From: Salinisphaera japonica YTM-1
GTDB taxonomy: Bacteria; Pseudomonadota; Gammaproteobacteria; Nevskiales; Salinisphaeraceae
Direction: 5' to 3'
Assembly (NCBI RefSeq): GCF_003788585.1
Contig: NZ_AYKG01000005.1
Location: 1-64,000, forward strand
Length of the DNA stretch: 64,000 nucleotides
The position numbers and the translations under genes were made by a program. This document shows positions 1 through 64,000 of this stretch, piece after piece; the stretch's first letter is position 1, and each line of letters starts with the position of its first letter. The notes beneath the pieces are model-generated. The model was not told the origin of the DNA. It saw nothing but the letters and a program-made list of their open reading frames with translations, and did not search any database.

Positions 1-866
1 ACCTCGGCCTTGTGCTCGGGCTCGACGTGGATGGTGACCGTGCAATCGGCGAACTCGTTCTCGAGCGCGGTTTCTAGCCGGTCACAGATGTCATGCGCGC
101 GCTCGACGTGCATATCGCCGGCCACCACCAGATGAAAATCGATGAACGTGCGCCGCCCGGCGTGGCGGGTACGCAAGTCATGCGATTGATACGCGCCCTG
201 CGAGTTCTCGAAGATCACGGTACGAATCCGGTCCAGCTCGTCCTCGGGCACGGCCTCGTCCATCAGCCCGCCCAGCGAGGCGCGCACGAGCTGCCAGCCC
301 GACCACAGGATATTGAGCGCCACGGCCGCCGCGATCAGCGGATCCAGCCAGAGCCAGCCGGTGAGTGCCACCAGGGCCACGCCGGTAAACACGCCGATCG
401 ATGTCACGACATCGGTATACAGATGCTTGCCGTCGGCGGTCAGCGCCGGCGAGCGCAGACGCTGCCCCTGGCGTACCAGCACCGCGGCCCAGACACCGTT
501 GAGCACGGTGGCCGCTGCGTTCAGCGCCAGACCCTCGATGGGGGCGGCGATCGCCCGCAGATCAAACAGCGTCTGTACCGCATCGTAGAGGATCGCCCCG
601 GCGGCGCCCACGATGAGCACGCCCTCGGCCACGGCCGAGAAATACTCGGCCTTGGTATGGCCATAAGGATGATTGGCATCGGGCGGGATTGCGCTGACGC
701 GAAGCGCGGCCACCGCCGCGCCGGCCGCCACGATATTGATGATCGATTCCAGCGCATCGGAATACAGCGCGGTACTGCCCGTCAGCCAGTAGGCCAGATA
801 TTTCAGCGCAAAGACGGCCACGCCGATGAGCATGCTGCCCAGCGCATAGCGAACGGTCGTGATCAT
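1..866 (-). CDS. Cation diffusion facilitator (CDF) family transporter, 3' end cut by window
   Basis: Reading the minus strand from ATG at 866 gives MITTVRYALGSMLIGVAVFA, then the CDF core with SDALESIINIVAAG in TM2, the motif DANHPYGHTKAEYFS, and a cytoplasmic domain with DLRTRHAGRRTFIDFHLVV. These are hallmarks of cation/proton antiporters of the inner membrane (FieF/CzcD type) that export Zn2+, Fe2+ or related metals; the metal cannot be told from sequence. The frame is open to base 1, so the C-terminus lies outside the window. The frame also stays open upstream of 866 back to a stop at 927-929, and those codons read like protein (PSFYDPRRSAGHAFF) but offer no ATG, GTG or TTG. A rare start such as ATT at 926 is possible. 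Confidence 0.88.
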   Translation of the reverse strand, partial: MITTVRYALGSMLIGVAVFALKYLAYWLTGSTALYSDALESIINIVAAGAAVAALRVSAIPPDANHPYGHTKAEYFSAVAEGVLIVGAAGAILYDAVQTLFDLRAIAAPIEGLALNAAATVLNGVWAAVLVRQGQRLRSPALTADGKHLYTDVVTSIGVFTGVALVALTGWLWLDPLIAAAVALNILWSGWQLVRASLGGLMDEAVPEDELDRIRTVIFENSQGAYQSHDLRTRHAGRRTFIDFHLVVAGDMHVERAHDICDRLETALENEFADCTVTIHVEPEHKAE

Positions 867-978
867 GAAAAACGCGTGGCCGGCAGAACGACGCGGATCA
901 TAGAAGCTCGGCGCCGCCTCGGCAATTCATGGCCCGGTGTCGATAATCCGGGCCACGGGTCAAGAGTTTAGCCTAGGG

Positions 979-1317
979 TTAGCGTGAGTCCCGCCCGCTG
1001 AGCCAGTCGGTCAGCCAGCGCCCCAGCGACGTATGGCCGGCCAGATAAGCCACGTAGGCCCCGAGTGCGCCGCGTTGGCTGGCCTGAACGGTGACTGCCC
1101 GTGTCACCGCGAACAGACAGACGGCGCTGGCCACGATCAGCAGCAGCGCCCAGGCCCAGATCGAGCCCACCGGCATGACGAGCGATAGCGCCACGAGCGT
1201 ACCCACCCAGGGCACGAGAAACAGCGGCTTGGTCAGGGTGTCTGCGGCGATCAGCAGATAGCCCGCCCAGGACGGCATGCGCTGGCTGCGGCGACGGTCG
1301 TCGTTATCGTCTGTCAT
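979..1317 (-). CDS. Small hypothetical membrane protein
   Basis: This is a 112-residue protein from ATG 1317 (MTDDNDDRRRSQRMPSWAGY). A charged N-terminus is followed by two or three hydrophobic stretches (LLIAADTLTKPLFLVPWVGTL, LSLVMPVG, AWALLLIVASAVCLFAVT), so it should sit in the inner membrane. A TTG 12 codons upstream (1353) would lengthen it, but the ATG gives the more natural acidic start. I recognise no family. It lies between the CDF transporter and the AGE-family isomerase on the same strand, with gaps of about 80-110 bases, so co-transcription is possible. Confidence 0.6.
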   Translation of the reverse strand: MTDDNDDRRRSQRMPSWAGYLLIAADTLTKPLFLVPWVGTLVALSLVMPVGSIWAWALLLIVASAVCLFAVTRAVTVQASQRGALGAYVAYLAGHTSLGRWLTDWLSGRDSR

Positions 1318-1395
1318 GCGAAGGCGGCGGGTTGTGAAGCGGTCATTACACAATACGATGCTGGCCGGGCCCGGGTTTCACAAGCCCGGGCCGGC

Positions 1396-2694
1396 TTATT
1401 CCGTCACGTTGGCATCCATGGGCGCGCCAAACGGCTGTGACACAGCGATCGGCAGGCTCGGCGTCAGAGCGAGCGGGGGCAGTAGCGTGGCCTGGTAAGC
1501 ATGATAGAGATCGGCCTTGAGATGGCCGTCCTCGGCGTGGGGCGCCAGATTGGCGTCCAGCTCCTGAACCCAGCTGCCGTTCACGGTATCGATATAGACA
1601 TCGCGTACGTGATCCCATATCCGCCGATACCAGGCTTCGTAGCCCGGCTCGTCGGTGCGGGTCGCCAGCGCGGCGGCCGCGGCCAGTGCCTCGGCCTGTA
1701 CCCAGTGACGGCGACGCGTGGCACAGGGCTGGGCCTGCCAGTTCACGGTATAGACCATGCCGGGCGCGCCGTCGGCCTCCCAGCCCACGGCCACGGCGCG
1801 ATCGAACAGCGCCTTGGCATCGTAGAACAGCCAGTTTGGCGCGTCGCGACCGGCCGCCTTGAGGCCGGCTTCAAGGCTGATCAGCAGACGCGCCCATTCA
1901 CAGCCGTGGCCGGGCGTGGCGCCAAAGGGGTAGAACCCGTCCTCGATGGCATCGGCGTTGCACTCGCGCCATTCACGCCAGTCGCCGTAGAAATGCTCGA
2001 CGATCAGATAGTCGTTGTCCGCGGCATGGCGATGAATGATGCGTTCGCCGATCGCCAGCGCCCGGTCATACCAGGTGGGGTCGTTCAGTACGTCGGCCAG
2101 CACCAGGCACAGCTCGACGGCGTGCATGTTGCTGTTGGCCCCGCGATAATCCGAGCGCGCCGTCCAGGCCTGATCATAGGATTCGCAGTACGTCTGTGTC
2201 TCGGCCGACCAGAAATGCTGCTCCAGTACGGCCAGTACCGCGGCCAGCAGGTTGCGCGCTCCGGGAATGCCGGCCTGGGTGGCGCTGGCCGCTGCCAGGC
2301 CGACAAAGATCTGGATATAACACTGCTTGGAATCATCGCCCCCGGCCGCCGGTGCGCGTTGATACCAGCCGCCGTACTCGCCGTCGCGCAGCAGCTCGGC
2401 CAGGGCGGTCATGCCATGGGTGGCCATCGAGGCCGCGCCGGGCACGCCGGCCATCGCGGCCAGGCTGTAACAATGGGTGTGACGGGCCGTGACCAGCGTG
2501 TCGGCCACGGCGTCCTCGGCCAGCCGGCCATGAACGTCGAGCGCGGCAAACCCGCCGCCCGGCAGGGCCGCCGCACGATAGAAATGCAACAGCCGCAAGC
2601 CTTCCTGATCCAGCCACAGTCGATGGACAGGCTGGTCGATCCAGCGCGCGCCGGGGGCCGGGTTGGCATGTTCTAACGGGTCGATGACGGACAC
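1396..2694 (-). CDS. AGE family sugar isomerase/epimerase (mannose isomerase / YihS-like)
   Basis: A 432-residue member of the N-acylglucosamine 2-epimerase (AGE) superfamily, whose (alpha/alpha)6-barrel enzymes epimerise or isomerise hexoses such as mannose, sulfoquinovose or GlcNAc. Family signs are TARHTHCYSLAAMAG near residue 65, HGMTALAELL and DGEYGGWY after it, GHGCEWARLL near the middle, and RRHWVQAEALAAAAAL near the C-terminus. The two histidines in the last two motifs match the catalytic pair of YihS-like enzymes. The start is GTG 2694, because AAGGAG lies five bases upstream; the frame is open further up into the neighbouring SDR gene. The substrate is not decided by sequence; mannose/fructose is the best guess. 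Confidence 0.82.
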   Translation of the reverse strand: MSVIDPLEHANPAPGARWIDQPVHRLWLDQEGLRLLHFYRAAALPGGGFAALDVHGRLAEDAVADTLVTARHTHCYSLAAMAGVPGAASMATHGMTALAELLRDGEYGGWYQRAPAAGGDDSKQCYIQIFVGLAAASATQAGIPGARNLLAAVLAVLEQHFWSAETQTYCESYDQAWTARSDYRGANSNMHAVELCLVLADVLNDPTWYDRALAIGERIIHRHAADNDYLIVEHFYGDWREWRECNADAIEDGFYPFGATPGHGCEWARLLISLEAGLKAAGRDAPNWLFYDAKALFDRAVAVGWEADGAPGMVYTVNWQAQPCATRRRHWVQAEALAAAAALATRTDEPGYEAWYRRIWDHVRDVYIDTVNGSWVQELDANLAPHAEDGHLKADLYHAYQATLLPPLALTPSLPIAVSQPFGAPMDANVTE

Positions 2695-2747
2695 GCACAC
2701 TCCTTGAGCGAGACACGCCGACAACGAACCCTGCCGGCGTAAAAAAG

Positions 2748-3611
2748 CTAACCGTTGACGACAATACCGCCGTTGGGATGCAGTGTCTGCCCGCTCATGA
2801 ATGACGCATCCCGACTGGCCAGAAACACGAAGCACGGCCCCAGCTCGCTGGGCTGGCCGCAGCGGCCCATGGGCGTGTTGGCGCCGAAGTTCTCGACCAT
2901 CTCCGGGTCGTGCGCGCCCAGGGTGGCCGGCTGCAGGGGCGTCCAGACCGGCCCCGGGGCCACCGCGTTCACCCGGATGCCGCGCCCGACCACCTGATTC
3001 GACAGGCTACGGGTAAAGGCAATGATCGCGCCCTTCGTTGCCGAGTAATCGACGAGAAAATCCGGGCCGATATACGCATTGACCGAGGCGTTGTTGATGA
3101 TCGTGTCACCGGCGGTCATATGCGCCAGTGCGGCCTTGGCCAGATAGAACTGGCTGTGCATGTTGGCCGCGAAGGTGTCTTCCCATTGGGCGTCGGGCAG
3201 GGTGGTCAGATCGGTATTGACCCATTGCGTGCCGGCGTTGTTGACCAGGATATTGAGGCCGCCCAGCACCTCGATCGTCTCGGCCACCGTGGCCCGGCAG
3301 GTGTCGGCATTGGCCAGATCGCCAGCGATCAGATGACAGCGCGCGCCCTCGGCCTCGACCAGGCGCTTCGTCTCTTGCGCGTCGTCTGTTTCACTGAGAT
3401 ACGCCACGGCCACATCCGCGCCCTCGCGGGCGAAATGGATCGCCACCGAACGCCCGATGCCCGAATCGGCCCCGGTCACGAGTGCCACCTTGCCGGTGAG
3501 TTTGTCCGCGCCTTTATAGCCGTCGCGGATCATCTCGGCGGCCGGCTGCAGGGCGGCCTCGCTGCCGGGCAGATCCTGGGATTGTGCGGGGATGTTCGGT
3601 TGGTCGGACAT
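2748..3611 (-). CDS. SDR family oxidoreductase (YghA / general stress type)
   Basis: A 287-residue short-chain dehydrogenase of the long-N-terminus subgroup (E. coli YghA, Bacillus YhdF). About 45 residues precede the cofactor motif TGADSGIG. NNAG follows near residue 130, then a catalytic S (INNASVNAYIG) and YSATK (YxxxK), and the C-terminus SGQTLHPNGGIVVNG is typical of the subgroup. These enzymes are NAD(P)-dependent and cytosolic, and are often induced by stress; the substrate is unknown. The ATG at 3611 (MSDQPNIPAQ) is preferred over a TTG four codons upstream. The gene precedes the AGE isomerase by 53 bases on the same strand, so the two may share a transcript. Confidence 0.85.
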   Translation of the reverse strand: MSDQPNIPAQSQDLPGSEAALQPAAEMIRDGYKGADKLTGKVALVTGADSGIGRSVAIHFAREGADVAVAYLSETDDAQETKRLVEAEGARCHLIAGDLANADTCRATVAETIEVLGGLNILVNNAGTQWVNTDLTTLPDAQWEDTFAANMHSQFYLAKAALAHMTAGDTIINNASVNAYIGPDFLVDYSATKGAIIAFTRSLSNQVVGRGIRVNAVAPGPVWTPLQPATLGAHDPEMVENFGANTPMGRCGQPSELGPCFVFLASRDASFMSGQTLHPNGGIVVNG

Positions 3612-3682
3612 GACGGTCTGCAAAGCGCTGGAAACAGGCGCTCAGTCTGCCCGTTTCGTGGGTCATGCAGCCATTCGTAGAA

Positions 3683-5236
<1,554 letters not shown>

Positions 5237-8200
5237 ATGAACGCATCCGACGCCACCTACGATATCCCCGCGCATAGCGAACCGCAGGGCGTTCGAGAAG
5301 CGAATATTGAAACGGCGTTCATCGAAAAACTGCGCGGCCTGAAGTACACGATCCGGCCCGACATTCGCGACCGGGCCGCGCTTGAAGCCAACTTCCGCGA
5401 AAAGTTCGAAGCCCTGAACCGCGTCACCCTTACCGACGGCGAGTTCGAGCGCCTGCTGGGTGAGATCGTCACGCCGGATGTGTTCACCGCCTCGCGCACC
5501 CTGCGCGAGATCAATGGCTTCACCCGCGACGACGGCACGCCGCTCAACTACACGCTGGTCAACATCAAGGATTGGTGCAAAAACACTTTTGAGGTGGCCA
5601 GCCAGCTACGCATCAATACCGATTACAGCCATCATCGCTACGACGTGATCTTGCTGATCAACGGCGTGCCTGCCGTACAGGTCGAGCTGAAAACGCTTGG
5701 CATCAGCCCGCGGCGGGCCATGCAGCAGATCGTCGATTACAAGAACGACCCCGGCAGCGGCTACACGCGCACGTTGCTGTGCTTCGTGCAGCTATTCATC
5801 GTCAGCAACCAGACCGATACCCGTTACTTCACGAACAACAACAATCGCCACTTCGCCTTCAACGCCGAAGAACGGTTCCTGCCGATCTACCAGTTCGCCG
5901 CCGAAGACAACACCAAGATCACGCATCTGGACGACTTCGCCGATGCCTTCCTGGCCAAATGCACGCTGGGCCGCATGATCAGCCGCTACACGGTGCTGGT
6001 GGCCAGCGAGCAGAAGCTGCTGATGATGCGTCCGTACCAGATCTACGCCGTCAATCGCATCATCCAGTGCATCGAGGAGAACAGCGGCAACGGCTATATC
6101 TGGCACACCACCGGCAGCGGCAAGACGCTGACGTCTTTCAAGGCGTCCACGCTGCTCAAGCACAACCCCGAAATCCACAAGTGCCTGTTTGTCGTCGACC
6201 GCAAGGATCTGGATCGCCAGACCCGCGAGGAATTCAATCGTTTCCAGCCAGGCTCCGTCGAGGCCAACACCAACACCGCCACGCTCGTGCGCCGGCTGCT
6301 CTCGGACGACTACGCCGACAAGGTCATCGTCACCACCATCCAGAAGCTGGGCCTGGCGCTAGACGAACAGAGCAAGCGTAACCAGAGCCGCCAGCAGCGC
6401 GGCCAGCAAACCTACTCGGACCTGCTGGCACCGCTGCGCGACAAGCGCATGGCCATCATCTTCGACGAATGCCACCGCTCGCAGTTTGGCGATACCCACC
6501 AGACCATCAAGGCATTCTTCCCCAGGGCTCAGCTTTTCGGCTTCACCGGCACGCCCATATTCGAAGAGAACGCCGCACAGAAACAACAGTTTCAAACCGG
6601 CGAAAACGAAGACGATGTAAAGCAGCGCAAGACCACCGCAGACATCTTCCAGCAGCAGCTGCACGCCTACACCATCACCCACGCCATCGAGGACGGTAAC
6701 GTCCTGCGCTTCCACGCCGACTATTTCCGCTCGGAGGGCGAATCGGATGACGCAGCCTCGAAGCCCGGCGCCAAACCCGGCGACACGCTGACCCAGCGCG
6801 CCGTCGTCGAGACCATCCTGGACAAGCACGACGCCGCCACTGCCGACCGGCGCTTCAATGCCCTGTTGGCCACATCCAGCATCAACGACGCCATCACCTA
6901 TTACGCGTTGTTCAAGCAGATACAGGCCGAGCGCCAGGCCGAAAATTCCGATCTCGAGCCGCTCAAGATCACCGCTGTCTTCTCACCGCCCGCCGAAGGC
7001 AATGCCGACGTCCGCCAGCTCCAGGAAGACCTGCCCCAGGAAAAAGCCGACAACGCCACCGAGCCGGACCAGAAGAAAGCCGCCCTCAAACAGATCCTGG
7101 ACGACTACAACGCCGCCTATGGCACCAACCACGCCATCAGTGCCTTCGATGATTTCTACAAGGACGTCCAGCAGCGCATCAAGGACCAGCAGCACCCCGA
7201 TACCGACCTGCCGGGCAAGGGGGCGGAGAAGATCGATATCACCATCGTGGTCGACATGCTGCTCACCGGCTTCGACTCCAAATATCTCAACACGCTCTAT
7301 GTCGACAAGAACCTGAAGCATCACAGCCTGATCCAGGCCTTCAGCCGCACCAATCGTGTGTTGAACGCCACTAAGCCCTACGGCCATATCCTCGATTTTC
7401 GTGGCCAGCAGGCCAACGTGGACGAGGCCATCGCCCTGTTTTCGGGGGCCAAGGCCGACACGGCCCGCAAGATCTGGCTGGTGGACAAGGCCCCGCAGGT
7501 CATCGAACAGTTCAAACAGGCCAAGGACGACCTGGACGCGTTTCTCGAATCCCAGGGCCTGGAATCCCGGCCCGAGGCCATCGCCAACCTCAAGGGCGAC
7601 GACGCCCGCGCCCAGTTCATCAATCGCTTCAAGGAAGTCCAGCGCTGCCAGACCCAGCTCGACCAGTACACCGACCTCACCGACGAACAGAAACAAGAGA
7701 TCGAGCACACGCTGCCAAAAGACGATCTAAGACGTTTCCGCGGTGCCTATCTCGAAACCGCCCAGCGCCTGCGCGAACAGCGCGAACAGCCCGGCGGCAC
7801 GGATAACCCCGCCGTCGATCAGCTCGACTTCGAGTTCGTTCTGTTCGCCTCGGCCACCATCGATTACGACTACATCATGGGCCTGATCGCCCGCTTCACC
7901 GATCAGGACCCCAAGAAAGCGACCATGAGCCGCGAACAGCTCATCGGCCTGATCCAGTCCGATGCCAAGTTCATCGACGAACGCGACGAGATCACCGAAT
8001 ACGTCCGCTCACTGGCCACCGACACGCCCCTCGACGAACAGCAGATCCGAGACGGCTATCGCCAGTTCAAGGCCAACAAGCGGGAACACGAACTGGCCGG
8101 TATCGCCCACCAACACGGCCTGTCCGAACAAGCGTTATCCGACTTTGTGGACACCATCCTGCAACGCATGATCTTCGACGGTGAACAACTCAAAGACTTG

Positions 8201-8329
8201 TTCGCTCCGCTCGACCTGGGCTGGCGCGAAAGAATGAAACGCGAACTCGCCCTGATGCATGACCTCGTGCCGCTGCTCAAGAGACGGGCCGACGGGCGGA
8301 CGATTTCGGGTTTGAGTGCTTATGAGTAG
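5237..8329 (+). CDS. hsdR: Type I restriction enzyme, endonuclease/translocase subunit
   Basis: A 1030-residue HsdR of the EcoR124 (type IC) class, usual length about 1040. The PD-(D/E)xK nuclease is at residues 136-152 (D136 in HHRYDVILL, E150 and K152 in VQVELK). The SF2 translocase follows: Walker A TTGSGKT at 291-297, DECH at 410-413, and GFTGTP as motif III. A C-terminal helical part binds HsdM. With HsdM and HsdS it cuts unmethylated DNA far from the recognition site after ATP-driven translocation. The start is ATG 5237 (MNASDATYDIPAHSE); the long open frame upstream lies antisense to argD and is not coding. All catalytic residues look intact. It overlaps hsdS. Confidence 0.95.
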   Translation: MNASDATYDIPAHSEPQGVREANIETAFIEKLRGLKYTIRPDIRDRAALEANFREKFEALNRVTLTDGEFERLLGEIVTPDVFTASRTLREINGFTRDDGTPLNYTLVNIKDWCKNTFEVASQLRINTDYSHHRYDVILLINGVPAVQVELKTLGISPRRAMQQIVDYKNDPGSGYTRTLLCFVQLFIVSNQTDTRYFTNNNNRHFAFNAEERFLPIYQFAAEDNTKITHLDDFADAFLAKCTLGRMISRYTVLVASEQKLLMMRPYQIYAVNRIIQCIEENSGNGYIWHTTGSGKTLTSFKASTLLKHNPEIHKCLFVVDRKDLDRQTREEFNRFQPGSVEANTNTATLVRRLLSDDYADKVIVTTIQKLGLALDEQSKRNQSRQQRGQQTYSDLLAPLRDKRMAIIFDECHRSQFGDTHQTIKAFFPRAQLFGFTGTPIFEENAAQKQQFQTGENEDDVKQRKTTADIFQQQLHAYTITHAIEDGNVLRFHADYFRSEGESDDAASKPGAKPGDTLTQRAVVETILDKHDAATADRRFNALLATSSINDAITYYALFKQIQAERQAENSDLEPLKITAVFSPPAEGNADVRQLQEDLPQEKADNATEPDQKKAALKQILDDYNAAYGTNHAISAFDDFYKDVQQRIKDQQHPDTDLPGKGAEKIDITIVVDMLLTGFDSKYLNTLYVDKNLKHHSLIQAFSRTNRVLNATKPYGHILDFRGQQANVDEAIALFSGAKADTARKIWLVDKAPQVIEQFKQAKDDLDAFLESQGLESRPEAIANLKGDDARAQFINRFKEVQRCQTQLDQYTDLTDEQKQEIEHTLPKDDLRRFRGAYLETAQRLREQREQPGGTDNPAVDQLDFEFVLFASATIDYDYIMGLIARFTDQDPKKATMSREQLIGLIQSDAKFIDERDEITEYVRSLATDTPLDEQQIRDGYRQFKANKREHELAGIAHQHGLSEQALSDFVDTILQRMIFDGEQLKDLFAPLDLGWRERMKRELALMHDLVPLLKRRADGRTISGLSAYE

Positions 8330-9569
8330 TGGGGCGAACGAGATGACTAAGAACGATAAACAACGCTTGCTCGTGCCCAAGCTTCGGTTTCCGGAGTACC
8401 AGAAGTCGCCGTCCTGGACAATTAAATCACTCGGGAATGTCTGTGAAATACTAAATAATCGAAGAGTCCCAATCACAACCAAAGATCGTAAGCCAGGGCC
8501 TTACCCGTACTACGGGGCAAGCGGGATCGTCGATTATGTTGATGAATTCATCTTCGATGAGCGCCTCGTGCTAGTCGGTGAAGACGGGGCAAAATGGGAA
8601 GCTTTTGATAACACTGCCTTTATTGCTGAGGATGAGTTTTGGGTGAACAATCACGCCCATGTTCTAAAGCCTATAGGAGTGATTGACACGCTTCTAGTGA
8701 GCTACCTCGTGAGAAGTGACGTGGGGCCTTATGTCACCGGCGCGGCACCACCGAAACTCACCTTGGCGAAGCTTAAACGAATACCTATCCCACTACCCCC
8801 TACTGAAGCCGAACAACAAAAAATCGCCGACTGCCTGCGCTCGCTGGACGATCTGATCGCGGCCGAGCGGCGCAATCTGGCGGCGCTGCGGGATCACAAG
8901 CAAGGACTGATGCAACAGCTCTTCCCCCGCGAAGGCGAAACCCGCCCGCGTCTTCGATTTCCGGAGTTTCAGGGGGCGGGCGATTGGGAGGTCTGCGCGG
9001 TCGGAAACATTGCCAAGATTTTTAAGGGCAAAGGCGTCGCGAAAGCTGACATCGTCGCCGGCGGATTGACACCATGTATCCGCTATGCAGAGCTTTACAC
9101 CACTTACGGCGAAGTGATCACAGACATAAAATCCTACACCGATGTATCAGTTTCTGCCTTGGTACTGAGTGAAACAGAAGATGTGATCATTCCCGCATCA
9201 GGGGAAACCAAAGCGGACATTGCGACTTGCGCCTGCGTTGCGAGTGCAGGCGTCGCCTTGGGGAGCGATCTTAACGTGCTGCGATCAAAGGTCGATGGCC
9301 GTTTCTTGAGTTACTACTTGAATGGCGTAAAAAGACCTGAGCTTGCCAAGGTCGCGCAAGGCGACACAGTTGCGCATCTATATCAAGCACAAATTTCCCA
9401 ACTCACCGTTGCGATTCCGACGGATGCGAAGGAGCAGCGTGTTATCGCTGATTGCTTATCAACTATCGATGGCCAGATTAGCGTGAAGGTGGCGAAACTG
9501 AACGCGCTGCGCACCCACAAGCACGGTCTGATGCAGCAACTCTTCCCGGCGTCGGATAGCGCCGTGTAA
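8322..9569 (+). CDS. hsdS: Type I restriction enzyme, specificity subunit
   Basis: A 415-residue HsdS with the usual two-fold plan: target recognition domain 1 (about residues 25-165), central conserved helix, domain 2 (about 215-355), distal conserved helix. The two conserved segments repeat each other (QQKIADCLRSLDDLIAA...DHKQGLMQQLFP and QRVIADCLSTIDGQISV...THKHGLMQQLFP). The protein sets the bipartite DNA target, which cannot be read from sequence. The ATG at 8322 overlaps the hsdR stop by eight bases; ATG 8343 (MTKNDKQRLL) is the alternative. The first recognition domain is clearly AT-richer than its surroundings (about 8400-8800), as expected for an exchanged domain. The stop overlaps the next start (TAATG). 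Confidence 0.93.
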   Translation: MSSGANEMTKNDKQRLLVPKLRFPEYQKSPSWTIKSLGNVCEILNNRRVPITTKDRKPGPYPYYGASGIVDYVDEFIFDERLVLVGEDGAKWEAFDNTAFIAEDEFWVNNHAHVLKPIGVIDTLLVSYLVRSDVGPYVTGAAPPKLTLAKLKRIPIPLPPTEAEQQKIADCLRSLDDLIAAERRNLAALRDHKQGLMQQLFPREGETRPRLRFPEFQGAGDWEVCAVGNIAKIFKGKGVAKADIVAGGLTPCIRYAELYTTYGEVITDIKSYTDVSVSALVLSETEDVIIPASGETKADIATCACVASAGVALGSDLNVLRSKVDGRFLSYYLNGVKRPELAKVAQGDTVAHLYQAQISQLTVAIPTDAKEQRVIADCLSTIDGQISVKVAKLNALRTHKHGLMQQLFPASDSAV

Positions 9570-10087
9570 TGAACCCACGAATCATTATCATCGCCGGGCC
9601 GAACGGGGCAGGGAAAACCACGTTCGCCCGAACCTTTCTACCTGATGACGCGCGCCTGCCGCGTTTCATCAATGCCGATCTGATCGCGACGGGGTTGTCA
9701 CCGTTTGCACCGGAGACGGCGGCGGTCAAGGCAGGGCGCTTGATGTTGCAGGAGATAGACGATGCGGTGGCCCATGGGGAGAGCTTTGCATTTGAAACCA
9801 CGTTGGCCGGCATGGGCTACCGAAAACACATTCGGCGATGGCGCGCCTTGGGCTACCACGTCAGCCTGTTCTTTCTGAGCCTGCCCGACGTAGAAACCGC
9901 TATTGCTCGCGTGGCCACCCGCGTCCGTCAGGGCGGTCACGATATTCCCGAAAACGTGATTCGTCGTCGCTTTACCGGCGGGCAGCGCCATTTCAATACG
10001 GTGTACAAGAACGAGGTGGATGACTGGGCCTTGTATGATAACGGCGGTGATGCCGCCACCCTGCTGGACTGGAGTGAGACACCATGA
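9569..10087 (+). CDS. Zeta-toxin-like P-loop kinase
   Basis: A 172-residue AAA/zeta-toxin-family protein. Walker A GPNGAGKTT sits at residues 10-18, followed by FINADLIATGLSPFAPE, FAFETTLAG and the basic segment VRQGGHDIPENVIRRRF, which is typical of proteobacterial zeta-like kinases. Zeta toxins phosphorylate UDP-amino sugars; many members of this short subgroup are uncharacterised, so toxicity here is inference. The ATG overlaps the hsdS stop by one base and the stop overlaps the next ATG (ATGA), so the gene is translationally coupled inside the RM operon. It splits hsdS from hsdM, which is unusual for a type I locus. Confidence 0.8.
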   Translation: MNPRIIIIAGPNGAGKTTFARTFLPDDARLPRFINADLIATGLSPFAPETAAVKAGRLMLQEIDDAVAHGESFAFETTLAGMGYRKHIRRWRALGYHVSLFFLSLPDVETAIARVATRVRQGGHDIPENVIRRRFTGGQRHFNTVYKNEVDDWALYDNGGDAATLLDWSETP

Positions 10088-10311
10088 AATCGCGAGATAT
10101 TTCCGAGGCACGCAACCCCGATCTGCGCGCGTCCGAGGCCGCGCTGCGCCGCGCGGCGCAACTGGCGCGTCAAACCGCGATCCAGACCGATACGGATCTG
10201 GTCGTGGTGCGTAACGGCCGCACGATTCGGATACCGGCCCATACCCTGCGTTACGAGGCGAAGGGTGATGGAAGCTCGGCTTCAATGCTCATAACGGCCA
10301 GAAAAGATTGA
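10084..10311 (+). CDS. Small partner of the zeta-like kinase, possible antitoxin
   Basis: A 75-residue protein (MKSRDISEARNPDLRASEAA) with an alpha-helical, Ala/Arg-rich first half and a beta-like segment DLVVVRNGRTIRIPAHTLR. It starts within the kinase stop codon (ATGA overlap), so the two are made together. Small genes of this look follow zeta-like kinases in many Proteobacteria to my knowledge, and a role as antitoxin or accessory subunit is inferred from that position. It does not resemble the classic epsilon antitoxin, which precedes its toxin. The stop falls two bases before a 19-base copy of a MITE terminus (10309-10327). Confidence 0.55.
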   Translation: MKSRDISEARNPDLRASEAALRRAAQLARQTAIQTDTDLVVVRNGRTIRIPAHTLRYEAKGDGSSASMLITARKD

Positions 10312-10327
10312 AACGGCAACAGGCCCT
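10309..10327. repeat. Solo 19-bp copy of a MITE terminal repeat
   Basis: The bases TGAAACGGCAACAGGCCCT are identical to 19 of the 27 bases of the terminal inverted repeats that bound the element at 42488-42773. Only this piece is present; no second end is visible nearby. It overlaps the stop codon of the small partner gene by three bases. Confidence 0.7.
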
Positions 10328-10665
10328 TGCCACAAGCCCGGCTTGACGCAACAATTTTTCGCCACACCGTAAGGCCGCGACGCGAATAGCTGTTTGATCT
10401 GGGGGCCGAACAGGCTGGTTCGCGCCTAACAAGCCTGTCTGAAAGCGCTGAACCGAGCGGTGAGGCAACGGCCGAGGAATCCTCGGTCGTTCAAATGAAA
10501 GACAGCCGCGCGGCGTGCGGCACGCGCTGACAGCTACGACCCGCACTTTGGCGTGACGCAGTTGGACGATACGCAAACACGAGAGCATGAATCTCAAGCC
10601 GCCGATGCCGCCGATGAGGCCGAGCTGGCCGCGCTGGAACATCAGGTCAAGCAACGCAAGAAACC
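10328..10665 (+). pseudogene. Remnant of an accessory gene upstream of hsdM
   Basis: No complete gene is visible here. From a stop near 10494 the plus frame is open to a TGA at 10667-10669, which overlaps the hsdM start (ATGA). It ends in a plausible protein tail, AADAADEAELAALEHQVKQR plus KKP. The first usable start is GTG 10553, giving 38 residues. The coupled stop suggests the tail of a former operon gene that lost its 5' part. RhuM- or Fic-like accessory genes often sit in type I loci and would fit, but the tail is too short to assign. The left part (10328-10490) shows no coding signal. Confidence 0.4.
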
Positions 10666-12312
10666 ATGACAAAAAACGACCAACAAAAACTCGGCAAAAT
10701 CCTCTGGGATATCGCGGACGATCTGCGCGGGTCGATGAACGCCGATGATTTTCGCGATTACATGCTGGCGTTTCTGTTCCTGCGCTATCTCTCGGATAAC
10801 TACGAGGCTGCCGCGCAGAAAGAGCTGGGTAGCGATTACCCGGACCCGGATGCGATAGACAACGGCGGTCGCACGCCGTTATCGGTGTGGTACGACGCGA
10901 ATCCCGAGGATATCGAGGCGTTCGAGAAGCAAATGCGCCGCAAGGCGCACTATGTGATCGAGCCCCGGCATCTGTGGGCGAATATTGCTTATCTCGCTCG
11001 CAAGCACGATGACGAGCTGCTCGGAACCCTGCAGGCCGGGTTTAAATACATCGAGAACCAGTCGTTCGATAGCACGTTTGCCGGGCTGTTCTCCGAGATC
11101 AACCTGGGCTCCGACAAGCTCGGCAAGACCCACGCCGATCGTAACGCCAAGCTCTGCACCATCATTCAGCGCATCGCCGAAGGGCTGGCCGATTTCTCGA
11201 CCGATGCCGATACTCTGGGTGATGCCTATGAGTATCTGCTCGATCAGTTCGCGGCCGGCTCGGGCAAGAAGGCGGGTGAGTTCTATACGCCGCAGCGGAT
11301 TTCCGACATCTTGTCGGCGATCGTCACGCTCGATAGCCAGGCACCGGCGTCCGGCCCACGGCAGAACCTGGCCAGCGTTTATGATTTTGCCTGCGGTTCG
11401 GGCTCGTTGTTGTTGAATGTGCGTCGGCGCGTGGTCGATGCCGGGGGCACGATCGGCCAGATTTCGGGCCAGGAATACAACGTGACCACCTACAACCTCG
11501 CGCGCATGAACATGTTGCTGCACGGGGTGAAGGACACCGAGTTCGAGATCTACCACGGCGATACGCTCAAGAACGAGTGGGACACGCTGCGCGAGACCAA
11601 CCCGGCGAAAAAACCCCGCTTCGATGCCGTGGTGGCCAATCCGCCGTTCAGCTATCGCTGGACACCGGGCGATGACACCAGCGAGGACATGCGTTTCAAG
11701 AACCACGGCGTGGCGCCGAAGTCCGCCGCGGACTTCGCGTTCCTGCTGCACGGGTTCCATTACCTGAAAGACGACGGCGTGATGGCGATCATCCTGCCGC
11801 ACGGCGTGTTGTTCCGTGGCGGGGCCGAGGCGCGCATTCGCCGCAAGCTGCTAGAAGACGGGCATATCGATACCGTGATCGGCCTGCCGGCGAACCTGTT
11901 CTATTCGACGGGTATCCCGGTCTGCATTCTGGTGTTGAAAAAGTGCAAGCAGTCAGACGATGTGCTGTTCATCAACGCCGAAAAACACTTCGAGAAAGGC
12001 AAGCGACAGAACGCGCTGAACGAATCGCATATCACCGAGATCATCGATACCTACAAGGCGCGCCCGGATCAGGTCGAGCGTTATGCCCGACGGGTCGATC
12101 TGGACGAGATCGAGCGCAACGACTGGAACTTGAACATCTCGCGCTATGTGAGCACGGCCGAGCCAGAACCCGAGATTGATCTGGCCCGCGTGCATCAGGA
12201 TCTGGTCTCGATCGAGACCGATATCGCAGACGCGGCGAAGCGGCACAACGAGTTTCTCGAAGAACTCGGGCTGCCACCGCTTCCGGGGTATGCGAACACA
12301 AAAACGTCATGA
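10666..12312 (+). CDS. hsdM: Type I DNA N6-adenine methyltransferase, modification subunit
   Basis: A 548-residue HsdM of the type IC class. The N-terminal HsdM_N helical domain (residues 1-150) is followed by the approach motif GEFYTPQRISDIL (204-217), SAM motif FACGSG (241-246) and catalytic motif NPPF (325-328), then a long helical C-terminus. With HsdS it methylates adenine in both half-sites and protects host DNA. All key residues are present, so the complete RM system should be active. It starts at ATG 10666, overlapping the stop of a short upstream frame. The gene order R-S-x-x-M differs from the common M-S-R or R-M-S order. Confidence 0.95.
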   Translation: MTKNDQQKLGKILWDIADDLRGSMNADDFRDYMLAFLFLRYLSDNYEAAAQKELGSDYPDPDAIDNGGRTPLSVWYDANPEDIEAFEKQMRRKAHYVIEPRHLWANIAYLARKHDDELLGTLQAGFKYIENQSFDSTFAGLFSEINLGSDKLGKTHADRNAKLCTIIQRIAEGLADFSTDADTLGDAYEYLLDQFAAGSGKKAGEFYTPQRISDILSAIVTLDSQAPASGPRQNLASVYDFACGSGSLLLNVRRRVVDAGGTIGQISGQEYNVTTYNLARMNMLLHGVKDTEFEIYHGDTLKNEWDTLRETNPAKKPRFDAVVANPPFSYRWTPGDDTSEDMRFKNHGVAPKSAADFAFLLHGFHYLKDDGVMAIILPHGVLFRGGAEARIRRKLLEDGHIDTVIGLPANLFYSTGIPVCILVLKKCKQSDDVLFINAEKHFEKGKRQNALNESHITEIIDTYKARPDQVERYARRVDLDEIERNDWNLNISRYVSTAEPEPEIDLARVHQDLVSIETDIADAAKRHNEFLEELGLPPLPGYANTKTS

Positions 12313-12413
12313 TGCGAGCGTCGTAACGGCGATCCGTTCTGGGGTGTGTCGCTTTTTGAGTTGGCAATCAGTCGCCCGACGGGGGCGAAAAGACAAGAAA
12401 GAGGGGGCACACC
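12313..12413 (+). promoter_or_regulatory. Leader of the amino-sugar operon
   Basis: About 100 bases separate hsdM from the sugar transporter gene. AAGAGGGGG lies just before the ATG and is a strong ribosome binding site. A GC-rich dyad, CGCCCGACGGGGGCG, is seen at about 12372-12386. I cannot place a convincing sigma-70 promoter, so the operon may have a regulated promoter or depend on readthrough. Confidence 0.35.
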
Positions 12414-13790
12414 ATGAGCGACGTGGACATGCCACGGCATAACGCGCTACCCGCCACCGCCTGGCTGGCCATCGGCGCGGCCGCACTCGGCGGCATGCTC
12501 TACGGCTACGACATCGGCATCATCGCCGGGGCGCTGGTGTTCATGAAGCCGGCGTTGTCGTTATCGGCGTCTGAGATGTCGCTGATCGTCGCGGCCGTGC
12601 TGGGCGGTGGGTCGCTTGCCACGTTGATCGGCGGGCCGGCCGCTGATCGCTTTGGTCGCAAGGCGACGCTCACAGTGGCTGGCCTGGTGTTCATCGTTGG
12701 CGTGGTGGTTACGGCCATAGCCGGTGGCTATAGCGGTGCGCTGGTCGGGCGTTTGATCCAGGGGATCGGCGTGGGGCTGATCACGATCGTGGTGCCGTTG
12801 TACATGGTGGAGGTCATGCCGCCGGCGGTGCGCGGGCGTAGTGTGACGCTGTTTCAGCTTTGCCTCACGTTCGGCATTCTGGCGGGTTATCTCGTGGGGT
12901 ATCTGTTCAACCACAGCGGGGATTGGCGGGCCATGTTCGCCACCGCGCTAATCCCCGCGGCGGCTTTTGTGCTTCTGGGGCTGGCCCTACCGAAATCACC
13001 GCGCTGGCTGTTCAAGCAGGGCAGGACCGATGAGGCGCGCGCGGTGTTGGGGCGTACCCACGGCCCGGCCGAAGCCGAAACGACGTTTGCCGAGCTGGCC
13101 GATCAGACCGACGCAGACGCCGCGGCCGGGCGCTGGTCGTTGTTGCCGGCGCCGGGGTATCGCAAGGCGTTTTTCCTGGCTTTGGCGATCGGCTTGCTCA
13201 ATCAGTTGACCGGCATCAATACGTTGCTGCAATTCAATACCGTGATTCTTGATCAGTCCGGTCTGGGCTCCGGTGCGGCCGCGGTGCTGGGGAGCGTGAC
13301 GGTTGGTTTGACCAATTTCGTGGTCACGATCATCGGGCTGGTGTTGATTGATCGCGTCGGGCGGCGGCCATTGCTGATCATCGGTACGGCAGGCTCGGCC
13401 ATCGCGCTTGTATTCATGGCCTTGGTGCATGTGCTGACCACGGCGTCGCCGCTACAGGGCTATGCCACGCTGGCCGGGTTGATCGGCTTTGTGGTCTTTT
13501 TTGCTATCGGCCCGGGTATCGTGGTGTGGCTGGCTATTTCTGAAGTGTTGCCGCTGGCGATCCGCGCCAAGGGGATGGCGGTGGCGCTGTTCGCCAATTC
13601 CTTGATGTCGGCCGCACTTGCGGCCGTGTTCATGGATATCGTGGCATTGGCCGGCTATGCCGGGGCCTTCGCGTTATTGGCGGTATCTGTTCTGTTGTAT
13701 CTGCTGGTGGCGATTTTCCCGTTGCCCGAGACCAAGGGCCGCAAGCTTGAAGAAATCGAACGCCATTTTCTGGGTGGTGAACATGGCTGA
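12414..13790 (+). CDS. MFS sugar porter, probably N-acetylglucosamine uptake
   Basis: A 458-residue twelve-helix transporter of the sugar porter family (Pfam Sugar_tr). Signs are GGMLYGYDIGIIAGAL in TM1, PAADRFGRKATL after TM2, GRLIQGIGVGL, ESPRWLF-like LPKSPRWLFKQGR at the end of TM6, LLNQLTGINTLL in TM7, DRVGRRPLL after TM8 and PETKGRKLEEIE at the C-terminus. It should carry a sugar with H+ across the inner membrane. GlcNAc is inferred from the three downstream genes (kinase, deaminase, deacetylase). The gene overlaps the kinase by eight bases. Confidence 0.88.
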   Translation: MSDVDMPRHNALPATAWLAIGAAALGGMLYGYDIGIIAGALVFMKPALSLSASEMSLIVAAVLGGGSLATLIGGPAADRFGRKATLTVAGLVFIVGVVVTAIAGGYSGALVGRLIQGIGVGLITIVVPLYMVEVMPPAVRGRSVTLFQLCLTFGILAGYLVGYLFNHSGDWRAMFATALIPAAAFVLLGLALPKSPRWLFKQGRTDEARAVLGRTHGPAEAETTFAELADQTDADAAAGRWSLLPAPGYRKAFFLALAIGLLNQLTGINTLLQFNTVILDQSGLGSGAAAVLGSVTVGLTNFVVTIIGLVLIDRVGRRPLLIIGTAGSAIALVFMALVHVLTTASPLQGYATLAGLIGFVVFFAIGPGIVVWLAISEVLPLAIRAKGMAVALFANSLMSAALAAVFMDIVALAGYAGAFALLAVSVLLYLLVAIFPLPETKGRKLEEIERHFLGGEHG

Positions 13791-14658
13791 TGCGGTGTTC
13801 ATCGGCGTGGATAGTGGCGCCAGCAAGACCCACGTCGTGGCTCTTGATGCCCAGGGCGCGGTGATCGGCCAGGCGCGGGGGGCGGCGGCGACATTGAACG
13901 GGCAGGCCGATACCGCCTGGGCGACCATTGAAATCGCCCTGGGCCAGCTTGGCCTGAGCCGGGGGCGGCCGGCTGATGATTGGCATGTCGTGGTGGGTAT
14001 CGCCGGGACCGAGCTGTCCGCTGCGTTTGATGATTTCGTGGCCGCTGCGCCGATATTCGCTTCTTGCCGCGTGGTGTCTGATGCGCATATCGCCTGTGCC
14101 GGCGCACACGGTCTGACCGACGGGGCCATCGTGGCTGTTGGTACCGGGCTTGTTGGGTTTTCTCGCCGAGCCGGCACGCCAAAGCGCGCTGGCGGCTGGG
14201 GGTTTCCCCACGATGATCGCGGTGCTGGCGCGTGGCTGGGGCTGGAAGCGGTGGCCCACGCACTGGCCGTGGCGGACGGGCGCGACGATTCGAGCATGCT
14301 GTCCGAGTGGCTTCTGGCGCCTTATGATCATGATCCGCTGGCGCTGTCTGCCTGGGCCTGTACGGCACGCGCCGGTGATTTCGCGCGTCTGGCGCGTGGC
14401 GTAGTCACGAGCGCGCAGGCCGGCGATGCCCGTGCCGAATCATTGCTGCGTGCGGCCGGCGCGCACGTCTCCACGCTGGCCCGGGCGCTGATCGGTGCCC
14501 ACGACGATCTGGGGCTGGCGCTCGTCGGCGGCTTGGCCGACACGGTTACGCCGTATCTGGATAGCGATCTGCGCGCACGTCTGATCGCACCGCGCTATAC
14601 ACCGGCCCACGGCGCTGCCCTGATGGCACGCCACGGCGCATCGGAGGTTTTGTCATGA
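13783..14658 (+). CDS. BadF/BadG-type ATPase, N-acetylglucosamine/glucosamine kinase
   Basis: A 291-residue ASKHA-fold kinase starting at ATG 13783 (MADAVFIGVDSGASKTHVVA), which overlaps the transporter stop; longer starts lie inside the transporter gene. The phosphate-1 loop GVDSGASKT, VVGIAGTE, AIVAVGTG and GGWGFPHDDRGAGAWLG are typical of the BadF/BadG/BcrA/BcrD family that includes eukaryote-type GlcNAc kinases. It should phosphorylate the imported sugar at O6. The stop overlaps the next start (ATGA), so coupling is strong. Confidence 0.85.
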   Translation: MADAVFIGVDSGASKTHVVALDAQGAVIGQARGAAATLNGQADTAWATIEIALGQLGLSRGRPADDWHVVVGIAGTELSAAFDDFVAAAPIFASCRVVSDAHIACAGAHGLTDGAIVAVGTGLVGFSRRAGTPKRAGGWGFPHDDRGAGAWLGLEAVAHALAVADGRDDSSMLSEWLLAPYDHDPLALSAWACTARAGDFARLARGVVTSAQAGDARAESLLRAAGAHVSTLARALIGAHDDLGLALVGGLADTVTPYLDSDLRARLIAPRYTPAHGAALMARHGASEVLS

Positions 14659-15701
14659 CCACGCGCATGCGCGCCGAAATGCTTGAAACGCCGGAACGTC
14701 TGGCTGATCAATGGGTTGCAAACCAAGCCTCGATGGCGACGATCGCCGAACACGTCAGGGCGCGTGGCCCGGCGACGCCGTGGTGGACGGTCGCGCGGGG
14801 CAGCTCTGCCCACGCGGCGACGTTCTTTTCGGCCGCGGCCGGCCTGGGTGCCAACCGAGTGGTGGGCGAGATCACGCCAAGTTTATTCACGGTCTATGAT
14901 CGGCGACCGCCACTGGCCGATGCCATCGTCCTGGCGATCTCCCAGTCCGGTGCCGGGGAAGACATCAACGCGGTGGTGGAGGCGTCCGCGGCAAGCGGCG
15001 CGTTAACCCTCGCGCTAACCAATGATCCATCGTCATCTTTGGCACGATCAGCGGCTCTGACCTTCGATCTGGCGATGGGCGAAGAAACGGCCGTGGCCGC
15101 TACGAAAACGTTTCTCGGCACCCTGGCTGCGGCAGCGCGGCTGGTTACGACGATGGCGGACGACCGTTCGCTGGATCGCGCGCTTGCGCGCCTGCCCGAT
15201 ACGCTCGCGCAACGACGAGACGACCAGCCCCCGTTGGACGCCGCAGCCCTGGCTGGATTCGATCGGGCGGGTTTCGTGCTCGGGCGCGGCGTGGGGCTGG
15301 CGGTCGCCCGAGAAGTCGCGCTCAAGTTCAAGGAGGTGTGTGTGACGCCGGCCGAGTCTTTTTCGGCCGCAGAGTTCATCCACGGTCCGCTGACGCTGGT
15401 CAGCCCCGGCACGCCGATACTGATGATCTGCCTGGACGATGCCACGCGGCCCGGCATCATGAAGACTGCGCGCCGGCTTGTGGATCTTGGCGCCGCGGTC
15501 ACTTTGCTGGGGCCGAATTTGCCCGCAGCGAAAGATACCGACGGCCTGATTACGATCAGCCGGCCAGCGACCGACAATGTCTATACCGACGCAATCGCCA
15601 TAGCGTTTGATTGCTACGGCGCGCTCGAGGCTCGGGCGGTCGCGCTTGGCTACGATCCCGATCAGCCGCCCAATGTTCGAAAGATCACGAGTACCTACTG
15701 A
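14655..15701 (+). CDS. SIS-domain glucosamine-6-phosphate deaminase (NagB-II type)
   Basis: A 348-residue protein made of two SIS (sugar isomerase) domains without the glutaminase domain of GlmS. Motifs are VARGSSAHAATFFSAA, the sugar-phosphate loop LAISQSGAGEDI, TLALTNDPSS, ATKTFLGTLA, then in domain 2 VLGRGVGLAVAREVALKFKE and AAEFIHGP. Such stand-alone proteins next to nagA act as NagB-II, turning glucosamine-6-P into fructose-6-P and ammonia. It lies between kinase and deacetylase with overlaps on both sides (ATGA, TGATG), which supports this assignment. AgaS-type activity on galactosamine-6-P is the alternative. Confidence 0.85.
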   Translation: MTTRMRAEMLETPERLADQWVANQASMATIAEHVRARGPATPWWTVARGSSAHAATFFSAAAGLGANRVVGEITPSLFTVYDRRPPLADAIVLAISQSGAGEDINAVVEASAASGALTLALTNDPSSSLARSAALTFDLAMGEETAVAATKTFLGTLAAAARLVTTMADDRSLDRALARLPDTLAQRRDDQPPLDAAALAGFDRAGFVLGRGVGLAVAREVALKFKEVCVTPAESFSAAEFIHGPLTLVSPGTPILMICLDDATRPGIMKTARRLVDLGAAVTLLGPNLPAAKDTDGLITISRPATDNVYTDAIAIAFDCYGALEARAVALGYDPDQPPNVRKITSTY

Positions 15702-16900
15702 TGCGCGGCGCACGAGCTGACGATCCGCGGCGTTGGGAGATTCGAGGGCCGGCGGTCCACACGCCTGCCGGCGAGGCGCGCCGATTAATCATCGAAGACG
15801 CCACGATCAGCGAGGCGGGCGATCCGATCGAAGCCACGCTGGATCTCCCCGCCGACTGGCATATCGTGCCGGGCTTTATTGATGCCCATATCCACGGCGC
15901 GATGGGCGCGGATGTCATGGATGCCAGCGCCGAAGGCCTGGCCCGCATCGCGGCCTACCTGCCCGCCGAGGGCACGACCTCGTTTCTGGCCACGACCATG
16001 ACCGGCTCGGCGGAGACGATCGAGGCGGCACTGCGGGTGGCGGCTAGCCACGACAGCCCGCCGGGCACGGCCGAGATGCTGGGCGTGCATCTGGAAGGCC
16101 CGTTCGTGAATGCCGATAAGGCCGGGGCGCAGCCGGTCGCGCATATCGCTACGCCCGATATCGATCGGTTCGAGCACTGGCAGGCCGCAAGCGGCGGTCG
16201 CATTCGCGTGGTCACGTTGGCCCCGGAAATGCCGGGCGGTGATGCGCTCGTCAAACACCTGACACGGGCCGATGTTCGGGCGTCGATCGGCCATTCAGCC
16301 TGTAGCGCGGCCCAGGCCGAGGCCGCGATTGCCGCCGGCGCGGCGCGCGGCACGCATCTGTTCAATGCCATGAACGGCCTGCACCACCGCGAGCCGGGGG
16401 CGGCCTGTGCGCTGCTCGCCAATCCGGTGGCACGCGCGGAAATCATTGCCGACGGACATCATGTCGCACCCGCGATGGTGAACCTGGCCTATCGCACGGC
16501 CGGTGCCGCCGGCCTCATGGCCATCACCGATGCCATGCGGGCCAAAGGGCTAGGCGACGGGCAATACACGCTGGGCGGCCAGCCCGTGACCGTCGAGAAC
16601 GACCAGGCGCGCCTGGCCGATGGCACGCTGGCCGGCAGCGTGCTGACCTTCGACCAGGCGTTTCGCAACCTGTGCGCTTACACCGGTTGCAACATGGCCG
16701 AGGCGATCGCCATGACCAGCGCCAACGCCGCGGCCGATCTCGGCCTGGCTGATCGCAAAGGCCGGCTGGCGCCCGGGTACGATGCCGATTGCGTGGTGCT
16801 GGACGCCGATTGTCGCGTGCGCCTGACGATCTGTCGTGGCCGGATTGCGTATGACGGCCGCACGGCTTGGCGGGATTCTCGGTTTCGTAGGAATCGATAA
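15701..16900 (+). CDS. nagA: N-acetylglucosamine-6-phosphate deacetylase
   Basis: A 399-residue amidohydrolase. The start is ATG 15701 (MRGARADDPRRWEIRGPAVH), overlapping the deaminase stop by one base. Metal and active-site motifs are present in order: HIH in GFIDAHIHGAMG, Glu in GVHLEGPFV, His in SIGHSACSA, GTHLFNAMNGLHHREPG, and the catalytic Asp in MAITDAMRAKG. It removes acetate from GlcNAc-6-P before deamination. The C-terminus (RTAWRDSRFRRNR) runs slightly past the family consensus. Together with the three upstream genes it forms a complete PTS-independent route from GlcNAc to fructose-6-P. Confidence 0.93.
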   Translation: MRGARADDPRRWEIRGPAVHTPAGEARRLIIEDATISEAGDPIEATLDLPADWHIVPGFIDAHIHGAMGADVMDASAEGLARIAAYLPAEGTTSFLATTMTGSAETIEAALRVAASHDSPPGTAEMLGVHLEGPFVNADKAGAQPVAHIATPDIDRFEHWQAASGGRIRVVTLAPEMPGGDALVKHLTRADVRASIGHSACSAAQAEAAIAAGAARGTHLFNAMNGLHHREPGAACALLANPVARAEIIADGHHVAPAMVNLAYRTAGAAGLMAITDAMRAKGLGDGQYTLGGQPVTVENDQARLADGTLAGSVLTFDQAFRNLCAYTGCNMAEAIAMTSANAAADLGLADRKGRLAPGYDADCVVLDADCRVRLTICRGRIAYDGRTAWRDSRFRRNR

Positions 16901-16904
16901 CGAT

Positions 16905-16932
16905 TTGACGTCTACCACGTTGCGCCTATTGC
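16905..16932 (+). promoter_or_regulatory. Sigma-70-like promoter of vapBC
   Basis: TTGACG at 16905-16910 and TATTGC at 16927-16932 are separated by 16 bases. The start point would fall at about 16939, on the palindromic repeats that precede vapB. Confidence 0.55.
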
Positions 16933-16938
16933 AAGAAA

Positions 16939-16958
16939 GGCATATGCTGGCATATGCC
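16939..16958. promoter_or_regulatory. Probable VapB operator, two GCATATGC palindromes
   Basis: GGCATATGCTGGCATATGCC holds two copies of the perfect palindrome GCATATGC with centres 11 bases apart, about one helical turn. It overlaps the expected transcription start of vapBC. VapB/AbrB-fold antitoxins bind such short palindromes to repress their own operon. Confidence 0.55.
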
Positions 16959-16977
16959 ATGTATTGCAGAGGTGTCG

Positions 16978-17217
16978 ATGGAAACCGAACGTCATGCTCG
17001 TTTGTTCAAGAACGGCCGAAGTCAGGCGCTGCGTATTCCGAAGGAGTTCGAGCTGCCCGGCAACGAGGCGATTATCCGAAAAGAGGGCAACAGGTTGATC
17101 ATTGAGCCGGTCGCTGCCAAGCCCAATCTTCTGGATATGTTGGCCACGCTGTCGCCGATTGAAGAAACGCTGCCGATCGCAGAAGACATGCCGCCGGACG
17201 AGGATGTTCAGCTTTGA
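16978..17217 (+). CDS. vapB: Antitoxin VapB (AbrB/MazE fold)
   Basis: A 79-residue antitoxin starting at ATG 16978, with AGAGGTG just upstream. The N-terminal half (ARLFKNGRSQALRIPKEFEL, GNEAIIRKEGNRLIIEP) is a swapped-hairpin AbrB DNA-binding domain. The acidic tail (IEETLPIAEDMPPDEDVQL) is the usual toxin-binding part. Longer in-frame starts upstream lie over the operator and are unlikely. It overlaps vapC by four bases. Confidence 0.88.
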   Translation: METERHARLFKNGRSQALRIPKEFELPGNEAIIRKEGNRLIIEPVAAKPNLLDMLATLSPIEETLPIAEDMPPDEDVQL

Positions 17218-17633
17218 CGGCGACGGGCTTTGTCTATCTGTTGGATACGAACATCATTTCCGACATGGTTCGCCGTCCAGCAGGCCGCGCTGCCAAGGCT
17301 CTGGCGCGCGTCGACGTTGCGCAGGTATGCACCAGCATTATTGTGGTGAGCGAAATACGTTACGGCGTCGCGCGCCGCGGCTCTCAAAAACTCACCGCTC
17401 AGGTCGACGCTGTTCTGTCTGTCTTGCCGGCGCTGTCGCTCGAGTCTCCCGCTGACCGGCATTACGGCGATATCCGCGCTGAATTGGCGGGCCAGGGGCA
17501 GCCGATCGGCGGCAACGATCTTCTGATCGCCGCTCAGGCACGCGCCCTCGGGTTGACCGTGGTCACCGATAACATCCGTGAATTCGAGCGTGTTCGCGGG
17601 CTTCGAACAGACAACTGGCTAGACCAAGCATAG
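17214..17633 (+). CDS. vapC: Toxin VapC, PIN-domain ribonuclease
   Basis: A 139-residue PIN-domain protein beginning with TTG at 17214 inside the vapB stop codon. The four acidic metal ligands are visible: D11 (YLLDTNIISD), E47 (VVSEIRYG), D102 (GGNDLLIA) and D119 (VVTDN). VapC toxins of this type cleave initiator tRNA or rRNA; which one cannot be read here. The module looks complete and active and stands just downstream of the amino-sugar operon. Confidence 0.9.
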   Translation: MTATGFVYLLDTNIISDMVRRPAGRAAKALARVDVAQVCTSIIVVSEIRYGVARRGSQKLTAQVDAVLSVLPALSLESPADRHYGDIRAELAGQGQPIGGNDLLIAAQARALGLTVVTDNIREFERVRGLRTDNWLDQA

Positions 17634-17700
17634 CTTGCGCTATCGCGTTCGGTTAGTTGCGATTTAGTGAGTAACTTGACTCTCGATTGGCAGCTTGTCG

Positions 17701-18414
17701 CTAGCCTTCTGAAATCAAAAACGCATAGATATCGAGCACTTGGCCGTCGCCCGCGCCAATGAAGTGCCAAGCGGCATTGATGGCTTCGGTATCGACGACG
17801 ATCAGTCCGTCGTAGTCGCCGTCGGCTGTGCCGGCACAGCCGGCAACACTCAGATGCGCGGCGGTGCCGGCGGCCAGGCGTTGCGCGGGTGCAATACGCC
17901 CTGCTAGCCGACAGCCCGCCCCGGCGGCATCGATGGTCGCGGCGTCGTTGATCGTGAACGCAGCGATATCGTCGCCGATCACGCTTTGATAATGCCCGGC
18001 CAGGTTATCGGCCGTGATCGGCGCCACTGGAGCGGCGATCGTAAACCGGCGGGTCAACGACAGCGGCGTGGTGGGCGCCGGTACGCGGTGCCAGGGGGCC
18101 GATGCGTTGGCGCGGCGATAGATGACTTGAGCGCCAATCCCAGACGTCGGGGCCAGCGAGATGAAGGCTCGCCCGCTTTCATCAAAAAACGCCAGGCCGT
18201 CGTTGCCGGCCGGATCGCCGGCAAGTACGACCGCGCTCGTGCCGGCGGACAACTCGGGTAGCGATAGATCGGTTTGCGACGGGCCATCGGGTTGGGCCGG
18301 CTGATCGGCGTGGGTATCGATATGCGCGGTATCGTCATGACAGCCGGCGAGCACGAGCATGGCGGCCACGCCGGTGCCGACCAGAAAACCGACGGGGCGA
18401 CGTGCGTGGCTCAT
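17701..18414 (-). CDS. Hypothetical lipoprotein
   Basis: A 237-residue protein starting at ATG 18414 (MSHARRPVGFLVGTGVAAML) with a lipobox LVLAGC, so it should be anchored to a membrane through that cysteine. The mature part has a polar Asp/Gln/Pro linker, then a beta-rich domain with Cys-containing segments (GAGCRLAGRI, SVAGCAGTADGDYDG). I recognise no family. Its ATG overlaps the stop of the truncated SurE-like frame (ATGA), so it was probably its operon partner. Confidence 0.65.
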   Translation of the reverse strand: MSHARRPVGFLVGTGVAAMLVLAGCHDDTAHIDTHADQPAQPDGPSQTDLSLPELSAGTSAVVLAGDPAGNDGLAFFDESGRAFISLAPTSGIGAQVIYRRANASAPWHRVPAPTTPLSLTRRFTIAAPVAPITADNLAGHYQSVIGDDIAAFTINDAATIDAAGAGCRLAGRIAPAQRLAAGTAAHLSVAGCAGTADGDYDGLIVVDTEAINAAWHFIGAGDGQVLDIYAFLISEG

Positions 18415-18956
18415 CGCGTGCTGTCCGTCACGAGATCCTGTACGCGGATACGCGCGGCATTGCGCTGGCTGCGAAAGGCTTGCACGGTGACCTGGATCGG
18501 CGTGACGGTGACGAAGCCGTTGTTGAGTGCCACGGCCTCTGCCGGCGGTACGCCCTTGGGCGTTTGGTCCTGCGGGCAATTGAAGTCGATGCCCAAGCCA
18601 GCGGCTTCGTCATCATCAACCCTGCCATAGCCCAGCCGCGGGGCACTGTCGGTGTTACTGGCGTCCTCGTTCAAAGGCACGAAGAAATCGTCGCGGGCGC
18701 CGATACAGCTGATCGAGGTGAACTTGAAGGCCAGATCGCCGGCCTGGGTATCGTCATCGAAGGCGGGCACGTTTACGCTCAACCCAACCCCTGCGGGCAA
18801 TAGCGCCTTGCCGTGGCGGTTTGTCTTGAGCGAGGCGATGAGGCGTTGCACGACGCCGGCCTCGCGCATCTCGATCGCATCCGCCGATAAATCTCGATAC
18901 GAGCGCTCGGGCGTGCCCGCATAGCTGACGGCGACCGAGGGAATACCGCGGGCCAC
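18411..18956 (-). pseudogene. N-terminally truncated SurE-family 5'/3'-nucleotidase
   Basis: The 181-residue frame starts at GTG 18956 with MARGIPSVAVSYAGTPERS, which corresponds to the middle of SurE. It continues with PAGVGLSVNVPAF, DFNCPQDQ and NNGFVTVTPIQVTV, all matching the SurE C-terminal half. The first 110-130 residues, including the metal-binding DD motif, are missing. A stop codon lies two codons upstream and only 67 bases separate the frame from the next gene, so nothing of the N-terminus remains. Likely a deletion relic with no phosphatase activity. Confidence 0.65.
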
Positions 18957-19023
18957 GCCCTAAGTGCCAAATACAGTTTTATGCGGGCATCGTGACTGTT
19001 TGATGACACCGAATCGGCCGTCA

Positions 19024-19935
19024 TTAGCCGCCGAGTGCCATCACGGCATCGGCAAACGCTGCCGGTGCTTCCTGTGGCGGGTTGTGGCCCACGCCGGGTA
19101 AGACGCGATGCTCGAAGGGCGCACTGAAATGCGGGGCAAGTCCGGCTGTATCGGTGACCTCGAACAAGCCGCTGGCCGCCCCGTCGAGCACGATGGCCGG
19201 CGCCTCGATCACGGGCTGCTCGGCCAGGGCGGCCTCGGTGGCCTCAAAGCGCGAATCACCCGCGACGAGGCCGAATCGGTGTCGATACGAGTGAATAACG
19301 ACATCGACGAAATCCGGGTTGTCGAAGGCGGGCGCGGTCTGGTGGAAGACCGCGTCGTCGAAGCGCCAAGTTGGCGACCACTGCGACCAGAGCAGGCGTG
19401 CCAGGCGAGCACGGTTATCGCGCAATCCGGCCCGCCCGCGCGCGCCATGGAAATAGAACTGATACCAGAGACGGGCCTCTTGTTCCGGGGCCAGAGGCGT
19501 ATCCGCGGTGGCGATGTTCTGGATGTTGTAGCCGCCGCAGGAGACGAGCCCGCCCACGCGCTCAGGCCAGAGCGCGGCGACGATACAGGCCGCGCGCCCG
19601 CCCCAGTCGAAACCGGCCACCACCGGCCGATCCAGGCCGAGGGCGTCGATCAGGGCCAGCAAGTCATGGGCCAGAGCTGCCTGTTGGCCCGAGCGCAGCG
19701 TGGCGGTATCGCGAAACCGGGTTGGCCCGTAGCCGCGCATGTAGGGCACGACCACGCGCCAGCCGCCCGTCGCGAGCCGCTCGCCCGCGGCGACCATCGC
19801 GTGCACGTCGTAGGGAAAGCCGTGACACAACACTGCCGCCGGCCCGTCGGCCGGGCCGGCGATATGACAGGCGATGACAAGATCGCGCGTGGCGATATCC
19901 GAGCGTGTGGCTGGCGACAATAGAGCGCTAGACAT
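19024..19935 (-). CDS. Alpha/beta hydrolase, epoxide hydrolase-like
   Basis: A 303-residue alpha/beta hydrolase from ATG 19935 (MSSALLSPATRSDIATRDLV). The oxyanion motif is LCHGFPYDVHAM and the nucleophile elbow is VAGFDWGGRAA, so the nucleophile is Asp as in epoxide hydrolases and haloalkane dehalogenases, not Ser. The cap domain is followed by the catalytic His in LPGVGHNPPQEAP. It is probably cytosolic with an epoxide or halide substrate. Longer frames upstream run antisense through the esterase gene and are not coding. Confidence 0.8.
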   Translation of the reverse strand: MSSALLSPATRSDIATRDLVIACHIAGPADGPAAVLCHGFPYDVHAMVAAGERLATGGWRVVVPYMRGYGPTRFRDTATLRSGQQAALAHDLLALIDALGLDRPVVAGFDWGGRAACIVAALWPERVGGLVSCGGYNIQNIATADTPLAPEQEARLWYQFYFHGARGRAGLRDNRARLARLLWSQWSPTWRFDDAVFHQTAPAFDNPDFVDVVIHSYRHRFGLVAGDSRFEATEAALAEQPVIEAPAIVLDGAASGLFEVTDTAGLAPHFSAPFEHRVLPGVGHNPPQEAPAAFADAVMALGG

Positions 19936-19967
19936 GGCCTGGGGCGTTTGGTGTCCTGACGCTGAGT

Positions 19968-21092
19968 CTAGTCGTTTGCGGCCAGCGCGTGCACGAGCGG
20001 CCCGTCCAGGGTGAACGCCAGAAACTGCGTGCGTTGGGTTGTGCTGAAATTGTCGTCGGCGACGAGCACGAGCGTGGGGTGCCCGTGCACAGTCGGCCCA
20101 AGGGTGATGCCTTCGATATTGTCGAGATCGATATCCAGCGTGGCCAGATCCAGCAGCAGGTGTTTCTTCATCGGGTGATAACGCGTGTTGCGGATCGAAT
20201 CTCGGCCGCTGACGTCTGTTGCCCCGTGAGTGTGTGTCAGATACAGGCGTATATCGTTGCCGATACCGGTAGAAAATGATCGCTCGAGCGCGATATAGGT
20301 ATCCGGGGCAATCGCCAGCAGTTCGGATAGGCCGTTGGTGGCAAAACCGTCTGCCGGCTCGGGCGCCGCGGCAACGGCCGCGGTGCGATAGACATATTGG
20401 GCGAGCGGCTTGCCGGTCGCACCGTCGAGGCATAACACGCGCGCCGGACTGCCGTGCTCCAGGGTGGCTGCCGGCCCGTCCTGGATGAGCGCGTTTTCTG
20501 TCGCGGTGAGCCAGATGTTTTGATTCAGGGCATGCGTCAGGCTTTCAAAGGCCAGATTGTTACGGATGCCGTGGCGGGTGGCCGGGCGAAAGACATCCGG
20601 AATAGCAAATGCGGCTATCGGCGCGCCGCCACGTGTCATCACACGAACGAAAGGCGCCAGGCCTGTCGCGGCATTGCCTTCGCTGGTCCAGTAGAGCAGG
20701 CCCGGGAAGGCCGTGATACGCAGGCTTTCCGGATCGGCCACACCCGGGGCAAACGCCTGGCCGTCCAGCGCCTGGATTTCGGTAACGCCGGTGAACTGCA
20801 CGTCGCCGTCGGCCAGTTGTCCATCCGACAAGTCAATCGTCAGGTCGTAGTACCGTACCGGGCCTTGCGCGCCGCGGTTGTCGCTGATCGCGACGTATCG
20901 CTCGTTGGCGGCATCGTAATCAATCCCGGACAGACCGCCGACTTCGGTGGCCTCAAATCGCGTGCCGGTAGGTATTTCGGCCATGCCGATGAAGGACAGC
21001 GTTACCGGCGGGTTCGCCCAAGCGCCGACTGAAAAGCCGGTGAGTGCGACAAGCGCTATCGTGCTGCCAATCGATCGTGTTCGCTGGACCAT
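19968..21092 (-). CDS. Secreted esterase-like phytase-family protein
   Basis: A 374-residue protein with a signal peptide (MVQRTRSIGSTIALVALTGF to GAWA) and the features of the esterase-like activity of phytase family: GGLSGIDYDAANERYVAISD near the N-terminus, DPESLRI, LAFESLTH, NGLSELLAI, and DIDLDNIEGITLGP toward the end. It should be a periplasmic beta-propeller metal-dependent phosphoesterase. The exact substrate is unknown. It sits between the frameshifted acylase and the hydrolase on the same strand. Confidence 0.8.
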   Translation of the reverse strand: MVQRTRSIGSTIALVALTGFSVGAWANPPVTLSFIGMAEIPTGTRFEATEVGGLSGIDYDAANERYVAISDNRGAQGPVRYYDLTIDLSDGQLADGDVQFTGVTEIQALDGQAFAPGVADPESLRITAFPGLLYWTSEGNAATGLAPFVRVMTRGGAPIAAFAIPDVFRPATRHGIRNNLAFESLTHALNQNIWLTATENALIQDGPAATLEHGSPARVLCLDGATGKPLAQYVYRTAAVAAAPEPADGFATNGLSELLAIAPDTYIALERSFSTGIGNDIRLYLTHTHGATDVSGRDSIRNTRYHPMKKHLLLDLATLDIDLDNIEGITLGPTVHGHPTLVLVADDNFSTTQRTQFLAFTLDGPLVHALAAND

Positions 21093-21200
21093 GCCGGGCT
21101 CCGCGTGGGGTTGCAGGCCTATCCTGGTCGCGGATTCATGACGGTGTCGCGACGGAGACGAGCCGGCCCCGGTGCGTGCCGGCCCGCCTCCAGCGCAAGC

Positions 21201-23908
21201 TTAGGCGCCGCTGCCGGCAGCGCTTGTGATGGTTTCGGTGCTCAGGTTGTCGTCATCGGCAATCGCGGTTTCGCTGTAGCGCAGGCGCCGGGCGTTCTTG
21301 TTCGAGTAGCGCAGGTCCTGATCCGAGAAATACGGCGAATCGGCGTCATCGGACTGGCTGTAGCTGACCAGGCCATAAGCTTCGGGGCCCTGGTCGGTGA
21401 ACGCCAAGCCGAAATGCCAGCCGGTGCCGCGGGCGATCGACCAGCCTTCGCCGTCGGTAGCCGATAACTGGCCAGAGCGGGGCAGGGTGGCGGTAGGTGC
21501 GACACGGACATAGCGTGTGCCTTCCTCGACCGGGCTGGTATCCGGTTCGACGATATTGAAGCCGCCTTCGACGTTCTGGGTGCCGGGCCAGGGGATGCGC
21601 GGGCCGGCGAACTGGGCGGTGCCGCCGGGCCGCCCGGACGCGGACTGGCGCTGGTATTGCACACTGGCCAGCGGCGCGTCGTAGGCGATGCCGGCGCGAT
21701 CCAGCGTGTTCAGGCCGCGGGCCAGGGCGCCCAGCATGGTGTCACTGGCCGCGTTACCGGCCAGCGGTGCCGGCGTGTTTGGCGTGGTGGCCGGCGCCTC
21801 GGGGTTGAAGGCCACGCTGAGCTCGCGGTTCAGGTCAGGCGTGAATTCGGCGATGAAGACTCGAAAGACCTGGGCGCCGGTGCTGTCGTTGTCGAACACG
21901 CCGTTCCAGTCGGCGAGTGCGGCACAGCCCTCGGCCACGCTGCGTGAGTCATCATCGCTGGTGTTGATATTCGTATCGCCCGCGGCGTTGCAGCGATCCA
22001 GCAGGGCCGGGAGTAGCGTTTCGGCGTAGTAGGCGCGGTTGGAATACAGCGTGTCGATGATCTCGCGGGCCGTGAACTTGCCGTCCTCGCCGCCGGGCTG
22101 GACATTGGATAGCCCGGCATCTTTCGGATTGTCGAGTAGCCGCAGGCTCATCTGTGTACGCGGCGACAGCGGTTGGCCGACCGGGCCGAACAGCGGCGAG
22201 TAATCGGTGAGTAGTGCATCCGGGTTGGTTACCCAGAAACTATCGTTGGCGTTCTGGACATAATCTGAGCGCTGGAGCTTGGGCTCGCCGTCGTAGGGCA
22301 CGCGGCCGTTGCAATCGCCTTCGACCCAGTCGTCACGCGAGGTGCTGCCATCCAGCAGGGTGACGCCGGCCTGGTAGAGCCCGGCCACCAACGGATTGGC
22401 CTGGCGGCGAGCGCCTCGTCGGACAGGTGCGGCGTGGCCGAGGCATCGATAAAAAAGGCACGGCCGGCGTCGTCGGCATAGACCGTATTGGTCCAGAGCA
22501 CGCTGCCGCAGGCTTCAAACGGTGCCTTGAACTCGTCGATGTTCGAAGCCGAGCCCATGGCCAGCCATTGATCGACGGTCTGGCGCGCGGTATCGGTATT
22601 GGCATCACGATAGGTGTAGGCCACGCGTTGCCCGCCTAATGTGTTGCCCCAGGCCGGCAGATTGGCATTGATGAGGTTGCCCGCCAGCATCGGGCCGTAT
22701 TCGGAGTAATAGAATGTCTTGGTCAGCCGGGTTGGTGTCGGCGTGCCGTTGGCCACGTCGATCGTGATATCGCGCTGGGTGATGGGCCGGGTCTGGCCGT
22801 CTTTGATATAAGCGAGGTCGTCGCCTTCGGCAAGTGCGAGCTGATAGGCCGTGAAATGCCGGGCGGTCGAGACGGTATGGCTCCAGGCCACGTGCTCGTT
22901 GAAGCCGATCAGTGGAATGGCCACGCCGATCAGGGTCGCGCCATTGACGTTATAGCGCCCGGGCACGGTGATCTGGCTCTGATAGAGCCGGCGATTGCCG
23001 GTGTAGGGAAAATGCGGGTTGGCCAGCAGCGCGCCTTTGCCGTTCTCGGTGTACTCGCTGCCCAGGCCCCAGGCGTTGCTCGCGATATCGTGTACCGCCC
23101 AGTCGCCGGACTTGCCGATATCGGCTGGCGTGCCGCCGGTCTGGCCGAGCCGTGCCACGCGGTTGGCGTGGTTCAGATCGATACGGGTTTGGTCAGGCGT
23201 GGCCGGGCGCGGTGACGGATTCACGCCGGGTGGGGCCGCCGAGAACGTTACGCCGGTCACGAACTGATCGCCGCTGGCATACAGTGCGGTTAGCTGATAA
23301 TAGGCATAGAGCTGCTCGGGCGTGATCGGCTGCACCCAGTCGGCAGAGACGCATTTACCCGGCAGATCGGCCGGTGCGGTTTCCTCCACATATTTGTTAT
23401 AGCCCGCGGCAAAGCCGGTGATCATGGTTTTGGAATCATCGCCCAGCTCGTCGAATTCGGCGTCGGCCTTGTCGGCGAGGCCCAGCGCGCGATAGCTGAA
23501 ATCCGTGATGACGTTGATGTTATCCGGCCCCGGGCCATAAAAAGCCGCCCGTCGGCCGGTGGCCCGCAGGATCGAATCCGCGATCAGGCAGACGTTGTCG
23601 CGGGCCTGGACATAGCCTTCGCCAAAGGCGGCCGAACCGAGATCGGCGGCCAGAATATGCGGCACGCCGTTGGTGGTGGTGCGAATCGTGGCGGCATAGC
23701 CGCCGGCCGGTGCTTCCGGCGGCGTGGTGGGCCCGGCCTCGGCCATGCTGTCGCTGCTATCGCGATCGGCGATGTCGATATTGGCGTCGTCCGAGCAGCC
23801 GGCTGCAAGCAGGGCCGTTCCCAGCGTGACTGCCACGGTGGCTCCCAGCGCCGTCCTGGCGATGCCGGCGCGCGGTGAACGAATGGCGGTGCGGCGTGTG
23901 TCGATCAT
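21201..23908 (-). pseudogene. Penicillin/AHL acylase-family lipoprotein with frameshift
   Basis: Two overlapping frames make one Ntn-hydrolase acylase of about 900 residues. The first (from 23908) has a lipobox ALLAAGC, TTNGVPHILA, YVQARDN, and the autoprocessing/nucleophile region DIASNAWGLGSE then LLANPHFPY. It goes out of frame near 22401-22412 after DEALAAR. The second frame resumes at once with ANPLVAGLYQAGVTLLDGS and continues to the C-terminus at 21201. Restoring one base (GCCGC to GCGCGC on the coding strand) would join them. Homologues cleave amide bonds of penicillins, acyl-homoserine lactones or cyclic lipopeptides. Either a recent pseudogene or a sequencing error; both halves are otherwise intact. 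Confidence 0.75.
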
Positions 23909-24181
23909 GGCTTATCCCCCCGGGCGTTTCGTTATCGAAAGCCTACGGCGGGACGAGACGAGGGATATCTAATACTTTTGGCCGCGGGCAGTGATGCGCG
24001 CCGCCCGCATGGTCATGTCATTGTTTTTTAATGCCGGGCCGCGCGGCCGGGATCCTTGCGTCATACCAAAGTTGGTGTTGCGCGGGCGGCTGTGGTTGGC
24101 CTGTTGCGATGATTCTGCGTCAATGTCGGTGTTTGTCAGCACCCGTGTCGCGCGTCGCGTCTGCAACGCCTGTGATGCAAT
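23909..24181. other. Intergenic region without a recognised gene
   Basis: This 273-base gap holds a GC-only palindrome (CCGGGCCGCGCGGCCGG, about 24033-24049) next to a TTTTTT run at 24013-24018. The run is on the wrong side for a terminator of the minus-strand gene upstream. I see nothing else here. Confidence 0.4.
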
Positions 24182-25360
24182 TCATTTGAACGCCTGGATG
24201 CCGGTCTGAGCGCGGCCCAGAATCAGGGCGTGCACGTCGTGTGTGCCCTCGTAGGTGTTCACGCTTTCGAGGTTGAGCAGGTGATGCATGATGCCGTACT
24301 CGATCAGGATGCCGTTGCCGCCGTGCATGTCGCGCGCGGTGCGGGCGATCTCCAGCGCCTTGCCGCAGTTGTTGCGTTTGATCAACGAGATCATTTCGGG
24401 CGCCTTGATGCCCTGGTCGAGAAGCCGGCCCACCTGGAGCGCGGCCGATAGCCCCAGCGCGATCTCGGTCTGTATATCGGCCAGTTTCTTCTGGATGAGC
24501 TGGTTGGAGGCCAGGGGCTGTTCGAACTGGTCGCGGCCCAGGGTGTAGTCCAGCGTGCGATGCCAACAGGCCTCGGCTGCGCCCATCACGCCCCAGGCGA
24601 TACCGTAGCGGGCCTTGTTCAGACAGCCGAACGGGCCGGACAGGCCAGAGGCGTCGGGCAGGAGCTTGTCCTCGGGCACGAACACGTCGCGCATCGTGAT
24701 CTGGCCGGTGATCGAGGCCCGTAGCGAGAGCTTGCCGGCCATCTCCGTCACCTCGAAGCCTTCGGCCGGCAGATCGACCAGAAAGCCCTTGATTTTGCCG
24801 CCGTGGGCTTCGGATTTGGCCCATACCACGACAACGTCAGCGATCGGACTGTTGCCGATCCATTTCTTCTCGCCGGATATCTGATAGCCACCATCGACCG
24901 GCGTGGCGGTCGTGCCCATGCTCGACGGGTCGGAGCCCGCCAGCGGTTCGGTCAGGCCGAAGCCGCCGATGAACTCGCCCGAGGCGAGTTTGGGCAGATA
25001 ATGCTGTTTCTGAGCTTCGCTACCGTAGGCTTCGATGGGATACATCACCAATGAGGACTGCACGCTCATCGCCGAGCGATAGCCGGAATCCACGCGCTCG
25101 ACCTCGCGCGCGATCAGCCCGTAGGCCACATGGCTCTGCCCGCCGCCCCCGTATTGCCTGGACACGGTGGCGCCCAGCAGGCCAGCCTCGCCCATCTCGG
25201 TCATGATCGCGCGGTCGAAATAGCCCTGCTCGAAAGCGTCATAGACCCGTGGCTGGAGCTTGGACTGACAATAATCGTGGGCCGTGTCGCGAATCTCGCG
25301 TTCGCCCTCGGACAGCTGATGATTCAGGCCGAGCGGATCGGCCCATTGGAAATCGGACAT
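24182..25360 (-). CDS. Acyl-CoA dehydrogenase, glutaryl-CoA dehydrogenase type
   Basis: A 392-residue flavin acyl-CoA dehydrogenase closest to GcdH: N-terminal [85 protein letters not shown], and the catalytic glutamate in [17 protein letters not shown]. GcdH oxidises and decarboxylates glutaryl-CoA to crotonyl-CoA in lysine and aromatic breakdown and passes electrons to ETF; etfA, etfB and ETF-QO lie about 31 kb away in this window. Two nearby oxidative genes precede it on the same strand. Confidence 0.87.
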
Positions 25361-25488
25361 CGGGGTCTCGCCTTACGTGATGACGCTACAGCTATCACGC
25401 CGACCGTATCGGCGTACAGCACGGCCAGCCGCTGATTTGCCGCGCCAACGCCAGACGTGGCGAAACACACGGTCTGTTGCGCCGTCGG

Positions 25489-26970
25489 TCAGGCGATCAC
25501 GTGATCCTTGCGCTTGAAGTTGCGAGCCATGCGCCGAAACATGAAGGTAAAACCGGGAAACATCGCCACCACGCGGCCCGAGCGGCTCTTGTACCAACTG
25601 TTGCAACCGCCGTTATGCCAGACGGTACGGGTCATCTCGTCGTGGACGTGCTCGGTATAGCGCGCCTCGGCCTGTGATGTGACCTCGATCTGTTGGACCG
25701 AGGCGTCACCGATCACACGCTCAACACAAGCCATGATGTAGTCCATCTGGGCCTCGATCATAAAGATGGCCGAGGTATGGCCAATGCCGGTATTGGGCCC
25801 GGTCACGATGAACAGATTGGGAAAATCCGGAATGGTGGTGCCCAGATAGGCGCGCGGATAATCGGCCCAGAAATCAGCCAATGGCTTGTCGTGCCGGCCC
25901 ACCACGGGGTATGAGATCATGCCGTCGGTCGCGTCGTAGCCCGTGGACCAGACGAGTACATCCAGCTCAATCTCGTGGCCTTGTTTGGTGACCAGCCCGG
26001 TGGGGGTGACCTTGGCAATACCGTCATCGGCGTCATGCAGGGTGACGTTATCGCGCGAAAGTGCCGGGTAGAGCGTGTTGGACAGGATGATGCGCTTGCA
26101 GCCGATCGTGAAATCCGGCGTGAGCTTGGCCCGTAGCGTGTCGTCGGGCACCTGTTTCTTCAGATGTTTTTCGGCTTTCTTCTGGGCCACCAGATTGAGC
26201 ATGGCCCGTGAATACTTGAAGCCCACGATGCGCGATTCGAGTGCCAGATAGAGCACGCCGCGCAGCGCCTTGTAGACCGGCTTAAAACCCAGCAGCCAAC
26301 GTGTGAGGCGCCCAAACTTGCGATCCGGGCGTGGCATGACCCAGTGCGGGGTGCGCTGGAAGACATGCAGGTGGGCCACCTCGCCCGCGATCGCGGGGAT
26401 CACCTGGGCAGCGCTGGCGCCCGAACCGACGATTGCGACCTTTTTATCGCGATGATCGACATCGTGATGCCAATCGTTGGTATGAAACTGAGCGCCGGCA
26501 AACGAGTCGCGGCCCGGCGTTTCCGGAATTTTCGGCGTGGACAGCGGGCCGGACGAATTGATAAGAATCCGGGTATAAAGCGTCGGCCCATCGGTAATTT
26601 CGATACGCCAGGTGGCGCTGTCTTCTTCCCAGACCACCTGCTCGACGTTGTGGTTCACCCGTGTTTTTTCACGCAGGCCGTACTTGTCGATGACGTGGTT
26701 GGTGTACTCGGCTAGCTCGTCCTGCTCGGCGAACATCTGTGACCAGGGGTAGGGCTCGAACGACAACGAGTACAACGGCGACTGCACGTCGACTGCGGCC
26801 CCGGGATAACTGTTCTGGCACCACGTGCCGCCCATGAAATCCCGGCGCTCGAGCATCAGGAAATCGGTGATGCCGCGCTTGATGAGATTGACCGCGGCCG
26901 ACTGGCCGCCAAAGCCCGTGCCGATGATCACCACCGGCCAGATCTTGTTGCGTGATGCTTGAGACGTCAT
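25489..26970 (-). CDS. Flavin-containing Baeyer-Villiger monooxygenase
   Basis: A 493-residue class B flavoprotein monooxygenase. The FAD motif is GTGFGG (17-22). The type I Baeyer-Villiger fingerprint FxGxxxHxxxW is exact at 157-167 (FAGAQFHTNDW). The NADPH Rossmann motif is VGSGASAAQV, and FQRTPHWVMPRPD, typical of these enzymes, is also seen. It inserts oxygen next to a ketone carbonyl to give an ester or lactone, using NADPH and O2. The SDR just upstream could oxidise an alcohol to the ketone substrate, so the pair suggests alcohol-to-ester degradation. Substrate unknown. Confidence 0.9.
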   Translation of the reverse strand: MTSQASRNKIWPVVIIGTGFGGQSAAVNLIKRGITDFLMLERRDFMGGTWCQNSYPGAAVDVQSPLYSLSFEPYPWSQMFAEQDELAEYTNHVIDKYGLREKTRVNHNVEQVVWEEDSATWRIEITDGPTLYTRILINSSGPLSTPKIPETPGRDSFAGAQFHTNDWHHDVDHRDKKVAIVGSGASAAQVIPAIAGEVAHLHVFQRTPHWVMPRPDRKFGRLTRWLLGFKPVYKALRGVLYLALESRIVGFKYSRAMLNLVAQKKAEKHLKKQVPDDTLRAKLTPDFTIGCKRIILSNTLYPALSRDNVTLHDADDGIAKVTPTGLVTKQGHEIELDVLVWSTGYDATDGMISYPVVGRHDKPLADFWADYPRAYLGTTIPDFPNLFIVTGPNTGIGHTSAIFMIEAQMDYIMACVERVIGDASVQQIEVTSQAEARYTEHVHDEMTRTVWHNGGCNSWYKSRSGRVVAMFPGFTFMFRRMARNFKRKDHVIA

Positions 26971-26992
26971 ACGATCACCTCGGCGAATGCGT

Positions 26993-27832
26993 TCAGACCG
27001 ATTTGTGCGTCATGGGCCGCGGCGCCATGCCGCGACGACGCATCAACCAGCCCACGACCTTGATACAGGCAGTGGGCAACAGGCGGGTCAGAATATCCTG
27101 GGCCCGACCGTCACTGATCATGATGCGAGCGCGATTCTTTTTCATGCCTTTCAGGATGATCGCCGCGGCCTCGTGGCGATCCGTGCCTTTTTGCAGCATA
27201 CGATGAAAGGCCTGCGTGCTGTCGTTGTGATAATCAGCATTGAGCGTGATGTTCGTGGCCACAGCACCCGGGTGCACGGTGTGCACCTGTACGTGTTCGG
27301 CCCCGCGTAGCCGATGCTCGGCGCGCAGGGCATCGGTGAACCCGCGCACGGCGAATTTCGTGGTGCAGTAAGGCACCAGAAACGGCAGGCCCAGAATGCC
27401 CTGGCTGCTGGAGAGATTCACGATCGCGCCTTCGCGCGATTTCATGATGTGCGGGTGCGCCAGCAAGGTGGTGTGCACCACGCCCCAGTAATTGATCCGC
27501 GTGATGCGCTCGAAGTCCTCGATCGAGAGTTCTTCGAAACCACGATCACCCAGAGCGATACCGGCGTTGTTGATCAGAATATCGATACCGCCGAAACGCG
27601 CGACGACATCATCGATAAAACCAGAGACCGCCTCGCGATCGCCGATATCCACTTCGGCGGCGTAGCAGCTGGCCCCGAGTGCTTCAATATCGCGGGTCGT
27701 GGCGTCGAGCTTGGCAATATCACAGAAGGCAACCGTGGCCCCGGCCTTGGCAAGTGCCACGCACAAGGCGTTGCCGATGCCGTCGCCGCCGCCACCGGTG
27801 ACCACCGCGATCTTGTTCTTGAAGCTCTCCAT
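26993..27832 (-). CDS. SDR family oxidoreductase
   Basis: A 279-residue short-chain dehydrogenase with TGGGGDGIG as cofactor loop, D after beta3 (FCDIAKLD) favouring NAD, NNAG, catalytic Ser in NLSSSQGILG, YCTTK (YxxxK) and HPGAVATNI. An extended C-terminus with basic residues (GWLMRRRGMAPRPM) may touch the membrane. SDRs of this kind commonly accompany Baeyer-Villiger monooxygenases. It lies 22 bases upstream of that gene in the same direction. Confidence 0.87.
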   Translation of the reverse strand: MESFKNKIAVVTGGGGDGIGNALCVALAKAGATVAFCDIAKLDATTRDIEALGASCYAAEVDIGDREAVSGFIDDVVARFGGIDILINNAGIALGDRGFEELSIEDFERITRINYWGVVHTTLLAHPHIMKSREGAIVNLSSSQGILGLPFLVPYCTTKFAVRGFTDALRAEHRLRGAEHVQVHTVHPGAVATNITLNADYHNDSTQAFHRMLQKGTDRHEAAAIILKGMKKNRARIMISDGRAQDILTRLLPTACIKVVGWLMRRRGMAPRPMTHKSV

Positions 27833-27921
27833 GGGCGCATCGCTCGATCTGACAATAGATCATGTCAGATTAGCCGAAACCCGTAATTTGCACAATTTTC
27901 TTTTCACAATGGATTACGGGC

Positions 27922-27948
27922 AAAAAAACGCCCGACAGAAGCCGGGCG
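27922..27948 (-). terminator. Rho-independent terminator after putP
   Basis: On the minus strand a CGCCCG/CGGGCG stem with an 8-base loop (27929-27948) is followed by seven T residues (27928-27922). It lies 45 bases after the putP stop. Confidence 0.8.
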
Positions 27949-27992
27949 CTCGAATCAGGGATGGTGGACCGCGCGTCTCATGACGACACGCC

Positions 27993-29486
27993 CTAGGAAG
28001 CCGGCGCCGGGCGAAACTCGCCGCTGGACGGCGTGGCCAGGCTGACAAAATAGATCGCCAGAGAGGCCACGAGCACGCCGGGCATGATCTCGTAGACGCC
28101 CGGCCCACCCAGAAAGCTCTGGTTCCAGCCGAGCATGATCCAGGTTGCCACCGTGACTGCGCCTGCCACCAGCCCGGCAACCGCGCCGGTGCCCGACATG
28201 CCCGACCAGATCAGCGAGAGCACTATCAACGGCCCGAAGGCCGCGCCGAAGCCGGCCCAGGCATGGCTGACCAGGCCCAGCACGTTCGAGCCGGGATCGG
28301 TGGCGATGACGGCAGCAATCACGCCGACTACGATCACGCTGACCCGCCCGACGGTCACGCTTTCTTTCTCGCTGGCCTGGCGGCGCAGGAACAGCCGATA
28401 GAAATCCTCGGTCAGCGACGAGGAGGCCACCAATAGCTGGCTCGATACCGTGCTCATGATGGCCGCCAGAAGTGCGGCGAACAGAAAACCGGTGATGATT
28501 GGGTTGAACAACAGGTCGGCCAGGATGATGAAGATCGTCTCTGAATCATCGATGCTCATGCCGTTACGCTCGGCATATGCCCGCCCGAAAACGCCCAGCG
28601 ATACCGCGCCGATCAGCGAGATGGCCATCCAGGTCATGCCGATATTGCGTGCCCGTGGCACCTCGCGCACCGAGCGGATCGCCATGAAGCGCACGATGAT
28701 ATGCGGCTGGCCGAAATAACCCAGCCCCCAGGTCACGGCAGACAGCCAGCCTACGACCGTCAGACCCGCGGTCCACGACAGGAAATCGGGATCGATCTGG
28801 GCCAGCGTGCTGGCCGCCTGGCCGTAGCCGCCACCACCGCTACCGAACAGCACCACGGCCGGCATGATCACTAGGGCCAGCATCATGATCACGCCCTGGC
28901 AGAAATCGGTGAGGCTCACGGCCATGAAACCGCCTACCACGGTATAGGCCAGTACCACGGCGAGCGTGCCCCAGACCCCCACCGAGTAATCGCTGAAAGC
29001 GCCGACGTTTACGGCCTCGCCGAAGGCGCTTTGCACCAGCTTGCCGCCGGCTACCAGGCCGGAGGCGGTGTACACCGAAAAGAACACCACGATGATGACC
29101 GCCGACACCACCCGCAGGGCCATTGCCCGGCTGGGAAAACGTCGCGACAGAAACTGCGGAATCGTGAGGCTGTTGTCGTAGCGCTCGGTCTGCTCGCGCA
29201 GGCGCGGTGCCACGATGATCCAGTTGAACAACGCGCCCACGAACAGCCCGATGCCTATCCAGGCCGAGGCCAGGCCCGAGACATAAAGCGCCCCGGGCAA
29301 GCCCAGCAGCAGCCAGCCGCTCATGTCAGAGGCACCCGCTGAGAGCGAGGCCACGGCCGGGCTCAGATTACGCCCGCCAAGCATGTATTGCTCGGACGAT
29401 GACGTGGAGCGCAGCCACGCATAGATGCCGATGCCGATCATCAGCGTGAAATAGATGAGCAGACTGATCCAGATGCCCGTCGCCAT
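27993..29486 (-). CDS. putP: Sodium/proline symporter
   Basis: A 497-residue sodium:solute symporter with 13 predicted helices. Characteristic segments are YFTLMIGIGIYAWLRS, EQYMLGGRNLSPAVASLSAGASDMSGWLLLGLPG (Na+ site region), TIPQFLSRRF, GGFMAVSLTDFCQG, GLGYFGQPHIIVRFMA and FAALLAAIMSTVSSQLLVASS. The strong match to PutP, together with putA 130 bases upstream on the same strand, gives proline as substrate with Na+ as coupling ion. It is located in the inner membrane. A terminator follows. Confidence 0.92.
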   Translation of the reverse strand: MATGIWISLLIYFTLMIGIGIYAWLRSTSSSEQYMLGGRNLSPAVASLSAGASDMSGWLLLGLPGALYVSGLASAWIGIGLFVGALFNWIIVAPRLREQTERYDNSLTIPQFLSRRFPSRAMALRVVSAVIIVVFFSVYTASGLVAGGKLVQSAFGEAVNVGAFSDYSVGVWGTLAVVLAYTVVGGFMAVSLTDFCQGVIMMLALVIMPAVVLFGSGGGGYGQAASTLAQIDPDFLSWTAGLTVVGWLSAVTWGLGYFGQPHIIVRFMAIRSVREVPRARNIGMTWMAISLIGAVSLGVFGRAYAERNGMSIDDSETIFIILADLLFNPIITGFLFAALLAAIMSTVSSQLLVASSSLTEDFYRLFLRRQASEKESVTVGRVSVIVVGVIAAVIATDPGSNVLGLVSHAWAGFGAAFGPLIVLSLIWSGMSGTGAVAGLVAGAVTVATWIMLGWNQSFLGGPGVYEIMPGVLVASLAIYFVSLATPSSGEFRPAPAS

Positions 29487-29616
29487 GATGTTCCCCTTCG
29501 TAGCCCGTCTGTCGTTAAGACCGAGGCCGCGTGAATGCGACCCCGGAAGCGCCGGTGCGTGCCGTGCGGCCGTGCCGGTGAAGATCCCGAAGGATCAAAT
29601 CGTTATATAACAGCCC

Positions 29617-32600
29617 CTAGCTCTCGCGGGCCGGTTCATCATCGGGCGCGCGGTTGATCCGCTGTGGCTCGGGCGTGACGTAGACGTGCGCGGCCGGCTC
29701 GTCTTCTTCGAGCGACATGAGCGATGCGTTGCCGCCAGCCGCCGTGGTGTCGCGCGATACGCTGCGCTCGGTGGCAAAACGATGCAGATAATGCGGCCCG
29801 CCGGCCTTGGGGCCGGTACCGGACAGGCCCTCGCCGCCGAAGGGATGCACCCCCACCACCGCGCCGATGATGTTGCGATTGACATAGGCGTTGCCCACAC
29901 GCAGACGCTTCAACACCCGCTCGACCGTGGTATCGATGCGGCTGTGGATACCGAACGTCAGGCCATAGCCGAGGGCGTTGATGTCATCGACCACGCGATC
30001 GATATCGCGGGCGGCAAACCGGATGATATGCACGATCGGGCCGAACTGTTCCTCGCCGAGCTGATCGATCGAATCCAGCTCGTAGATTCTGGGTGCAATA
30101 TACGTGCCGGCGTCGTGAGCGTCGTTCAGCTCGCAGGTGTAGTGGGTTTTGAAGTTCGCATCCGCGTAGGCGGCGTACTCGGCCAGGTTGTCGCGGGCGT
30201 TTGCATCGATCACCGGGGTCACGTCGGTGCCCAGCTGCCAGGGATCGCCCACCGAGAGCTCGGCCATCGCGCCCGACAGCATCTCGATCAGGTCATCGGC
30301 GATATCGGTCTGGACATACAGCACACGCAAGGCCGAGCAGCGCTGGCCGGCGCTTTGAAAGCCCGAGCGCACCACGTCAGCCACGACCTGCTCGATGAGC
30401 GCCGAGGAGTCCACGATCATCGCGTTCTGGCCGCCGGTTTCGGCGATCAACGGGATGATCGGGCCGTCGCGCTCGGCCAGTGTCCGGTTGATTTTCTTGG
30501 CCGTGGGCATGGAGCCGGTAAAGGCCACGCCGGCGATACGCGCATCCGCCACCAGCTTGGCGCCGATCTCGCCGGGCCCCGGCAGATAAGCCAGCACATC
30601 GCCCGGGAAACCGGCCTCGTGCATCAGCTCGATGGCACGGGCGCCGACCAGACAGGTCTGCTCGGCGGGTTTGGCGATCACGGCGTTGCCTGCGGCCAAT
30701 GCGGCGGCCACCTGGCCGGAGAAGATGGCCAGCGGAAAGTTCCACGGGCAGATCGCCACAAACACGCCGCGCCCGTAGAGGCCGTAGGTGTTGCGCTCGC
30801 CGGTGGGGCCGGGCAACACGGTATCGCCCGAGAACTCGTCCTCGACCTGGACCGCGTAGTAACGACAGAAATCCACGGCCTCACGCACCTCGGCGATGCC
30901 GTCGGCGATGTTCTTGCCGGCCTCGCGGGTACACCGGGCGATCAGCTCGCCCATATGCGCTTCCAGCAGATCGGCATAACGACGCAGACACGCCGCGCGC
31001 TCGGCGCCGGGCGTGAACGACCATTCGTTGAAGGCGGCCGTCGTGGTGGCCAGGGCCTGTTCCACGTCTTCGTCGTTGGCATGAATCACCTGGCCCACGA
31101 TCTGATCGGTCTGCGCGGGGTTGGGCACGTTCTGGCCGCGCCCGTCGGCCAGCGTGCTTTGTGCCCGCTCGGGGATCGCCCCGCCGATGATTGGCGCGGC
31201 CTGCCAGGTCTGGCCGTCGGCTTCGGCCATGGTGGCGGCCAGTGTTTCCAGATGCCGCAAGTCGGATAGATCCAGACCGCGGGCGTTGGGCCGGCGCTCG
31301 CCGTAGAGATCGTGGGGGGCGGCGATACGCGGGTGATGCATGGGCTGTTGCGCGCGCACGGTGGCCACCGGGTCGGCCACGATATCGGCGATCGGCTCGT
31401 TCTCATCGACCAGGCGATTGACGAACGAGCTGTTGGCGCCGTTTTCCAGCAGCCGGCGCACGAGATAAGCCAGCAGGTCTTCGTGCGCACCGACCGGCGC
31501 ATAGATCCGACAGCGCGGGCGCGGGCGGCCGTGTGCGTCGTTCTTTTCGACGATCTCGGAATACAGATCCTCGCCCATGCCATGCAGGCGCTGGAACTCG
31601 AAATCACGGCGCTCGCCGGTCAGATACCGGATATAAGCCAGCGTGTGGGCGTTATGCGTGGCGAACTGGCCGAAGAATACGTCCGAGTGATTCAGAATAC
31701 GCCGCGCACAGGCCATGTACGAGACATCGGTATTGGCCTTGCGCGTGAACACCGGATAGCCGGCCAGCCCGGCTTCCTGGGCGCGCTTGATCTCGGTGTC
31801 CCAGTAGGCGCCTTTCACCAGGCGCAGCATGATGCGCCGGTTATGACGCCGGCCCACGGCGGCCAGCCAGTCGATCACGTCCAGCGCGCGTTTCTGATAG
31901 GCCTGCAAGGCCAGGCCCAGGCCTTGCCAATCGCCCAGCATGGCATCGCCCGAGGCCATCTCGAAAAGCTCCAGCGACAGATCCAGCCGGTCGGCCTCCT
32001 CGGCGTCGATGGTCAGGTTGATATCGTACTTGGCGGCCAGGCGCGCAAGCTGTTGCAGGCGCGGATACAGCTCGGCGATCACGCGCTCGCGGTGGCCCAG
32101 CTCGTAGCGGGCATGCAGGGCCGATAGTTTGACCGATACGCCCGGAGCGTCTTCTGGGCCGCGGTCCCGGCTTTCCTCGCCACAGGCCACGATGGCGTTG
32201 TGGTAATCGTCGAAATAACGCTTGGCGTCGGCGTCCGTGCGCGCGGCCTCGCCCAGCATGTCGTAAGAGTAGGAATAGCCGCGTTTTTCCAGCGCGCGAG
32301 CGTTCTTGATCGCCTCGCGGATGGTGCGGCCCATCACGAACTGATGGCCCATCACGCGCATGGCCCGGCGCACGGCCGAGCGAATGAACGGCTCGCCCGA
32401 GCGGCGCACCATGCGTTGCAGCGTGGACCGGAAATTGCGCTCGGGCAGATCATCGCGGCGCAGCATGCGCCCGGTGACCATCAGGCCCCAGGTGGAGGCG
32501 TTGACGAACCAGGATTTCGACTCGCCCAGATGGCTTTCCCAGTTCGAGCCGCCGATCTTGTCCTCGATCAGCTTGTCGATGGTTTCGGCATCGGGGATAC

Positions 32601-32877
32601 GCAGCAGCGCCTCGGCCAGGCACATGAGGACGACGCCTTCAGCACTGGAGAGTTCGTATTCGGCCATGAAGGCATCGATACCGCCGCCTTCGGTGGCTTT
32701 CTCGCGTACGATCGATACCAGATCGGCCGCACGTTTTTCGACATCCCGGGCCGCGGCGTCATCCAGGGCGGCCACATCCAGCAGCCGGGCGACGTGTTCG
32801 GCCTCGTCGATACGATACGTGGCCAGCACATCCTGATAATCGGCGTCCTGATAAAGCGTGGGGGTTGACCATTGCAT
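29617..32877 (-). CDS. putA: Bifunctional proline dehydrogenase / P5C dehydrogenase
   Basis: A 1086-residue PutA from ATG 32877 (MQWSTPTLYQDADYQDVLAT). The proline dehydrogenase barrel spans about 150-470 (GVSVKLSALH, TIDAEEADRLDLSLELFE, MLRLVKGAYWDTEIKRAQ, TRKANTDVSYMACA, FEFQRLHGMG). The aldehyde dehydrogenase follows, with PWNFPLAIF, KPAEQT, IAETGGQNAM and the catalytic Cys in SAGQRCSALRVLY. Proline is oxidised to glutamate at the membrane in two steps with substrate channelling. The ribbon-helix-helix DNA-binding domain of E. coli PutA is absent, so it should not regulate itself. The divergent AraC gene is the likely regulator. Confidence 0.95.
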   Translation of the reverse strand: MQWSTPTLYQDADYQDVLATYRIDEAEHVARLLDVAALDDAAARDVEKRAADLVSIVREKATEGGGIDAFMAEYELSSAEGVVLMCLAEALLRIPDAETIDKLIEDKIGGSNWESHLGESKSWFVNASTWGLMVTGRMLRRDDLPERNFRSTLQRMVRRSGEPFIRSAVRRAMRVMGHQFVMGRTIREAIKNARALEKRGYSYSYDMLGEAARTDADAKRYFDDYHNAIVACGEESRDRGPEDAPGVSVKLSALHARYELGHRERVIAELYPRLQQLARLAAKYDINLTIDAEEADRLDLSLELFEMASGDAMLGDWQGLGLALQAYQKRALDVIDWLAAVGRRHNRRIMLRLVKGAYWDTEIKRAQEAGLAGYPVFTRKANTDVSYMACARRILNHSDVFFGQFATHNAHTLAYIRYLTGERRDFEFQRLHGMGEDLYSEIVEKNDAHGRPRPRCRIYAPVGAHEDLLAYLVRRLLENGANSSFVNRLVDENEPIADIVADPVATVRAQQPMHHPRIAAPHDLYGERRPNARGLDLSDLRHLETLAATMAEADGQTWQAAPIIGGAIPERAQSTLADGRGQNVPNPAQTDQIVGQVIHANDEDVEQALATTTAAFNEWSFTPGAERAACLRRYADLLEAHMGELIARCTREAGKNIADGIAEVREAVDFCRYYAVQVEDEFSGDTVLPGPTGERNTYGLYGRGVFVAICPWNFPLAIFSGQVAAALAAGNAVIAKPAEQTCLVGARAIELMHEAGFPGDVLAYLPGPGEIGAKLVADARIAGVAFTGSMPTAKKINRTLAERDGPIIPLIAETGGQNAMIVDSSALIEQVVADVVRSGFQSAGQRCSALRVLYVQTDIADDLIEMLSGAMAELSVGDPWQLGTDVTPVIDANARDNLAEYAAYADANFKTHYTCELNDAHDAGTYIAPRIYELDSIDQLGEEQFGPIVHIIRFAARDIDRVVDDINALGYGLTFGIHSRIDTTVERVLKRLRVGNAYVNRNIIGAVVGVHPFGGEGLSGTGPKAGGPHYLHRFATERSVSRDTTAAGGNASLMSLEEDEPAAHVYVTPEPQRINRAPDDEPARES

Positions 32878-33045
32878 TCTTGAGACTCCGATAACGCGAG
32901 AAAATCGACGGTGGCCGTGTGCAAGGCCGCGACGAGTGAGTCGGGCCAGGCACACGGCATGCCGTATCTCATCGAGCCTAAGGCCCGGGGCGATTGGCGG
33001 TGTTGTTTCAGTTTTCTTAAACTTTGTCTCTAATTACAAGAAGAT

Positions 33046-33059
33046 CGGACGACCGTCCG
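33046..33059. promoter_or_regulatory. 14-bp dyad in the putA-araC intergenic region
   Basis: CGGACGACCGTCCG is a perfect inverted repeat of six bases with a two-base centre. It lies 12 bases before the AraC-family start and about 170 bases from putA. It could be an operator for autoregulation. Confidence 0.35.
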
Positions 33060-33071
33060 GTCGGGTGCCCT

Positions 33072-33875
33072 ATGAAAGCGTCGACCGACGGCCCAACACG
33101 GGCGCGTCTGAATCCGATTCGTCGCGGCTCGGGCGAGCATGCGCATGGCTTTGTCCAGCTGTTGTTCGGCCTGTCGGGCCGGGTTCACTGTGAGCTGGCC
33201 GATACGGCCTTCGACGTGGCCGCGGGCGAGATCGGCATCGTGCCGCGCGATGTGCTGCATTATTACGCGGGCGCCAGTGATGACAGCCGGCTGCTGGTCG
33301 TGGATGTCGATCTGGGCGACGAAATCATGCAGGCGCTGGCTCGTCTGGCACCGGAAACCGATCTGGAGCGCCTGTTCAACGCCCCGCGGCGCCTGACGGC
33401 CTCGGGCGAGTTCTCGTCACTGATCGCCACGGCCAGCCGGCAGCTGGCCGCCGGCGGCCACCCGCTGATCGCCCAGCAGTGGGCCACGCTGTTCGCGGTA
33501 CAGACCGGCGCCCTCCTGAGCGCGCCGGAGACGCGCGCCCACAACAGGGCCGACAATCGCGCCGAACGCCTCGACGGGCTGGTGGATGCGCGCCTGGCCG
33601 TGCCGCCGGATAACGCCGATCTATCGCGTCATCTGGCGATGAGCGGCTCGGCGCTCAACCAGTGGTGTCATCTGGTTTTTGGCATGGCCCCGCAGCAGGT
33701 GGTGTTGCGCCGACGCCTGGTCTGGGCACGCCGCTGGCTGATCGAGACACGCCGCCCGATCAGCCAGATCGCCCACGACACCGGCTTTGCCGATGCCCCG
33801 ACCTTCACCCGCGCGTTCCGACGAGTCTATGCCACCACGCCGGCCGCGCTGCGGCGTGCGTCCGTCGTGTCATAG
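33072..33875 (+). CDS. AraC-family regulator, probable activator of putA/putP
   Basis: A 267-residue protein from ATG 33072 (MKASTDGPTRARLNPIRRGS). It has a cupin-like N-terminal sensor (HAHGFVQLLFGLSGRVHCEL, AAGEIGIVPRDVLHYYAG) and a C-terminal double helix-turn-helix of the AraC/XylS class (DLSRHLAMSGSALNQWCHLV, PISQIAHDTGFADAPTFTRA, FRRVYATTPAALRR). It is transcribed divergently from putA, about 195 bases away. In Pseudomonas an AraC regulator (PruR) activates putAP in the same layout; assignment here is by analogy. Confidence 0.82.
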   Translation: MKASTDGPTRARLNPIRRGSGEHAHGFVQLLFGLSGRVHCELADTAFDVAAGEIGIVPRDVLHYYAGASDDSRLLVVDVDLGDEIMQALARLAPETDLERLFNAPRRLTASGEFSSLIATASRQLAAGGHPLIAQQWATLFAVQTGALLSAPETRAHNRADNRAERLDGLVDARLAVPPDNADLSRHLAMSGSALNQWCHLVFGMAPQQVVLRRRLVWARRWLIETRRPISQIAHDTGFADAPTFTRAFRRVYATTPAALRRASVVS

Positions 33876-33882
33876 CGTTTTT

Positions 33883-34257
33883 TCAGAGGCCACGCCAGCA
33901 CGCCCAGACGAGCGCGGCCCAGCCGGCGATCAGGCACAGGCCGCCGATCGGCGTGATCGCGCCCAGTACGCGCACGCCGCTGCCCGCCAGCAGATACAGG
34001 CTGCCCGAAAAGATCGCGGTGCCCACGATGAAACCGAGCCCGGCCACGTTGATGGCCGGGCCGGTCAGGCCCTGACGCATCATGAGCCCCACGCCGAGCA
34101 GCGCCAGCGCGTGATAGAACTGGTACTGCTCGGCCGTATGCCAGATCGCCAGCATATCGGGCGAAATACGGGCCTTGATCGCATGGGCGCCGAACGCCCC
34201 CAGACAAACCGCCAGGCCGCCATAAAGCGCGGCGAAGACGAGCACGAGACGGATCAC
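33883..34257 (-). CDS. DUF423 membrane protein (YgdD type)
   Basis: A 124-residue protein with four hydrophobic helices and the DUF423 pattern GAFGAHAIKARISPDML, WHTAEQYQFYHALALL and GTAIFSGSLYLLAGSG. Members are small inner-membrane proteins of unknown function. Its start overlaps the PhzF stop (ATGA), so both are co-translated. It converges on the AraC gene with a 7-base gap. Confidence 0.88.
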   Translation of the reverse strand: MIRLVLVFAALYGGLAVCLGAFGAHAIKARISPDMLAIWHTAEQYQFYHALALLGVGLMMRQGLTGPAINVAGLGFIVGTAIFSGSLYLLAGSGVRVLGAITPIGGLCLIAGWAALVWACWRGL

Positions 34258-35111
34258 GACACCACCTCTGAGGTATCGATGAACAAGGTGCCCGCGGCCA
34301 CAGTCACGGCATCGCCGCCGATATGAATACGATCATCGGCGATCCCGCAGGCAAGCGTGCCGCCTCGGGCCGATATCTGGCGGGCGGTCAGTGCTGTCTT
34401 GCCCAGCCGTGCCCCCCAGTAGGGGGCCAGCGTGCAATGCGCCGATCCGGTCACCGGGTCTTCATTGATGCCGTGGGCCGGGGCGAAATAGCGCGAGACG
34501 AAATCGAGCGTCTCGTCATCGGCCTGTCCGGCGTCTGCCGGCGCGGTCGCGATCACGCCGTGATTGGTGCCGGCCAGGGCACGGGCCAGCGCCGCGAAAT
34601 CGGGCGTAAGTGCGGCCACGGTGTCGGGCGAAGCGAACACGGCCACATAGTTGCTGGCGATTTGCCATTCCTCCGGTGTGGCCCCCAGCGCGCTGGCGAC
34701 GGCGGTCAGATCGTCATCACAGGGCGTGGGCGCGTCCGCCGGCAGGTTGAGCCAGAGCCGGCCGTCGGTTTGTTCGACATAAAGCTCACCGGCCTGTTCT
34801 GTCGTAAACGTCAGCGGGGCTGCGAAATCCGTGCGCTCGGTGAGCAGTACATGGGCGGTGGCCAGCGTGGCATGGCCACACAGCTCGACCTCGCAGGTCG
34901 GCGTGAACCAGCGCAAATGACCGCTGCTGGCCGAGTCGGGCACGACAAATGCGGTTTCGGCCAGATTATGCTCGGCGGCGATGGCCTGCAGGCGCTCGTC
35001 GTCCAGCCAGTCGTCGAGCACATAGACAGCCGCGGGGTTGCCGGCAAAGGCATGGCGTGTGAAGGCATCGACCTGGTGATAGGCCAGGTGCGCGGTCAGG
35101 GATTCGGTCAT
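34254..35111 (-). CDS. PhzF-family isomerase
   Basis: A 285-residue PhzF-fold protein from ATG 35111 (MTESLTAHLAYHQVDAFTRH). The catalytic Glu is in HNLAETAFVV; CGHATLATAHVL, GTNHGVIATAPA and the family signature NEDPVTGSAHCTLAPYW are all present. PhzF isomerises a dihydro-hydroxyanthranilate in phenazine synthesis, but most relatives outside phenazine clusters, as here, are isomerases/epimerases of unknown substrate. Confidence 0.88.
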   Translation of the reverse strand: MTESLTAHLAYHQVDAFTRHAFAGNPAAVYVLDDWLDDERLQAIAAEHNLAETAFVVPDSASSGHLRWFTPTCEVELCGHATLATAHVLLTERTDFAAPLTFTTEQAGELYVEQTDGRLWLNLPADAPTPCDDDLTAVASALGATPEEWQIASNYVAVFASPDTVAALTPDFAALARALAGTNHGVIATAPADAGQADDETLDFVSRYFAPAHGINEDPVTGSAHCTLAPYWGARLGKTALTARQISARGGTLACGIADDRIHIGGDAVTVAAGTLFIDTSEVVS

Positions 35112-35175
35112 GGGCGTGTCATGTAGTCTTGTTAACTCGCACATTGGTTTTGTGCATCTTTAGTCTGAGTCTCGC

Positions 35176-37263
35176 ATGAGTGAAACCCCTGACGTACCCG
35201 CCCCGAGTGCTTTCGATGCCCCCGAGCTGTTCATCAACCGCGAGTTGTCGCTGCTCGAGTTCAATGATCGGGTGCTTGAACAGGCGATCGATACGGGCGT
35301 GCCGCTGCTTGAGCGGCTGAAGTTCCTGTGTATCTCCTCGACCAATCTGGACGAGTTCTTCGAGGTGCGCGTGGCCGGGCTCAAACAAAAGGCCGAGCTG
35401 TCCAATCCGCCCACCGATGCCGACTCGCGCTCGCCGCGCGAGGTGCTGCGCGCGGTCTCCCAGCGCACGCATACCCTGGTCGACAAGCAGTACCAGACGC
35501 TCAACAAGGCCCTGATCCCGGCGCTGGAAGCCGAGAACATCCGGTTTCTGCGGCGTGCGGAATGGAAGCCCGAGCAGCGCGCCTGGCTGGATCGCTACTT
35601 CGAGGAAGAGCTGTTGCCGGTGATCAGCCCGATCGGCCTGGACCCGGCGCATCCGTTTCCGCGCATTCTGAACAAGTCGCTGAACTTCATCGTGGATCTG
35701 GACGGCACCGATGCCTTCGGGCGCAAGATCGCGCATGCGGTGGTCCAGGCCCCCAGAGCGCTGCCGCGGGTGATCCAGCTGCCACCGAGTGAGACCGACA
35801 GCGGCCCGTACGATTTCGTCTTTCTGTCGTCGGTGATCCACGAGCATGTGGGCGATCTGTTTCCCAGCATGGATGCCCGTGGCTGCTATCAGTTCCGGGT
35901 GACCCGCAACTCGGATCTGTATGTCGATGAAGAAGAGGTCGAGGATCTGCTGCGCGCGGTCGAGGGCGAGCTACCGGGCCGGCGCTACGGCGACTGTGTG
36001 CGCCTGGAGGTGGCCCACAACTGCCCGGAAAAACTCAGCGATTATCTGTTGGGCCGGTTTCTGCTCTCCAAGGACGATCTGTACCAGGTCAACGGTCCGG
36101 TCAACGTCAACCGCCTGATGTCGGTGCTGGACGCGGTGGACCGTCCGGATCTGAAATATCCGGCGTTTTCGCCGCGCCTGCCGCAGTTGATGAGCCCCTC
36201 GGGGGATATCTTTGCCGCGATTCGCGACGAAGACGTGCTGCTGCATCACCCGTTCGATTCGTTTTTGCCGGTCATTGAATTCGTGCGGCGTGCCGGCGAA
36301 GACCCGCATGTGCTGGCGATCAAGCAGACGCTGTATCGCACCGGCCCGGAATCCGCGGTGGTCGATGCCCTGGTGGGTGCGGCCAAGGCCGGCAAGGAAG
36401 TCACGGTGGTGGTCGAGCTGCGGGCCCGCTTTGATGAGGCCGACAATATCGCGCTGGCCAATCGCCTGCAGGCCGCCGGTGCGCATATCGTCTATGGCGT
36501 GGTGGGTTACAAGACCCACGCCAAGATGACGCTGATCGTACGCCGCGAGACCGATGGCCTGGTCAATTACGTGCATCTGGGCACGGGCAACTATCATCCC
36601 AAGACCGCACGGCTGTATACCGATTACGGCCTGTTTTCCTGTGATCCGGCACTGGGCAATGACGTCCACGAGATGTTTCTGCAGCTCACGAGCCTGGGTA
36701 AGGTATCGGGCATGGCGCGCATCATCGATGCGCCGTTTCGGCTGCACGCGGCCATTCTCGAAAAGATCGCCCGCGAGGCCGACAACGCCGCGGCCGGCAA
36801 GCCGGCACGGATCGTGGCCAAGATGAATTCGCTGGTCGAGCCGCAGGCGATTCGTGCGCTGTACGCCGCCTCCTGTGCCGGGGTGCAGATCGACCTGGTG
36901 GTGCGGGGGATCTGTTGCCTGCGCCCGGGCGTTTCGGGCGTGTCGGAAAATATCCGTGTGCGCTCGATCGTGGGGCGGTTTCTCGAACACACGCGGGTCT
37001 TTCATTTTGCGGGTGGTGGCGCGCCCGAAATCTATCTGGCCAGTGCCGACTGGATGGATCGTAACTTCTTTCGTCGCGTGGAGACCTGTTTCCCCGTCGA
37101 ACGGGGGCCATTGTATGATCGGGTCGAGCGCGAGCTGTCGCTGTATCTGGCCGATAACAGCAACGCCTGGCTACTGGGCGCGGACGGCACTTATACGCCG
37201 GCCCAGCCCGGCGATGACGAAGAGCTGGCCGTACAGCGACGTTTGATGGAGGGGCCGGGGTGA
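35176..37263 (+). CDS. ppk1: Polyphosphate kinase 1
   Basis: A 695-residue PPK1, the usual length. The N-terminal domain is FINRELSLLEFNDRVLEQA, followed by RLKFLCISSTNLDEFFEVR. The head domain leads to two phospholipase-D-like catalytic domains: YKTHAKMTLIVRR with the autophosphorylated histidine (H448), HLGTGNYHPKTARLYTDYGL, and a second HxK-like region near the C-terminus. It makes polyphosphate from ATP reversibly, at the membrane. It diverges from phzF with a 64-base gap, and no ppx is next to it. It starts at ATG 35176. Confidence 0.95.
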   Translation: MSETPDVPAPSAFDAPELFINRELSLLEFNDRVLEQAIDTGVPLLERLKFLCISSTNLDEFFEVRVAGLKQKAELSNPPTDADSRSPREVLRAVSQRTHTLVDKQYQTLNKALIPALEAENIRFLRRAEWKPEQRAWLDRYFEEELLPVISPIGLDPAHPFPRILNKSLNFIVDLDGTDAFGRKIAHAVVQAPRALPRVIQLPPSETDSGPYDFVFLSSVIHEHVGDLFPSMDARGCYQFRVTRNSDLYVDEEEVEDLLRAVEGELPGRRYGDCVRLEVAHNCPEKLSDYLLGRFLLSKDDLYQVNGPVNVNRLMSVLDAVDRPDLKYPAFSPRLPQLMSPSGDIFAAIRDEDVLLHHPFDSFLPVIEFVRRAGEDPHVLAIKQTLYRTGPESAVVDALVGAAKAGKEVTVVVELRARFDEADNIALANRLQAAGAHIVYGVVGYKTHAKMTLIVRRETDGLVNYVHLGTGNYHPKTARLYTDYGLFSCDPALGNDVHEMFLQLTSLGKVSGMARIIDAPFRLHAAILEKIAREADNAAAGKPARIVAKMNSLVEPQAIRALYAASCAGVQIDLVVRGICCLRPGVSGVSENIRVRSIVGRFLEHTRVFHFAGGGAPEIYLASADWMDRNFFRRVETCFPVERGPLYDRVERELSLYLADNSNAWLLGADGTYTPAQPGDDEELAVQRRLMEGPG

Positions 37264-37399
37264 GCACAGCGCATGGCATATTCAGGGGATCGGTGCCGGC
37301 CCGCTGTGGTCTATTGATACCCAAGGCGATCGACACGCGTCGATCGATGCGTTCCCGCGGCAGGTAATCGCCCGCCGCCCAACCAGTGATGCACAGCCT
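37264..37399 (+). promoter_or_regulatory. ppk1-SYLF gene spacer with inverted repeat
   Basis: Within this 136-base gap GATCGAC-ACGC-GTCGATC forms a perfect 7-base-pair stem with a 4-base loop at 37328-37345. No T-run follows, so it may be a weak terminator of ppk1 or an operator of the next gene. Confidence 0.35.
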
Positions 37400-38392
37400 A
37401 TGAAACTTTGGAAACGGGCAGGCGCGATTCTGTGCCTGATGGCCATGACGGCCGTAACGACGGCCCAGGCCGATATCGCCGAAAACGATGCCGCACAGCG
37501 CCTGGATGATGCCACCAGCGTGTTGCAGCAGTTCGTCAACATCCCGGAAAACGCGGTGCCGCAGGCGCTGTTGCGCCAGGCCTACGGCGTGGCCGTGATT
37601 CCCAGCGTGTTCAAGATCAGCTTTTTGGGCGGCGTGCAGCGCGGCAAGGGCGTGCTCGCGGTACGCACCCGCGACGGCGGCTGGTCGGATCCAAGCTTCA
37701 TCACGTTGACCGGCGGGTCCGTGGGCTTTCAGGCCGGCGTGTCCTCGACCGATATCATTCTGGTGTTCAAGACCCAGCGCAGCGTGGACCGGATCGCCGA
37801 CGGCCAGATCAGCCTGGGCGGCGATGCCTCGGTGGCTGCCGGGCCCGTCGGGCGCAGCGTGGGGGCGTCGACCAACATGAGCTTCGATGCCGAGGTCTAT
37901 TCCTACTCGCGCTCACGCGGCCTGTTCGGCGGTGTATCGCTGGGCGGGGCCCGGCTTGGTATCGACAAGGACGCCAACTGGCTGTTCTATAACGAGCCGG
38001 GTATCGAGGCTCGCACGCTGCTGCGTCGTGATACCGGCCAGTCGCTGCCGCAGGCCGGCCAGCGGTTTGTCTATACGCTGAACCAGTACATGCCGCCCTC
38101 GAACGACAAGTTCAATTACGACAGCAACACCGGCGGCGGGCAGCAGACGGCCCCGGCGACGAACCCGTCCAGCGGCGATGCGTCGGGTCGGTCGTCGTCG
38201 GACAACAGCCTCAACCAGCGCCAGAACCAGAGCAACAATCTGTCCGGCCAGACCCAGCCCTACAACAGCGGCAACGCCGGCAACGGCATCACCGTGCAGC
38301 AGGGCGCCAACGATTCGGGGTATCAGGGTACCGGGGCGACCTCGGACTACACCGGCGATTCCTCGACGTATCGCAGTGCCGATCAGCAGTAG
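37400..38392 (+). CDS. SYLF/YSC84-domain lipid-binding protein, exported
   Basis: A 330-residue protein with a signal peptide (MKLWKRAGAILCLMAMTAVT, cut near QA-D) and a SYLF (YSC84, DUF500) domain: QALLRQAYGVAVIPSVFKIS, GGVQRGKGVLAVR, GGSVGFQAGVSSTDIILVF, SVAAGPVGRSVGAS, VYSYSRSRGLFGGVSLGG. SYLF domains bind phosphoinositides in eukaryotes; the bacterial role is unknown, probably periplasmic or outer membrane. After about residue 235 comes a roughly 95-residue tail rich in Asn, Gln, Ser, Gly and Thr, likely disordered, which ordinary family members lack. Confidence 0.87.
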   Translation: MKLWKRAGAILCLMAMTAVTTAQADIAENDAAQRLDDATSVLQQFVNIPENAVPQALLRQAYGVAVIPSVFKISFLGGVQRGKGVLAVRTRDGGWSDPSFITLTGGSVGFQAGVSSTDIILVFKTQRSVDRIADGQISLGGDASVAAGPVGRSVGASTNMSFDAEVYSYSRSRGLFGGVSLGGARLGIDKDANWLFYNEPGIEARTLLRRDTGQSLPQAGQRFVYTLNQYMPPSNDKFNYDSNTGGGQQTAPATNPSSGDASGRSSSDNSLNQRQNQSNNLSGQTQPYNSGNAGNGITVQQGANDSGYQGTGATSDYTGDSSTYRSADQQ

Positions 38393-38428
38393 GCATCACC
38401 CGGGCCGCGGCCTGTCCCGGCGCAACAC

Positions 38429-39124
38429 ATGAAAGGCGTGCTGCGCTGGGGACTGGCGCTGATCGTGCTGGCAGCTCTGGCGCCGGGGCTGTTGTTGCTG
38501 GCTTTTCGGTTCGTGGATCCGCCGACCACGGCGTTCATGACCCATGCGCGCCAGCAGTTTGCTGACCAAGGCCAGGCCAGCACGCTGTATCAGCACTGGG
38601 TGCCGATCGAGAATATCGCAGCTTGTATGCCCCTGGCCGTGGTGGCCAGCGAGGATCAGACCTTTCCGGATCATCACGGCTTTGCCTGGAACGCGATCGA
38701 AAAAGCCCTGGCGGCCAACGCTCGTGGCAAGGGTATGCGCGGGGCCAGCACCCTCACCCAGCAGACGGCAAAGAACCTGTTTCTGTGGCCGGCACGGTCT
38801 TATATCCGCAAGGGTATCGAGGCTTATGTCACGGTCTGGATGACGCTGGTCTGGCCGAAATCCCGTGTGCTGGAGGTCTATCTCAACGTGGCCCAGTTTG
38901 GCCCGCGCGTGTTCGGGGTGGATCAGGCCGCACGCCGGTTTTTCAATCGCGCACCGGGCACGCTCACCCCGCGTCAGTGTGCATCGCTGGCGGCCGTGCT
39001 GCCTGCCCCCACGGCATACGATGCCGCGCATCCCAGCGGGCATGTGGCCAGCCGTATCGACTGGATCCAGGGCCAGATGCGCAATCTGGGCGCCGCTTAT
39101 CTCGACTCGGTACTGAAACCGTGA
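38429..39124 (+). CDS. mtgA: Monofunctional peptidoglycan glycosyltransferase
   Basis: A 231-residue membrane-anchored GT51 enzyme. An N-terminal transmembrane helix (GLALIVLAALAPGLLLLAF) precedes the five glycosyltransferase motifs, including VVASEDQTFPDHHGF with the catalytic Glu, KGMRGASTLTQQTAKNLFLW, and KSRVLEVYLNVAQFGPRVFG. It polymerises lipid II into glycan strands at the periplasmic face. It lies between the SYLF gene and a YheT-like hydrolase, all in the same direction. Confidence 0.93.
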   Translation: MKGVLRWGLALIVLAALAPGLLLLAFRFVDPPTTAFMTHARQQFADQGQASTLYQHWVPIENIAACMPLAVVASEDQTFPDHHGFAWNAIEKALAANARGKGMRGASTLTQQTAKNLFLWPARSYIRKGIEAYVTVWMTLVWPKSRVLEVYLNVAQFGPRVFGVDQAARRFFNRAPGTLTPRQCASLAAVLPAPTAYDAAHPSGHVASRIDWIQGQMRNLGAAYLDSVLKP

Positions 39125-39164
39125 ACGCACTACACTGCGCCTCGTTTTTCATGATCGTATCGAT

Positions 39165-40184
39165 ATGCTGACCACCAGCGCGTTCAAGCCGGCTTTCTGG
39201 CTGGCCAATCCGCATGCTCAAACGGTGTTTGCGGCCAAGGCCAGGCCGATGCCGCGTTTGTCGCCCCGCGCCGAGCGGCTCGAGCTGGCCGACGGCGATT
39301 TTCTCGATCTGTCGTGGATCGAGCGTGCCGACACGCCGGCCGAGGCGCCGGTGGTCATTGTGCTGCACGGGCTGACGGGCTCGCTCGACTCGAAATATGC
39401 GCGTGGGCTGCTGGCGCGTATCGATGCCCACGGCGGGCGCGGCGTGCTGCTGCATTTTCGTGGCTCGGCGGTGCCCAATCGTCTGCCCCGGGCGTATCAC
39501 TCGGGCGAGACGCGCGATCTGGCTTATGTCATCGATCATGTACGCCGCACATATCCGGGCGCGCCGCTGGCCGGCGTGGGCTACAGCCTGGGCGGCAACG
39601 TGCTGCTGAAATATCTGGGCGAGCAGGGGGAGCGCTCGCCGCTGGCCTGTGCCACGGCGGTGTCGGTGCCTTATGATCTGGCGGCCTGTGGCCAGGCGAT
39701 CAAGCAGGGCTTGTCGCGTTTTTATCAGGCGCATCTGCTGGCTGGTATGCGCGCGGTGGTACGCGCCAAGCAGGCGGCCGGGGTCTATGCCGGCGGTGTC
39801 GTCTTGCCCGAGCTGGACGGGCTGACCGATTTCGCCAGCTTCGATGATGCCGTGACCGCACCACTGAACGGCTTTGTCGATGCCGCCGATTACTATGCCC
39901 GCTCGAGCAGCCGCGGCTTCCTGGGGGCGATCCGTACGCCGACATTGATGCTGCACGCCCGGGATGATCCGTTCATGTCGCCGTCGGTCGTGCCGGGCGA
40001 GGACGAGCTCTCCGATGCCCTGCGTCTGGAAGTGTCCGCCGGCGGCGGCCATGTCGGTTTCGTGGCCGGTGATCGGCTGGGCCGGCCGGTGTACTGGCTC
40101 GAGCAGCGGATTCCGGCGTATCTGCGTGCGTACCTGCCGGGGTTCGAGCCGCGTGTGGCGGCCTCGGTTGTCCCCACGCCCTGA
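39165..40184 (+). CDS. YheT-family alpha/beta hydrolase
   Basis: A 339-residue hydrolase of the YheT/EMB8 group: NPHAQTVFAAK at the N-terminus, DFLDLSWIERAD, VVIVLHGLTGSLDSKYARGL (oxyanion), SYSLGG-type nucleophile in GVGYSLGGNVLLKYLGE, Asp in LHARDDPFM and His in GGGHVGFV. Relatives have esterase activity on short acyl esters or unknown roles. Spacing of 40 bases to mtgA and 5 bases to the next gene suggests an operon. Confidence 0.88.
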   Translation: MLTTSAFKPAFWLANPHAQTVFAAKARPMPRLSPRAERLELADGDFLDLSWIERADTPAEAPVVIVLHGLTGSLDSKYARGLLARIDAHGGRGVLLHFRGSAVPNRLPRAYHSGETRDLAYVIDHVRRTYPGAPLAGVGYSLGGNVLLKYLGEQGERSPLACATAVSVPYDLAACGQAIKQGLSRFYQAHLLAGMRAVVRAKQAAGVYAGGVVLPELDGLTDFASFDDAVTAPLNGFVDAADYYARSSSRGFLGAIRTPTLMLHARDDPFMSPSVVPGEDELSDALRLEVSAGGGHVGFVAGDRLGRPVYWLEQRIPAYLRAYLPGFEPRVAASVVPTP

Positions 40185-40189
40185 GCGTC

Positions 40190-41242
40190 GTGTCGGATCT
40201 GCGGATCGTTGTTCCCACGCTCGACGAGGCCGAGACGTTGCCGGGCCTGCTCGCGGATCTGGCCGCGCAACGCGGTGTTGATTTCGAGGTCGTGATTGCC
40301 GATGGCGGCTCACGCGATGCGACCGTGGCCATCGCCCGGGCCGACGGGCGGCGCTGTATCGAGTGCGCGCCCGGCCGGGGCCATCAGATGAATCAGGGGG
40401 CTTTGGATTTCACCGGCCGCTGGCTGTTGTTCCTGCACGCCGATACGCGCCTGGTCAGTATCGACCAGCTGGCTGACGCGGTAGCCGCGCTGGCCGGCGC
40501 ACCCGAGACCACGGCCGGTCACTTCGCGCTTTCCTTTGCGCTGGACGGCGTGCCGGCGCGCGGTTTGTTGTATCGCTACATGGCGGCCAAGACCCGAACC
40601 AATCGGCGCCATACCATCAACGGCGACCAGGGCTGTCTGATTCGTCGCGGGTTTTTCATGGCCCTGGGCGGTTACGACACGCAGCTGTCGTTTCTCGAGG
40701 ATCAACGCCTGGCCGGACGCATACACGACGCCGGGCACTGGCAGCTTCTGCCTCACGCGGTGATCACCTCGGCGCGCCGCTTCGAGCGCGAGGGCCGCCT
40801 GCGGCGTTATGCGCTGATGGGCCTGATCATGGCCATGTACGTCGGTGAGCTGGAGACCTTTTTCACCACCGCCGATACGATCTATGCCCCGCAGAGCACG
40901 ACCGGACGGCTGCAACTCGCCCCGTATTTCAAGCACGCGCTGGCGGTCATCGAGGCCGCTGGCCCGGCGCGTGGCGCCTGTGCGCTTTGGCATATTGCCG
41001 GTGTTGTCCACGGCGAGGCCTGGCAGCTGCGTCTAGCGTTTGTCGTGGCGCTGGGCCGGGGCGCGGACGCCGAGGGCCCGGCGAAACTCGCCCGCGGGGC
41101 ACGGTCTCTGTCATCCTCGGCGCTGGCACAACCTGTGCACGTTACAGCACATGTTGTTTTATTCTTCGCGTTGGCAGTCGCGGTCTTTGGCCCGCTGGCC
41201 TGTCTGCGTCTATTTTCGGGCGGGCGCGTGCGCCGGCCTTGA
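40190..41242 (+). CDS. Family 2 glycosyltransferase
   Basis: A 350-residue GT2 protein from GTG 40190. The nucleotide-binding start is LRIVVPTLDEAETLPGLLAD, then EVVIADGGSRDAT, GRGHQMNQGA, WLLFLHADTRL (DxD-like HAD) and LGGYDTQLSFLEDQRLAGRI. It resembles the TIGR04283 group, about 230 residues long; here the match fades after WQLRLAF near residue 287. The last 55-65 residues (from about 41090) use codons unlike the rest (GTT, TTA, ACA) and include a hydrophobic stretch, so the true end may be shifted. Product unknown. Confidence 0.78.
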   Translation: MSDLRIVVPTLDEAETLPGLLADLAAQRGVDFEVVIADGGSRDATVAIARADGRRCIECAPGRGHQMNQGALDFTGRWLLFLHADTRLVSIDQLADAVAALAGAPETTAGHFALSFALDGVPARGLLYRYMAAKTRTNRRHTINGDQGCLIRRGFFMALGGYDTQLSFLEDQRLAGRIHDAGHWQLLPHAVITSARRFEREGRLRRYALMGLIMAMYVGELETFFTTADTIYAPQSTTGRLQLAPYFKHALAVIEAAGPARGACALWHIAGVVHGEAWQLRLAFVVALGRGADAEGPAKLARGARSLSSSALAQPVHVTAHVVLFFALAVAVFGPLACLRLFSGGRVRRP

Positions 41243-41255
41243 TTGCGAGGGGTCA

Positions 41256-42434
41256 ATGACCGACCGGATTGATGCGCCGACCTGGTCGGCCGAACAGTAT
41301 CGTCGTTGCCTGGAGGGCGCGCTGGGCGTGCCGTTCGTGGGGGGCAACAAGGTCGATGTGCTGGTCAACGGCGATCGTATCTTTCCGCCGATGATCGAGG
41401 CCATCGAGGCCGCCGAACACACGGTCGAGTTTCTTACCTTCATCTACTGGCAGGGCGATGTCGCCAGCCGAATCGGCCAGGCCCTGGCCGATCGGGCACG
41501 GGCCGGGGTGGCCGTGCGCGTGCTGCTCGATGCCTTCGGCGCGCAATGGATGCAGCAAGAGGTGATCGACCACCTGCGCGAGGCCGGCGTCGAGATCGCC
41601 TGGTTTCGGCCCAAGGCACGCTGGCGCGTCTGGCAGATCGATAACCGCACCCATCGCAAGATACTGGTGGTGGATGATCGCGTGGGCTTCACCGGCGGCG
41701 TGGGCATAGCCGCGGAATGGGAGGGCGATACCCGTAACCCCGACGAATGGCGCGAGACACACTTTCGTATCGAGGGCCCGGCCGTGGACGGGCTACGCGC
41801 GGCCTTTGTCTCCAACTGGGTGGAGGCCGGGCGTGCCGGCCATGATCTGTTTCGGGCACTGGCACCGCAGCCCATGGCCGGGGATATCGCGCTCCAGGTG
41901 ATCCGTACCTCGGCCGCCGTGGCCTATAGCGACGTAGCCACGATCTTTCGCCTGGCGCTGACCGTGAGCCAGCGTCGCCTGCGTGTGGCTACCGGGTATT
42001 TCGTGCCCGACGAAGCACTCATGACGCTCATGGAAGAGGCCGTGGGGCGGGGCGTGGTCATCGACGTGCTCATGCCCGGCCCACACAACGATTCCCGGGT
42101 GGCCACGATGGCCGCCGAGGCCACGTTCGAGCGCTTGAGCGCGGCCGGGATCAATCTGTATCGCTTCCAGCCGTCGATGATGCACACCAAGACCGTGCTC
42201 ATTGATGAGCAGGTCGTCATCGTGGGCTCGGCCAATTTCAATCATCGCTCGATGGGCAAGGATGACGAGATCGTGGTCACCGCGGTGGATGCCGGACTGG
42301 CTCGCCGGATGTCCGATGACTACGACCATGACCTGACCCGCTCGAAACACATCACCCACGCCGAATGGGTCAAGCGTGGATTGTGGCAGCGCCTGCGCGA
42401 GTGGTTGGGCTCGCGTCTGGCCTCCCAGGCCTGA
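41256..42434 (+). CDS. Cardiolipin synthase-like phospholipase D protein
   Basis: A 392-residue protein from ATG 41256, with GAGGGG ten bases upstream. Two HKD motifs are intact: THRKILVVDDRVGFTGG (about 145) and MHTKTVLIDEQVVIVGSANF (about 320). It lacks the N-terminal membrane helices of ClsA, so it is of the ClsB/ClsC-like class that joins phosphatidyl groups or transfers them. The cluster mtgA-yheT-GT-cls points to envelope biogenesis. A strong hairpin follows. Confidence 0.88.
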   Translation: MTDRIDAPTWSAEQYRRCLEGALGVPFVGGNKVDVLVNGDRIFPPMIEAIEAAEHTVEFLTFIYWQGDVASRIGQALADRARAGVAVRVLLDAFGAQWMQQEVIDHLREAGVEIAWFRPKARWRVWQIDNRTHRKILVVDDRVGFTGGVGIAAEWEGDTRNPDEWRETHFRIEGPAVDGLRAAFVSNWVEAGRAGHDLFRALAPQPMAGDIALQVIRTSAAVAYSDVATIFRLALTVSQRRLRVATGYFVPDEALMTLMEEAVGRGVVIDVLMPGPHNDSRVATMAAEATFERLSAAGINLYRFQPSMMHTKTVLIDEQVVIVGSANFNHRSMGKDDEIVVTAVDAGLARRMSDDYDHDLTRSKHITHAEWVKRGLWQRLREWLGSRLASQA

Positions 42435-42442
42435 ACCCCGTC

Positions 42443-42474
42443 GGGGGCGTGGCTGCTACTGCAGCCACCGCCCC
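42443..42474 (+). terminator. Strong hairpin after the cardiolipin synthase-like gene
   Basis: A 14-base arm (42443-42456) and its near-complement (42461-42474) flank a TACT loop, with one mismatch or bulge. There is no T-run. It separates the plus operon from the converging glnK and probably ends or stabilises the transcript. Confidence 0.5.
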
Positions 42475-42487
42475 TGACGACACGTCA

Positions 42488-42770
42488 TAGGGCCTGTTGC
42501 CGTTTCATGCGAGCCCGCGCCAAGCGCTGTTTTGCGGCAAGACGAGGCGTAGCCCACTTAGCGTGTCATTCTGCGCTAGTGGGCTGGAACGCTGTATTGC
42601 CGCAAAAAAGCGCTTGTCCCAAAGGGTTGGGCCGCCCATAAAAATTAACGATGGGCGCCCTGACTGCGTTGCGAGTCTTGATCGTGACACGCCACGATGC
42701 GGCGACTCGCGCCTTGCAGGACACGATTTGCGGTCTCCAACACGGCGCTCGCATGAAACGGCAACAGGCC

Positions 42771-42773
<3 letters not shown>
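42488..42773. mobile_element. MITE-like element with perfect 27-bp terminal inverted repeats
   Basis: Bases 42488-42514 and 42747-42773 are exact reverse complements over 27 positions, with outer ends TAGGGCC and GGCCCTA. A TA duplication at each end fits the target of Tc1/IS630- or IS5-like transposases. The 286-base body has no gene. It folds as three hairpins: a long one (42521-42616, arms CAAGCGCTGTTTTGCGGCAA and its near-complement), one around 42630-42660 (GCCCAT...ATGGGC), and one at 42671-42711 (GCGAGTC...GACTCGC). The right end coincides with the glnK stop codon. A 19-base copy of the terminus occurs at 10309. Confidence 0.85.
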
Positions 42774-43169
<396 letters not shown>

Positions 43170-43181
43170 CTATCATGCATG

Positions 43182-44495
43182 CTATAGATCATAACCGCGT
43201 TCTTCGTGCTCGCTGATATCCAGACCGATATCTTCTTCTTCCTGTCCGATACGCAGGCCCACCACGGCGCCGATGATCTTGAGCAGCGCCCAGGTCGCGA
43301 CCGCCGTGTACACAAGTACCGCGATCAGCCCGATGAACTGAACGCCCAGCTGGCCGCCGATGCCTGACACTGCATCCGACAGACCATAGCCCGAAAACGG
43401 GCCCAGCGTGGTCGCGGCGAACACGCCGGCCAGGATCGTACCCAGCATGCCGCCCACGCCGTGTACTGGAAACACATCCAGTGAATCATCGATGCGCAGG
43501 GTGCGCTCGACGAACAACGTGGCCACGAAACACACCCAGCCCGCGGCCAGGCCGATCACGATCGCTCCGGCCGGGCCGACATAGCCGGCCGCCGGCGTGA
43601 TCGTACCCAGGCCCGCGACCATGCCGGTCACGATACCCAGCACGCTGGGCTTGCCGAAACGGATCCACTCCGAGGCCATCCAGGCGATACAGCCGGCGGC
43701 GGCGGCCAGGTGGGTGACCAGCATGGCGGTCACGCCCTGGGCGTTGGCGGCCAGCGCCGAGCCGCCGTTGAAACCGAACCAGCCGACCCAGAGCATGCCC
43801 GCACCTGAAACCGTCATGGTCAGGTTGTGCGGGGCCATCGCGCGTTTCTGAAAGCCGGCCCGCGGGCCGAGAACGACCGCGCCCACGAGTGCGGCCACGC
43901 CGGCGGTGATATGCACCACGGTGCCGCCGGCGAAATCCAGCATGCCCATCTGGCCGAGCCAGCCGCCACCCCAGACCCAGTGCACGACCGGCACATAGAC
44001 CACGAGCAGCCAGAGCGAGGAGAACCAGAGCAGGGCAGAAAACCGCAGCCGCTCGGCAAACCCGCCGATGATCAGCGCCGGCGTGATCACGGCGAACGTC
44101 ATCTGATACAGCACGAACAACAGCGCGGGGATCGTGCCGTTGACGTCGTCACGCCCGATACCCATCAAGAACACGTTGGACAGATCGCCGATGAAGGCGC
44201 CGCTGCCGGAGAACGCCAGCGAATACCCCACGGCGAACCAGAGCAACGAGGCCACCGCACAGATGGCGAAACACTGCATCAGCACGGACAGCACGTTGCG
44301 CGAGCGCACCAGCCCGCCATAAAACAGCGCCAGGCCGGGCAGGGTCATGAACAGCACGAGAGCGGTGGAGATCATCACCCAGGCCGTATCGGCCTTGTCT
44401 ATCTCGTCGCCCTGGGCCCAGGCAGGGCAGGTCACGAAAGCAGCAAGCAGCAGAACGAGAAGCCGAAGCCGCCCACGAGATAGAAGAAACGACAT
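43182..44495 (-). CDS. amtB: Ammonium channel, long form with signal peptide
   Basis: A 437-residue Amt protein from ATG 44495. A signal peptide (SFLLSRGRLRLLVLLLAAFV to WA) precedes eleven helices. The twin pore histidines are in GGTVVHITAGVAA and FPVHGVGGMLG, and GFNGGSALAANAQG is typical. The C-terminal tail GLRIGQEEEDIGLDISEHEE (then RGYDL) is the GlnK-docking region. An upstream TTG start would add 30 residues but covers the promoter. It is followed by glnK; the other cassette upstream has the reverse order. Confidence 0.94.
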   Translation of the reverse strand: MSFLLSRGRLRLLVLLLAAFVTCPAWAQGDEIDKADTAWVMISTALVLFMTLPGLALFYGGLVRSRNVLSVLMQCFAICAVASLLWFAVGYSLAFSGSGAFIGDLSNVFLMGIGRDDVNGTIPALLFVLYQMTFAVITPALIIGGFAERLRFSALLWFSSLWLLVVYVPVVHWVWGGGWLGQMGMLDFAGGTVVHITAGVAALVGAVVLGPRAGFQKRAMAPHNLTMTVSGAGMLWVGWFGFNGGSALAANAQGVTAMLVTHLAAAAGCIAWMASEWIRFGKPSVLGIVTGMVAGLGTITPAAGYVGPAGAIVIGLAAGWVCFVATLFVERTLRIDDSLDVFPVHGVGGMLGTILAGVFAATTLGPFSGYGLSDAVSGIGGQLGVQFIGLIAVLVYTAVATWALLKIIGAVVGLRIGQEEEDIGLDISEHEERGYDL

Positions 44496-44525
44496 GAGAA
44501 CGCAGGATGCACAAGTTTGGGTCGG

Positions 44526-44556
44526 ATTATAGCGATGGTCCGTAGGGCAACGACAA
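44526..44556 (-). promoter_or_regulatory. Sigma-70-like promoter of amtB
   Basis: On the minus strand TATAAT (44531-44526) is a perfect -10, 30 bases before the amtB ATG. The best -35 is TTGTCG (44556-44551) with a long 19-base spacer, so an activator may be needed. A dyad AGTGC-N9-GCACT (44568-44586) lies just upstream. Confidence 0.5.
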
Positions 44557-44675
44557 ATCGGCCTGTAAGTGCCAGTAAACTGCACTATGACAGCGCGTCT
44601 GCGTTATTTTCGTGCAGGCCTGCGGCCGTTCGGCCATGTTCGCGTATTCACGGCCTGTCCAATCCCGCCAGACAC

Positions 44676-44700
44676 GAAAAAGCCCCGTCGAAACGGGGCT
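44676..44700 (-). terminator. Rho-independent terminator after the second amtB
   Basis: AGCCCCGT and ACGGGGCT form an 8-base-pair stem with a 4-base loop (44681-44700). Read on the minus strand it runs into a T-run at 44681-44677. It separates the two ammonium cassettes. Confidence 0.85.
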
Positions 44701-44720
44701 GATCGTATTGCGACCAGACG

Positions 44721-44743
44721 CCCTGCACTTTAAAAGTGCAGGG
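44721..44743. promoter_or_regulatory. NtrC-type dyad GCAC-N7-GTGC
   Basis: CTGCACTTTAAAAGTGCAG matches the NtrC enhancer form GCAC-N7-GTGC exactly and is embedded in a 23-base near-perfect palindrome. It lies between the two amtB genes, about 230 bases before the start of the downstream one, a normal distance for an enhancer. As RNA it would also be a hairpin at the 3' end of the upstream amtB. Confidence 0.5.
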
Positions 44744-44750
44744 CCCGGAA

Positions 44751-46034
44751 TCACGCCGTGCGACGGCTGCCGCCAGAGGTGAACTCTGGATAGGCTTCCA
44801 TGCCGATCTCCGATAGATCGGTGCCCTCGGCCTCGGCCTGTTCCGAGACGCGGATACCGAAGGTGAACTTGATGATCGCCCAGACCACAAGGCTGGCCCC
44901 GAAGACCCAGGCAAAGATGGTCGCGGCCCCGACGATCTGACCCAGGAAAGTCACGTCGCCGTTGGTGACCGGCACGAGCAGCAGGCCCAGCAGGCCGCAG
45001 GCCCCGTGCACCGAGATCGCGCCGACCGGGTCATCGATCTTGATCTTGTCGAAGAACAGGATCGAGAACACCACCAGAATGCCGCCGGCGGCGCCGAACA
45101 GGGTCGCCACGAGCGGGGTGGGCGTGGACGGCTCTGCCGTGATGACCACCAGACCGGCCAGCGCGCCGTTAAGCGCCATGGTGAAATCGCCCTTGCCGAA
45201 AACAGCACGGGCAACCAGCAGCGCGGCAACGAGGCCGCCGGCGGCCGCGGTGTTGGTGTTGAGAAACACCATGGCTACGGAGTTGGCGCTGGTGATATCG
45301 CCCAGCTTCAATACCGAGCCACCGTTGAAACCGAACCAGCCGAGCCAGAGGATGAGCGTGCCCAGGCCAGCCAGCGGCAGATTGGCACCGGGGATGGCGC
45401 CGACCCGGCCATCGGCGCGGTACTTGCCTTTACGCGGGCCCAGCAGCAGCACGCCGGCCAGTGCCGCCGAGGCGCCGGCCATATGCACGATGCCCGAGCC
45501 TGCGAAATCCGAAAAACCCAGATCCCCCAGGTTGAAAAGACCGAACACGGCATCGCCGTTCCAGGTCCAGCTGCCTTCCAGCGGATAGATGAAGCCGGTC
45601 ATCACCACGGCGAAGGCCAGAAACGCCCATAGCTTCATACGCTCGGCCACGGCACCGGAGACCACCGACATGGCCGTGGCCACAAAGACCACTTGAAAGA
45701 AGAAATCGGCCGCGCCGGCATAGACCGAGCCGCCGTCGAAGCCGTTCTCGGCCGACGCCGAGAGCGCATCGTTAACCAGGGTGCTGCCGCCGGCAATGCC
45801 GTCGAGGAACAACCCGCCGTCGTACATGATCATGTAGCCACAGACCATGTACATGATGCAGGCGATAGCAAAGAGCGCGACGTTCTTGGTCAGGATCTCG
45901 GTGGTGTTCTTTGAGCGCACCAGGCCGGCTTCGAGCATGGAAAAGCCCGCGGCCATCCACATGACGAGCGCGCCGCAGATCAGGAAATAAAAGGTATCGA
46001 TTGCGTACTGCAGCTGGAATATCTGGTTTTCCAT
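44751..46034 (-). CDS. amtB: Ammonium channel, second copy
   Basis: A 427-residue Amt paralogue: LICGALVMWMAAGFSMLEAG, LTKNVALFAIACIMYMVCGY, DFAGSGIVHMAGASAAL and AISVHGACGLLGLL with the two pore histidines, WFGFNGGSVLKLG, and C-terminus GTDLSEIGMEAYPEF. It has no cleaved signal peptide and differs from its neighbour in the tail, so the two belong to different Amt subgroups. GAGGGGG precedes the ATG. It is downstream of its own glnK by 42 bases and ends at a terminator. Confidence 0.94.
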   Translation of the reverse strand: MENQIFQLQYAIDTFYFLICGALVMWMAAGFSMLEAGLVRSKNTTEILTKNVALFAIACIMYMVCGYMIMYDGGLFLDGIAGGSTLVNDALSASAENGFDGGSVYAGAADFFFQVVFVATAMSVVSGAVAERMKLWAFLAFAVVMTGFIYPLEGSWTWNGDAVFGLFNLGDLGFSDFAGSGIVHMAGASAALAGVLLLGPRKGKYRADGRVGAIPGANLPLAGLGTLILWLGWFGFNGGSVLKLGDITSANSVAMVFLNTNTAAAGGLVAALLVARAVFGKGDFTMALNGALAGLVVITAEPSTPTPLVATLFGAAGGILVVFSILFFDKIKIDDPVGAISVHGACGLLGLLLVPVTNGDVTFLGQIVGAATIFAWVFGASLVVWAIIKFTFGIRVSEQAEAEGTDLSEIGMEAYPEFTSGGSRRTA

Positions 46035-46076
46035 AGTGTTATGTCCCCCTCGCTTTGATGGGTGATGGGCCGGTGC

Positions 46077-46427
<351 letters not shown>

Positions 46428-46501
46428 CTAATACCCGTGAAGCCGGCCGCTGCGCGCACAAGCGAGCACGCAGCGGCCACGGCGTGGCTGGGCAATGCCC
46501 T

Positions 46502-46516
46502 GCACTCACCGTGCCA
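46502..46516 (-). promoter_or_regulatory. Sigma-54 promoter of glnK-amtB
   Basis: On the minus strand TGGCAC-GGTGA-GTGC fits the -24/-12 consensus, with the invariant GG and GC at the right spacing; only the first T of TTGC differs. It lies 87 bases before the glnK ATG. I found no clear NtrC site upstream within 90 bases. Confidence 0.65.
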
Positions 46517-46608
46517 ACTCTTGATCACAGCGCTGTTCCACCACGTGCTTTGCCCGCTCGGGGCTTTGCGTGCAAGCTAGGCCCATCGTTTTTTGATGTC
46601 GTTTAACA

Positions 46609-46851
46609 ATGCGCTCGCTTGAAGATATGGCCGCTCGCCTGGCCAATGCTCTGCCGCCCCAGGTCGGGCCCATGCGCGAAGAACTCAAGGCCAACTTCAA
46701 GGCCGTGCTGCAATCCCAGCTGGCTGAGCTGGATCTGGTACCGCGTGAAGAGTTCGAGGCCACCCGCGACAGCCTGGTGCACGCGCGGGCGCGTCTGGGC
46801 GAGCTCGAAGCCCGGCTCGACGCGCTCGAAGCCCCGAAAGAAAACGACTGA
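46609..46851 (+). CDS. ubiK: Ubiquinone biosynthesis accessory factor UbiK (YqiC/BMFP type)
   Basis: An 80-residue protein, MRSLEDMAARLANALPPQVG then REELKANFKAVLQSQLAEL and VPREEFEATRDSLVHARARL, ending in a coiled coil LGELEARLDALEAP. This is the membrane-fusogenic BMFP family (UbiK), which forms a trimeric coiled coil and assists the aerobic ubiquinone assembly complex with UbiJ. It precedes comM by three bases, a pairing seen in other Gammaproteobacteria. Confidence 0.88.
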   Translation: MRSLEDMAARLANALPPQVGPMREELKANFKAVLQSQLAELDLVPREEFEATRDSLVHARARLGELEARLDALEAPKEND

Positions 46852-46854
46852 CCC

Positions 46855-48369
46855 GTGGCGCTGGCCACGGTTCACAGCCGCGCCCAGACCGGCCTGACGG
46901 CACCCGAGGTGGCCGTCGAGGTCGATCTGGCCGGCGGCCTGCCGGCGCTGGCGATCGTTGGCCTGCCCGAAACCGAGGTCAAGGAATCCAAAGACCGGGT
47001 CAGGGCGGCGATCGCCAACAGCGGCTACGACTTTCCCATGCGACGGATCACGGTCAATCTGGCACCGGCGGATCTACCCAAGGAAGGTGGGCGCTTCGAT
47101 CTGGCCATCGCCTTGGGGATTCTGGCGGCCTCGGGCCAGATACCGGCCAAGGCGTTACAGGGCCATGAGTTCCTGGGTGAGCTGTCGTTATCGGGCGCGC
47201 TTCGCGGCGTGCGCGGGGCATTGCCGGCCAGCCTGGCTGCGGCGGATGCCGAGCGGTGTCTGGTCTTGCCTGATATCAACGCCGTCGAAGCCGGCCTGGC
47301 CGGGGAGAACATCACGCGCCTGGCTGGCCATCTGGCCGATGTGGCCCAGTCGTTGGCCACGCCCGAGTCCGCGGTCTGGCAGACGCCGCCCGCCGTGGCC
47401 CCGTCCATGCCGGCTGCGGCAGGGCCGGACATGGCTGATGTGCGTGGCCAGCCCCAGGCCCGGCGCGCCCTGGAGATCGCGGCCGCCGGCGGGCATTCGC
47501 TGCTCATGATCGGCCCACCCGGTGCCGGCAAGACCATGCTGGCCCAGCGTCTGCCGGGCCTGCTACCGGCCATGTCGCGCGATCACGCGCTGGAGGTCGC
47601 CGCGATCGCCTCGATCTCCGGGGCGGCCTTCAACGCCGACACCTTCGGGCAGCGCCCGTTTCGGGCGCCGCATCACACGGCCTCGGGCGTGGCACTGGTG
47701 GGGGGCGGCTCCACGCCCAAGCCGGGCGAGATCACGCTGGCCCATCGCGGCGTGTTGTTTCTTGATGAGCTGCCCGAGTTTGATCGCAAGGTGCTGGAGG
47801 TGCTGCGCGAACCGCTCGAATCCGGGCATATCACGATCTCGCGGGCCGCGCGCCAGGCCGAGTTCCCGGCGGCCTTTCAATTCGTGGCGGCCATGAATCC
47901 CTGCCCCTGTGGCTACCAGGGCGATGCCTCGGGGCGCTGTCATTGCACGGCCGATCGTATCGCGCGTTATCGCGCGCGGATCTCGGGCCCGCTGCTGGAT
48001 CGCATCGATATGCATCTGGCGGTAGCGCCCATTTCCAAACAGATGCTGATGGCAACGGATCACGCCGCGGAAAGCACCATAGAGGTGCAGGCCCGCGTCA
48101 CCACGGCGCATCAGCGCGCACAGGCGCGGGCCGGGCGCACCAATGCCGCACTCTCGTCAGCAGAGATCGATACGCACTGTCGGCCGGAGCCGGCAGCGGC
48201 CACGCTCATCGAACGGGCGATCGACCAGCTGGGGCTTTCGGCGCGCGGTTATCACCGTATTCTGCGCGTGGCCCGTACGATCGCGGACCTGGACGGCCAG
48301 GCGACCATCGGATCGGCCCATGTCGCTGAAGCGATCGGGTATCGCAGCCTGGATCGCAGCGCGTACTGA
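46855..48369 (+). CDS. comM: YifB/ComM-family Mg-chelatase-like AAA+ ATPase
   Basis: A 504-residue protein from GTG 46855. It has a Lon-protease-like N-terminal fold (VEVDLAGGLPALAIVGLPET, RITVNLAPADLPKEGGRFDL), then Walker A GPPGAGKT near 220, Walker B LFLDELPEF, a zinc-like patch NPCPCGYQGDASGRCHCT, and a C-terminal helical domain (GLSARGYHRILRVARTIADL). ComM is a hexameric helicase that drives branch migration when natural-transformation DNA is integrated. Confidence 0.93.
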   Translation: MALATVHSRAQTGLTAPEVAVEVDLAGGLPALAIVGLPETEVKESKDRVRAAIANSGYDFPMRRITVNLAPADLPKEGGRFDLAIALGILAASGQIPAKALQGHEFLGELSLSGALRGVRGALPASLAAADAERCLVLPDINAVEAGLAGENITRLAGHLADVAQSLATPESAVWQTPPAVAPSMPAAAGPDMADVRGQPQARRALEIAAAGGHSLLMIGPPGAGKTMLAQRLPGLLPAMSRDHALEVAAIASISGAAFNADTFGQRPFRAPHHTASGVALVGGGSTPKPGEITLAHRGVLFLDELPEFDRKVLEVLREPLESGHITISRAARQAEFPAAFQFVAAMNPCPCGYQGDASGRCHCTADRIARYRARISGPLLDRIDMHLAVAPISKQMLMATDHAAESTIEVQARVTTAHQRAQARAGRTNAALSSAEIDTHCRPEPAAATLIERAIDQLGLSARGYHRILRVARTIADLDGQATIGSAHVAEAIGYRSLDRSAY

Positions 48370-48391
48370 CCCCGGGTCGGGGCGTTATTTT
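48370..48391 (+). terminator. Terminator after comM
   Basis: CCCCG-GGT-CGGGG (48370-48382) is followed by CGTTATTTT. A short but GC-only stem directly after the stop codon. Confidence 0.6.
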
Positions 48392-48472
48392 CAAGCCCGA
48401 GTTTCTGTAACGTATTGATTGGAATGCGTTATTTTGCCTTGCGCTGCAGCGCGCGATCTGCTTCTCCCAAGC

Positions 48473-48487
48473 TGGCACAGCTCTTGC
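48473..48487 (+). promoter_or_regulatory. Sigma-54 promoter of the TorF-type porin
   Basis: TGGCAC-AGCTC-TTGC is a perfect -24/-12 promoter. The start point should be near 48498, giving a leader of about 65 bases. A dyad (TGCGCTGCAGCGCG, about 48439-48452) upstream could be an activator site but does not match NtrC well. Confidence 0.8.
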
Positions 48488-48562
48488 CTTGACTGTTTCA
48501 CCGTCGTCGACGGGGCGCCGGCCATGATCTGGCGTTTTCCATGAACAGTTCGGGGGAAATCT

Positions 48563-49381
48563 ATGTCCAGATTCATCAACACCACGGTTGCCTGTGCACT
48601 GGTCAGCAGCCTGGCCTGGTCGCCGATGGGCCTGGCCGACGGGGAGATTGATCAAGCACTGTCCGGCGTGCCCGACGCCCTGAAAGGCGATATCAGCGCC
48701 AACGTGGCTTTCACGACCGATTATCGCTATCGCGGTATCTCGCAGTCCGGCAACGATTTCGCGGTGCAGGGCGGTTTTGACTACGCCATGAATTCCGGCC
48801 TGTATATCGGCACCTGGGCGTCGAACGTCAACAACTTCAATCCCAGCCAGGTCGACGGCTCGAACGGCACGCAGGCCGAGGTCGACTTCTATGCCGGCTA
48901 TGAATACGCCTTGAACGATAATATCTCGTTGGGCGTGCAGGCGCTGTACTACTACTATCCGGGGGCCAGCAAGGCCGGGCCGAAAGCCACCACGTTGGCG
49001 GCCTATACGGCCGGGCGCGAGCTGGATTTCTGGGAGTACACGCCCAGCTTCAACTGGACCACCGATACCGTGTCCGGCACGTTGAGCGTGTCCTATAGCA
49101 GCGATTTCTACGGTGAATCGGGCGATTCCTACTACTTCAACGGCTCGACCTCGACCACGCTGACCGACTGGCTCACACTTGGCGCCCACGCCGGTTATCA
49201 GGAAGTCCAGCGCGAGATCTTCTGGTATCCGGACTATGTCGACTGGTCCATCTCGCTGGGTACGCACCAGCTCGGCCTGGACTGGCAGGTGGCCTACGTC
49301 GGCACTGATCTGGACCGCAACGAATGTGGCGGCAATATCTGCGACGACACTGTGGTGGGCACCATCAGCCGCTCGTTCTGA
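48563..49381 (+). CDS. TorF-family putative porin (TIGR02001)
   Basis: A 272-residue outer-membrane protein with a signal peptide (MSRFINTTVACALVSSLAWS to LA). Typical segments are SANVAFTTDYRYRGISQSGN, AVQGGFDYAMNSGLYIGTWA, QAEVDFYAGYEYALNDNISL, GVQALYYYYPG, and a C-terminus ending in Phe (ISRSF), as for beta-barrels. GGGGGA precedes the ATG. Genes of this family often lie beside glnK/amtB; the sigma-54 promoter supports nitrogen control, so it may admit small nitrogen compounds. That role is inference. Confidence 0.87.
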   Translation: MSRFINTTVACALVSSLAWSPMGLADGEIDQALSGVPDALKGDISANVAFTTDYRYRGISQSGNDFAVQGGFDYAMNSGLYIGTWASNVNNFNPSQVDGSNGTQAEVDFYAGYEYALNDNISLGVQALYYYYPGASKAGPKATTLAAYTAGRELDFWEYTPSFNWTTDTVSGTLSVSYSSDFYGESGDSYYFNGSTSTTLTDWLTLGAHAGYQEVQREIFWYPDYVDWSISLGTHQLGLDWQVAYVGTDLDRNECGGNICDDTVVGTISRSF

Positions 49382-49387
49382 TCGTGG

Positions 49388-49428
49388 CCGTACCGGCCGG
49401 GCGTGTGATCGCGCAGGCACCGGTACGG
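49388..49428. other. Long-loop inverted repeat between porin and rep
   Basis: CCGTACCGG (49388-49396) and CCGGTACGG (49420-49428) are perfect complements across a 23-base loop. No T-run follows. Possible transcript end for the porin. Confidence 0.35.
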
Positions 49429-49458
49429 GCTGTGCTGTGCTGATAGAATCGCGCTGCC

Positions 49459-51465
49459 ATGGCACAGCCCAAACTCAATCCCCAGCAGGATGCCGCCATG
49501 CGGTATCTCGATGGCCCGTTGCTCGTGCTGGCGGGTGCCGGCTCGGGCAAGACTGGTGTCATCACACGCAAGATCGCGCATCTGATCAAGCGCGGTTATG
49601 CCGCCCATCGCGTCATCGCGGTCACGTTCACCAACAAGGCTGCACGCGAGATGAAGCAGCGTGCCTCCAAGCTGGTCAACGCCCAGGACGCCAAGGCGCT
49701 GACCGTGTCGACGTTCCACAGTCTGGGGCTGTCGATGATCCGCGAAGAGCACGAAACACTGGGCTACAAGTCGCGGTTTTCGATCTTCGATGCCGAAGAC
49801 GTCGACAAGATGCTTTCCGATCTCGTGGGCCGGGATGGCGACCAGCGCAAGGAAACGCGCGCGGCCATCAGCGCCTGGAAATCCGCGCTTGTGGCCCCCG
49901 AGCAGGCCGTGGCCGAGGCCACCGGCAAGGATGTGCCCATGGCCCGGGCCTATGCCGAATACCAGCGCCGGCTGAAGGCGTATAACGCCGTCGACTTCGA
50001 CGATCTGCTCTCGGTGCCCGTGCAACTGCTGCGCGACGACCCGGCGGCGCGGGAGCGCTGGCAGAATCGTTATCGCTACCTGCTGGTCGACGAATACCAG
50101 GACACCAACGCGGCCCAGTACGAGATGATGCGCCTGCTGGCCGGCGTGCGCGCGGCGTTCACCGTGGTGGGCGATGATGATCAGTCGATCTATGCCTGGC
50201 GCGGCGCGCGGCCTGGCAATATCGCCGATCTGTCGCGTGATTTTCCGCACCTGAAGGTCATCAAGCTCGAGCAGAACTATCGCTCGGTGGGTAACGTGCT
50301 TTCGGCGGCCAACAAACTCATCGGCCAGTCCAGCCAGCGTGCTTATGAAAAAACGCTGTGGTCGGCCATGGGCGCGGGTGATCGCGTACGCGTGCTTTCC
50401 GGGCCGGACGAAGCCGGCGAAGCCGAGCGTGTGGCCACCGAAATATCCGCCCACAAACTACGCGCCGGCAACGCCTACGGCGACTATGCCGTGCTCTATC
50501 GGGGCAATTTCCAGTCGCGCTCGTTCGAAAAAGCGTTGCGTGAGCGCAACGTGCCGTACCGCGTCTCCGGCGGGCGCTCGTTCTTCGAGCGCAGCGAAAT
50601 CCGTGATCTGGTCACCTATCTCAAGCTGCTGGTCAATCCCGACGATGACGCGGCGTTTTTGCGCATCATCAACCTGCCGCGTCGCGAGCTGGGCCCGGCC
50701 ACGCTGGAAGCCCTGGCGCGCTATGCCGGCACCCGACATATCAGCCTGTTCGATGCCGCCCGCGGGGTGGGCCTGGCGGGGGGGGTCGGCGAGCGCCCGG
50801 GTCGTCGCCTGGCCGAGTTCGTGGACTGGGCCAAACAGCTGGCCATGGCCGGCGAATCCACGCCGCCGCGAGAACTGGTCAACCAGCTCATGGTCGATAT
50901 CGATTATCGCGACTGGCTGCGTGACACGTCGGCCAATACGCGGGCCGCCAAGAAACGTCTGGAAAACCTGGACGAATTCTTGTCCTGGCTGGGCCATATC
51001 GGCGAGGCCGATGATGGCACGCCCACCCCGCTGGCCGATGTCGTGCGTCGCCTGTCGCTGCTGGATTTCGCCAACCAGTCGGAAAAAGACATCGAGAACC
51101 AGGTACACCTGCTCACACTTCACGCGGCCAAGGGCCTGGAGTTTGATCACGTCTACCTGGCCGGCATGGAAGAGGGTTTACTGCCACACCACGCCTGTCT
51201 CGACGACGAGCGCATCGAGGAAGAACGCCGCCTGCTTTATGTCGGCATCACTCGGGCACGCAAGAGCCTGGCCCTGACCTATGCCCGCAAACGCCGCCGC
51301 GGCGGCGAAGAAAGCGACACCACGCCGAGCCGTTTTCTCGACGAACTACCGCGCGAGGAAATCGACTGGCCCGCCACTACAGGCCAACGCGACAAGGCCG
51401 CCGCGGCCAACGAAAACAAGGCCCAGGTCGCTGCCCTCAGGGCCATGCTCGGTACGGGCGAATGA
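49459..51465 (+). CDS. rep: ATP-dependent DNA helicase Rep
   Basis: A 668-residue UvrD/Rep superfamily 1A helicase: LNPQQDAAMRYLDGP (Q motif), GAGSGKT (26-32), VTFTNKAAREMKQRA, VDEYQDTNAAQYEM (DExx box), VVGDDDQSIYAWRGA, LEQNYRS, and LTLHAAKGLEFDHVYLAGME. Length and order fit Rep, which moves 3' to 5' and clears proteins ahead of the replication fork. It converges on the Abi gene with a 7-base gap. Confidence 0.94.
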   Translation: MAQPKLNPQQDAAMRYLDGPLLVLAGAGSGKTGVITRKIAHLIKRGYAAHRVIAVTFTNKAAREMKQRASKLVNAQDAKALTVSTFHSLGLSMIREEHETLGYKSRFSIFDAEDVDKMLSDLVGRDGDQRKETRAAISAWKSALVAPEQAVAEATGKDVPMARAYAEYQRRLKAYNAVDFDDLLSVPVQLLRDDPAARERWQNRYRYLLVDEYQDTNAAQYEMMRLLAGVRAAFTVVGDDDQSIYAWRGARPGNIADLSRDFPHLKVIKLEQNYRSVGNVLSAANKLIGQSSQRAYEKTLWSAMGAGDRVRVLSGPDEAGEAERVATEISAHKLRAGNAYGDYAVLYRGNFQSRSFEKALRERNVPYRVSGGRSFFERSEIRDLVTYLKLLVNPDDDAAFLRIINLPRRELGPATLEALARYAGTRHISLFDAARGVGLAGGVGERPGRRLAEFVDWAKQLAMAGESTPPRELVNQLMVDIDYRDWLRDTSANTRAAKKRLENLDEFLSWLGHIGEADDGTPTPLADVVRRLSLLDFANQSEKDIENQVHLLTLHAAKGLEFDHVYLAGMEEGLLPHHACLDDERIEEERRLLYVGITRARKSLALTYARKRRRGGEESDTTPSRFLDELPREEIDWPATTGQRDKAAAANENKAQVAALRAMLGTGE

Positions 51466-51472
51466 TCGGCTT

Positions 51473-52383
51473 TTAGCTTGCCAGACGACGGCGCCAATCG
51501 GTCGGAAACCCCATGACGGTTGCATCGATCATCGTGTGTTCGTTGATGAGGCGTCTGATTTTCGTGATCCAGATTCGTTCGGTGTCAGCACCAATACGGC
51601 AAAGGAAGTAATCGAGCATCACTAGGGTGTTGAACAGCTTGGCAGGCGCTTGGATATGCAATGACTCAACGAGACGGGCGTCAGCCGCGGTCTTGGGTAG
51701 TACCGGCTTGATGGGAAATGTCTTATTCCAGAGCCGCGCGTGGTGCGCGCAGATGTTTCTTACTAACGTAATGTGATGGGTGAACGAGACGAGTATCTTC
51801 TCGTCCACGCCGAAGAGTGAGGCAATCTGCCGACGAAGCGATCGCTGCTTCAATGATGAAAAAAGCGATGACAAAGCGCCAAACGACATCACCTCACAGG
51901 CCATCCATACGGGTAGCTGACCCGGCGTATCGTAAGTTTGACGATAATGTTGAATGAACGGTTCGCTGCTGCGATCAATTTCGCTATGCAGTCGCTTAAG
52001 TAGCTTCGCATGCTTATCTGTCCGTACGAAACACGCCGGCTTTTCGTGGCCGAACGGGCCGTGCTCGTGGGCAACGTGGTAAGCAAACTGTGTTCGAAGT
52101 GCCACCTCGAATTGTTCGATAGCAGAAAATACGAGGCCGCGTAGCGCTCGGTCGAATTCGTGGTGCGCCAGCACCGTTTCAAAGCACGTTCCGGGCTCGA
52201 AATATGTGTGTGTGTATCGTCGGCGTAAAACGGAAACCAGTACGCCGTAAGCCGGTAATAATTCAGGCATGCAAGCGCGCGCGCAGCGCGTTCGCGGTCG
52301 ATGAACTGCATGCCTCGCTCGCTCAGTCGCTCGATCTGCTGGTCGAAAGTGAGGGCGGTTTTAGAAAACGGCTGACGACACAT
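51473..52383 (-). pseudogene. Abi-family (AbiD/AbiF, Abi_2) abortive infection gene, frame broken in a CA tract
   Basis: From ATG 52383 the frame reads MCRQPFSKTALTFDQQIERL, then RALACLNYYRLTAYWFPFYA, typical of Abi_2. It then runs out of frame at a CA tract (plus-strand TG repeat 52205-52215). Directly after the tract another frame continues with YFEPGTCFETVLAHHEFDRA, IEQFEVALRTQFAYH, and ICAHHARLWNK, the conserved HEPN-like RxxxxH-type site, to the stop at 51473. Taking out one CA unit joins both parts perfectly. The whole is about 300 residues, the normal Abi_2 length. Such proteins stop phage growth, probably by RNA cleavage. Currently off, possibly phase variable. Confidence 0.8.
52205..52215 (-). 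repeat. CA dinucleotide tract inside the Abi gene
   Basis: TGTGTGTGTGT on the plus strand, or five and a half AC units on the coding strand, sits exactly where the reading frame changes. With one unit fewer the codons read D-D-T-H-T-Y-F-E-P and the gene is whole. Confidence 0.75.
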
Positions 52384-52411
52384 GTCCAGGTGAAACGCTG
52401 ATTCCGGGCAC

Positions 52412-52457
52412 AAAAAACCCTCCGGGGTGCGCCGTTCTAATGAGAGGCGTGGAGGGT
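52412..52457 (-). terminator. Terminator-like hairpin just upstream of the Abi gene
   Basis: On the minus strand ACCCTCC-A-CGCC pairs with GGCG...GGAGGGT and is followed by six T residues (52417-52412). It ends about 30 bases before the Abi ATG, so transcription from upstream would stop before the gene. It could be an attenuator or the end of a short minus-strand transcript. Confidence 0.6.
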
Positions 52458-52612
52458 ATTGTTAGTTAGCAAAGTAGGCCAAAACCTGTGAGGCGTAAAG
52501 AGGTTGATAAGTGCCTCTACAACGGCCGGGGCGGCGGCATCTACCCGACGGGTGAGCCGCTTGGCCGCAAATCATCCCGCCGACTAAGGCCAACGTATTC
52601 TCGTAATCTGGA
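52458..52612. other. Gap between the Abi leader and the tRNA promoter
   Basis: No gene is visible. The stretch is part of a roughly 270-base non-coding region (52384-52654). If the upstream hairpin terminates a small minus-strand RNA, its body would lie here. Confidence 0.3.
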
Positions 52613-52641
52613 TGGACGATCCGAACCCGACCGCGTATCCT
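52613..52641 (+). promoter_or_regulatory. Promoter of tRNA-Arg
   Basis: TGGACG (52613-52618) and TATCCT (52636-52641) are 17 bases apart. The start point would be about 52648, seven bases before the mature tRNA end. Confidence 0.5.
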
Positions 52642-52654
52642 AACCGCCTGTAAA

Positions 52655-52731
52655 GCGCCCGTAGCTCAGCTGGATAGAGTGTCGGCCTCCGAAGCCGAAG
52701 GTCGCAGGTTCGAATCCTGCCGGGCGCACCA
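52655..52731 (+). tRNA. tRNA-Arg, anticodon CCG
   Basis: A 77-base cloverleaf with encoded CCA. The acceptor arms GCGCCCG and CGGGCGC pair fully, the D-loop has AGCTCAGCTGGATAGAG, the anticodon loop is CTCCGAA (CCG, reading codon CGG), and the T-arm is GCAGGTTCGAATCCTGC. A terminator follows at once. Confidence 0.97.
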
Positions 52732-52741
52732 GATCAAATGA

Positions 52742-52767
52742 AGCCCGCAAATTACGCGGGCTTTTTC
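52742..52767 (+). terminator. Rho-independent terminator of tRNA-Arg
   Basis: AGCCCGC and GCGGGCT form a 7-base-pair stem around a 7-base loop, followed by TTTTT. Confidence 0.9.
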
Positions 52768-52785
52768 ATGCCTAAAACAAAGCCA

Positions 52786-52799
52786 ATTCGAACCTGCGA
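52786..52799 (-). repeat. Inverted copy of the tRNA T-arm
   Basis: ATTCGAACCTGCGA is the exact reverse complement of 52702-52715 in the T-arm of tRNA-Arg. It lies between the tRNA terminator and the CoA-transferase stop. It may be a relic of an integration site. Confidence 0.5.
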
Positions 52800-52838
52800 T
52801 ACCAACAATTCAGGTTCGACGGCCGCGCAACGTGCAAG

Positions 52839-53489
52839 TCATTCGACGAGCGTGAGCCCTGTCACCGCTTGCAGCGCGTCGAAGGATACGCCGTCGAAAC
52901 GCTCGATCACCTTGGCCGCGGCATTGTCGCGATCGATTTCGAACACGCCCAGATCGGTATAGACACGGCTGACACAGGCGGCGCCGGTCAGAGGCAGGTC
53001 GCAGGCTTCGACCAGTTTGGGCGTGCCATCTTTTGCCGTATGTCGCATCAGGACATAGACGGTCTTGGCACCCACGGCCAGATCCATCGCGCCGCCGACG
53101 GCGGGCGGATACGTGGCGTCATGGGTGGCCCAGTTGGCCAGATCGCCGGTGGCCGAGACCTGGAACGCGCCGAGTACGGCCAGATCCAGATGGCCGCCGC
53201 GCATCATGGCAAACGATTCGGCGGTGTCGAAATAACAACCGCCTTCGATCAACGTGACCGGATCCTTGGCCGCGTTGATCAGGTCGGGATCATGATCTTC
53301 GCCGGGTTCCGGCGAGCGGCCAACGCCCAGGATGCCGTTTTCGCTGTGATAGATGACCTGCCGGCCGGCCGGTACGTGGTTGGCCACGGTGACGGGCATT
53401 CCGATGCCAAGATTCACATAAGCGCCGTCGGTAATATCCGCGGCCAGGCGGGCGGCCATCTCGTGGGTCGTCAGGCGGGGCAGGCTCAT
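52839..53489 (-). CDS. scoB: 3-oxoacid CoA-transferase, subunit B
   Basis: A 216-residue beta subunit: ADITDGAYVNLGIGMPVTVA, then the active-site glutamate in IYHSENGILGVG, the aspartate-rich GEDHDPDLINA, GGAMDLAVGAKTVYVLMRHT and YTDLGVFEIDR. With subunit A it moves CoA from succinyl-CoA to acetoacetate (or 3-oxoadipate). The start overlaps the stop of the A gene (ATGA). Confidence 0.92.
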   Translation of the reverse strand: MSLPRLTTHEMAARLAADITDGAYVNLGIGMPVTVANHVPAGRQVIYHSENGILGVGRSPEPGEDHDPDLINAAKDPVTLIEGGCYFDTAESFAMMRGGHLDLAVLGAFQVSATGDLANWATHDATYPPAVGGAMDLAVGAKTVYVLMRHTAKDGTPKLVEACDLPLTGAACVSRVYTDLGVFEIDRDNAAAKVIERFDGVSFDALQAVTGLTLVE

Positions 53490-54154
53490 GGCTGTTCTCT
53501 CACAACGACGCGGTCGATGAAAATGCCCGGCGAGGCAACGGCTTCCGGGTTCAATTCGCCCAGGGCGACCCGTGCACCGACTTCGACCACGGCACAGCCC
53601 GCGGCCGTGGCCATGACCGGATTGAAGTTACGGGCCGCCGTGTTGTAGACCAGATTGCCCCAGGGGTCGGCCTTGTAGGCCGAAAGCAGGGCATAGTCGG
53701 CGGCCAGCGGCGCCTCCAGAACATGGCCGCGGCCATCGATCATGCGGGTTTCCTTGCCATCGGCCAGGGCGGTGCCATAGCCGGTAGGCGTGAAAAAACC
53801 GCCCAGACCGGCGCCGGCCGCGCGCATGCGCTCGGCCAGCGTGCCCTGGGGCACCAGTTCCAGCTCGATGGCGTTTTGTTGGTAAAGCCGTTCGAACCAG
53901 ACCGAGCCCCGCGAGCGCGGATAGCTACACACCACCTTGTCGACCAGGCCTTCGCGTAGCAGCGCCGAGACGCCGGTCTCGCCCGAGCCAGTGTTATTGG
54001 AAATGACGGTGAGATGGCGCGGCCCGGCCGCACAGACCGCATCGATGAGCGCCAGCGGAATCCCGGAGCTGCCGAAGCCGCCGATCATCACGCTCGCGCC
54101 GTCCGGCATATCGGCCACGGCCGCGCCCATGTCGGGCCAGAATTTATCAATCAT
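53486..54154 (-). CDS. scoA: 3-oxoacid CoA-transferase, subunit A
   Basis: A 222-residue alpha subunit: DGASVMIGGFGSSGIPLALI, LTVISNNTGSGETGVSALL, VPQGTLAERMRAAGAG, GYGTALADGKETR, ADYALLSAYKADPWGNLVYN and NPEAVASPGIFID. It follows the thiolase gene by 12 bases and is coupled to subunit B. With the thiolase this allows use of acetoacetate and other 3-ketoacids. Confidence 0.92.
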   Translation of the reverse strand: MIDKFWPDMGAAVADMPDGASVMIGGFGSSGIPLALIDAVCAAGPRHLTVISNNTGSGETGVSALLREGLVDKVVCSYPRSRGSVWFERLYQQNAIELELVPQGTLAERMRAAGAGLGGFFTPTGYGTALADGKETRMIDGRGHVLEAPLAADYALLSAYKADPWGNLVYNTAARNFNPVMATAAGCAVVEVGARVALGELNPEAVASPGIFIDRVVVREQP

Positions 54155-54166
54155 GGCGAGCGGCTT

Positions 54167-55369
54167 CTAGAAGATCTCGAACAGGCCGGCCGCGCCGATG
54201 CCGCCGCCCACGCACATGGTCACCACGCCGTACTTGGCCCCGCGACGCTTGCCTTCGATGAGCAAGTGGCCGGTCATGCGGGCACCGGACATGCCGTAGG
54301 GGTGGCCCACGCTGATCGCGCCGCCGTCGACGTTGTAGATATCGGGATCGATGCCCAAGCGGTCGCGACTGTACAGGCACTGGCTGGCAAAGGCTTCGTT
54401 GAGCTCCCAGATGCCGATATCGTCGATATCCAGATTGAAACGGTTCAACAGCTTGGGCACGGCAAACACCGGGCCGATACCCATCTCATCAGGATCACAG
54501 CCGGCGACCGCCATGCCGAGATACGCGCCCAAGGGCTCCAGGCCCAGGCGTTCTGCCTCGGCGGCCTCCATGACCACACAGGCCGAGGCGCCGTCCGAGA
54601 GCTGGCTGGCGTTACCGGCGGTGATGTATTCACCGGTCTCGACCTGCTGGCCGTTGGAAAATACGGGCTTGAGGCTCTTCAAGCCCTCCAGCGTGGTTTC
54701 GGGGCGGTTGCCTTCGTCCTGCGACAGGGTGACCTCCTGCTCGCTGACTTCGCCGGTCTCCTTGTTCTTGACGGCCTGAATCGTGGTCATGGGCACGATC
54801 TCGTCGTCGAAGCGCCCGGCCTCCTGGGCAGCAGCGGTACGCAGCTGGGACTGATAGGCGTATTCGTCCTGGGCATCACGCGAGACGTTGTAGCGATCGG
54901 CCACGATCTCGGCGGTTTCCAGCATCGACATATAAAGCGCGGGCACCTGTTCCACCAGCCACGGGTCTTTCTGGCGGAAGGTGTTCATGTGCTCGTTCTG
55001 CACCAGCGAGATCGACTCAAGCCCGCCGCCGACGACACAGTTCATGCGATCGGTAACGACCTGCTTGGCCGCGGTGGCGATACCCATCAGGCCCGAGGCA
55101 CATTGCCGATCGATACTCATGCCGGCGATGGATGTCGGCAGGCCGGCCCGCAGGGCGACCTGGCGCGCGATATTGGGGGCCGTGCTGCCTTGCTGCATGG
55201 CTGCGCCCATGATCACGTCGTCAATAGACGCTGGATCTATACCGGCTCGGGAGACCGCGTGGGCCACGGCATGGCCGCCGAGTGCCTGGGCCTGGGTGTT
55301 GTTGAATGCACCGCGATAGGCTTTGCCGATGGGCGTGCGGGCGGTGGATACGATGACGGCTTGGCGCAT
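54167..55369 (-). CDS. Acetyl-CoA C-acyltransferase (thiolase)
   Basis: A 400-residue thiolase. The acyl-accepting Cys90 is in [13 protein letters not shown], the His in [10 protein letters not shown]..., [17 protein letters not shown] and the second Cys in [16 protein letters not shown]. It cleaves 3-ketoacyl-CoA to acetyl-CoA. Placement with the CoA-transferase suggests acetoacetyl-CoA or beta-ketoadipyl-CoA. It starts at ATG 55369, with GGAG upstream. The large palindromic repeat begins about 85 bases before it. Confidence 0.9.
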
Positions 55370-55454
55370 TGTGAGATCTCCTCCGAGGTTATTTATGGTT
55401 TGTCTGTTTAATTGTTACGGCTGAAAATACTATCGAGGATGGTTTGAGCCCCGG

Positions 55455-56014
55455 TTTCGCGCTGCAGCGCGAGTCACTTTCGTTTGCTTGTCCAAACGAA
55501 AGTAACCAAAGGAAAGGACCCCCTACGTATCCGCCCGCTACGCGGGTACGCGCAGCCGTACAGGTTGCCTGGGACACGGCCAGAACTCGCATCGCTTTGG
55601 CGATGCTCAAACATCTGGCCGCGCGGGTGCCGTGCACCCGACACCCAGGCAACCTGTACATCTGCGCCGGCTCTGAAGGGACTGCGAATACAGACACGGC
55701 TCGGCAGGTGTGGCGTTGTGCCAAACCACAAGGCGCCGACCGCTGGTTCTGGTTCGACTCCCAAGACTGGGTCGCCCGCGCTGTATTCGGTCCGTTGCTG
55801 AAGGCGACGGAGACGCGGAGCGGCGACGGGTGTCCGGCGCACTGCGCCGGCGCACAAAGGTGTCTGAGTATCGCGAAAGCGATGCGAGTTTTTGTGCGTC
55901 CCGTTGACGTGAGCATCGGAGTGGACCGGCGAAGCCGGCGCCGAGGACGGGGTCTTTTTCTTGGTTCCTTCTTTTAGACAAGCAAAAGAAGGGACTCGCA
56001 CAACAGTGCGAAAA
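55455..56014. repeat. Large palindromic intergenic repeat, highly structured
   Basis: The ends (55455-55523 and about 55945-56014) are imperfect inverted repeats of about 65 bases around the core TTGCTTGTC. Each contains its own hairpins (CTTTCGTTTG/CAAACGAAAG; CCTTCTTTT/AAAAGAAGG). Inside, a perfect 16-base stem (55558-55573 with 55644-55659) encloses two hairpins (GCATCG-CGATGC within GGCCAGA-TCTGGCC; CGGGTG-CACCCG). Another long stem pairs CGAATACAG near 55682 with CTGTATTCG near 55779. CCGGCGCA-C-TGCGCCGG is a further palindrome near 55833. No reading frame looks like a gene. Similar core sequences recur in many GC-rich Proteobacteria to my knowledge. Confidence 0.75.
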
Positions 56015-56082
56015 CGCCCGGCTAAAGCAGCACGTAAGTCGCTCATATCACTCACAAGCGAAGTCCACGCGAACACGCCCAC

Positions 56083-56547
56083 TCATTCGATATACAACGT
56101 CAAAGAATCCGCTAAAAGCGCCGGCTTATCACCACCCTCGATCTCAACGGTCACCGCCGTCCGCACCAAGTAACGCCCATCCCCCCGGTCATCGATCGCC
56201 GATAACGTCACCGCCGCGCTAACCCGCGAATCAACCACAACCGGCGCGATGAATCGCAGCCGATCGAGCCCGTAGTTGATCCGCGTGGTGATGCCGGCCA
56301 CGTGGAAAACTTCGCCGGTCAGCCGCGGCAGCAGTGAGAGGGTGAGAAACCCGTGGGCCACGGGCGCGCCGAAGGGCGATTCGGCCCGGGCCCGTGCTTC
56401 GTCGACGTGAATCCATTGCCGATCATCGGTGGCATTCGCAAACGCTGTGATACGCGCCTGGTCGATGGTCATCCAGGCGCTATGGCCCAGCGGCTGGCCG
56501 ATCTGTTCGGCCAGCGCTGCGATGTTATCGAAGAATCGAGCCGCCAC
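56083..56547 (-). CDS. MaoC-family (R)-specific enoyl-CoA hydratase
   Basis: A 154-residue single hot-dog protein with the hydratase-2 motif ATDDRQWIHVDEARAR...PFGAPVAHGFLTLSLLP, where the Asp and His are catalytic. It hydrates trans-2-enoyl-CoA to (R)-3-hydroxyacyl-CoA, linking beta-oxidation to polyhydroxyalkanoates or fatty-acid turnover. It lies two bases downstream of etfA, so it belongs to the ETF operon. Confidence 0.9.
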   Translation of the reverse strand: MAARFFDNIAALAEQIGQPLGHSAWMTIDQARITAFANATDDRQWIHVDEARARAESPFGAPVAHGFLTLSLLPRLTGEVFHVAGITTRINYGLDRLRFIAPVVVDSRVSAAVTLSAIDDRGDGRYLVRTAVTVEIEGGDKPALLADSLTLYIE

Positions 56548-56549
56548 GA

Positions 56550-57497
56550 CTAGCTCACCGCGGCATCGAGCGCGGGGATGATCTCGAACAGATCACCCAC
56601 GAGGCCGATATCGGCCAGCTCGAAGATCGGGGCTTCGGGGTCCTTGTTGATGGCCACGATCGTGCCGGCGTCCTTGATACCGGCCAGGTGCTGGATGGCC
56701 CCGGAAATGCCGAAACACATATACAGCTCGGGCGAGATGATTTTGCCGGTCTGGCCGACCTGCATATCGTTGGGCACGTAGCCGGCATCCACCGCGGCCC
56801 GCGAGGCGCCCACGGCCGCGCCGATCTTGTCGGCGAAGTCATAGACGATACGAAAGTTCTCCTCGCTGCCGACACCGCGACCGCCGGAAATCACCTTGGG
56901 CGCGGTCTGTAGATCCGGCCGATCGCTCTTGGCCTGTTCCAGGCCAACGAAGCGGGTATGGGTGGGCAGTTCGGCCTCGACCGTGGCGGCGGCGACCGCA
57001 GCACTGCCGGTCTTCTCAGCCGCGCCGTAGGAGGCACAGCGCACCGAGGCCACGAGCATCTGAGCGTCCGGTGCCTGCACGGTGGTGATGGCGTTACCGG
57101 CATAAATGGGCCGGTCGAACTCGTAGGGCCCGTGCACGGCCATGATGTCGGTGACCATGGCCACATCGGCCAGGGCAGCCACTCGCGGCATGAGATCCTT
57201 GCCGAAGGTGGTATTGGGGCCCAGCACGTGGCTATAGCCGCCGTTTTGGGCAAACGCCACGATCTGCGGGGCCAGTATCGCGGCCACCGCGTGTTCGTTG
57301 GCGGCGTTGTTCACGAGATGCACGTTGGCGATACCGGCCAGCTTGGCGGCCTCGTCGGCGATGGCCTGGCCGTCGTGGGCCAGCACCAGCACGTCGATAT
57401 CGCCGCCAATATCGGCGGCGCACGTTACCGCACGGCCCGTGGCATCCAGAAGCTGGCCGTCGTGATGATCGGCAATGACAAGAATCTTTTGGCTCAT
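56550..57497 (-). CDS. etfA: Electron transfer flavoprotein, alpha subunit
   Basis: A 315-residue ETF-alpha with N-terminal [20 protein letters not shown], and in the C-terminal FAD domain [60 protein letters not shown] and [13 protein letters not shown]. It carries FAD and takes electrons from acyl-CoA dehydrogenases. It is coupled to etfB by an ATGA overlap. Confidence 0.95.
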
Positions 57498-58240
57498 ATC
57501 AGGCTCTTTTCTTTCAGCTTGGCAACCAGTTCATCCACGGTTTCGACCATGATGCCGCCGGCGCGCTTGGGCGGGGCTTTGGTGGTCACGGTTTTGATGG
57601 GCGTGGCCGCGGCGACATCCAGCTCGTCGAAAGCCAGAGCCTCGATGGGCTTTTTCTTGGCCTTCATGATGTTGGGCAGCTTGAGATAGCGCGGCTCGTT
57701 CAGGCGCAGATCCACGGTGACCACGGCCGGCAGATCCACCGACAGGGTTTCCAGGCCGGTATCGATCTCGCGGGTGACCTCGGCTTTGCCATCGGCCAGC
57801 TCGATCTTCGAGGCAAAGGTGGCCTGGGGCCAATTCAGCTTGGCCGCGGTCATCTGGCCGGTCTGATTGGCGTCATCGTCGATGGCCTGCTTGCCCATCA
57901 GGAACATGTCCGGCGATTCACGCTCGGCCAGGGCCTTGAACACACGCGCCGCGGTGAGGGGCTGGACCTCATCGTCGGTCTTGACGTGGATGGCGCGATC
58001 ACAGCCAAAGGCCACGGCCGTGCGCAGCTGCTCGGCCACGGCATCATCGCCGATGGCAACGGCCACGACTTCGGTGGCGGTGCCGTCTTCTTTCCAGCGG
58101 ATCGCCTGTTCCACGGCGATCTCGTCGAAAGGGTTCATGCTGTGCTTGACGCCGTTCTTGACCACGCCCGAGCCGTCGGGGGCGACCTGGATACGGACGT
58201 TGTAGTCGATCGCCCGTTTGACGCTGACCAGTATTTTCAT
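57494..58240 (-). CDS. etfB: Electron transfer flavoprotein, beta subunit
   Basis: A 248-residue ETF-beta: MKILVSVKRAIDYNVRIQVA, SMNPFDEIAVEQAIRWKE, LMGKQAIDDDANQTGQMTAA, the recognition loop DLRLNEPRYLKLPNIMKAKK, and AMP-binding residues. It forms the ETF heterodimer with etfA. It lies 40 bases after the ETF-QO gene. Confidence 0.95.
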   Translation of the reverse strand: MKILVSVKRAIDYNVRIQVAPDGSGVVKNGVKHSMNPFDEIAVEQAIRWKEDGTATEVVAVAIGDDAVAEQLRTAVAFGCDRAIHVKTDDEVQPLTAARVFKALAERESPDMFLMGKQAIDDDANQTGQMTAAKLNWPQATFASKIELADGKAEVTREIDTGLETLSVDLPAVVTVDLRLNEPRYLKLPNIMKAKKKPIEALAFDELDVAAATPIKTVTTKAPPKRAGGIMVETVDELVAKLKEKSLI

Positions 58241-58280
58241 GAGTGGCGATACTCCGTTAACAATTTGGCCCTAAATTCGT

Positions 58281-59906
58281 TTAGAGATTCGTGTAGTTCG
58301 GCCCGGACCCGCCTTCCGGCGTGACCCAGTTGATGATCTGGTACGGATCCTTGATGTCACAGGTCTTGCAGTGCACGCAATTGGCGGCGTTGATATGCAA
58401 CTCTTTTTCGCCGGCGTCGTTGTCGACCATTTCATAGACGTTAGCCGGGCAGAAGCGGGTACAGGGATTACCGTATTCCTGGGTACAGCGCGAGACACAG
58501 ATATCCGGTTCCAGAATCTGTAGATGTACCGGCTGGTTCTCGTCGTGCTCGGTCTGGGCGAAATAGACCGAGGCCAGGCGATCGCGCGGGGCCAGATCTC
58601 GGCTTGTCTGCCAGTCGTTGGCCTGGGCCGGTGTCGGCTGATTCTCGACCGCGGCCAGTTTCTCCGTGGCGCGCCAATCGGCGTGGTTATGCAGCGTCCA
58701 GGGCGAGTGGCCGGCAGTGACCGTTTCCCAGGCTGCATTGGCCAGGCCCGCCCATTTGCCGCGCAGAAAGCCCGGGCGAATATTGCGTACTTTCTTGAGC
58801 TCGCTGCCGACCTCAGAGGCGCGAAGCGCGGCATCAAAGCCGTCCACCGCGCCGGCTTCGCATAGATGATCGGCGGCCAGAATACCGCTGGCCATGGCGG
58901 TGTGGATGCCCTTGATCTTGGGCACGTTGAGCGTGCCGCCGGCATCGCCCACGATCAGCGCGCCGGGCATTTCCAGCTTGGGCAGGGATTGCCAGCCGCC
59001 TTCAACGAGTGCGCGCGCGCCGGCCGATATGATCTCGCCGTCCTCGATCAATGCGCGGATCTTGGGGTGATGCTTCCACTGCTGGAACGCCTCGAACGGC
59101 TCGAAGCGCGGATCGGCATAATCCAGGCCCACGACGAAGCCGAGCGCAATCCGGTCTTCGGTCAGGTGATAGATGAAGCTGCCGCCATAGATATCGTTTT
59201 CCAGCGGCCAGCCGATCGTGTGCTGGACAAGCCCCGGCTGGCTGCGTTCGGGCGGGACTTTCCAGAGTTCTTTCAGGCCGATGGCATAGGTCTGTGGGTC
59301 ACAGTCGGTGTCCAGCTCGAAGCGCTTGACGAGCTGCTTGGTGCAATGACCGCGACAGCCTTCGGCAAAGATCGTGATCGGGGCATGGATCTCGATGCCG
59401 GGCTCGTAGGTGCCCTTGAGCGTGCCGTCGCGGGCGATACCCATGTCCGGGGTGCGCACGCCCTTGACCGCACCGTTGTCATCGAACAACGCCTCGGCGG
59501 CTGAAAAGCCGGGGTAGATCTCGACCCCCAGTTCCTCGGCCTTGGGCGCCAGCCAGGCCATCATGTTGGCCAGCGAGACCACCACGTTGCCGTGATTGTT
59601 CTGTTGCGGCGGGGTCGGCATGCGCGTGGCCCCGTCTTTTTTCAGCATCCAGAATTCGTCGCCGGTCACGTCCACGCAGATGTCCGGCGGATCCTCGCGC
59701 CAGTTCGGCACGAGCGTGTCCAGCGGGCCGGTCTCGATCACGGCACCGGCCAGGTTCTGGGCGCCGACCTCGGAGGCTTTTTCCAGAACACAGACCTCCT
59801 TGTCCGGAGCGTTCTGTTTCAAGCGCATGGCCGTGGCCAGGCCGGCCGGGCCGGCACCGACGACGATCACGTCGTAGGTCATCACATCGCGTTCGATATC
59901 GCTCAT
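58281..59906 (-). CDS. Electron transfer flavoprotein-ubiquinone oxidoreductase
   Basis: A 541-residue ETF-QO. The FAD motif VVGAGPAGLATAMRLKQ is near the start, with EKASEVGAQNLAGAVIE after it; membrane-associated and quinone-binding segments are in the middle; and the C-terminal 4Fe-4S ferredoxin-like part holds the cysteines CTQEYGNPCTRFCPANVYE and NCVHCKTCDIKDP. It moves electrons from ETF to ubiquinone. With etfB and etfA it completes the route for the acyl-CoA dehydrogenase in this window. Confidence 0.95.
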   Translation of the reverse strand: MSDIERDVMTYDVIVVGAGPAGLATAMRLKQNAPDKEVCVLEKASEVGAQNLAGAVIETGPLDTLVPNWREDPPDICVDVTGDEFWMLKKDGATRMPTPPQQNNHGNVVVSLANMMAWLAPKAEELGVEIYPGFSAAEALFDDNGAVKGVRTPDMGIARDGTLKGTYEPGIEIHAPITIFAEGCRGHCTKQLVKRFELDTDCDPQTYAIGLKELWKVPPERSQPGLVQHTIGWPLENDIYGGSFIYHLTEDRIALGFVVGLDYADPRFEPFEAFQQWKHHPKIRALIEDGEIISAGARALVEGGWQSLPKLEMPGALIVGDAGGTLNVPKIKGIHTAMASGILAADHLCEAGAVDGFDAALRASEVGSELKKVRNIRPGFLRGKWAGLANAAWETVTAGHSPWTLHNHADWRATEKLAAVENQPTPAQANDWQTSRDLAPRDRLASVYFAQTEHDENQPVHLQILEPDICVSRCTQEYGNPCTRFCPANVYEMVDNDAGEKELHINAANCVHCKTCDIKDPYQIINWVTPEGGSGPNYTNL

Positions 59907-59967
59907 AGCGTCATGTCTTTATCGAGGACCGCGACACCGTCGCGATCGATGAACGGTCGTTGTCGTG

Positions 59968-60750
59968 CTACACCTTCATGCCCGGCATGTTCAGCGAGGC
60001 CGTGTTGCCCCCGTCTACGGGCAGGGCCTGGCCGGTGATGAACGAGGCCTCCGAACTTGCCAGAAAACAGATCGCCGCGGCGATTTCCTCCGGCTCGCCG
60101 GGGCGCTTCAACTCGCACCGGCTCCCCAGTTTATGGCTTTTGCCCTGGGCTTCGGCGCAGTCAAAGACCGGCTGCGTCATGTTCGAGCGCACAAGGCCCG
60201 GGCATACCGCGTTGACACGGATACCGTGCCCGCCCAGATCGCAGGCGCTCGTCTGTGTCAGGTTGATGATGGCCGCCTTGGAAGCGCTGTATGCATTACC
60301 GCCGGCGCCGCTACGAATACCGGCAACTGAGGCGGTATTGACGATCGCACCGCGACCGGCCTGTGTCATCACCGCGCCAGCGTAGCGTGTGAAGGCCACG
60401 CTGCCCATGAGATTGACCGCCAGCAGGCGTTGCCAGTTGGCCATGTCGGTGTCTGTGATGCCGCTGTAGTCGTTGCCAGCCGTGCCGGCATTGTTGCACA
60501 GCACATCGATCCCGCCGTGTGCGCTCGTGATGTCTGCCACGACGGCCTCTACGGCGGATGCATCGGCGACGTCCACGACGTGTCGGCTGACGGCGGGCCC
60601 CAGGTCGGCGGCCAGCGATGCCAGTGCATCCGCAGAGCAGTCCACCAGCGCCACGCGCGCACCCTCGGCCACCAGACGCCGAGCGGTGGCAGCGCCGATG
60701 CTGCCTGCTGCTCCGGTGATGATCGCGCTCTGGCCTTCGAATCGCTGCAT
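59968..60750 (-). CDS. SDR family oxidoreductase
   Basis: A 260-residue SDR from ATG 60750 (MQRFEGQSAIITGAAGSIGA). TGAAGSIG is the cofactor loop, D after beta3 (ALVDCSADAL) favours NAD, then NNAG, NTASVAGIRSGAGGNAYSAS with YSASK, and GQALPVDGG. It is probably a 3-hydroxyacyl-CoA or alcohol dehydrogenase, given the MaoC and ETF neighbours. Upstream frame codons (to 60810) overlap the regulatory region and are not needed. Confidence 0.87.
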   Translation of the reverse strand: MQRFEGQSAIITGAAGSIGAATARRLVAEGARVALVDCSADALASLAADLGPAVSRHVVDVADASAVEAVVADITSAHGGIDVLCNNAGTAGNDYSGITDTDMANWQRLLAVNLMGSVAFTRYAGAVMTQAGRGAIVNTASVAGIRSGAGGNAYSASKAAIINLTQTSACDLGGHGIRVNAVCPGLVRSNMTQPVFDCAEAQGKSHKLGSRCELKRPGEPEEIAAAICFLASSEASFITGQALPVDGGNTASLNMPGMKV

Positions 60751-60810
60751 GACACGGTCCGCGAGAAATCCTTGATGGCTCGATTCTACCCAGCGAGCGC
60801 CGGGCGTCAA

Positions 60811-61210
60811 TAAAAATGAAACGGCATTCCAAATTAAAAATAATGGCTTATTGGCTATTCGTCTAATACGGATGCGTTCTGATCATCCTTTGGTCGGATC
60901 AATTACCACTCTAGTGCCAAGCCTGAGGATTGAAACGGCGTTTCGACGAGCATTTTTCGATCCTTGGTTTTCTGTTTTATTTATTCAATATCAAATATTT
61001 ATGCTTTTTTCCCGATTGTCGAAAATATGTGTTTTCCGAAGTGAAACACAATTTCGAAATCGTATTGACCGGCTTATGAGTGCGTGCCAGTTTGATCTTC
61101 AACCTAAGGCAAGCCGGGCGAAAGCCTGCATCAGACAGGGGTTTTTCGTGATCCATCGTGGCCGCCACAGATTTTTTGTTCGATGGGCGAGGCGTTGAAG
61201 GAGTCTCGAT
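60811..61210. other. AT-rich divergent regulatory region before livH
   Basis: About 400 bases between the SDR (minus) and livH (plus) are much richer in A and T than the surroundings. They hold two related sites, GAAACGGCATTCC (60818-60830) and the palindrome GAAACGGCGTTTC (60932-60944). AAGGAG precedes the livH ATG. A 115-codon frame across it has no protein-like composition. Promoters for both sides should be here. Confidence 0.5.
60932..60944. promoter_or_regulatory. Palindrome GAAAC-N3-GTTTC, TetR/PsrA-like operator
   Basis: GAAACGGCGTTTC has the form bound by PsrA-type TetR regulators of fatty-acid oxidation (GAAAC-N2-4-GTTTC). A half-matching copy is at 60818-60830. The flanking ETF/SDR and liv genes make fatty-acid or branched-chain control plausible. 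Confidence 0.4.
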
Positions 61211-62074
61211 ATGGAAGCACTGCTACAACAACTGCTCAACGGTCTTACGCTCGGCAGTATCTACGGGTTGGTGGCCCTGGGGCTGACGCTGGTCTACGGG
61301 ATTCTGCACGTGCCGAATTTCGCTCACGGTGCGCTCTACATGGTCGGCGCGTATGTCGCTTATTACGTGGCCGGCGAGCTCGGGGCCTCGTACTGGCTGG
61401 CCATGATCGCCGCGGCGGTCATCGTGGCCGGGCTGGCCGTGGCCTGTGAGCGCCTGGTCTTTCATCCGCTGCGTAATGCCCCGCCCATTCACGACAAGAT
61501 CGCGGCCATCGGGCTGTTGTTGTTCTTCGAGGCGGTGGTGCAGATGTACTGGGGCGCGGATTTCCGACGCCTGGAGGCCCCGTCGAACACGATCTTTCAC
61601 TTCGCCGGGCTGACACTGCCTGCCCAACGTATGTTGATCATCGTGGCCGCGTTTTCGTTGATGGGCGGGCTGCATCTGTACCTGAAGAAAACACTGGCCG
61701 GCTCGACCATCATCGCCATGGCCCAGAACCGCGAGGGCGCGTTTCTGGTGGGTATCAACGCCAACCGTGTGGCGATGATGACGTTCGCGATCTCCGGCGC
61801 CCTGGCCGCGGTGGCCTCGACGTTGTTCGCCCCGATCAATCTGGTCTATCCGGCCATGGGGCATCTGGTGCTCTTGAAAGCCTTCGTGATCATCATTCTG
61901 GGCGGCATGGGCAGTATTCCCGGCGCCATCGTGGGCGGCCTGATCATCGGCTTCGCCGAGGCACTGGGCGGCTTCTATATCTCGGGTGACTACAAGGACG
62001 TGATCGCGTTCGCGCTGCTCGTGGCCATTCTCTCGATCAAGCCCACGGGCCTGTTCTCGCAAGGAGTGCGCTAA
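61211..62074 (+). CDS. livH: Branched-chain amino acid ABC transporter permease LivH
   Basis: A 287-residue permease: LLQQLLNGLTLGSIYGLVAL, GLTLVYGILHVPNFAHGALY, MVGAYVAYYV, AMAQNREGAFLVGINANRV (EAA-like loop), LFAPINLVYPAMGHLVLLKA and GGMGSIPGAIVGGLIIGFAE. It forms the inner-membrane channel with LivM. The stop overlaps the livM start. No livK binding protein precedes it in the window. The family also serves urea and short amides. Confidence 0.92.
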   Translation: MEALLQQLLNGLTLGSIYGLVALGLTLVYGILHVPNFAHGALYMVGAYVAYYVAGELGASYWLAMIAAAVIVAGLAVACERLVFHPLRNAPPIHDKIAAIGLLLFFEAVVQMYWGADFRRLEAPSNTIFHFAGLTLPAQRMLIIVAAFSLMGGLHLYLKKTLAGSTIIAMAQNREGAFLVGINANRVAMMTFAISGALAAVASTLFAPINLVYPAMGHLVLLKAFVIIILGGMGSIPGAIVGGLIIGFAEALGGFYISGDYKDVIAFALLVAILSIKPTGLFSQGVR

Positions 62075-63213
62075 TGTCTCGCCTGACCCATATGTTCAAT
62101 CACCCGGCCACGCTCGTCGTGCTGCTGGGCCTGGCCGCGGTGTTTCCGTTCGTGGCGGCCAACGAGTATCAGGTCTATGTGATGGCGCTGGCCTTTGTGT
62201 GGGCCATCGCGGTCTATGGCCTGAATATCATCACCGGCTACTGCGGCCAGCTGAACCTGGCCCACGGCGGCTTCTTTGCCATCGGCGCTTATGCGGTGGC
62301 TATTCTCACCGCGGATCACGGCTGGAATTTCTGGCCCGCGTTTGCTGTGGCCGGCCTTGCCGGGGCCGTTTTCGGGCTGGTCGTAGGCGCGGTCTCGCTG
62401 CGCCTGAAAGAGCATTATTTCGCGATTTTCACGCTTTGTGTGGGCTTCATCATCTATATGTTGCTCGACAAGTGGGATGCGCTGACCCACGGCCCGCTCG
62501 GCATCATCAGTATCTCGCCGCCGGATGGCTTCGGCTTCGTCGATTTCACCGAAACCCGGCCGTTCTATTACCTGGTGTTGTTCTTTCTGGCGCTGGCGGT
62601 GTTCTTCACACGTCGCCTGTCGGCCTCGCTGCTGGGCCGGACGTTTCGTGCCATTCGTATCAGTGATGACCTGGCCCAGTCGCTGGGCATCAATCTGATG
62701 CGCAACAAGATTCTGGCCTTCGTGATCTCCACGGTCTATGCCGCGCTGGCGGGCGGGTTGTATGCCGGGGTGGTGCGGTTCATCGGCCCGGATCTGGGTA
62801 ATTTCATGCACACCTTCGACATGATTGCTTATCTGCTGGTCGGCGGTATCGGCACGCTCATGGGCCCGCTTCTGGGCACGCTGCTCATCACCTGGCTGAC
62901 CCAGGCCGTGCAGTCGCTGGAAGAGTATCGAATGATCGTGTTCGGCCCGCTGTTGGTGCTGCTGGTCATCTTTTTTCCCAAGGGCATCGCCGGCTCGTAC
63001 CAGGCCTGGCGGGCACGCCGTGCCAGCCGCGAGATGAGTGCGGATCAGCGCCCGAGCACGGGCCACGACTCGGGTGCGGGTAGCACGGCATCGACGCCCG
63101 GTACGACGCGGGCGGGCCCGAATTCGAGCAGCAACGCAACCGCCGCGCCGGCCTATGCCCACACCAAGACAAACGAGAGCGCTGGCGACTCCAAGGGCTC
63201 TGGCAATGCTTGA
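62074..63213 (+). CDS. livM: Branched-chain amino acid ABC transporter permease LivM
   Basis: A 379-residue permease: YGLNIITGYCGQLNLAHGGF, FFAIGAYAVAILT, RTFRAIRISDDLAQSLGINL (loop toward the ATPase), YAALAGGLYAGVVRFIGPD and GGIGTLMGPLLGTLLITWL. After residue 310 an unusual tail of about 65 residues, rich in Ser, Thr, Gly, Ala and Asn, extends into the cytosol and seems disordered. It overlaps livG by eight bases. Confidence 0.92.
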   Translation: MSRLTHMFNHPATLVVLLGLAAVFPFVAANEYQVYVMALAFVWAIAVYGLNIITGYCGQLNLAHGGFFAIGAYAVAILTADHGWNFWPAFAVAGLAGAVFGLVVGAVSLRLKEHYFAIFTLCVGFIIYMLLDKWDALTHGPLGIISISPPDGFGFVDFTETRPFYYLVLFFLALAVFFTRRLSASLLGRTFRAIRISDDLAQSLGINLMRNKILAFVISTVYAALAGGLYAGVVRFIGPDLGNFMHTFDMIAYLLVGGIGTLMGPLLGTLLITWLTQAVQSLEEYRMIVFGPLLVLLVIFFPKGIAGSYQAWRARRASREMSADQRPSTGHDSGAGSTASTPGTTRAGPNSSSNATAAPAYAHTKTNESAGDSKGSGNA

Positions 63214-63970
63214 TATCCGTAACCTGACCAAGCAGTACGGCGGGCTGACCGCGGTCGACCACGTATCGACCGTGTTCGAGCGCGGTGCGATCAACGCCAT
63301 CATCGGACCCAACGGCGCCGGCAAGACAACGTTTTTCAATCTGGTGGCCGGCGCCGCCGCGCCTACCTCAGGCGAGATCCGTTTCGAGGGCAAAAACATC
63401 GCCGGCATGGCCCCGGATGCCATCGCCCGAGCCGGTATCGCGCGCACTTTCCAGACCACGATGCTGTTCGAGGAATCCACGGTGTTGGACAACCTCATCG
63501 TGGGGCACCGTCTGCGCACCGGTTCGCGTCTTTGGGATGTGCTTTTGCATACGCCGCGCCACAAGCGCGACGAGGCGGCCTGTCGCGACAAGGCCGCCGA
63601 GATGCTGGATTTCGTCGGCCTGTCGGCCATCGGCAATCACATGATCGCTGATACCAGCCAGGAACAGCGCAAACGCATTGCCTTTGCCCTGGCGCTGGCC
63701 ACCGAGCCCAAGCTGGTGCTGCTCGACGAGCCGGCCGGCGGAGTCAATCCCGGCGAAACCGATGGCCTGGTCGCGCTCATTCACAAGATGGTCGAGCACG
63801 ACATCACGGTCTGTCTGATCGAACACAAGATGGACATGATCATGTCCATCGCGGATCGCATCGTCGTGCTTGATCACGGCGCCAAGATCGCGGACGGCAG
63901 CCCGGGTGAAGTTCGAAACGACCCGGCCGTGATCGAAGCCTATCTGGGAGCCGAACATGCTCAAGCTTGA
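63206..63970 (+). CDS. livG: Branched-chain amino acid ABC transporter ATPase LivG
   Basis: A 254-residue ATPase from ATG 63206 (MLDIRNLTKQYGGLTAVDHV). Walker A GPNGAGKTT, the Q-loop region ARTFQTTMLFEE, Walker B LVLLDEPAGGVNPGE and the switch His in CLIEHKMDM are intact. The signature is TSQEQ where LSYGQ-like is expected, so the C-loop lacks the usual Gly. It still keeps the length and the liv-type extension. Longer upstream starts lie inside livM. It overlaps livF by 14 bases. Confidence 0.9.
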   Translation: MLDIRNLTKQYGGLTAVDHVSTVFERGAINAIIGPNGAGKTTFFNLVAGAAAPTSGEIRFEGKNIAGMAPDAIARAGIARTFQTTMLFEESTVLDNLIVGHRLRTGSRLWDVLLHTPRHKRDEAACRDKAAEMLDFVGLSAIGNHMIADTSQEQRKRIAFALALATEPKLVLLDEPAGGVNPGETDGLVALIHKMVEHDITVCLIEHKMDMIMSIADRIVVLDHGAKIADGSPGEVRNDPAVIEAYLGAEHAQA

Positions 63971-64000
63971 GCGCGTGGATGCCTGCTACGGCAGTTTCAA
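63957..64000 (+). CDS. livF: LivF-type ATPase, first 14 codons only
   Basis: From ATG 63957 the frame reads MLKLERVDACYGSF and runs off the window. This is the normal N-terminus of the second ATPase of the liv system, and it starts inside livG. The assignment rests on context. Confidence 0.75.
   Translation, partial: MLKLERVDACYGSF

What the first reader, a model, noticed from the sequence alone, without database searches (positions are those of the whole stretch)
9569..10311. Zeta-like kinase and small partner embedded between hsdS and hsdM
A type I RM operon is split by two translationally coupled genes: a P-loop zeta-type kinase and a 75-residue protein. All junctions (hsdR/hsdS, hsdS/kinase, kinase/partner) overlap, so the kinase is made together with the specificity subunit. 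A toxic kinase tied to HsdS/HsdM synthesis could act as a guard that kills or arrests the cell when the RM system is lost or shut off by a phage. Seen: motifs and overlaps. Inferred: toxicity and the guard role.
Basis: partly seen in the sequence, partly recalled or inferred. Interest (0 to 1): 0.62.

Follow-up and report, generated by a model that had tools for sequence, protein, structure and literature searches.

The report
Kinase pair riding in restriction operons
A small toxin-like kinase and its tiny partner sit inside a bacterial DNA-restriction operon, and close relatives of the pair turn up inside several other kinds of restriction operon, which suggests that it travels with and may back up this form of virus defence; whether it is toxic or defensive has not been tested.

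Summary
hsdR and hsdS are followed by a 172-aa Zeta_toxin-family kinase (9569-10087) and a 75-aa partner (10084-10311), with overlaps of 8, 1 and 4 nt. There is no overlap with hsdM: 354 nt lie between, holding pieces of a decayed rhuM gene.

In six homologous RM loci the hsdS-hsdM interval is a cargo slot: AAA_13 ATPase, RhuM, DUF3800, a transposase-type gene, or AbrB/PIN beside a kinase scrap.

The pair recurs in RM operons. Of 60 close kinases sampled, 23 have RM-type genes within 1.4 kb on the same strand (8 type I, 13 type III-like, 2 other; 20 if weak cases are dropped), against 0 of 30 VapC loci and 0 of 23 distant zeta loci. The window's kinase groups with six others, all RM-linked, types I and III mixed. 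Synechocystis plasmid pSYSG carries the pair in a type I operon.

Best reading: a self-contained toxin-antitoxin-like module at home in RM operons (addiction and/or second-line defence). A guard restrained by Hsd proteins is weakened mainly by one genome that kept the pair and lost the RM genes. Toxicity, substrate and phage protection are untested. Toxin-like genes in RM operons are known; I saw no report of this zeta pair as recurrent cargo.

The parts
5237..8329 (+). hsdR (type I restriction subunit, EcoR124_C domain); start codon inferred
   Evidence: TIGR00348 378.6 bits; EcoR124_C, HSDR_N; PADLOC REase_I 1111 bits
8322..9569 (+). hsdS (specificity subunit); ATG overlaps hsdR by 8 nt
   Evidence: (PF01420, two stretches)
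9569..10087 (+). zeta-type kinase, 172 aa; ATG overlaps the hsdS stop by 1 nt (TAATG)
   Evidence: PF06414; predicted fold; conserved K16, D37, E76, R134
10084..10311 (+). small partner, 75 aa; overlaps the kinase by 4 nt (ATGA)
   Evidence: predicted helix plus beta-hairpin, pLDDT 72
10390..10509 (+). rhuM remnant, equivalent to RhuM residues 33-72
   Evidence: above all 300 shuffles with RhuM of L128, L129 and L131, not found with L127; RhuM_L131 E=0.002
10568..10669 (+). rhuM remnant, equivalent to RhuM residues 302-333, with its stop still overlapping the hsdM ATG (ATGA)
   Evidence: 0 of 300 shuffles with each of four RhuM queries; same ATGA junction in L128
10666..12312 (+). hsdM (modification subunit)
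   Evidence: TIGR00497 369 bits; N6_Mtase, HsdM_N

Best explanation
The pair is a self-contained toxin-antitoxin-like module at home inside restriction-modification operons. Shown: a zeta-family kinase and a small downstream gene recur in type I operons directly after hsdS, and in type III-like operons between mod and res or between DUF4391 and mod. Inferred: the kinase, when free, slows or kills the cell by phosphorylating a small substrate (UDP-GlcNAc in characterised zeta toxins; recalled, and stated in PMC3874152, passage); the partner restrains it. Lying in contact with hsdS or mod, the pair is made together with the modification/specificity part. This would penalise loss of the whole operon (addiction) and could give a second line of defence if a phage shuts down the operon or host expression. 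In this window it sits in the cargo slot that in relatives holds an AAA_13 ATPase and RhuM, and rhuM beside it has decayed.
For: Zeta_toxin family; model (pLDDT 87.9) matches epsilon/zeta 1gvn (TM 0.80 over the query, VIA Z 16.0, rmsd 2.5, 168 aligned) and PezT 2p5t (Z 15.2); K16, D37, E76 and R134 unchanged in 62 of 62 rows. RM-type genes within 1.4 kb same strand in 23 of 60 sampled kinases vs 0 of 30 VapC loci and 0 of 23 distant zeta loci; within the same 369 genomes 16 of 32 vs 0 of 30. Seven-row set around the window's kinase, all RM-linked, mixed types. Synechocystis pSYSG type I operon carries the pair. In L071 the partner ORF is joined to a HicB-like antitoxin domain (PF15919, 29.2 bits, cut-off 27). 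Kinase under purifying selection (L062 vs L187 dN/dS about 0.05 at dS 1.7). Pair open in L062, whose genome shows no other HsdM or HsdR match, and in L186 beside a mod remnant.
Against: No direct evidence of toxicity or of neutralisation. The partner matches no known antitoxin family and no solved fold. Fold matches to polynucleotide kinase are as good or better (Z 17.2), so the substrate is open. 37 of 60 sampled loci show no RM-type gene within 1.4 kb; 12 of these 37 have less than 1.4 kb of contig on one side. Kinases in RM loci also decay: a scrap in L127, an in-frame stop in L071, a transposase-bearing insert in L198, so it is dispensable at times.
Confidence: 0.48

Rival explanations
1. 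PrrC-like guard: the HsdS/HsdM complex holds the kinase inactive, and phage inhibition or loss of the RM enzyme releases it.
For: Embedded directly behind hsdS, as in several other type I loci; the same slot in relatives holds an AAA_13 ATPase (PF13166; its link to PrrC is recalled); EcoprrI-PrrC is a proven precedent (PMC3874165 and PMC12707154, passages). L187, with hsdR interrupted but hsdS open and a related hsdM on another contig, is compatible with it.
Against: Open pair in L062 with no hsdS match and no other HsdM or HsdR match in that genome; no RM-type gene within 1.4 kb in 37 of 60 loci; it sits behind unlike proteins (HsdS, Mod, DUF4391), so one specific contact is unlikely.
Confidence: 0.23
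2. Non-toxic accessory kinase: a nucleotide, polynucleotide or nucleic-acid-end kinase that assists restriction, repairs ends, or counters a phage modification; the partner is a subunit or regulator.
For: Best VIA-align rows are bacterial polynucleotide kinases (Z 17.2, rmsd 2.8-2.9, 156 aligned), then zeta (16.0), PezT (15.2) and PSTK (14.7); profile search finds Pnkp1 weakly (E 7.6e-5); neighbours act on nucleic acids.
Against: By sequence Zeta_toxin is the best Pfam model (E 1.3e-12 vs AAA_33 6.3e-8); the alignment to zeta covers more of the model (168 residues, rmsd 2.5); an overlapping small partner and frequent occurrence outside RM loci are typical of toxin-antitoxin pairs.
Confidence: 0.17
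3. Mere passenger: RM operons with cargo slots collect mobile toxin-antitoxin pairs by insertion, with no functional tie to restriction.
For: The slot holds unrelated cargo (AAA_13, RhuM, DUF3800, Y1 transposase, AbrB/PIN); pSYSG stacks several toxin-like modules in one type I operon; kinase decays in some RM loci.
Against: 0 of 30 VapC loci lie beside RM genes where 16 of 32 kinases do, in the same 369 genomes; near-contact behind hsdS or mod repeats across RM types; the set around the window's kinase is wholly RM-linked.
Confidence: 0.12

Closest known systems
epsilon-zeta / PezAT toxin-antitoxin systems
   Same: Zeta_toxin Pfam family, P-loop kinase fold; conserved K16, D37, E76 and arginines
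   Different: Much shorter (172 aa vs 240-272 in the PDB chains listed); small partner lies downstream and matches no known antitoxin; placed inside RM operons. Substrate untested.
EcoprrI-PrrC (type I RM with embedded anticodon nuclease)
   Same: Toxin-like gene embedded in a type I hsd operon; relatives of this very operon carry an AAA_13 ATPase in the slot (PrrC link of AAA_13 recalled)
   Different: A kinase with its own small partner, not an anticodon nuclease; no evidence that Hsd subunits restrain it.
RM operons with HEPN, RhuM, Fic/Doc, Sir2 and other toxin-like genes (PMC3710099, PMC3506569; passages seen)
   Same: Same concept: toxin-like genes inserted in type I and III RM operons, with repeated replacement of one by another; PMC3710099 reports PrrC-like plus RhuM plus RM neighbourhoods
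   Different: 'zeta' has 0 occurrences in the main text of either; here the cargo is a zeta kinase with a dedicated partner.
Synechocystis sp. PCC 6803 pSYSG defence island (PMC4963859; passages seen)
   Same: Zeta kinase 58% identical, with a 59-aa partner, in a type I operon behind hsdS and a nucleotidyltransferase
   Different: The paper lists sll8001-ssl8005 (probably including this pair; my mapping) only as genes 'related to TA modules' that did not meet its criteria; the pair is not discussed in the passages I saw.

Membership tests
Zeta toxin family (PF06414) | Profile score above the curated cut-off | tested here: met
   48.0 bits vs 22.3
Zeta toxin family (PF06414) | Zeta/PezT kinase fold | tested here: met
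   Model pLDDT 87.9; 1gvn TM 0.80 over the query, Z 16.0; 2p5t Z 15.2. Other P-loop kinases score similarly.
Zeta toxin family (PF06414) | Catalytic residues (Walker lysine, base aspartate, E/T of the second motif, arginines; roles recalled) | tested here: met
   K16, D37, E76, R134 in 62 of 62; T78 in 60 of 62; R114 in 61 of 62; mapping to zeta residues by motif only
Zeta toxin family (PF06414) | UDP-N-acetylglucosamine phosphorylation, toxicity | not testable with these tools
   needs bench work
epsilon-zeta / PezAT module | Antitoxin gene upstream of the kinase (recalled order) | tested here: not met
   Small partner is downstream; upstream gene is hsdS
epsilon-zeta / PezAT module | Partner related to epsilon or PezA | tested here: inconclusive
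   No family or clear fold match; model only pLDDT 72
Type II toxin-antitoxin pair in general | Two short overlapping co-directional genes that recur together | tested here: met
   4-nt overlap in 34 of 64 picked partners and 19 of 24 RM-linked ones, with a picking rule that favoured it; profile 58 of 64
Type II toxin-antitoxin pair in general | Partner neutralises toxin | not testable with these tools
   only hint: partner joined to a HicB-like domain in L071
Type I RM system (EcoR124-like) | hsdR, hsdS and hsdM all present and matching most of their models | tested here: met
PrrC-type RM-linked guard | Embedded in a type I operon | tested here: met
PrrC-type RM-linked guard | AAA_13 (PrrC-type, recalled) ATPase with anticodon nuclease domain | tested here: not met
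   the kinase matches Zeta_toxin and AAA_33 best; AAA_13 is not in its list at E<=0.1
PrrC-type RM-linked guard | Held inactive by the RM enzyme | not testable with these tools
   indirect evidence against from L062 and L186

The most novel reading that the evidence does not exclude
A clade of short zeta-type kinases with a dedicated small partner is a general, RM-dedicated second-line effector that moves between type I, type III and perhaps type IIG operons, placed so that it is made with the modification/specificity gene; it fires when RM expression or modification fails during infection, and its substrate may be a nucleotide or nucleic-acid end rather than UDP-GlcNAc.
Probability: 0.2. Interest if true: 0.75.

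Novelty: new variant of a known kind. Interest (0 to 1): 0.52.

Why it matters
How restriction systems are backed up when phages block them is known well only for PrrC (recalled). A toxin-like pair that recurs behind hsdS and mod in unlike RM operons, including one in the model cyanobacterium Synechocystis PCC 6803, makes the old idea of 'immunity coupled to suicide' testable for a new enzyme class. It also shows that the space beside hsdS is a cargo slot worth mining for unknown defence genes.

Tried and rejected
Mostly rejected: that the pair is phage-borne. Only 4 of 50,697 phage records match, all under 32% identity; but four IMG/VR viral contigs carry relatives at 50-57% identity, so it is not wholly absent from viruses. 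Rejected: that an insertion uniquely splits this operon. Uninformative: promoter scan (1 site against 2.6 expected by shuffling) and base composition. For the partner, no solved structure by sequence (best E 1) and no clear fold match (best VIA Z 2.4; Foldseek best E 1.1). phmmer with the single kinase found mainly short P-loop matches, Pnkp1 at E 0.03. The one genome-contig scan went to generic patterns and gave 7 loci. Of 525 plasmid records with a match I opened 9 (H1, H5-H7, H9, H10, H13, H25, H27); one, pSYSG, is an RM operon. The PADLOC scan of 105 control neighbours lists 25 of 71 families, none named type I or III RM; three members match mad2, a methyltransferase model, so it is only a partial check. 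Profiles of my own RM sets run on all control ORFs found one HsdR piece, on the opposite strand (L125).

Searches show an hsdM of this family (77%) at the start of another contig of that genome, so the operon may run across a contig break; only the hsdR insert stands. For this reason I moved the odds slightly from the self-contained and passenger readings (0.50 to 0.48; 0.13 to 0.12) to the guard (0.20 to 0.23).

Bias to state: the type III, SNF and IIG query sequences came from kinase loci, so the controls are strictest for type I (8 of 60 vs 0 of 49, Fisher p 0.008). L199 and L215 were found with their own neighbour as query and L064 shows only DUF4391; without these three the count is 20 of 60 (vs 0 of 30, p 1.0e-4). 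VapC control loci are the window's own and 29 of the best relatives, with at most 1.5 kb on each side. The distant zeta set is the 19 loci plus L015-L018. The sample of 60 is confined to the window's own phylum. Seventeen of the 60 have under 1.4 kb on one side, 12 of them without RM. The 60 include broken copies. Dropped rows: 4 kinases with internal stops of 68 from the tree, which still holds partial ones (such as L198, L207, L083, L208); 2 more under 150 aa.
Full report
OBSERVATION. Searches confirm the layout: hsdR (start near 5237, stop 8329), hsdS (ATG 8322, stop 9569), kinase (9569-10087), partner (10084-10311), hsdM (10666-12312). HsdR, HsdS and HsdM are recognised. Overlaps of 8, 1 and 4 nt are read from the sequence. 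The partner is not coupled to hsdM.

THE GAP BEFORE hsdM. The 354 nt at 10312-10665 hold two pieces related to RhuM: residues 33-72 at 10390-10509 and residues 302-333 at 10568-10663. The second piece beats all 300 shuffles with each of four RhuM queries, the first with three of them (with RhuM of L127 the second-best hit is a different stretch and is not significant). The stop of the second piece still overlaps the hsdM start by four bases, the same ATGA junction that rhuM has with hsdM in L128. So rhuM once stood here and decayed.

A CARGO SLOT. A search with HsdM in 85 genomes of the order found six other full matches at 72-86% identity, all in hsdR-hsdS-slot-hsdM order (L126-L131), and a truncated one (L135). 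None of the six has hsdS and hsdM adjoining: L126 AAA_13 alone; L127 AAA_13, RhuM, a frameshifted kinase scrap and an AbrB/PIN pair; L128 and L129 AAA_13 and RhuM; L130 a Y1-transposase-type gene and RhuM; L131 DUF3800 and RhuM. Pfam labels: AAA_13 tested in L126, L127, L129; RhuM in L128, L130, L131; DUF3800, Y1_Tnp, MazE/PIN where named; the rest by similarity. The L127 scrap beats all 300 shuffles against three kinases. None of the six carries the intact pair. HsdS is only 31-34% identical in five of them, and matched in pieces in L130, while HsdR and HsdM are 68-86%, as expected of exchanged specificity subunits.

THE PAIR ELSEWHERE. The kinase is in 26 of 85 order genomes at E<=0.001, but only four loci (own, G053, G370, G029) reach E<=1e-25. 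The pair in G053 (L062, kinase 72%, partner 66%) lies between an HsdR N-terminal piece (residues 3-134), a short stretch like the AAA_13 C-terminus (0 of 300 shuffles with the L126 and L129 proteins, not significant with L127 and L128) and an HsdM N-terminal piece (residues 1-54). bring the loci at E<=1e-25 to 60. Of these 60, 23 have RM-type genes within 1.4 kb on the same strand: type I in 8 (window, L062, L071, L082, L187, L201, L202, L206); type III-like (Mod, Res, DUF4391 or its helicase) in 13 (L064-L067, L186, L188-L190, L192, L194, L195, L198, L210); a SNF2/ResIII protein in L199; a type IIG-like methylase in L215. Pfam supports Mod (N6_N4_Mtase), Res (ResIII), DUF4391, RE_endonuc and Eco57I/MmeI for representatives. 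L185 has hsdM-hsdS 2.7 kb upstream and is not counted. Controls: 0 of 30 VapC loci (the window's own and 29 relatives) and 0 of 23 distant zeta loci (19, 4); one distant locus, L125, has an HsdR piece on the opposite strand. Within the same 369 genomes the kinase count is 16 of 32 against 0 of 30 (p 2.7e-6); for all 60, p is 1.9e-5 against VapC and 8.8e-4 against 19 distant loci; type I alone 0.008. These treat loci as independent, which they are not; the tree needs at least 12 changes between RM-linked and not, four forced by well-supported branches. L199, L215 and L064 are the weakest members; without them the count is 20 of 60.

ORDER. In type I loci the kinase follows hsdS with gaps of -1 or -4 in window, L071, L082, L187, L206, L202 (hsdS cut by the contig start) and L201 (ORF before it a 167-codon piece); it follows mod within -8 to +3 in six of seven Mod-kinase-Res loci, the seventh, L198, being interrupted; kinase and partner overlap by 4 nt in 19 of 24 RM-linked loci, with a picking rule that favoured this. 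Order types (partners): R-S-kin-par-M (window), M-S-kin-par-R (L071, L201, L206 and, with a nucleotidyltransferase, pSYSG), Mod-kin-par-Res (seven loci), helicase-DUF4391-kin-par-Mod-(RhuM)-Res (L065, L066; L067 lacks the helicase end at its contig end; RhuM in L065 and L067). RhuM thus accompanies the pair in both RM types.

NAMED EXAMPLE. Synechocystis PCC 6803 plasmid pSYSG: hsdM (not in the gene table, found by tblastn), DUF433, DUF5615, hsdS, nucleotidyltransferase, zeta kinase (58%), 59-aa partner, DUF4433, macro domain, hsdR across the record start. Kopfmann et al. 2016 (PMC4963859, passages) call this a potential defence island and list neighbouring genes as related to TA modules.

TREE. 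64 of 68 kinases, those without an internal stop (short search): the window's kinase is in a seven-row set on one side of a supported branch (SH-aLRT 95) with L062, L185, L187 (type I), L188, L198 (type III) and L186 (mod remnant). A second set of longer kinases (97) holds further type I cases (L082, L201, L202, L206). A weakly supported set (72) of 15 holds plasmid, Bacteroidota, viral-contig and other copies; none of its rows has an RM match within 1.4 kb on the same strand.

FOLD AND CHEMISTRY. The kinase model (pLDDT 87.9) matches bacterial polynucleotide kinase (Z 17.2, 156 aligned), zeta (Z 16.0, 168 aligned), PezT (Z 15.2), PSTK (14.7) and AvrRxo1 (13.9). Sequence favours zeta. K16, D37, E76 and R134 are unchanged in 62 of 62 rows. 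Substrate stays open. The partner model is a long helix and a beta-hairpin (pLDDT 72) with no clear relative. In L071 the partner ORF runs on into a HicB-like domain, a hint of antitoxin nature, though the kinase there has an in-frame stop.

MECHANISM. The pair looks self-contained. In L062 it is open although hsdS is gone, hsdR and hsdM are scraps, and the genome (94% complete) gives no other HsdM or HsdR match at E<=0.001. In L186 it is open beside a 57-residue mod remnant, in a genome with RM genes elsewhere. In L187 only hsdR is interrupted, by an insert with an IS4/5-type transposase; hsdS is open and an hsdM of the family starts another contig, so it says little about Hsd restraint. In 37 of 60 loci no RM gene was seen nearby. 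That argues for the partner, not HsdS/HsdM, as the restraint. Caveat: the relics may be recent or silent. Decay also goes the other way (scrap in L127, stop in L071, transposase insert in L198).

LITERATURE. In the listings of searches I saw no title or abstract that reports zeta kinases as recurrent RM cargo; most listed papers were not opened. Passages were seen of PMC4963859, PMC3710099, PMC12707154, PMC3874152, PMC3874165 and PMC3506569. The general idea, toxin genes within type I and III RM operons, is in PMC3506569 and PMC3710099. The library holds open-licence papers only, so absence is weak evidence.

VERDICT. Real, recurrent and ordered; a new kind of cargo in a known kind of arrangement. 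The suicide-guard reading is plausible in outline but not shown, and its strict form is weakened.

Noticed in passing
window 16954-17633: A second toxin-antitoxin pair, MazE/AbrB-type antitoxin and PIN-domain (VapC-like) toxin, about 4.6 kb downstream of hsdM.
   Followed up: partly
window 10390-10669: Decayed rhuM gene, its stop still overlapping the hsdM start.
   Followed up: yes
L126-L131, between hsdS and hsdM: Variable cargo slot: AAA_13 ATPase, RhuM, DUF3800, Y1 transposase-type gene, AbrB/PIN pair.
   Followed up: partly
L146 (pSYSG) 4697-13309: One type I operon stacks DUF433/DUF5615, nucleotidyltransferase, zeta pair and a DUF4433/macro-domain (DarTG-like, recalled) pair.
   Followed up: partly
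L071:5249-5647:-: Partner-like N-terminus joined to a HicB-like antitoxin domain.
   Followed up: partly
L065, L067 between Mod and Res: RhuM also sits inside type III-like operons that carry the kinase pair.
   Followed up: no
L187 (hsdR) and L198 (kinase): Inserts of about 0.87 and 0.82 kb with IS4/5-type transposase domains, one in hsdR, one in the kinase gene.
   Followed up: partly
L246, L252 (G539:C32): The genome of L186 also holds an RM locus of the window's own family (HsdR 67%, HsdM 71%), about 4.5 kb between them; contents of its slot not read.
   Followed up: no
L090 9947-10209: A kinase C-terminal scrap with a partner-like stretch and no RM match in 20 kb.
   Followed up: no
L081:2286-4676:+: A TOTE-type primase/helicase protein lies downstream of a kinase pair; L080 and L078 carry proteins of the same similarity cluster.
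   Followed up: no
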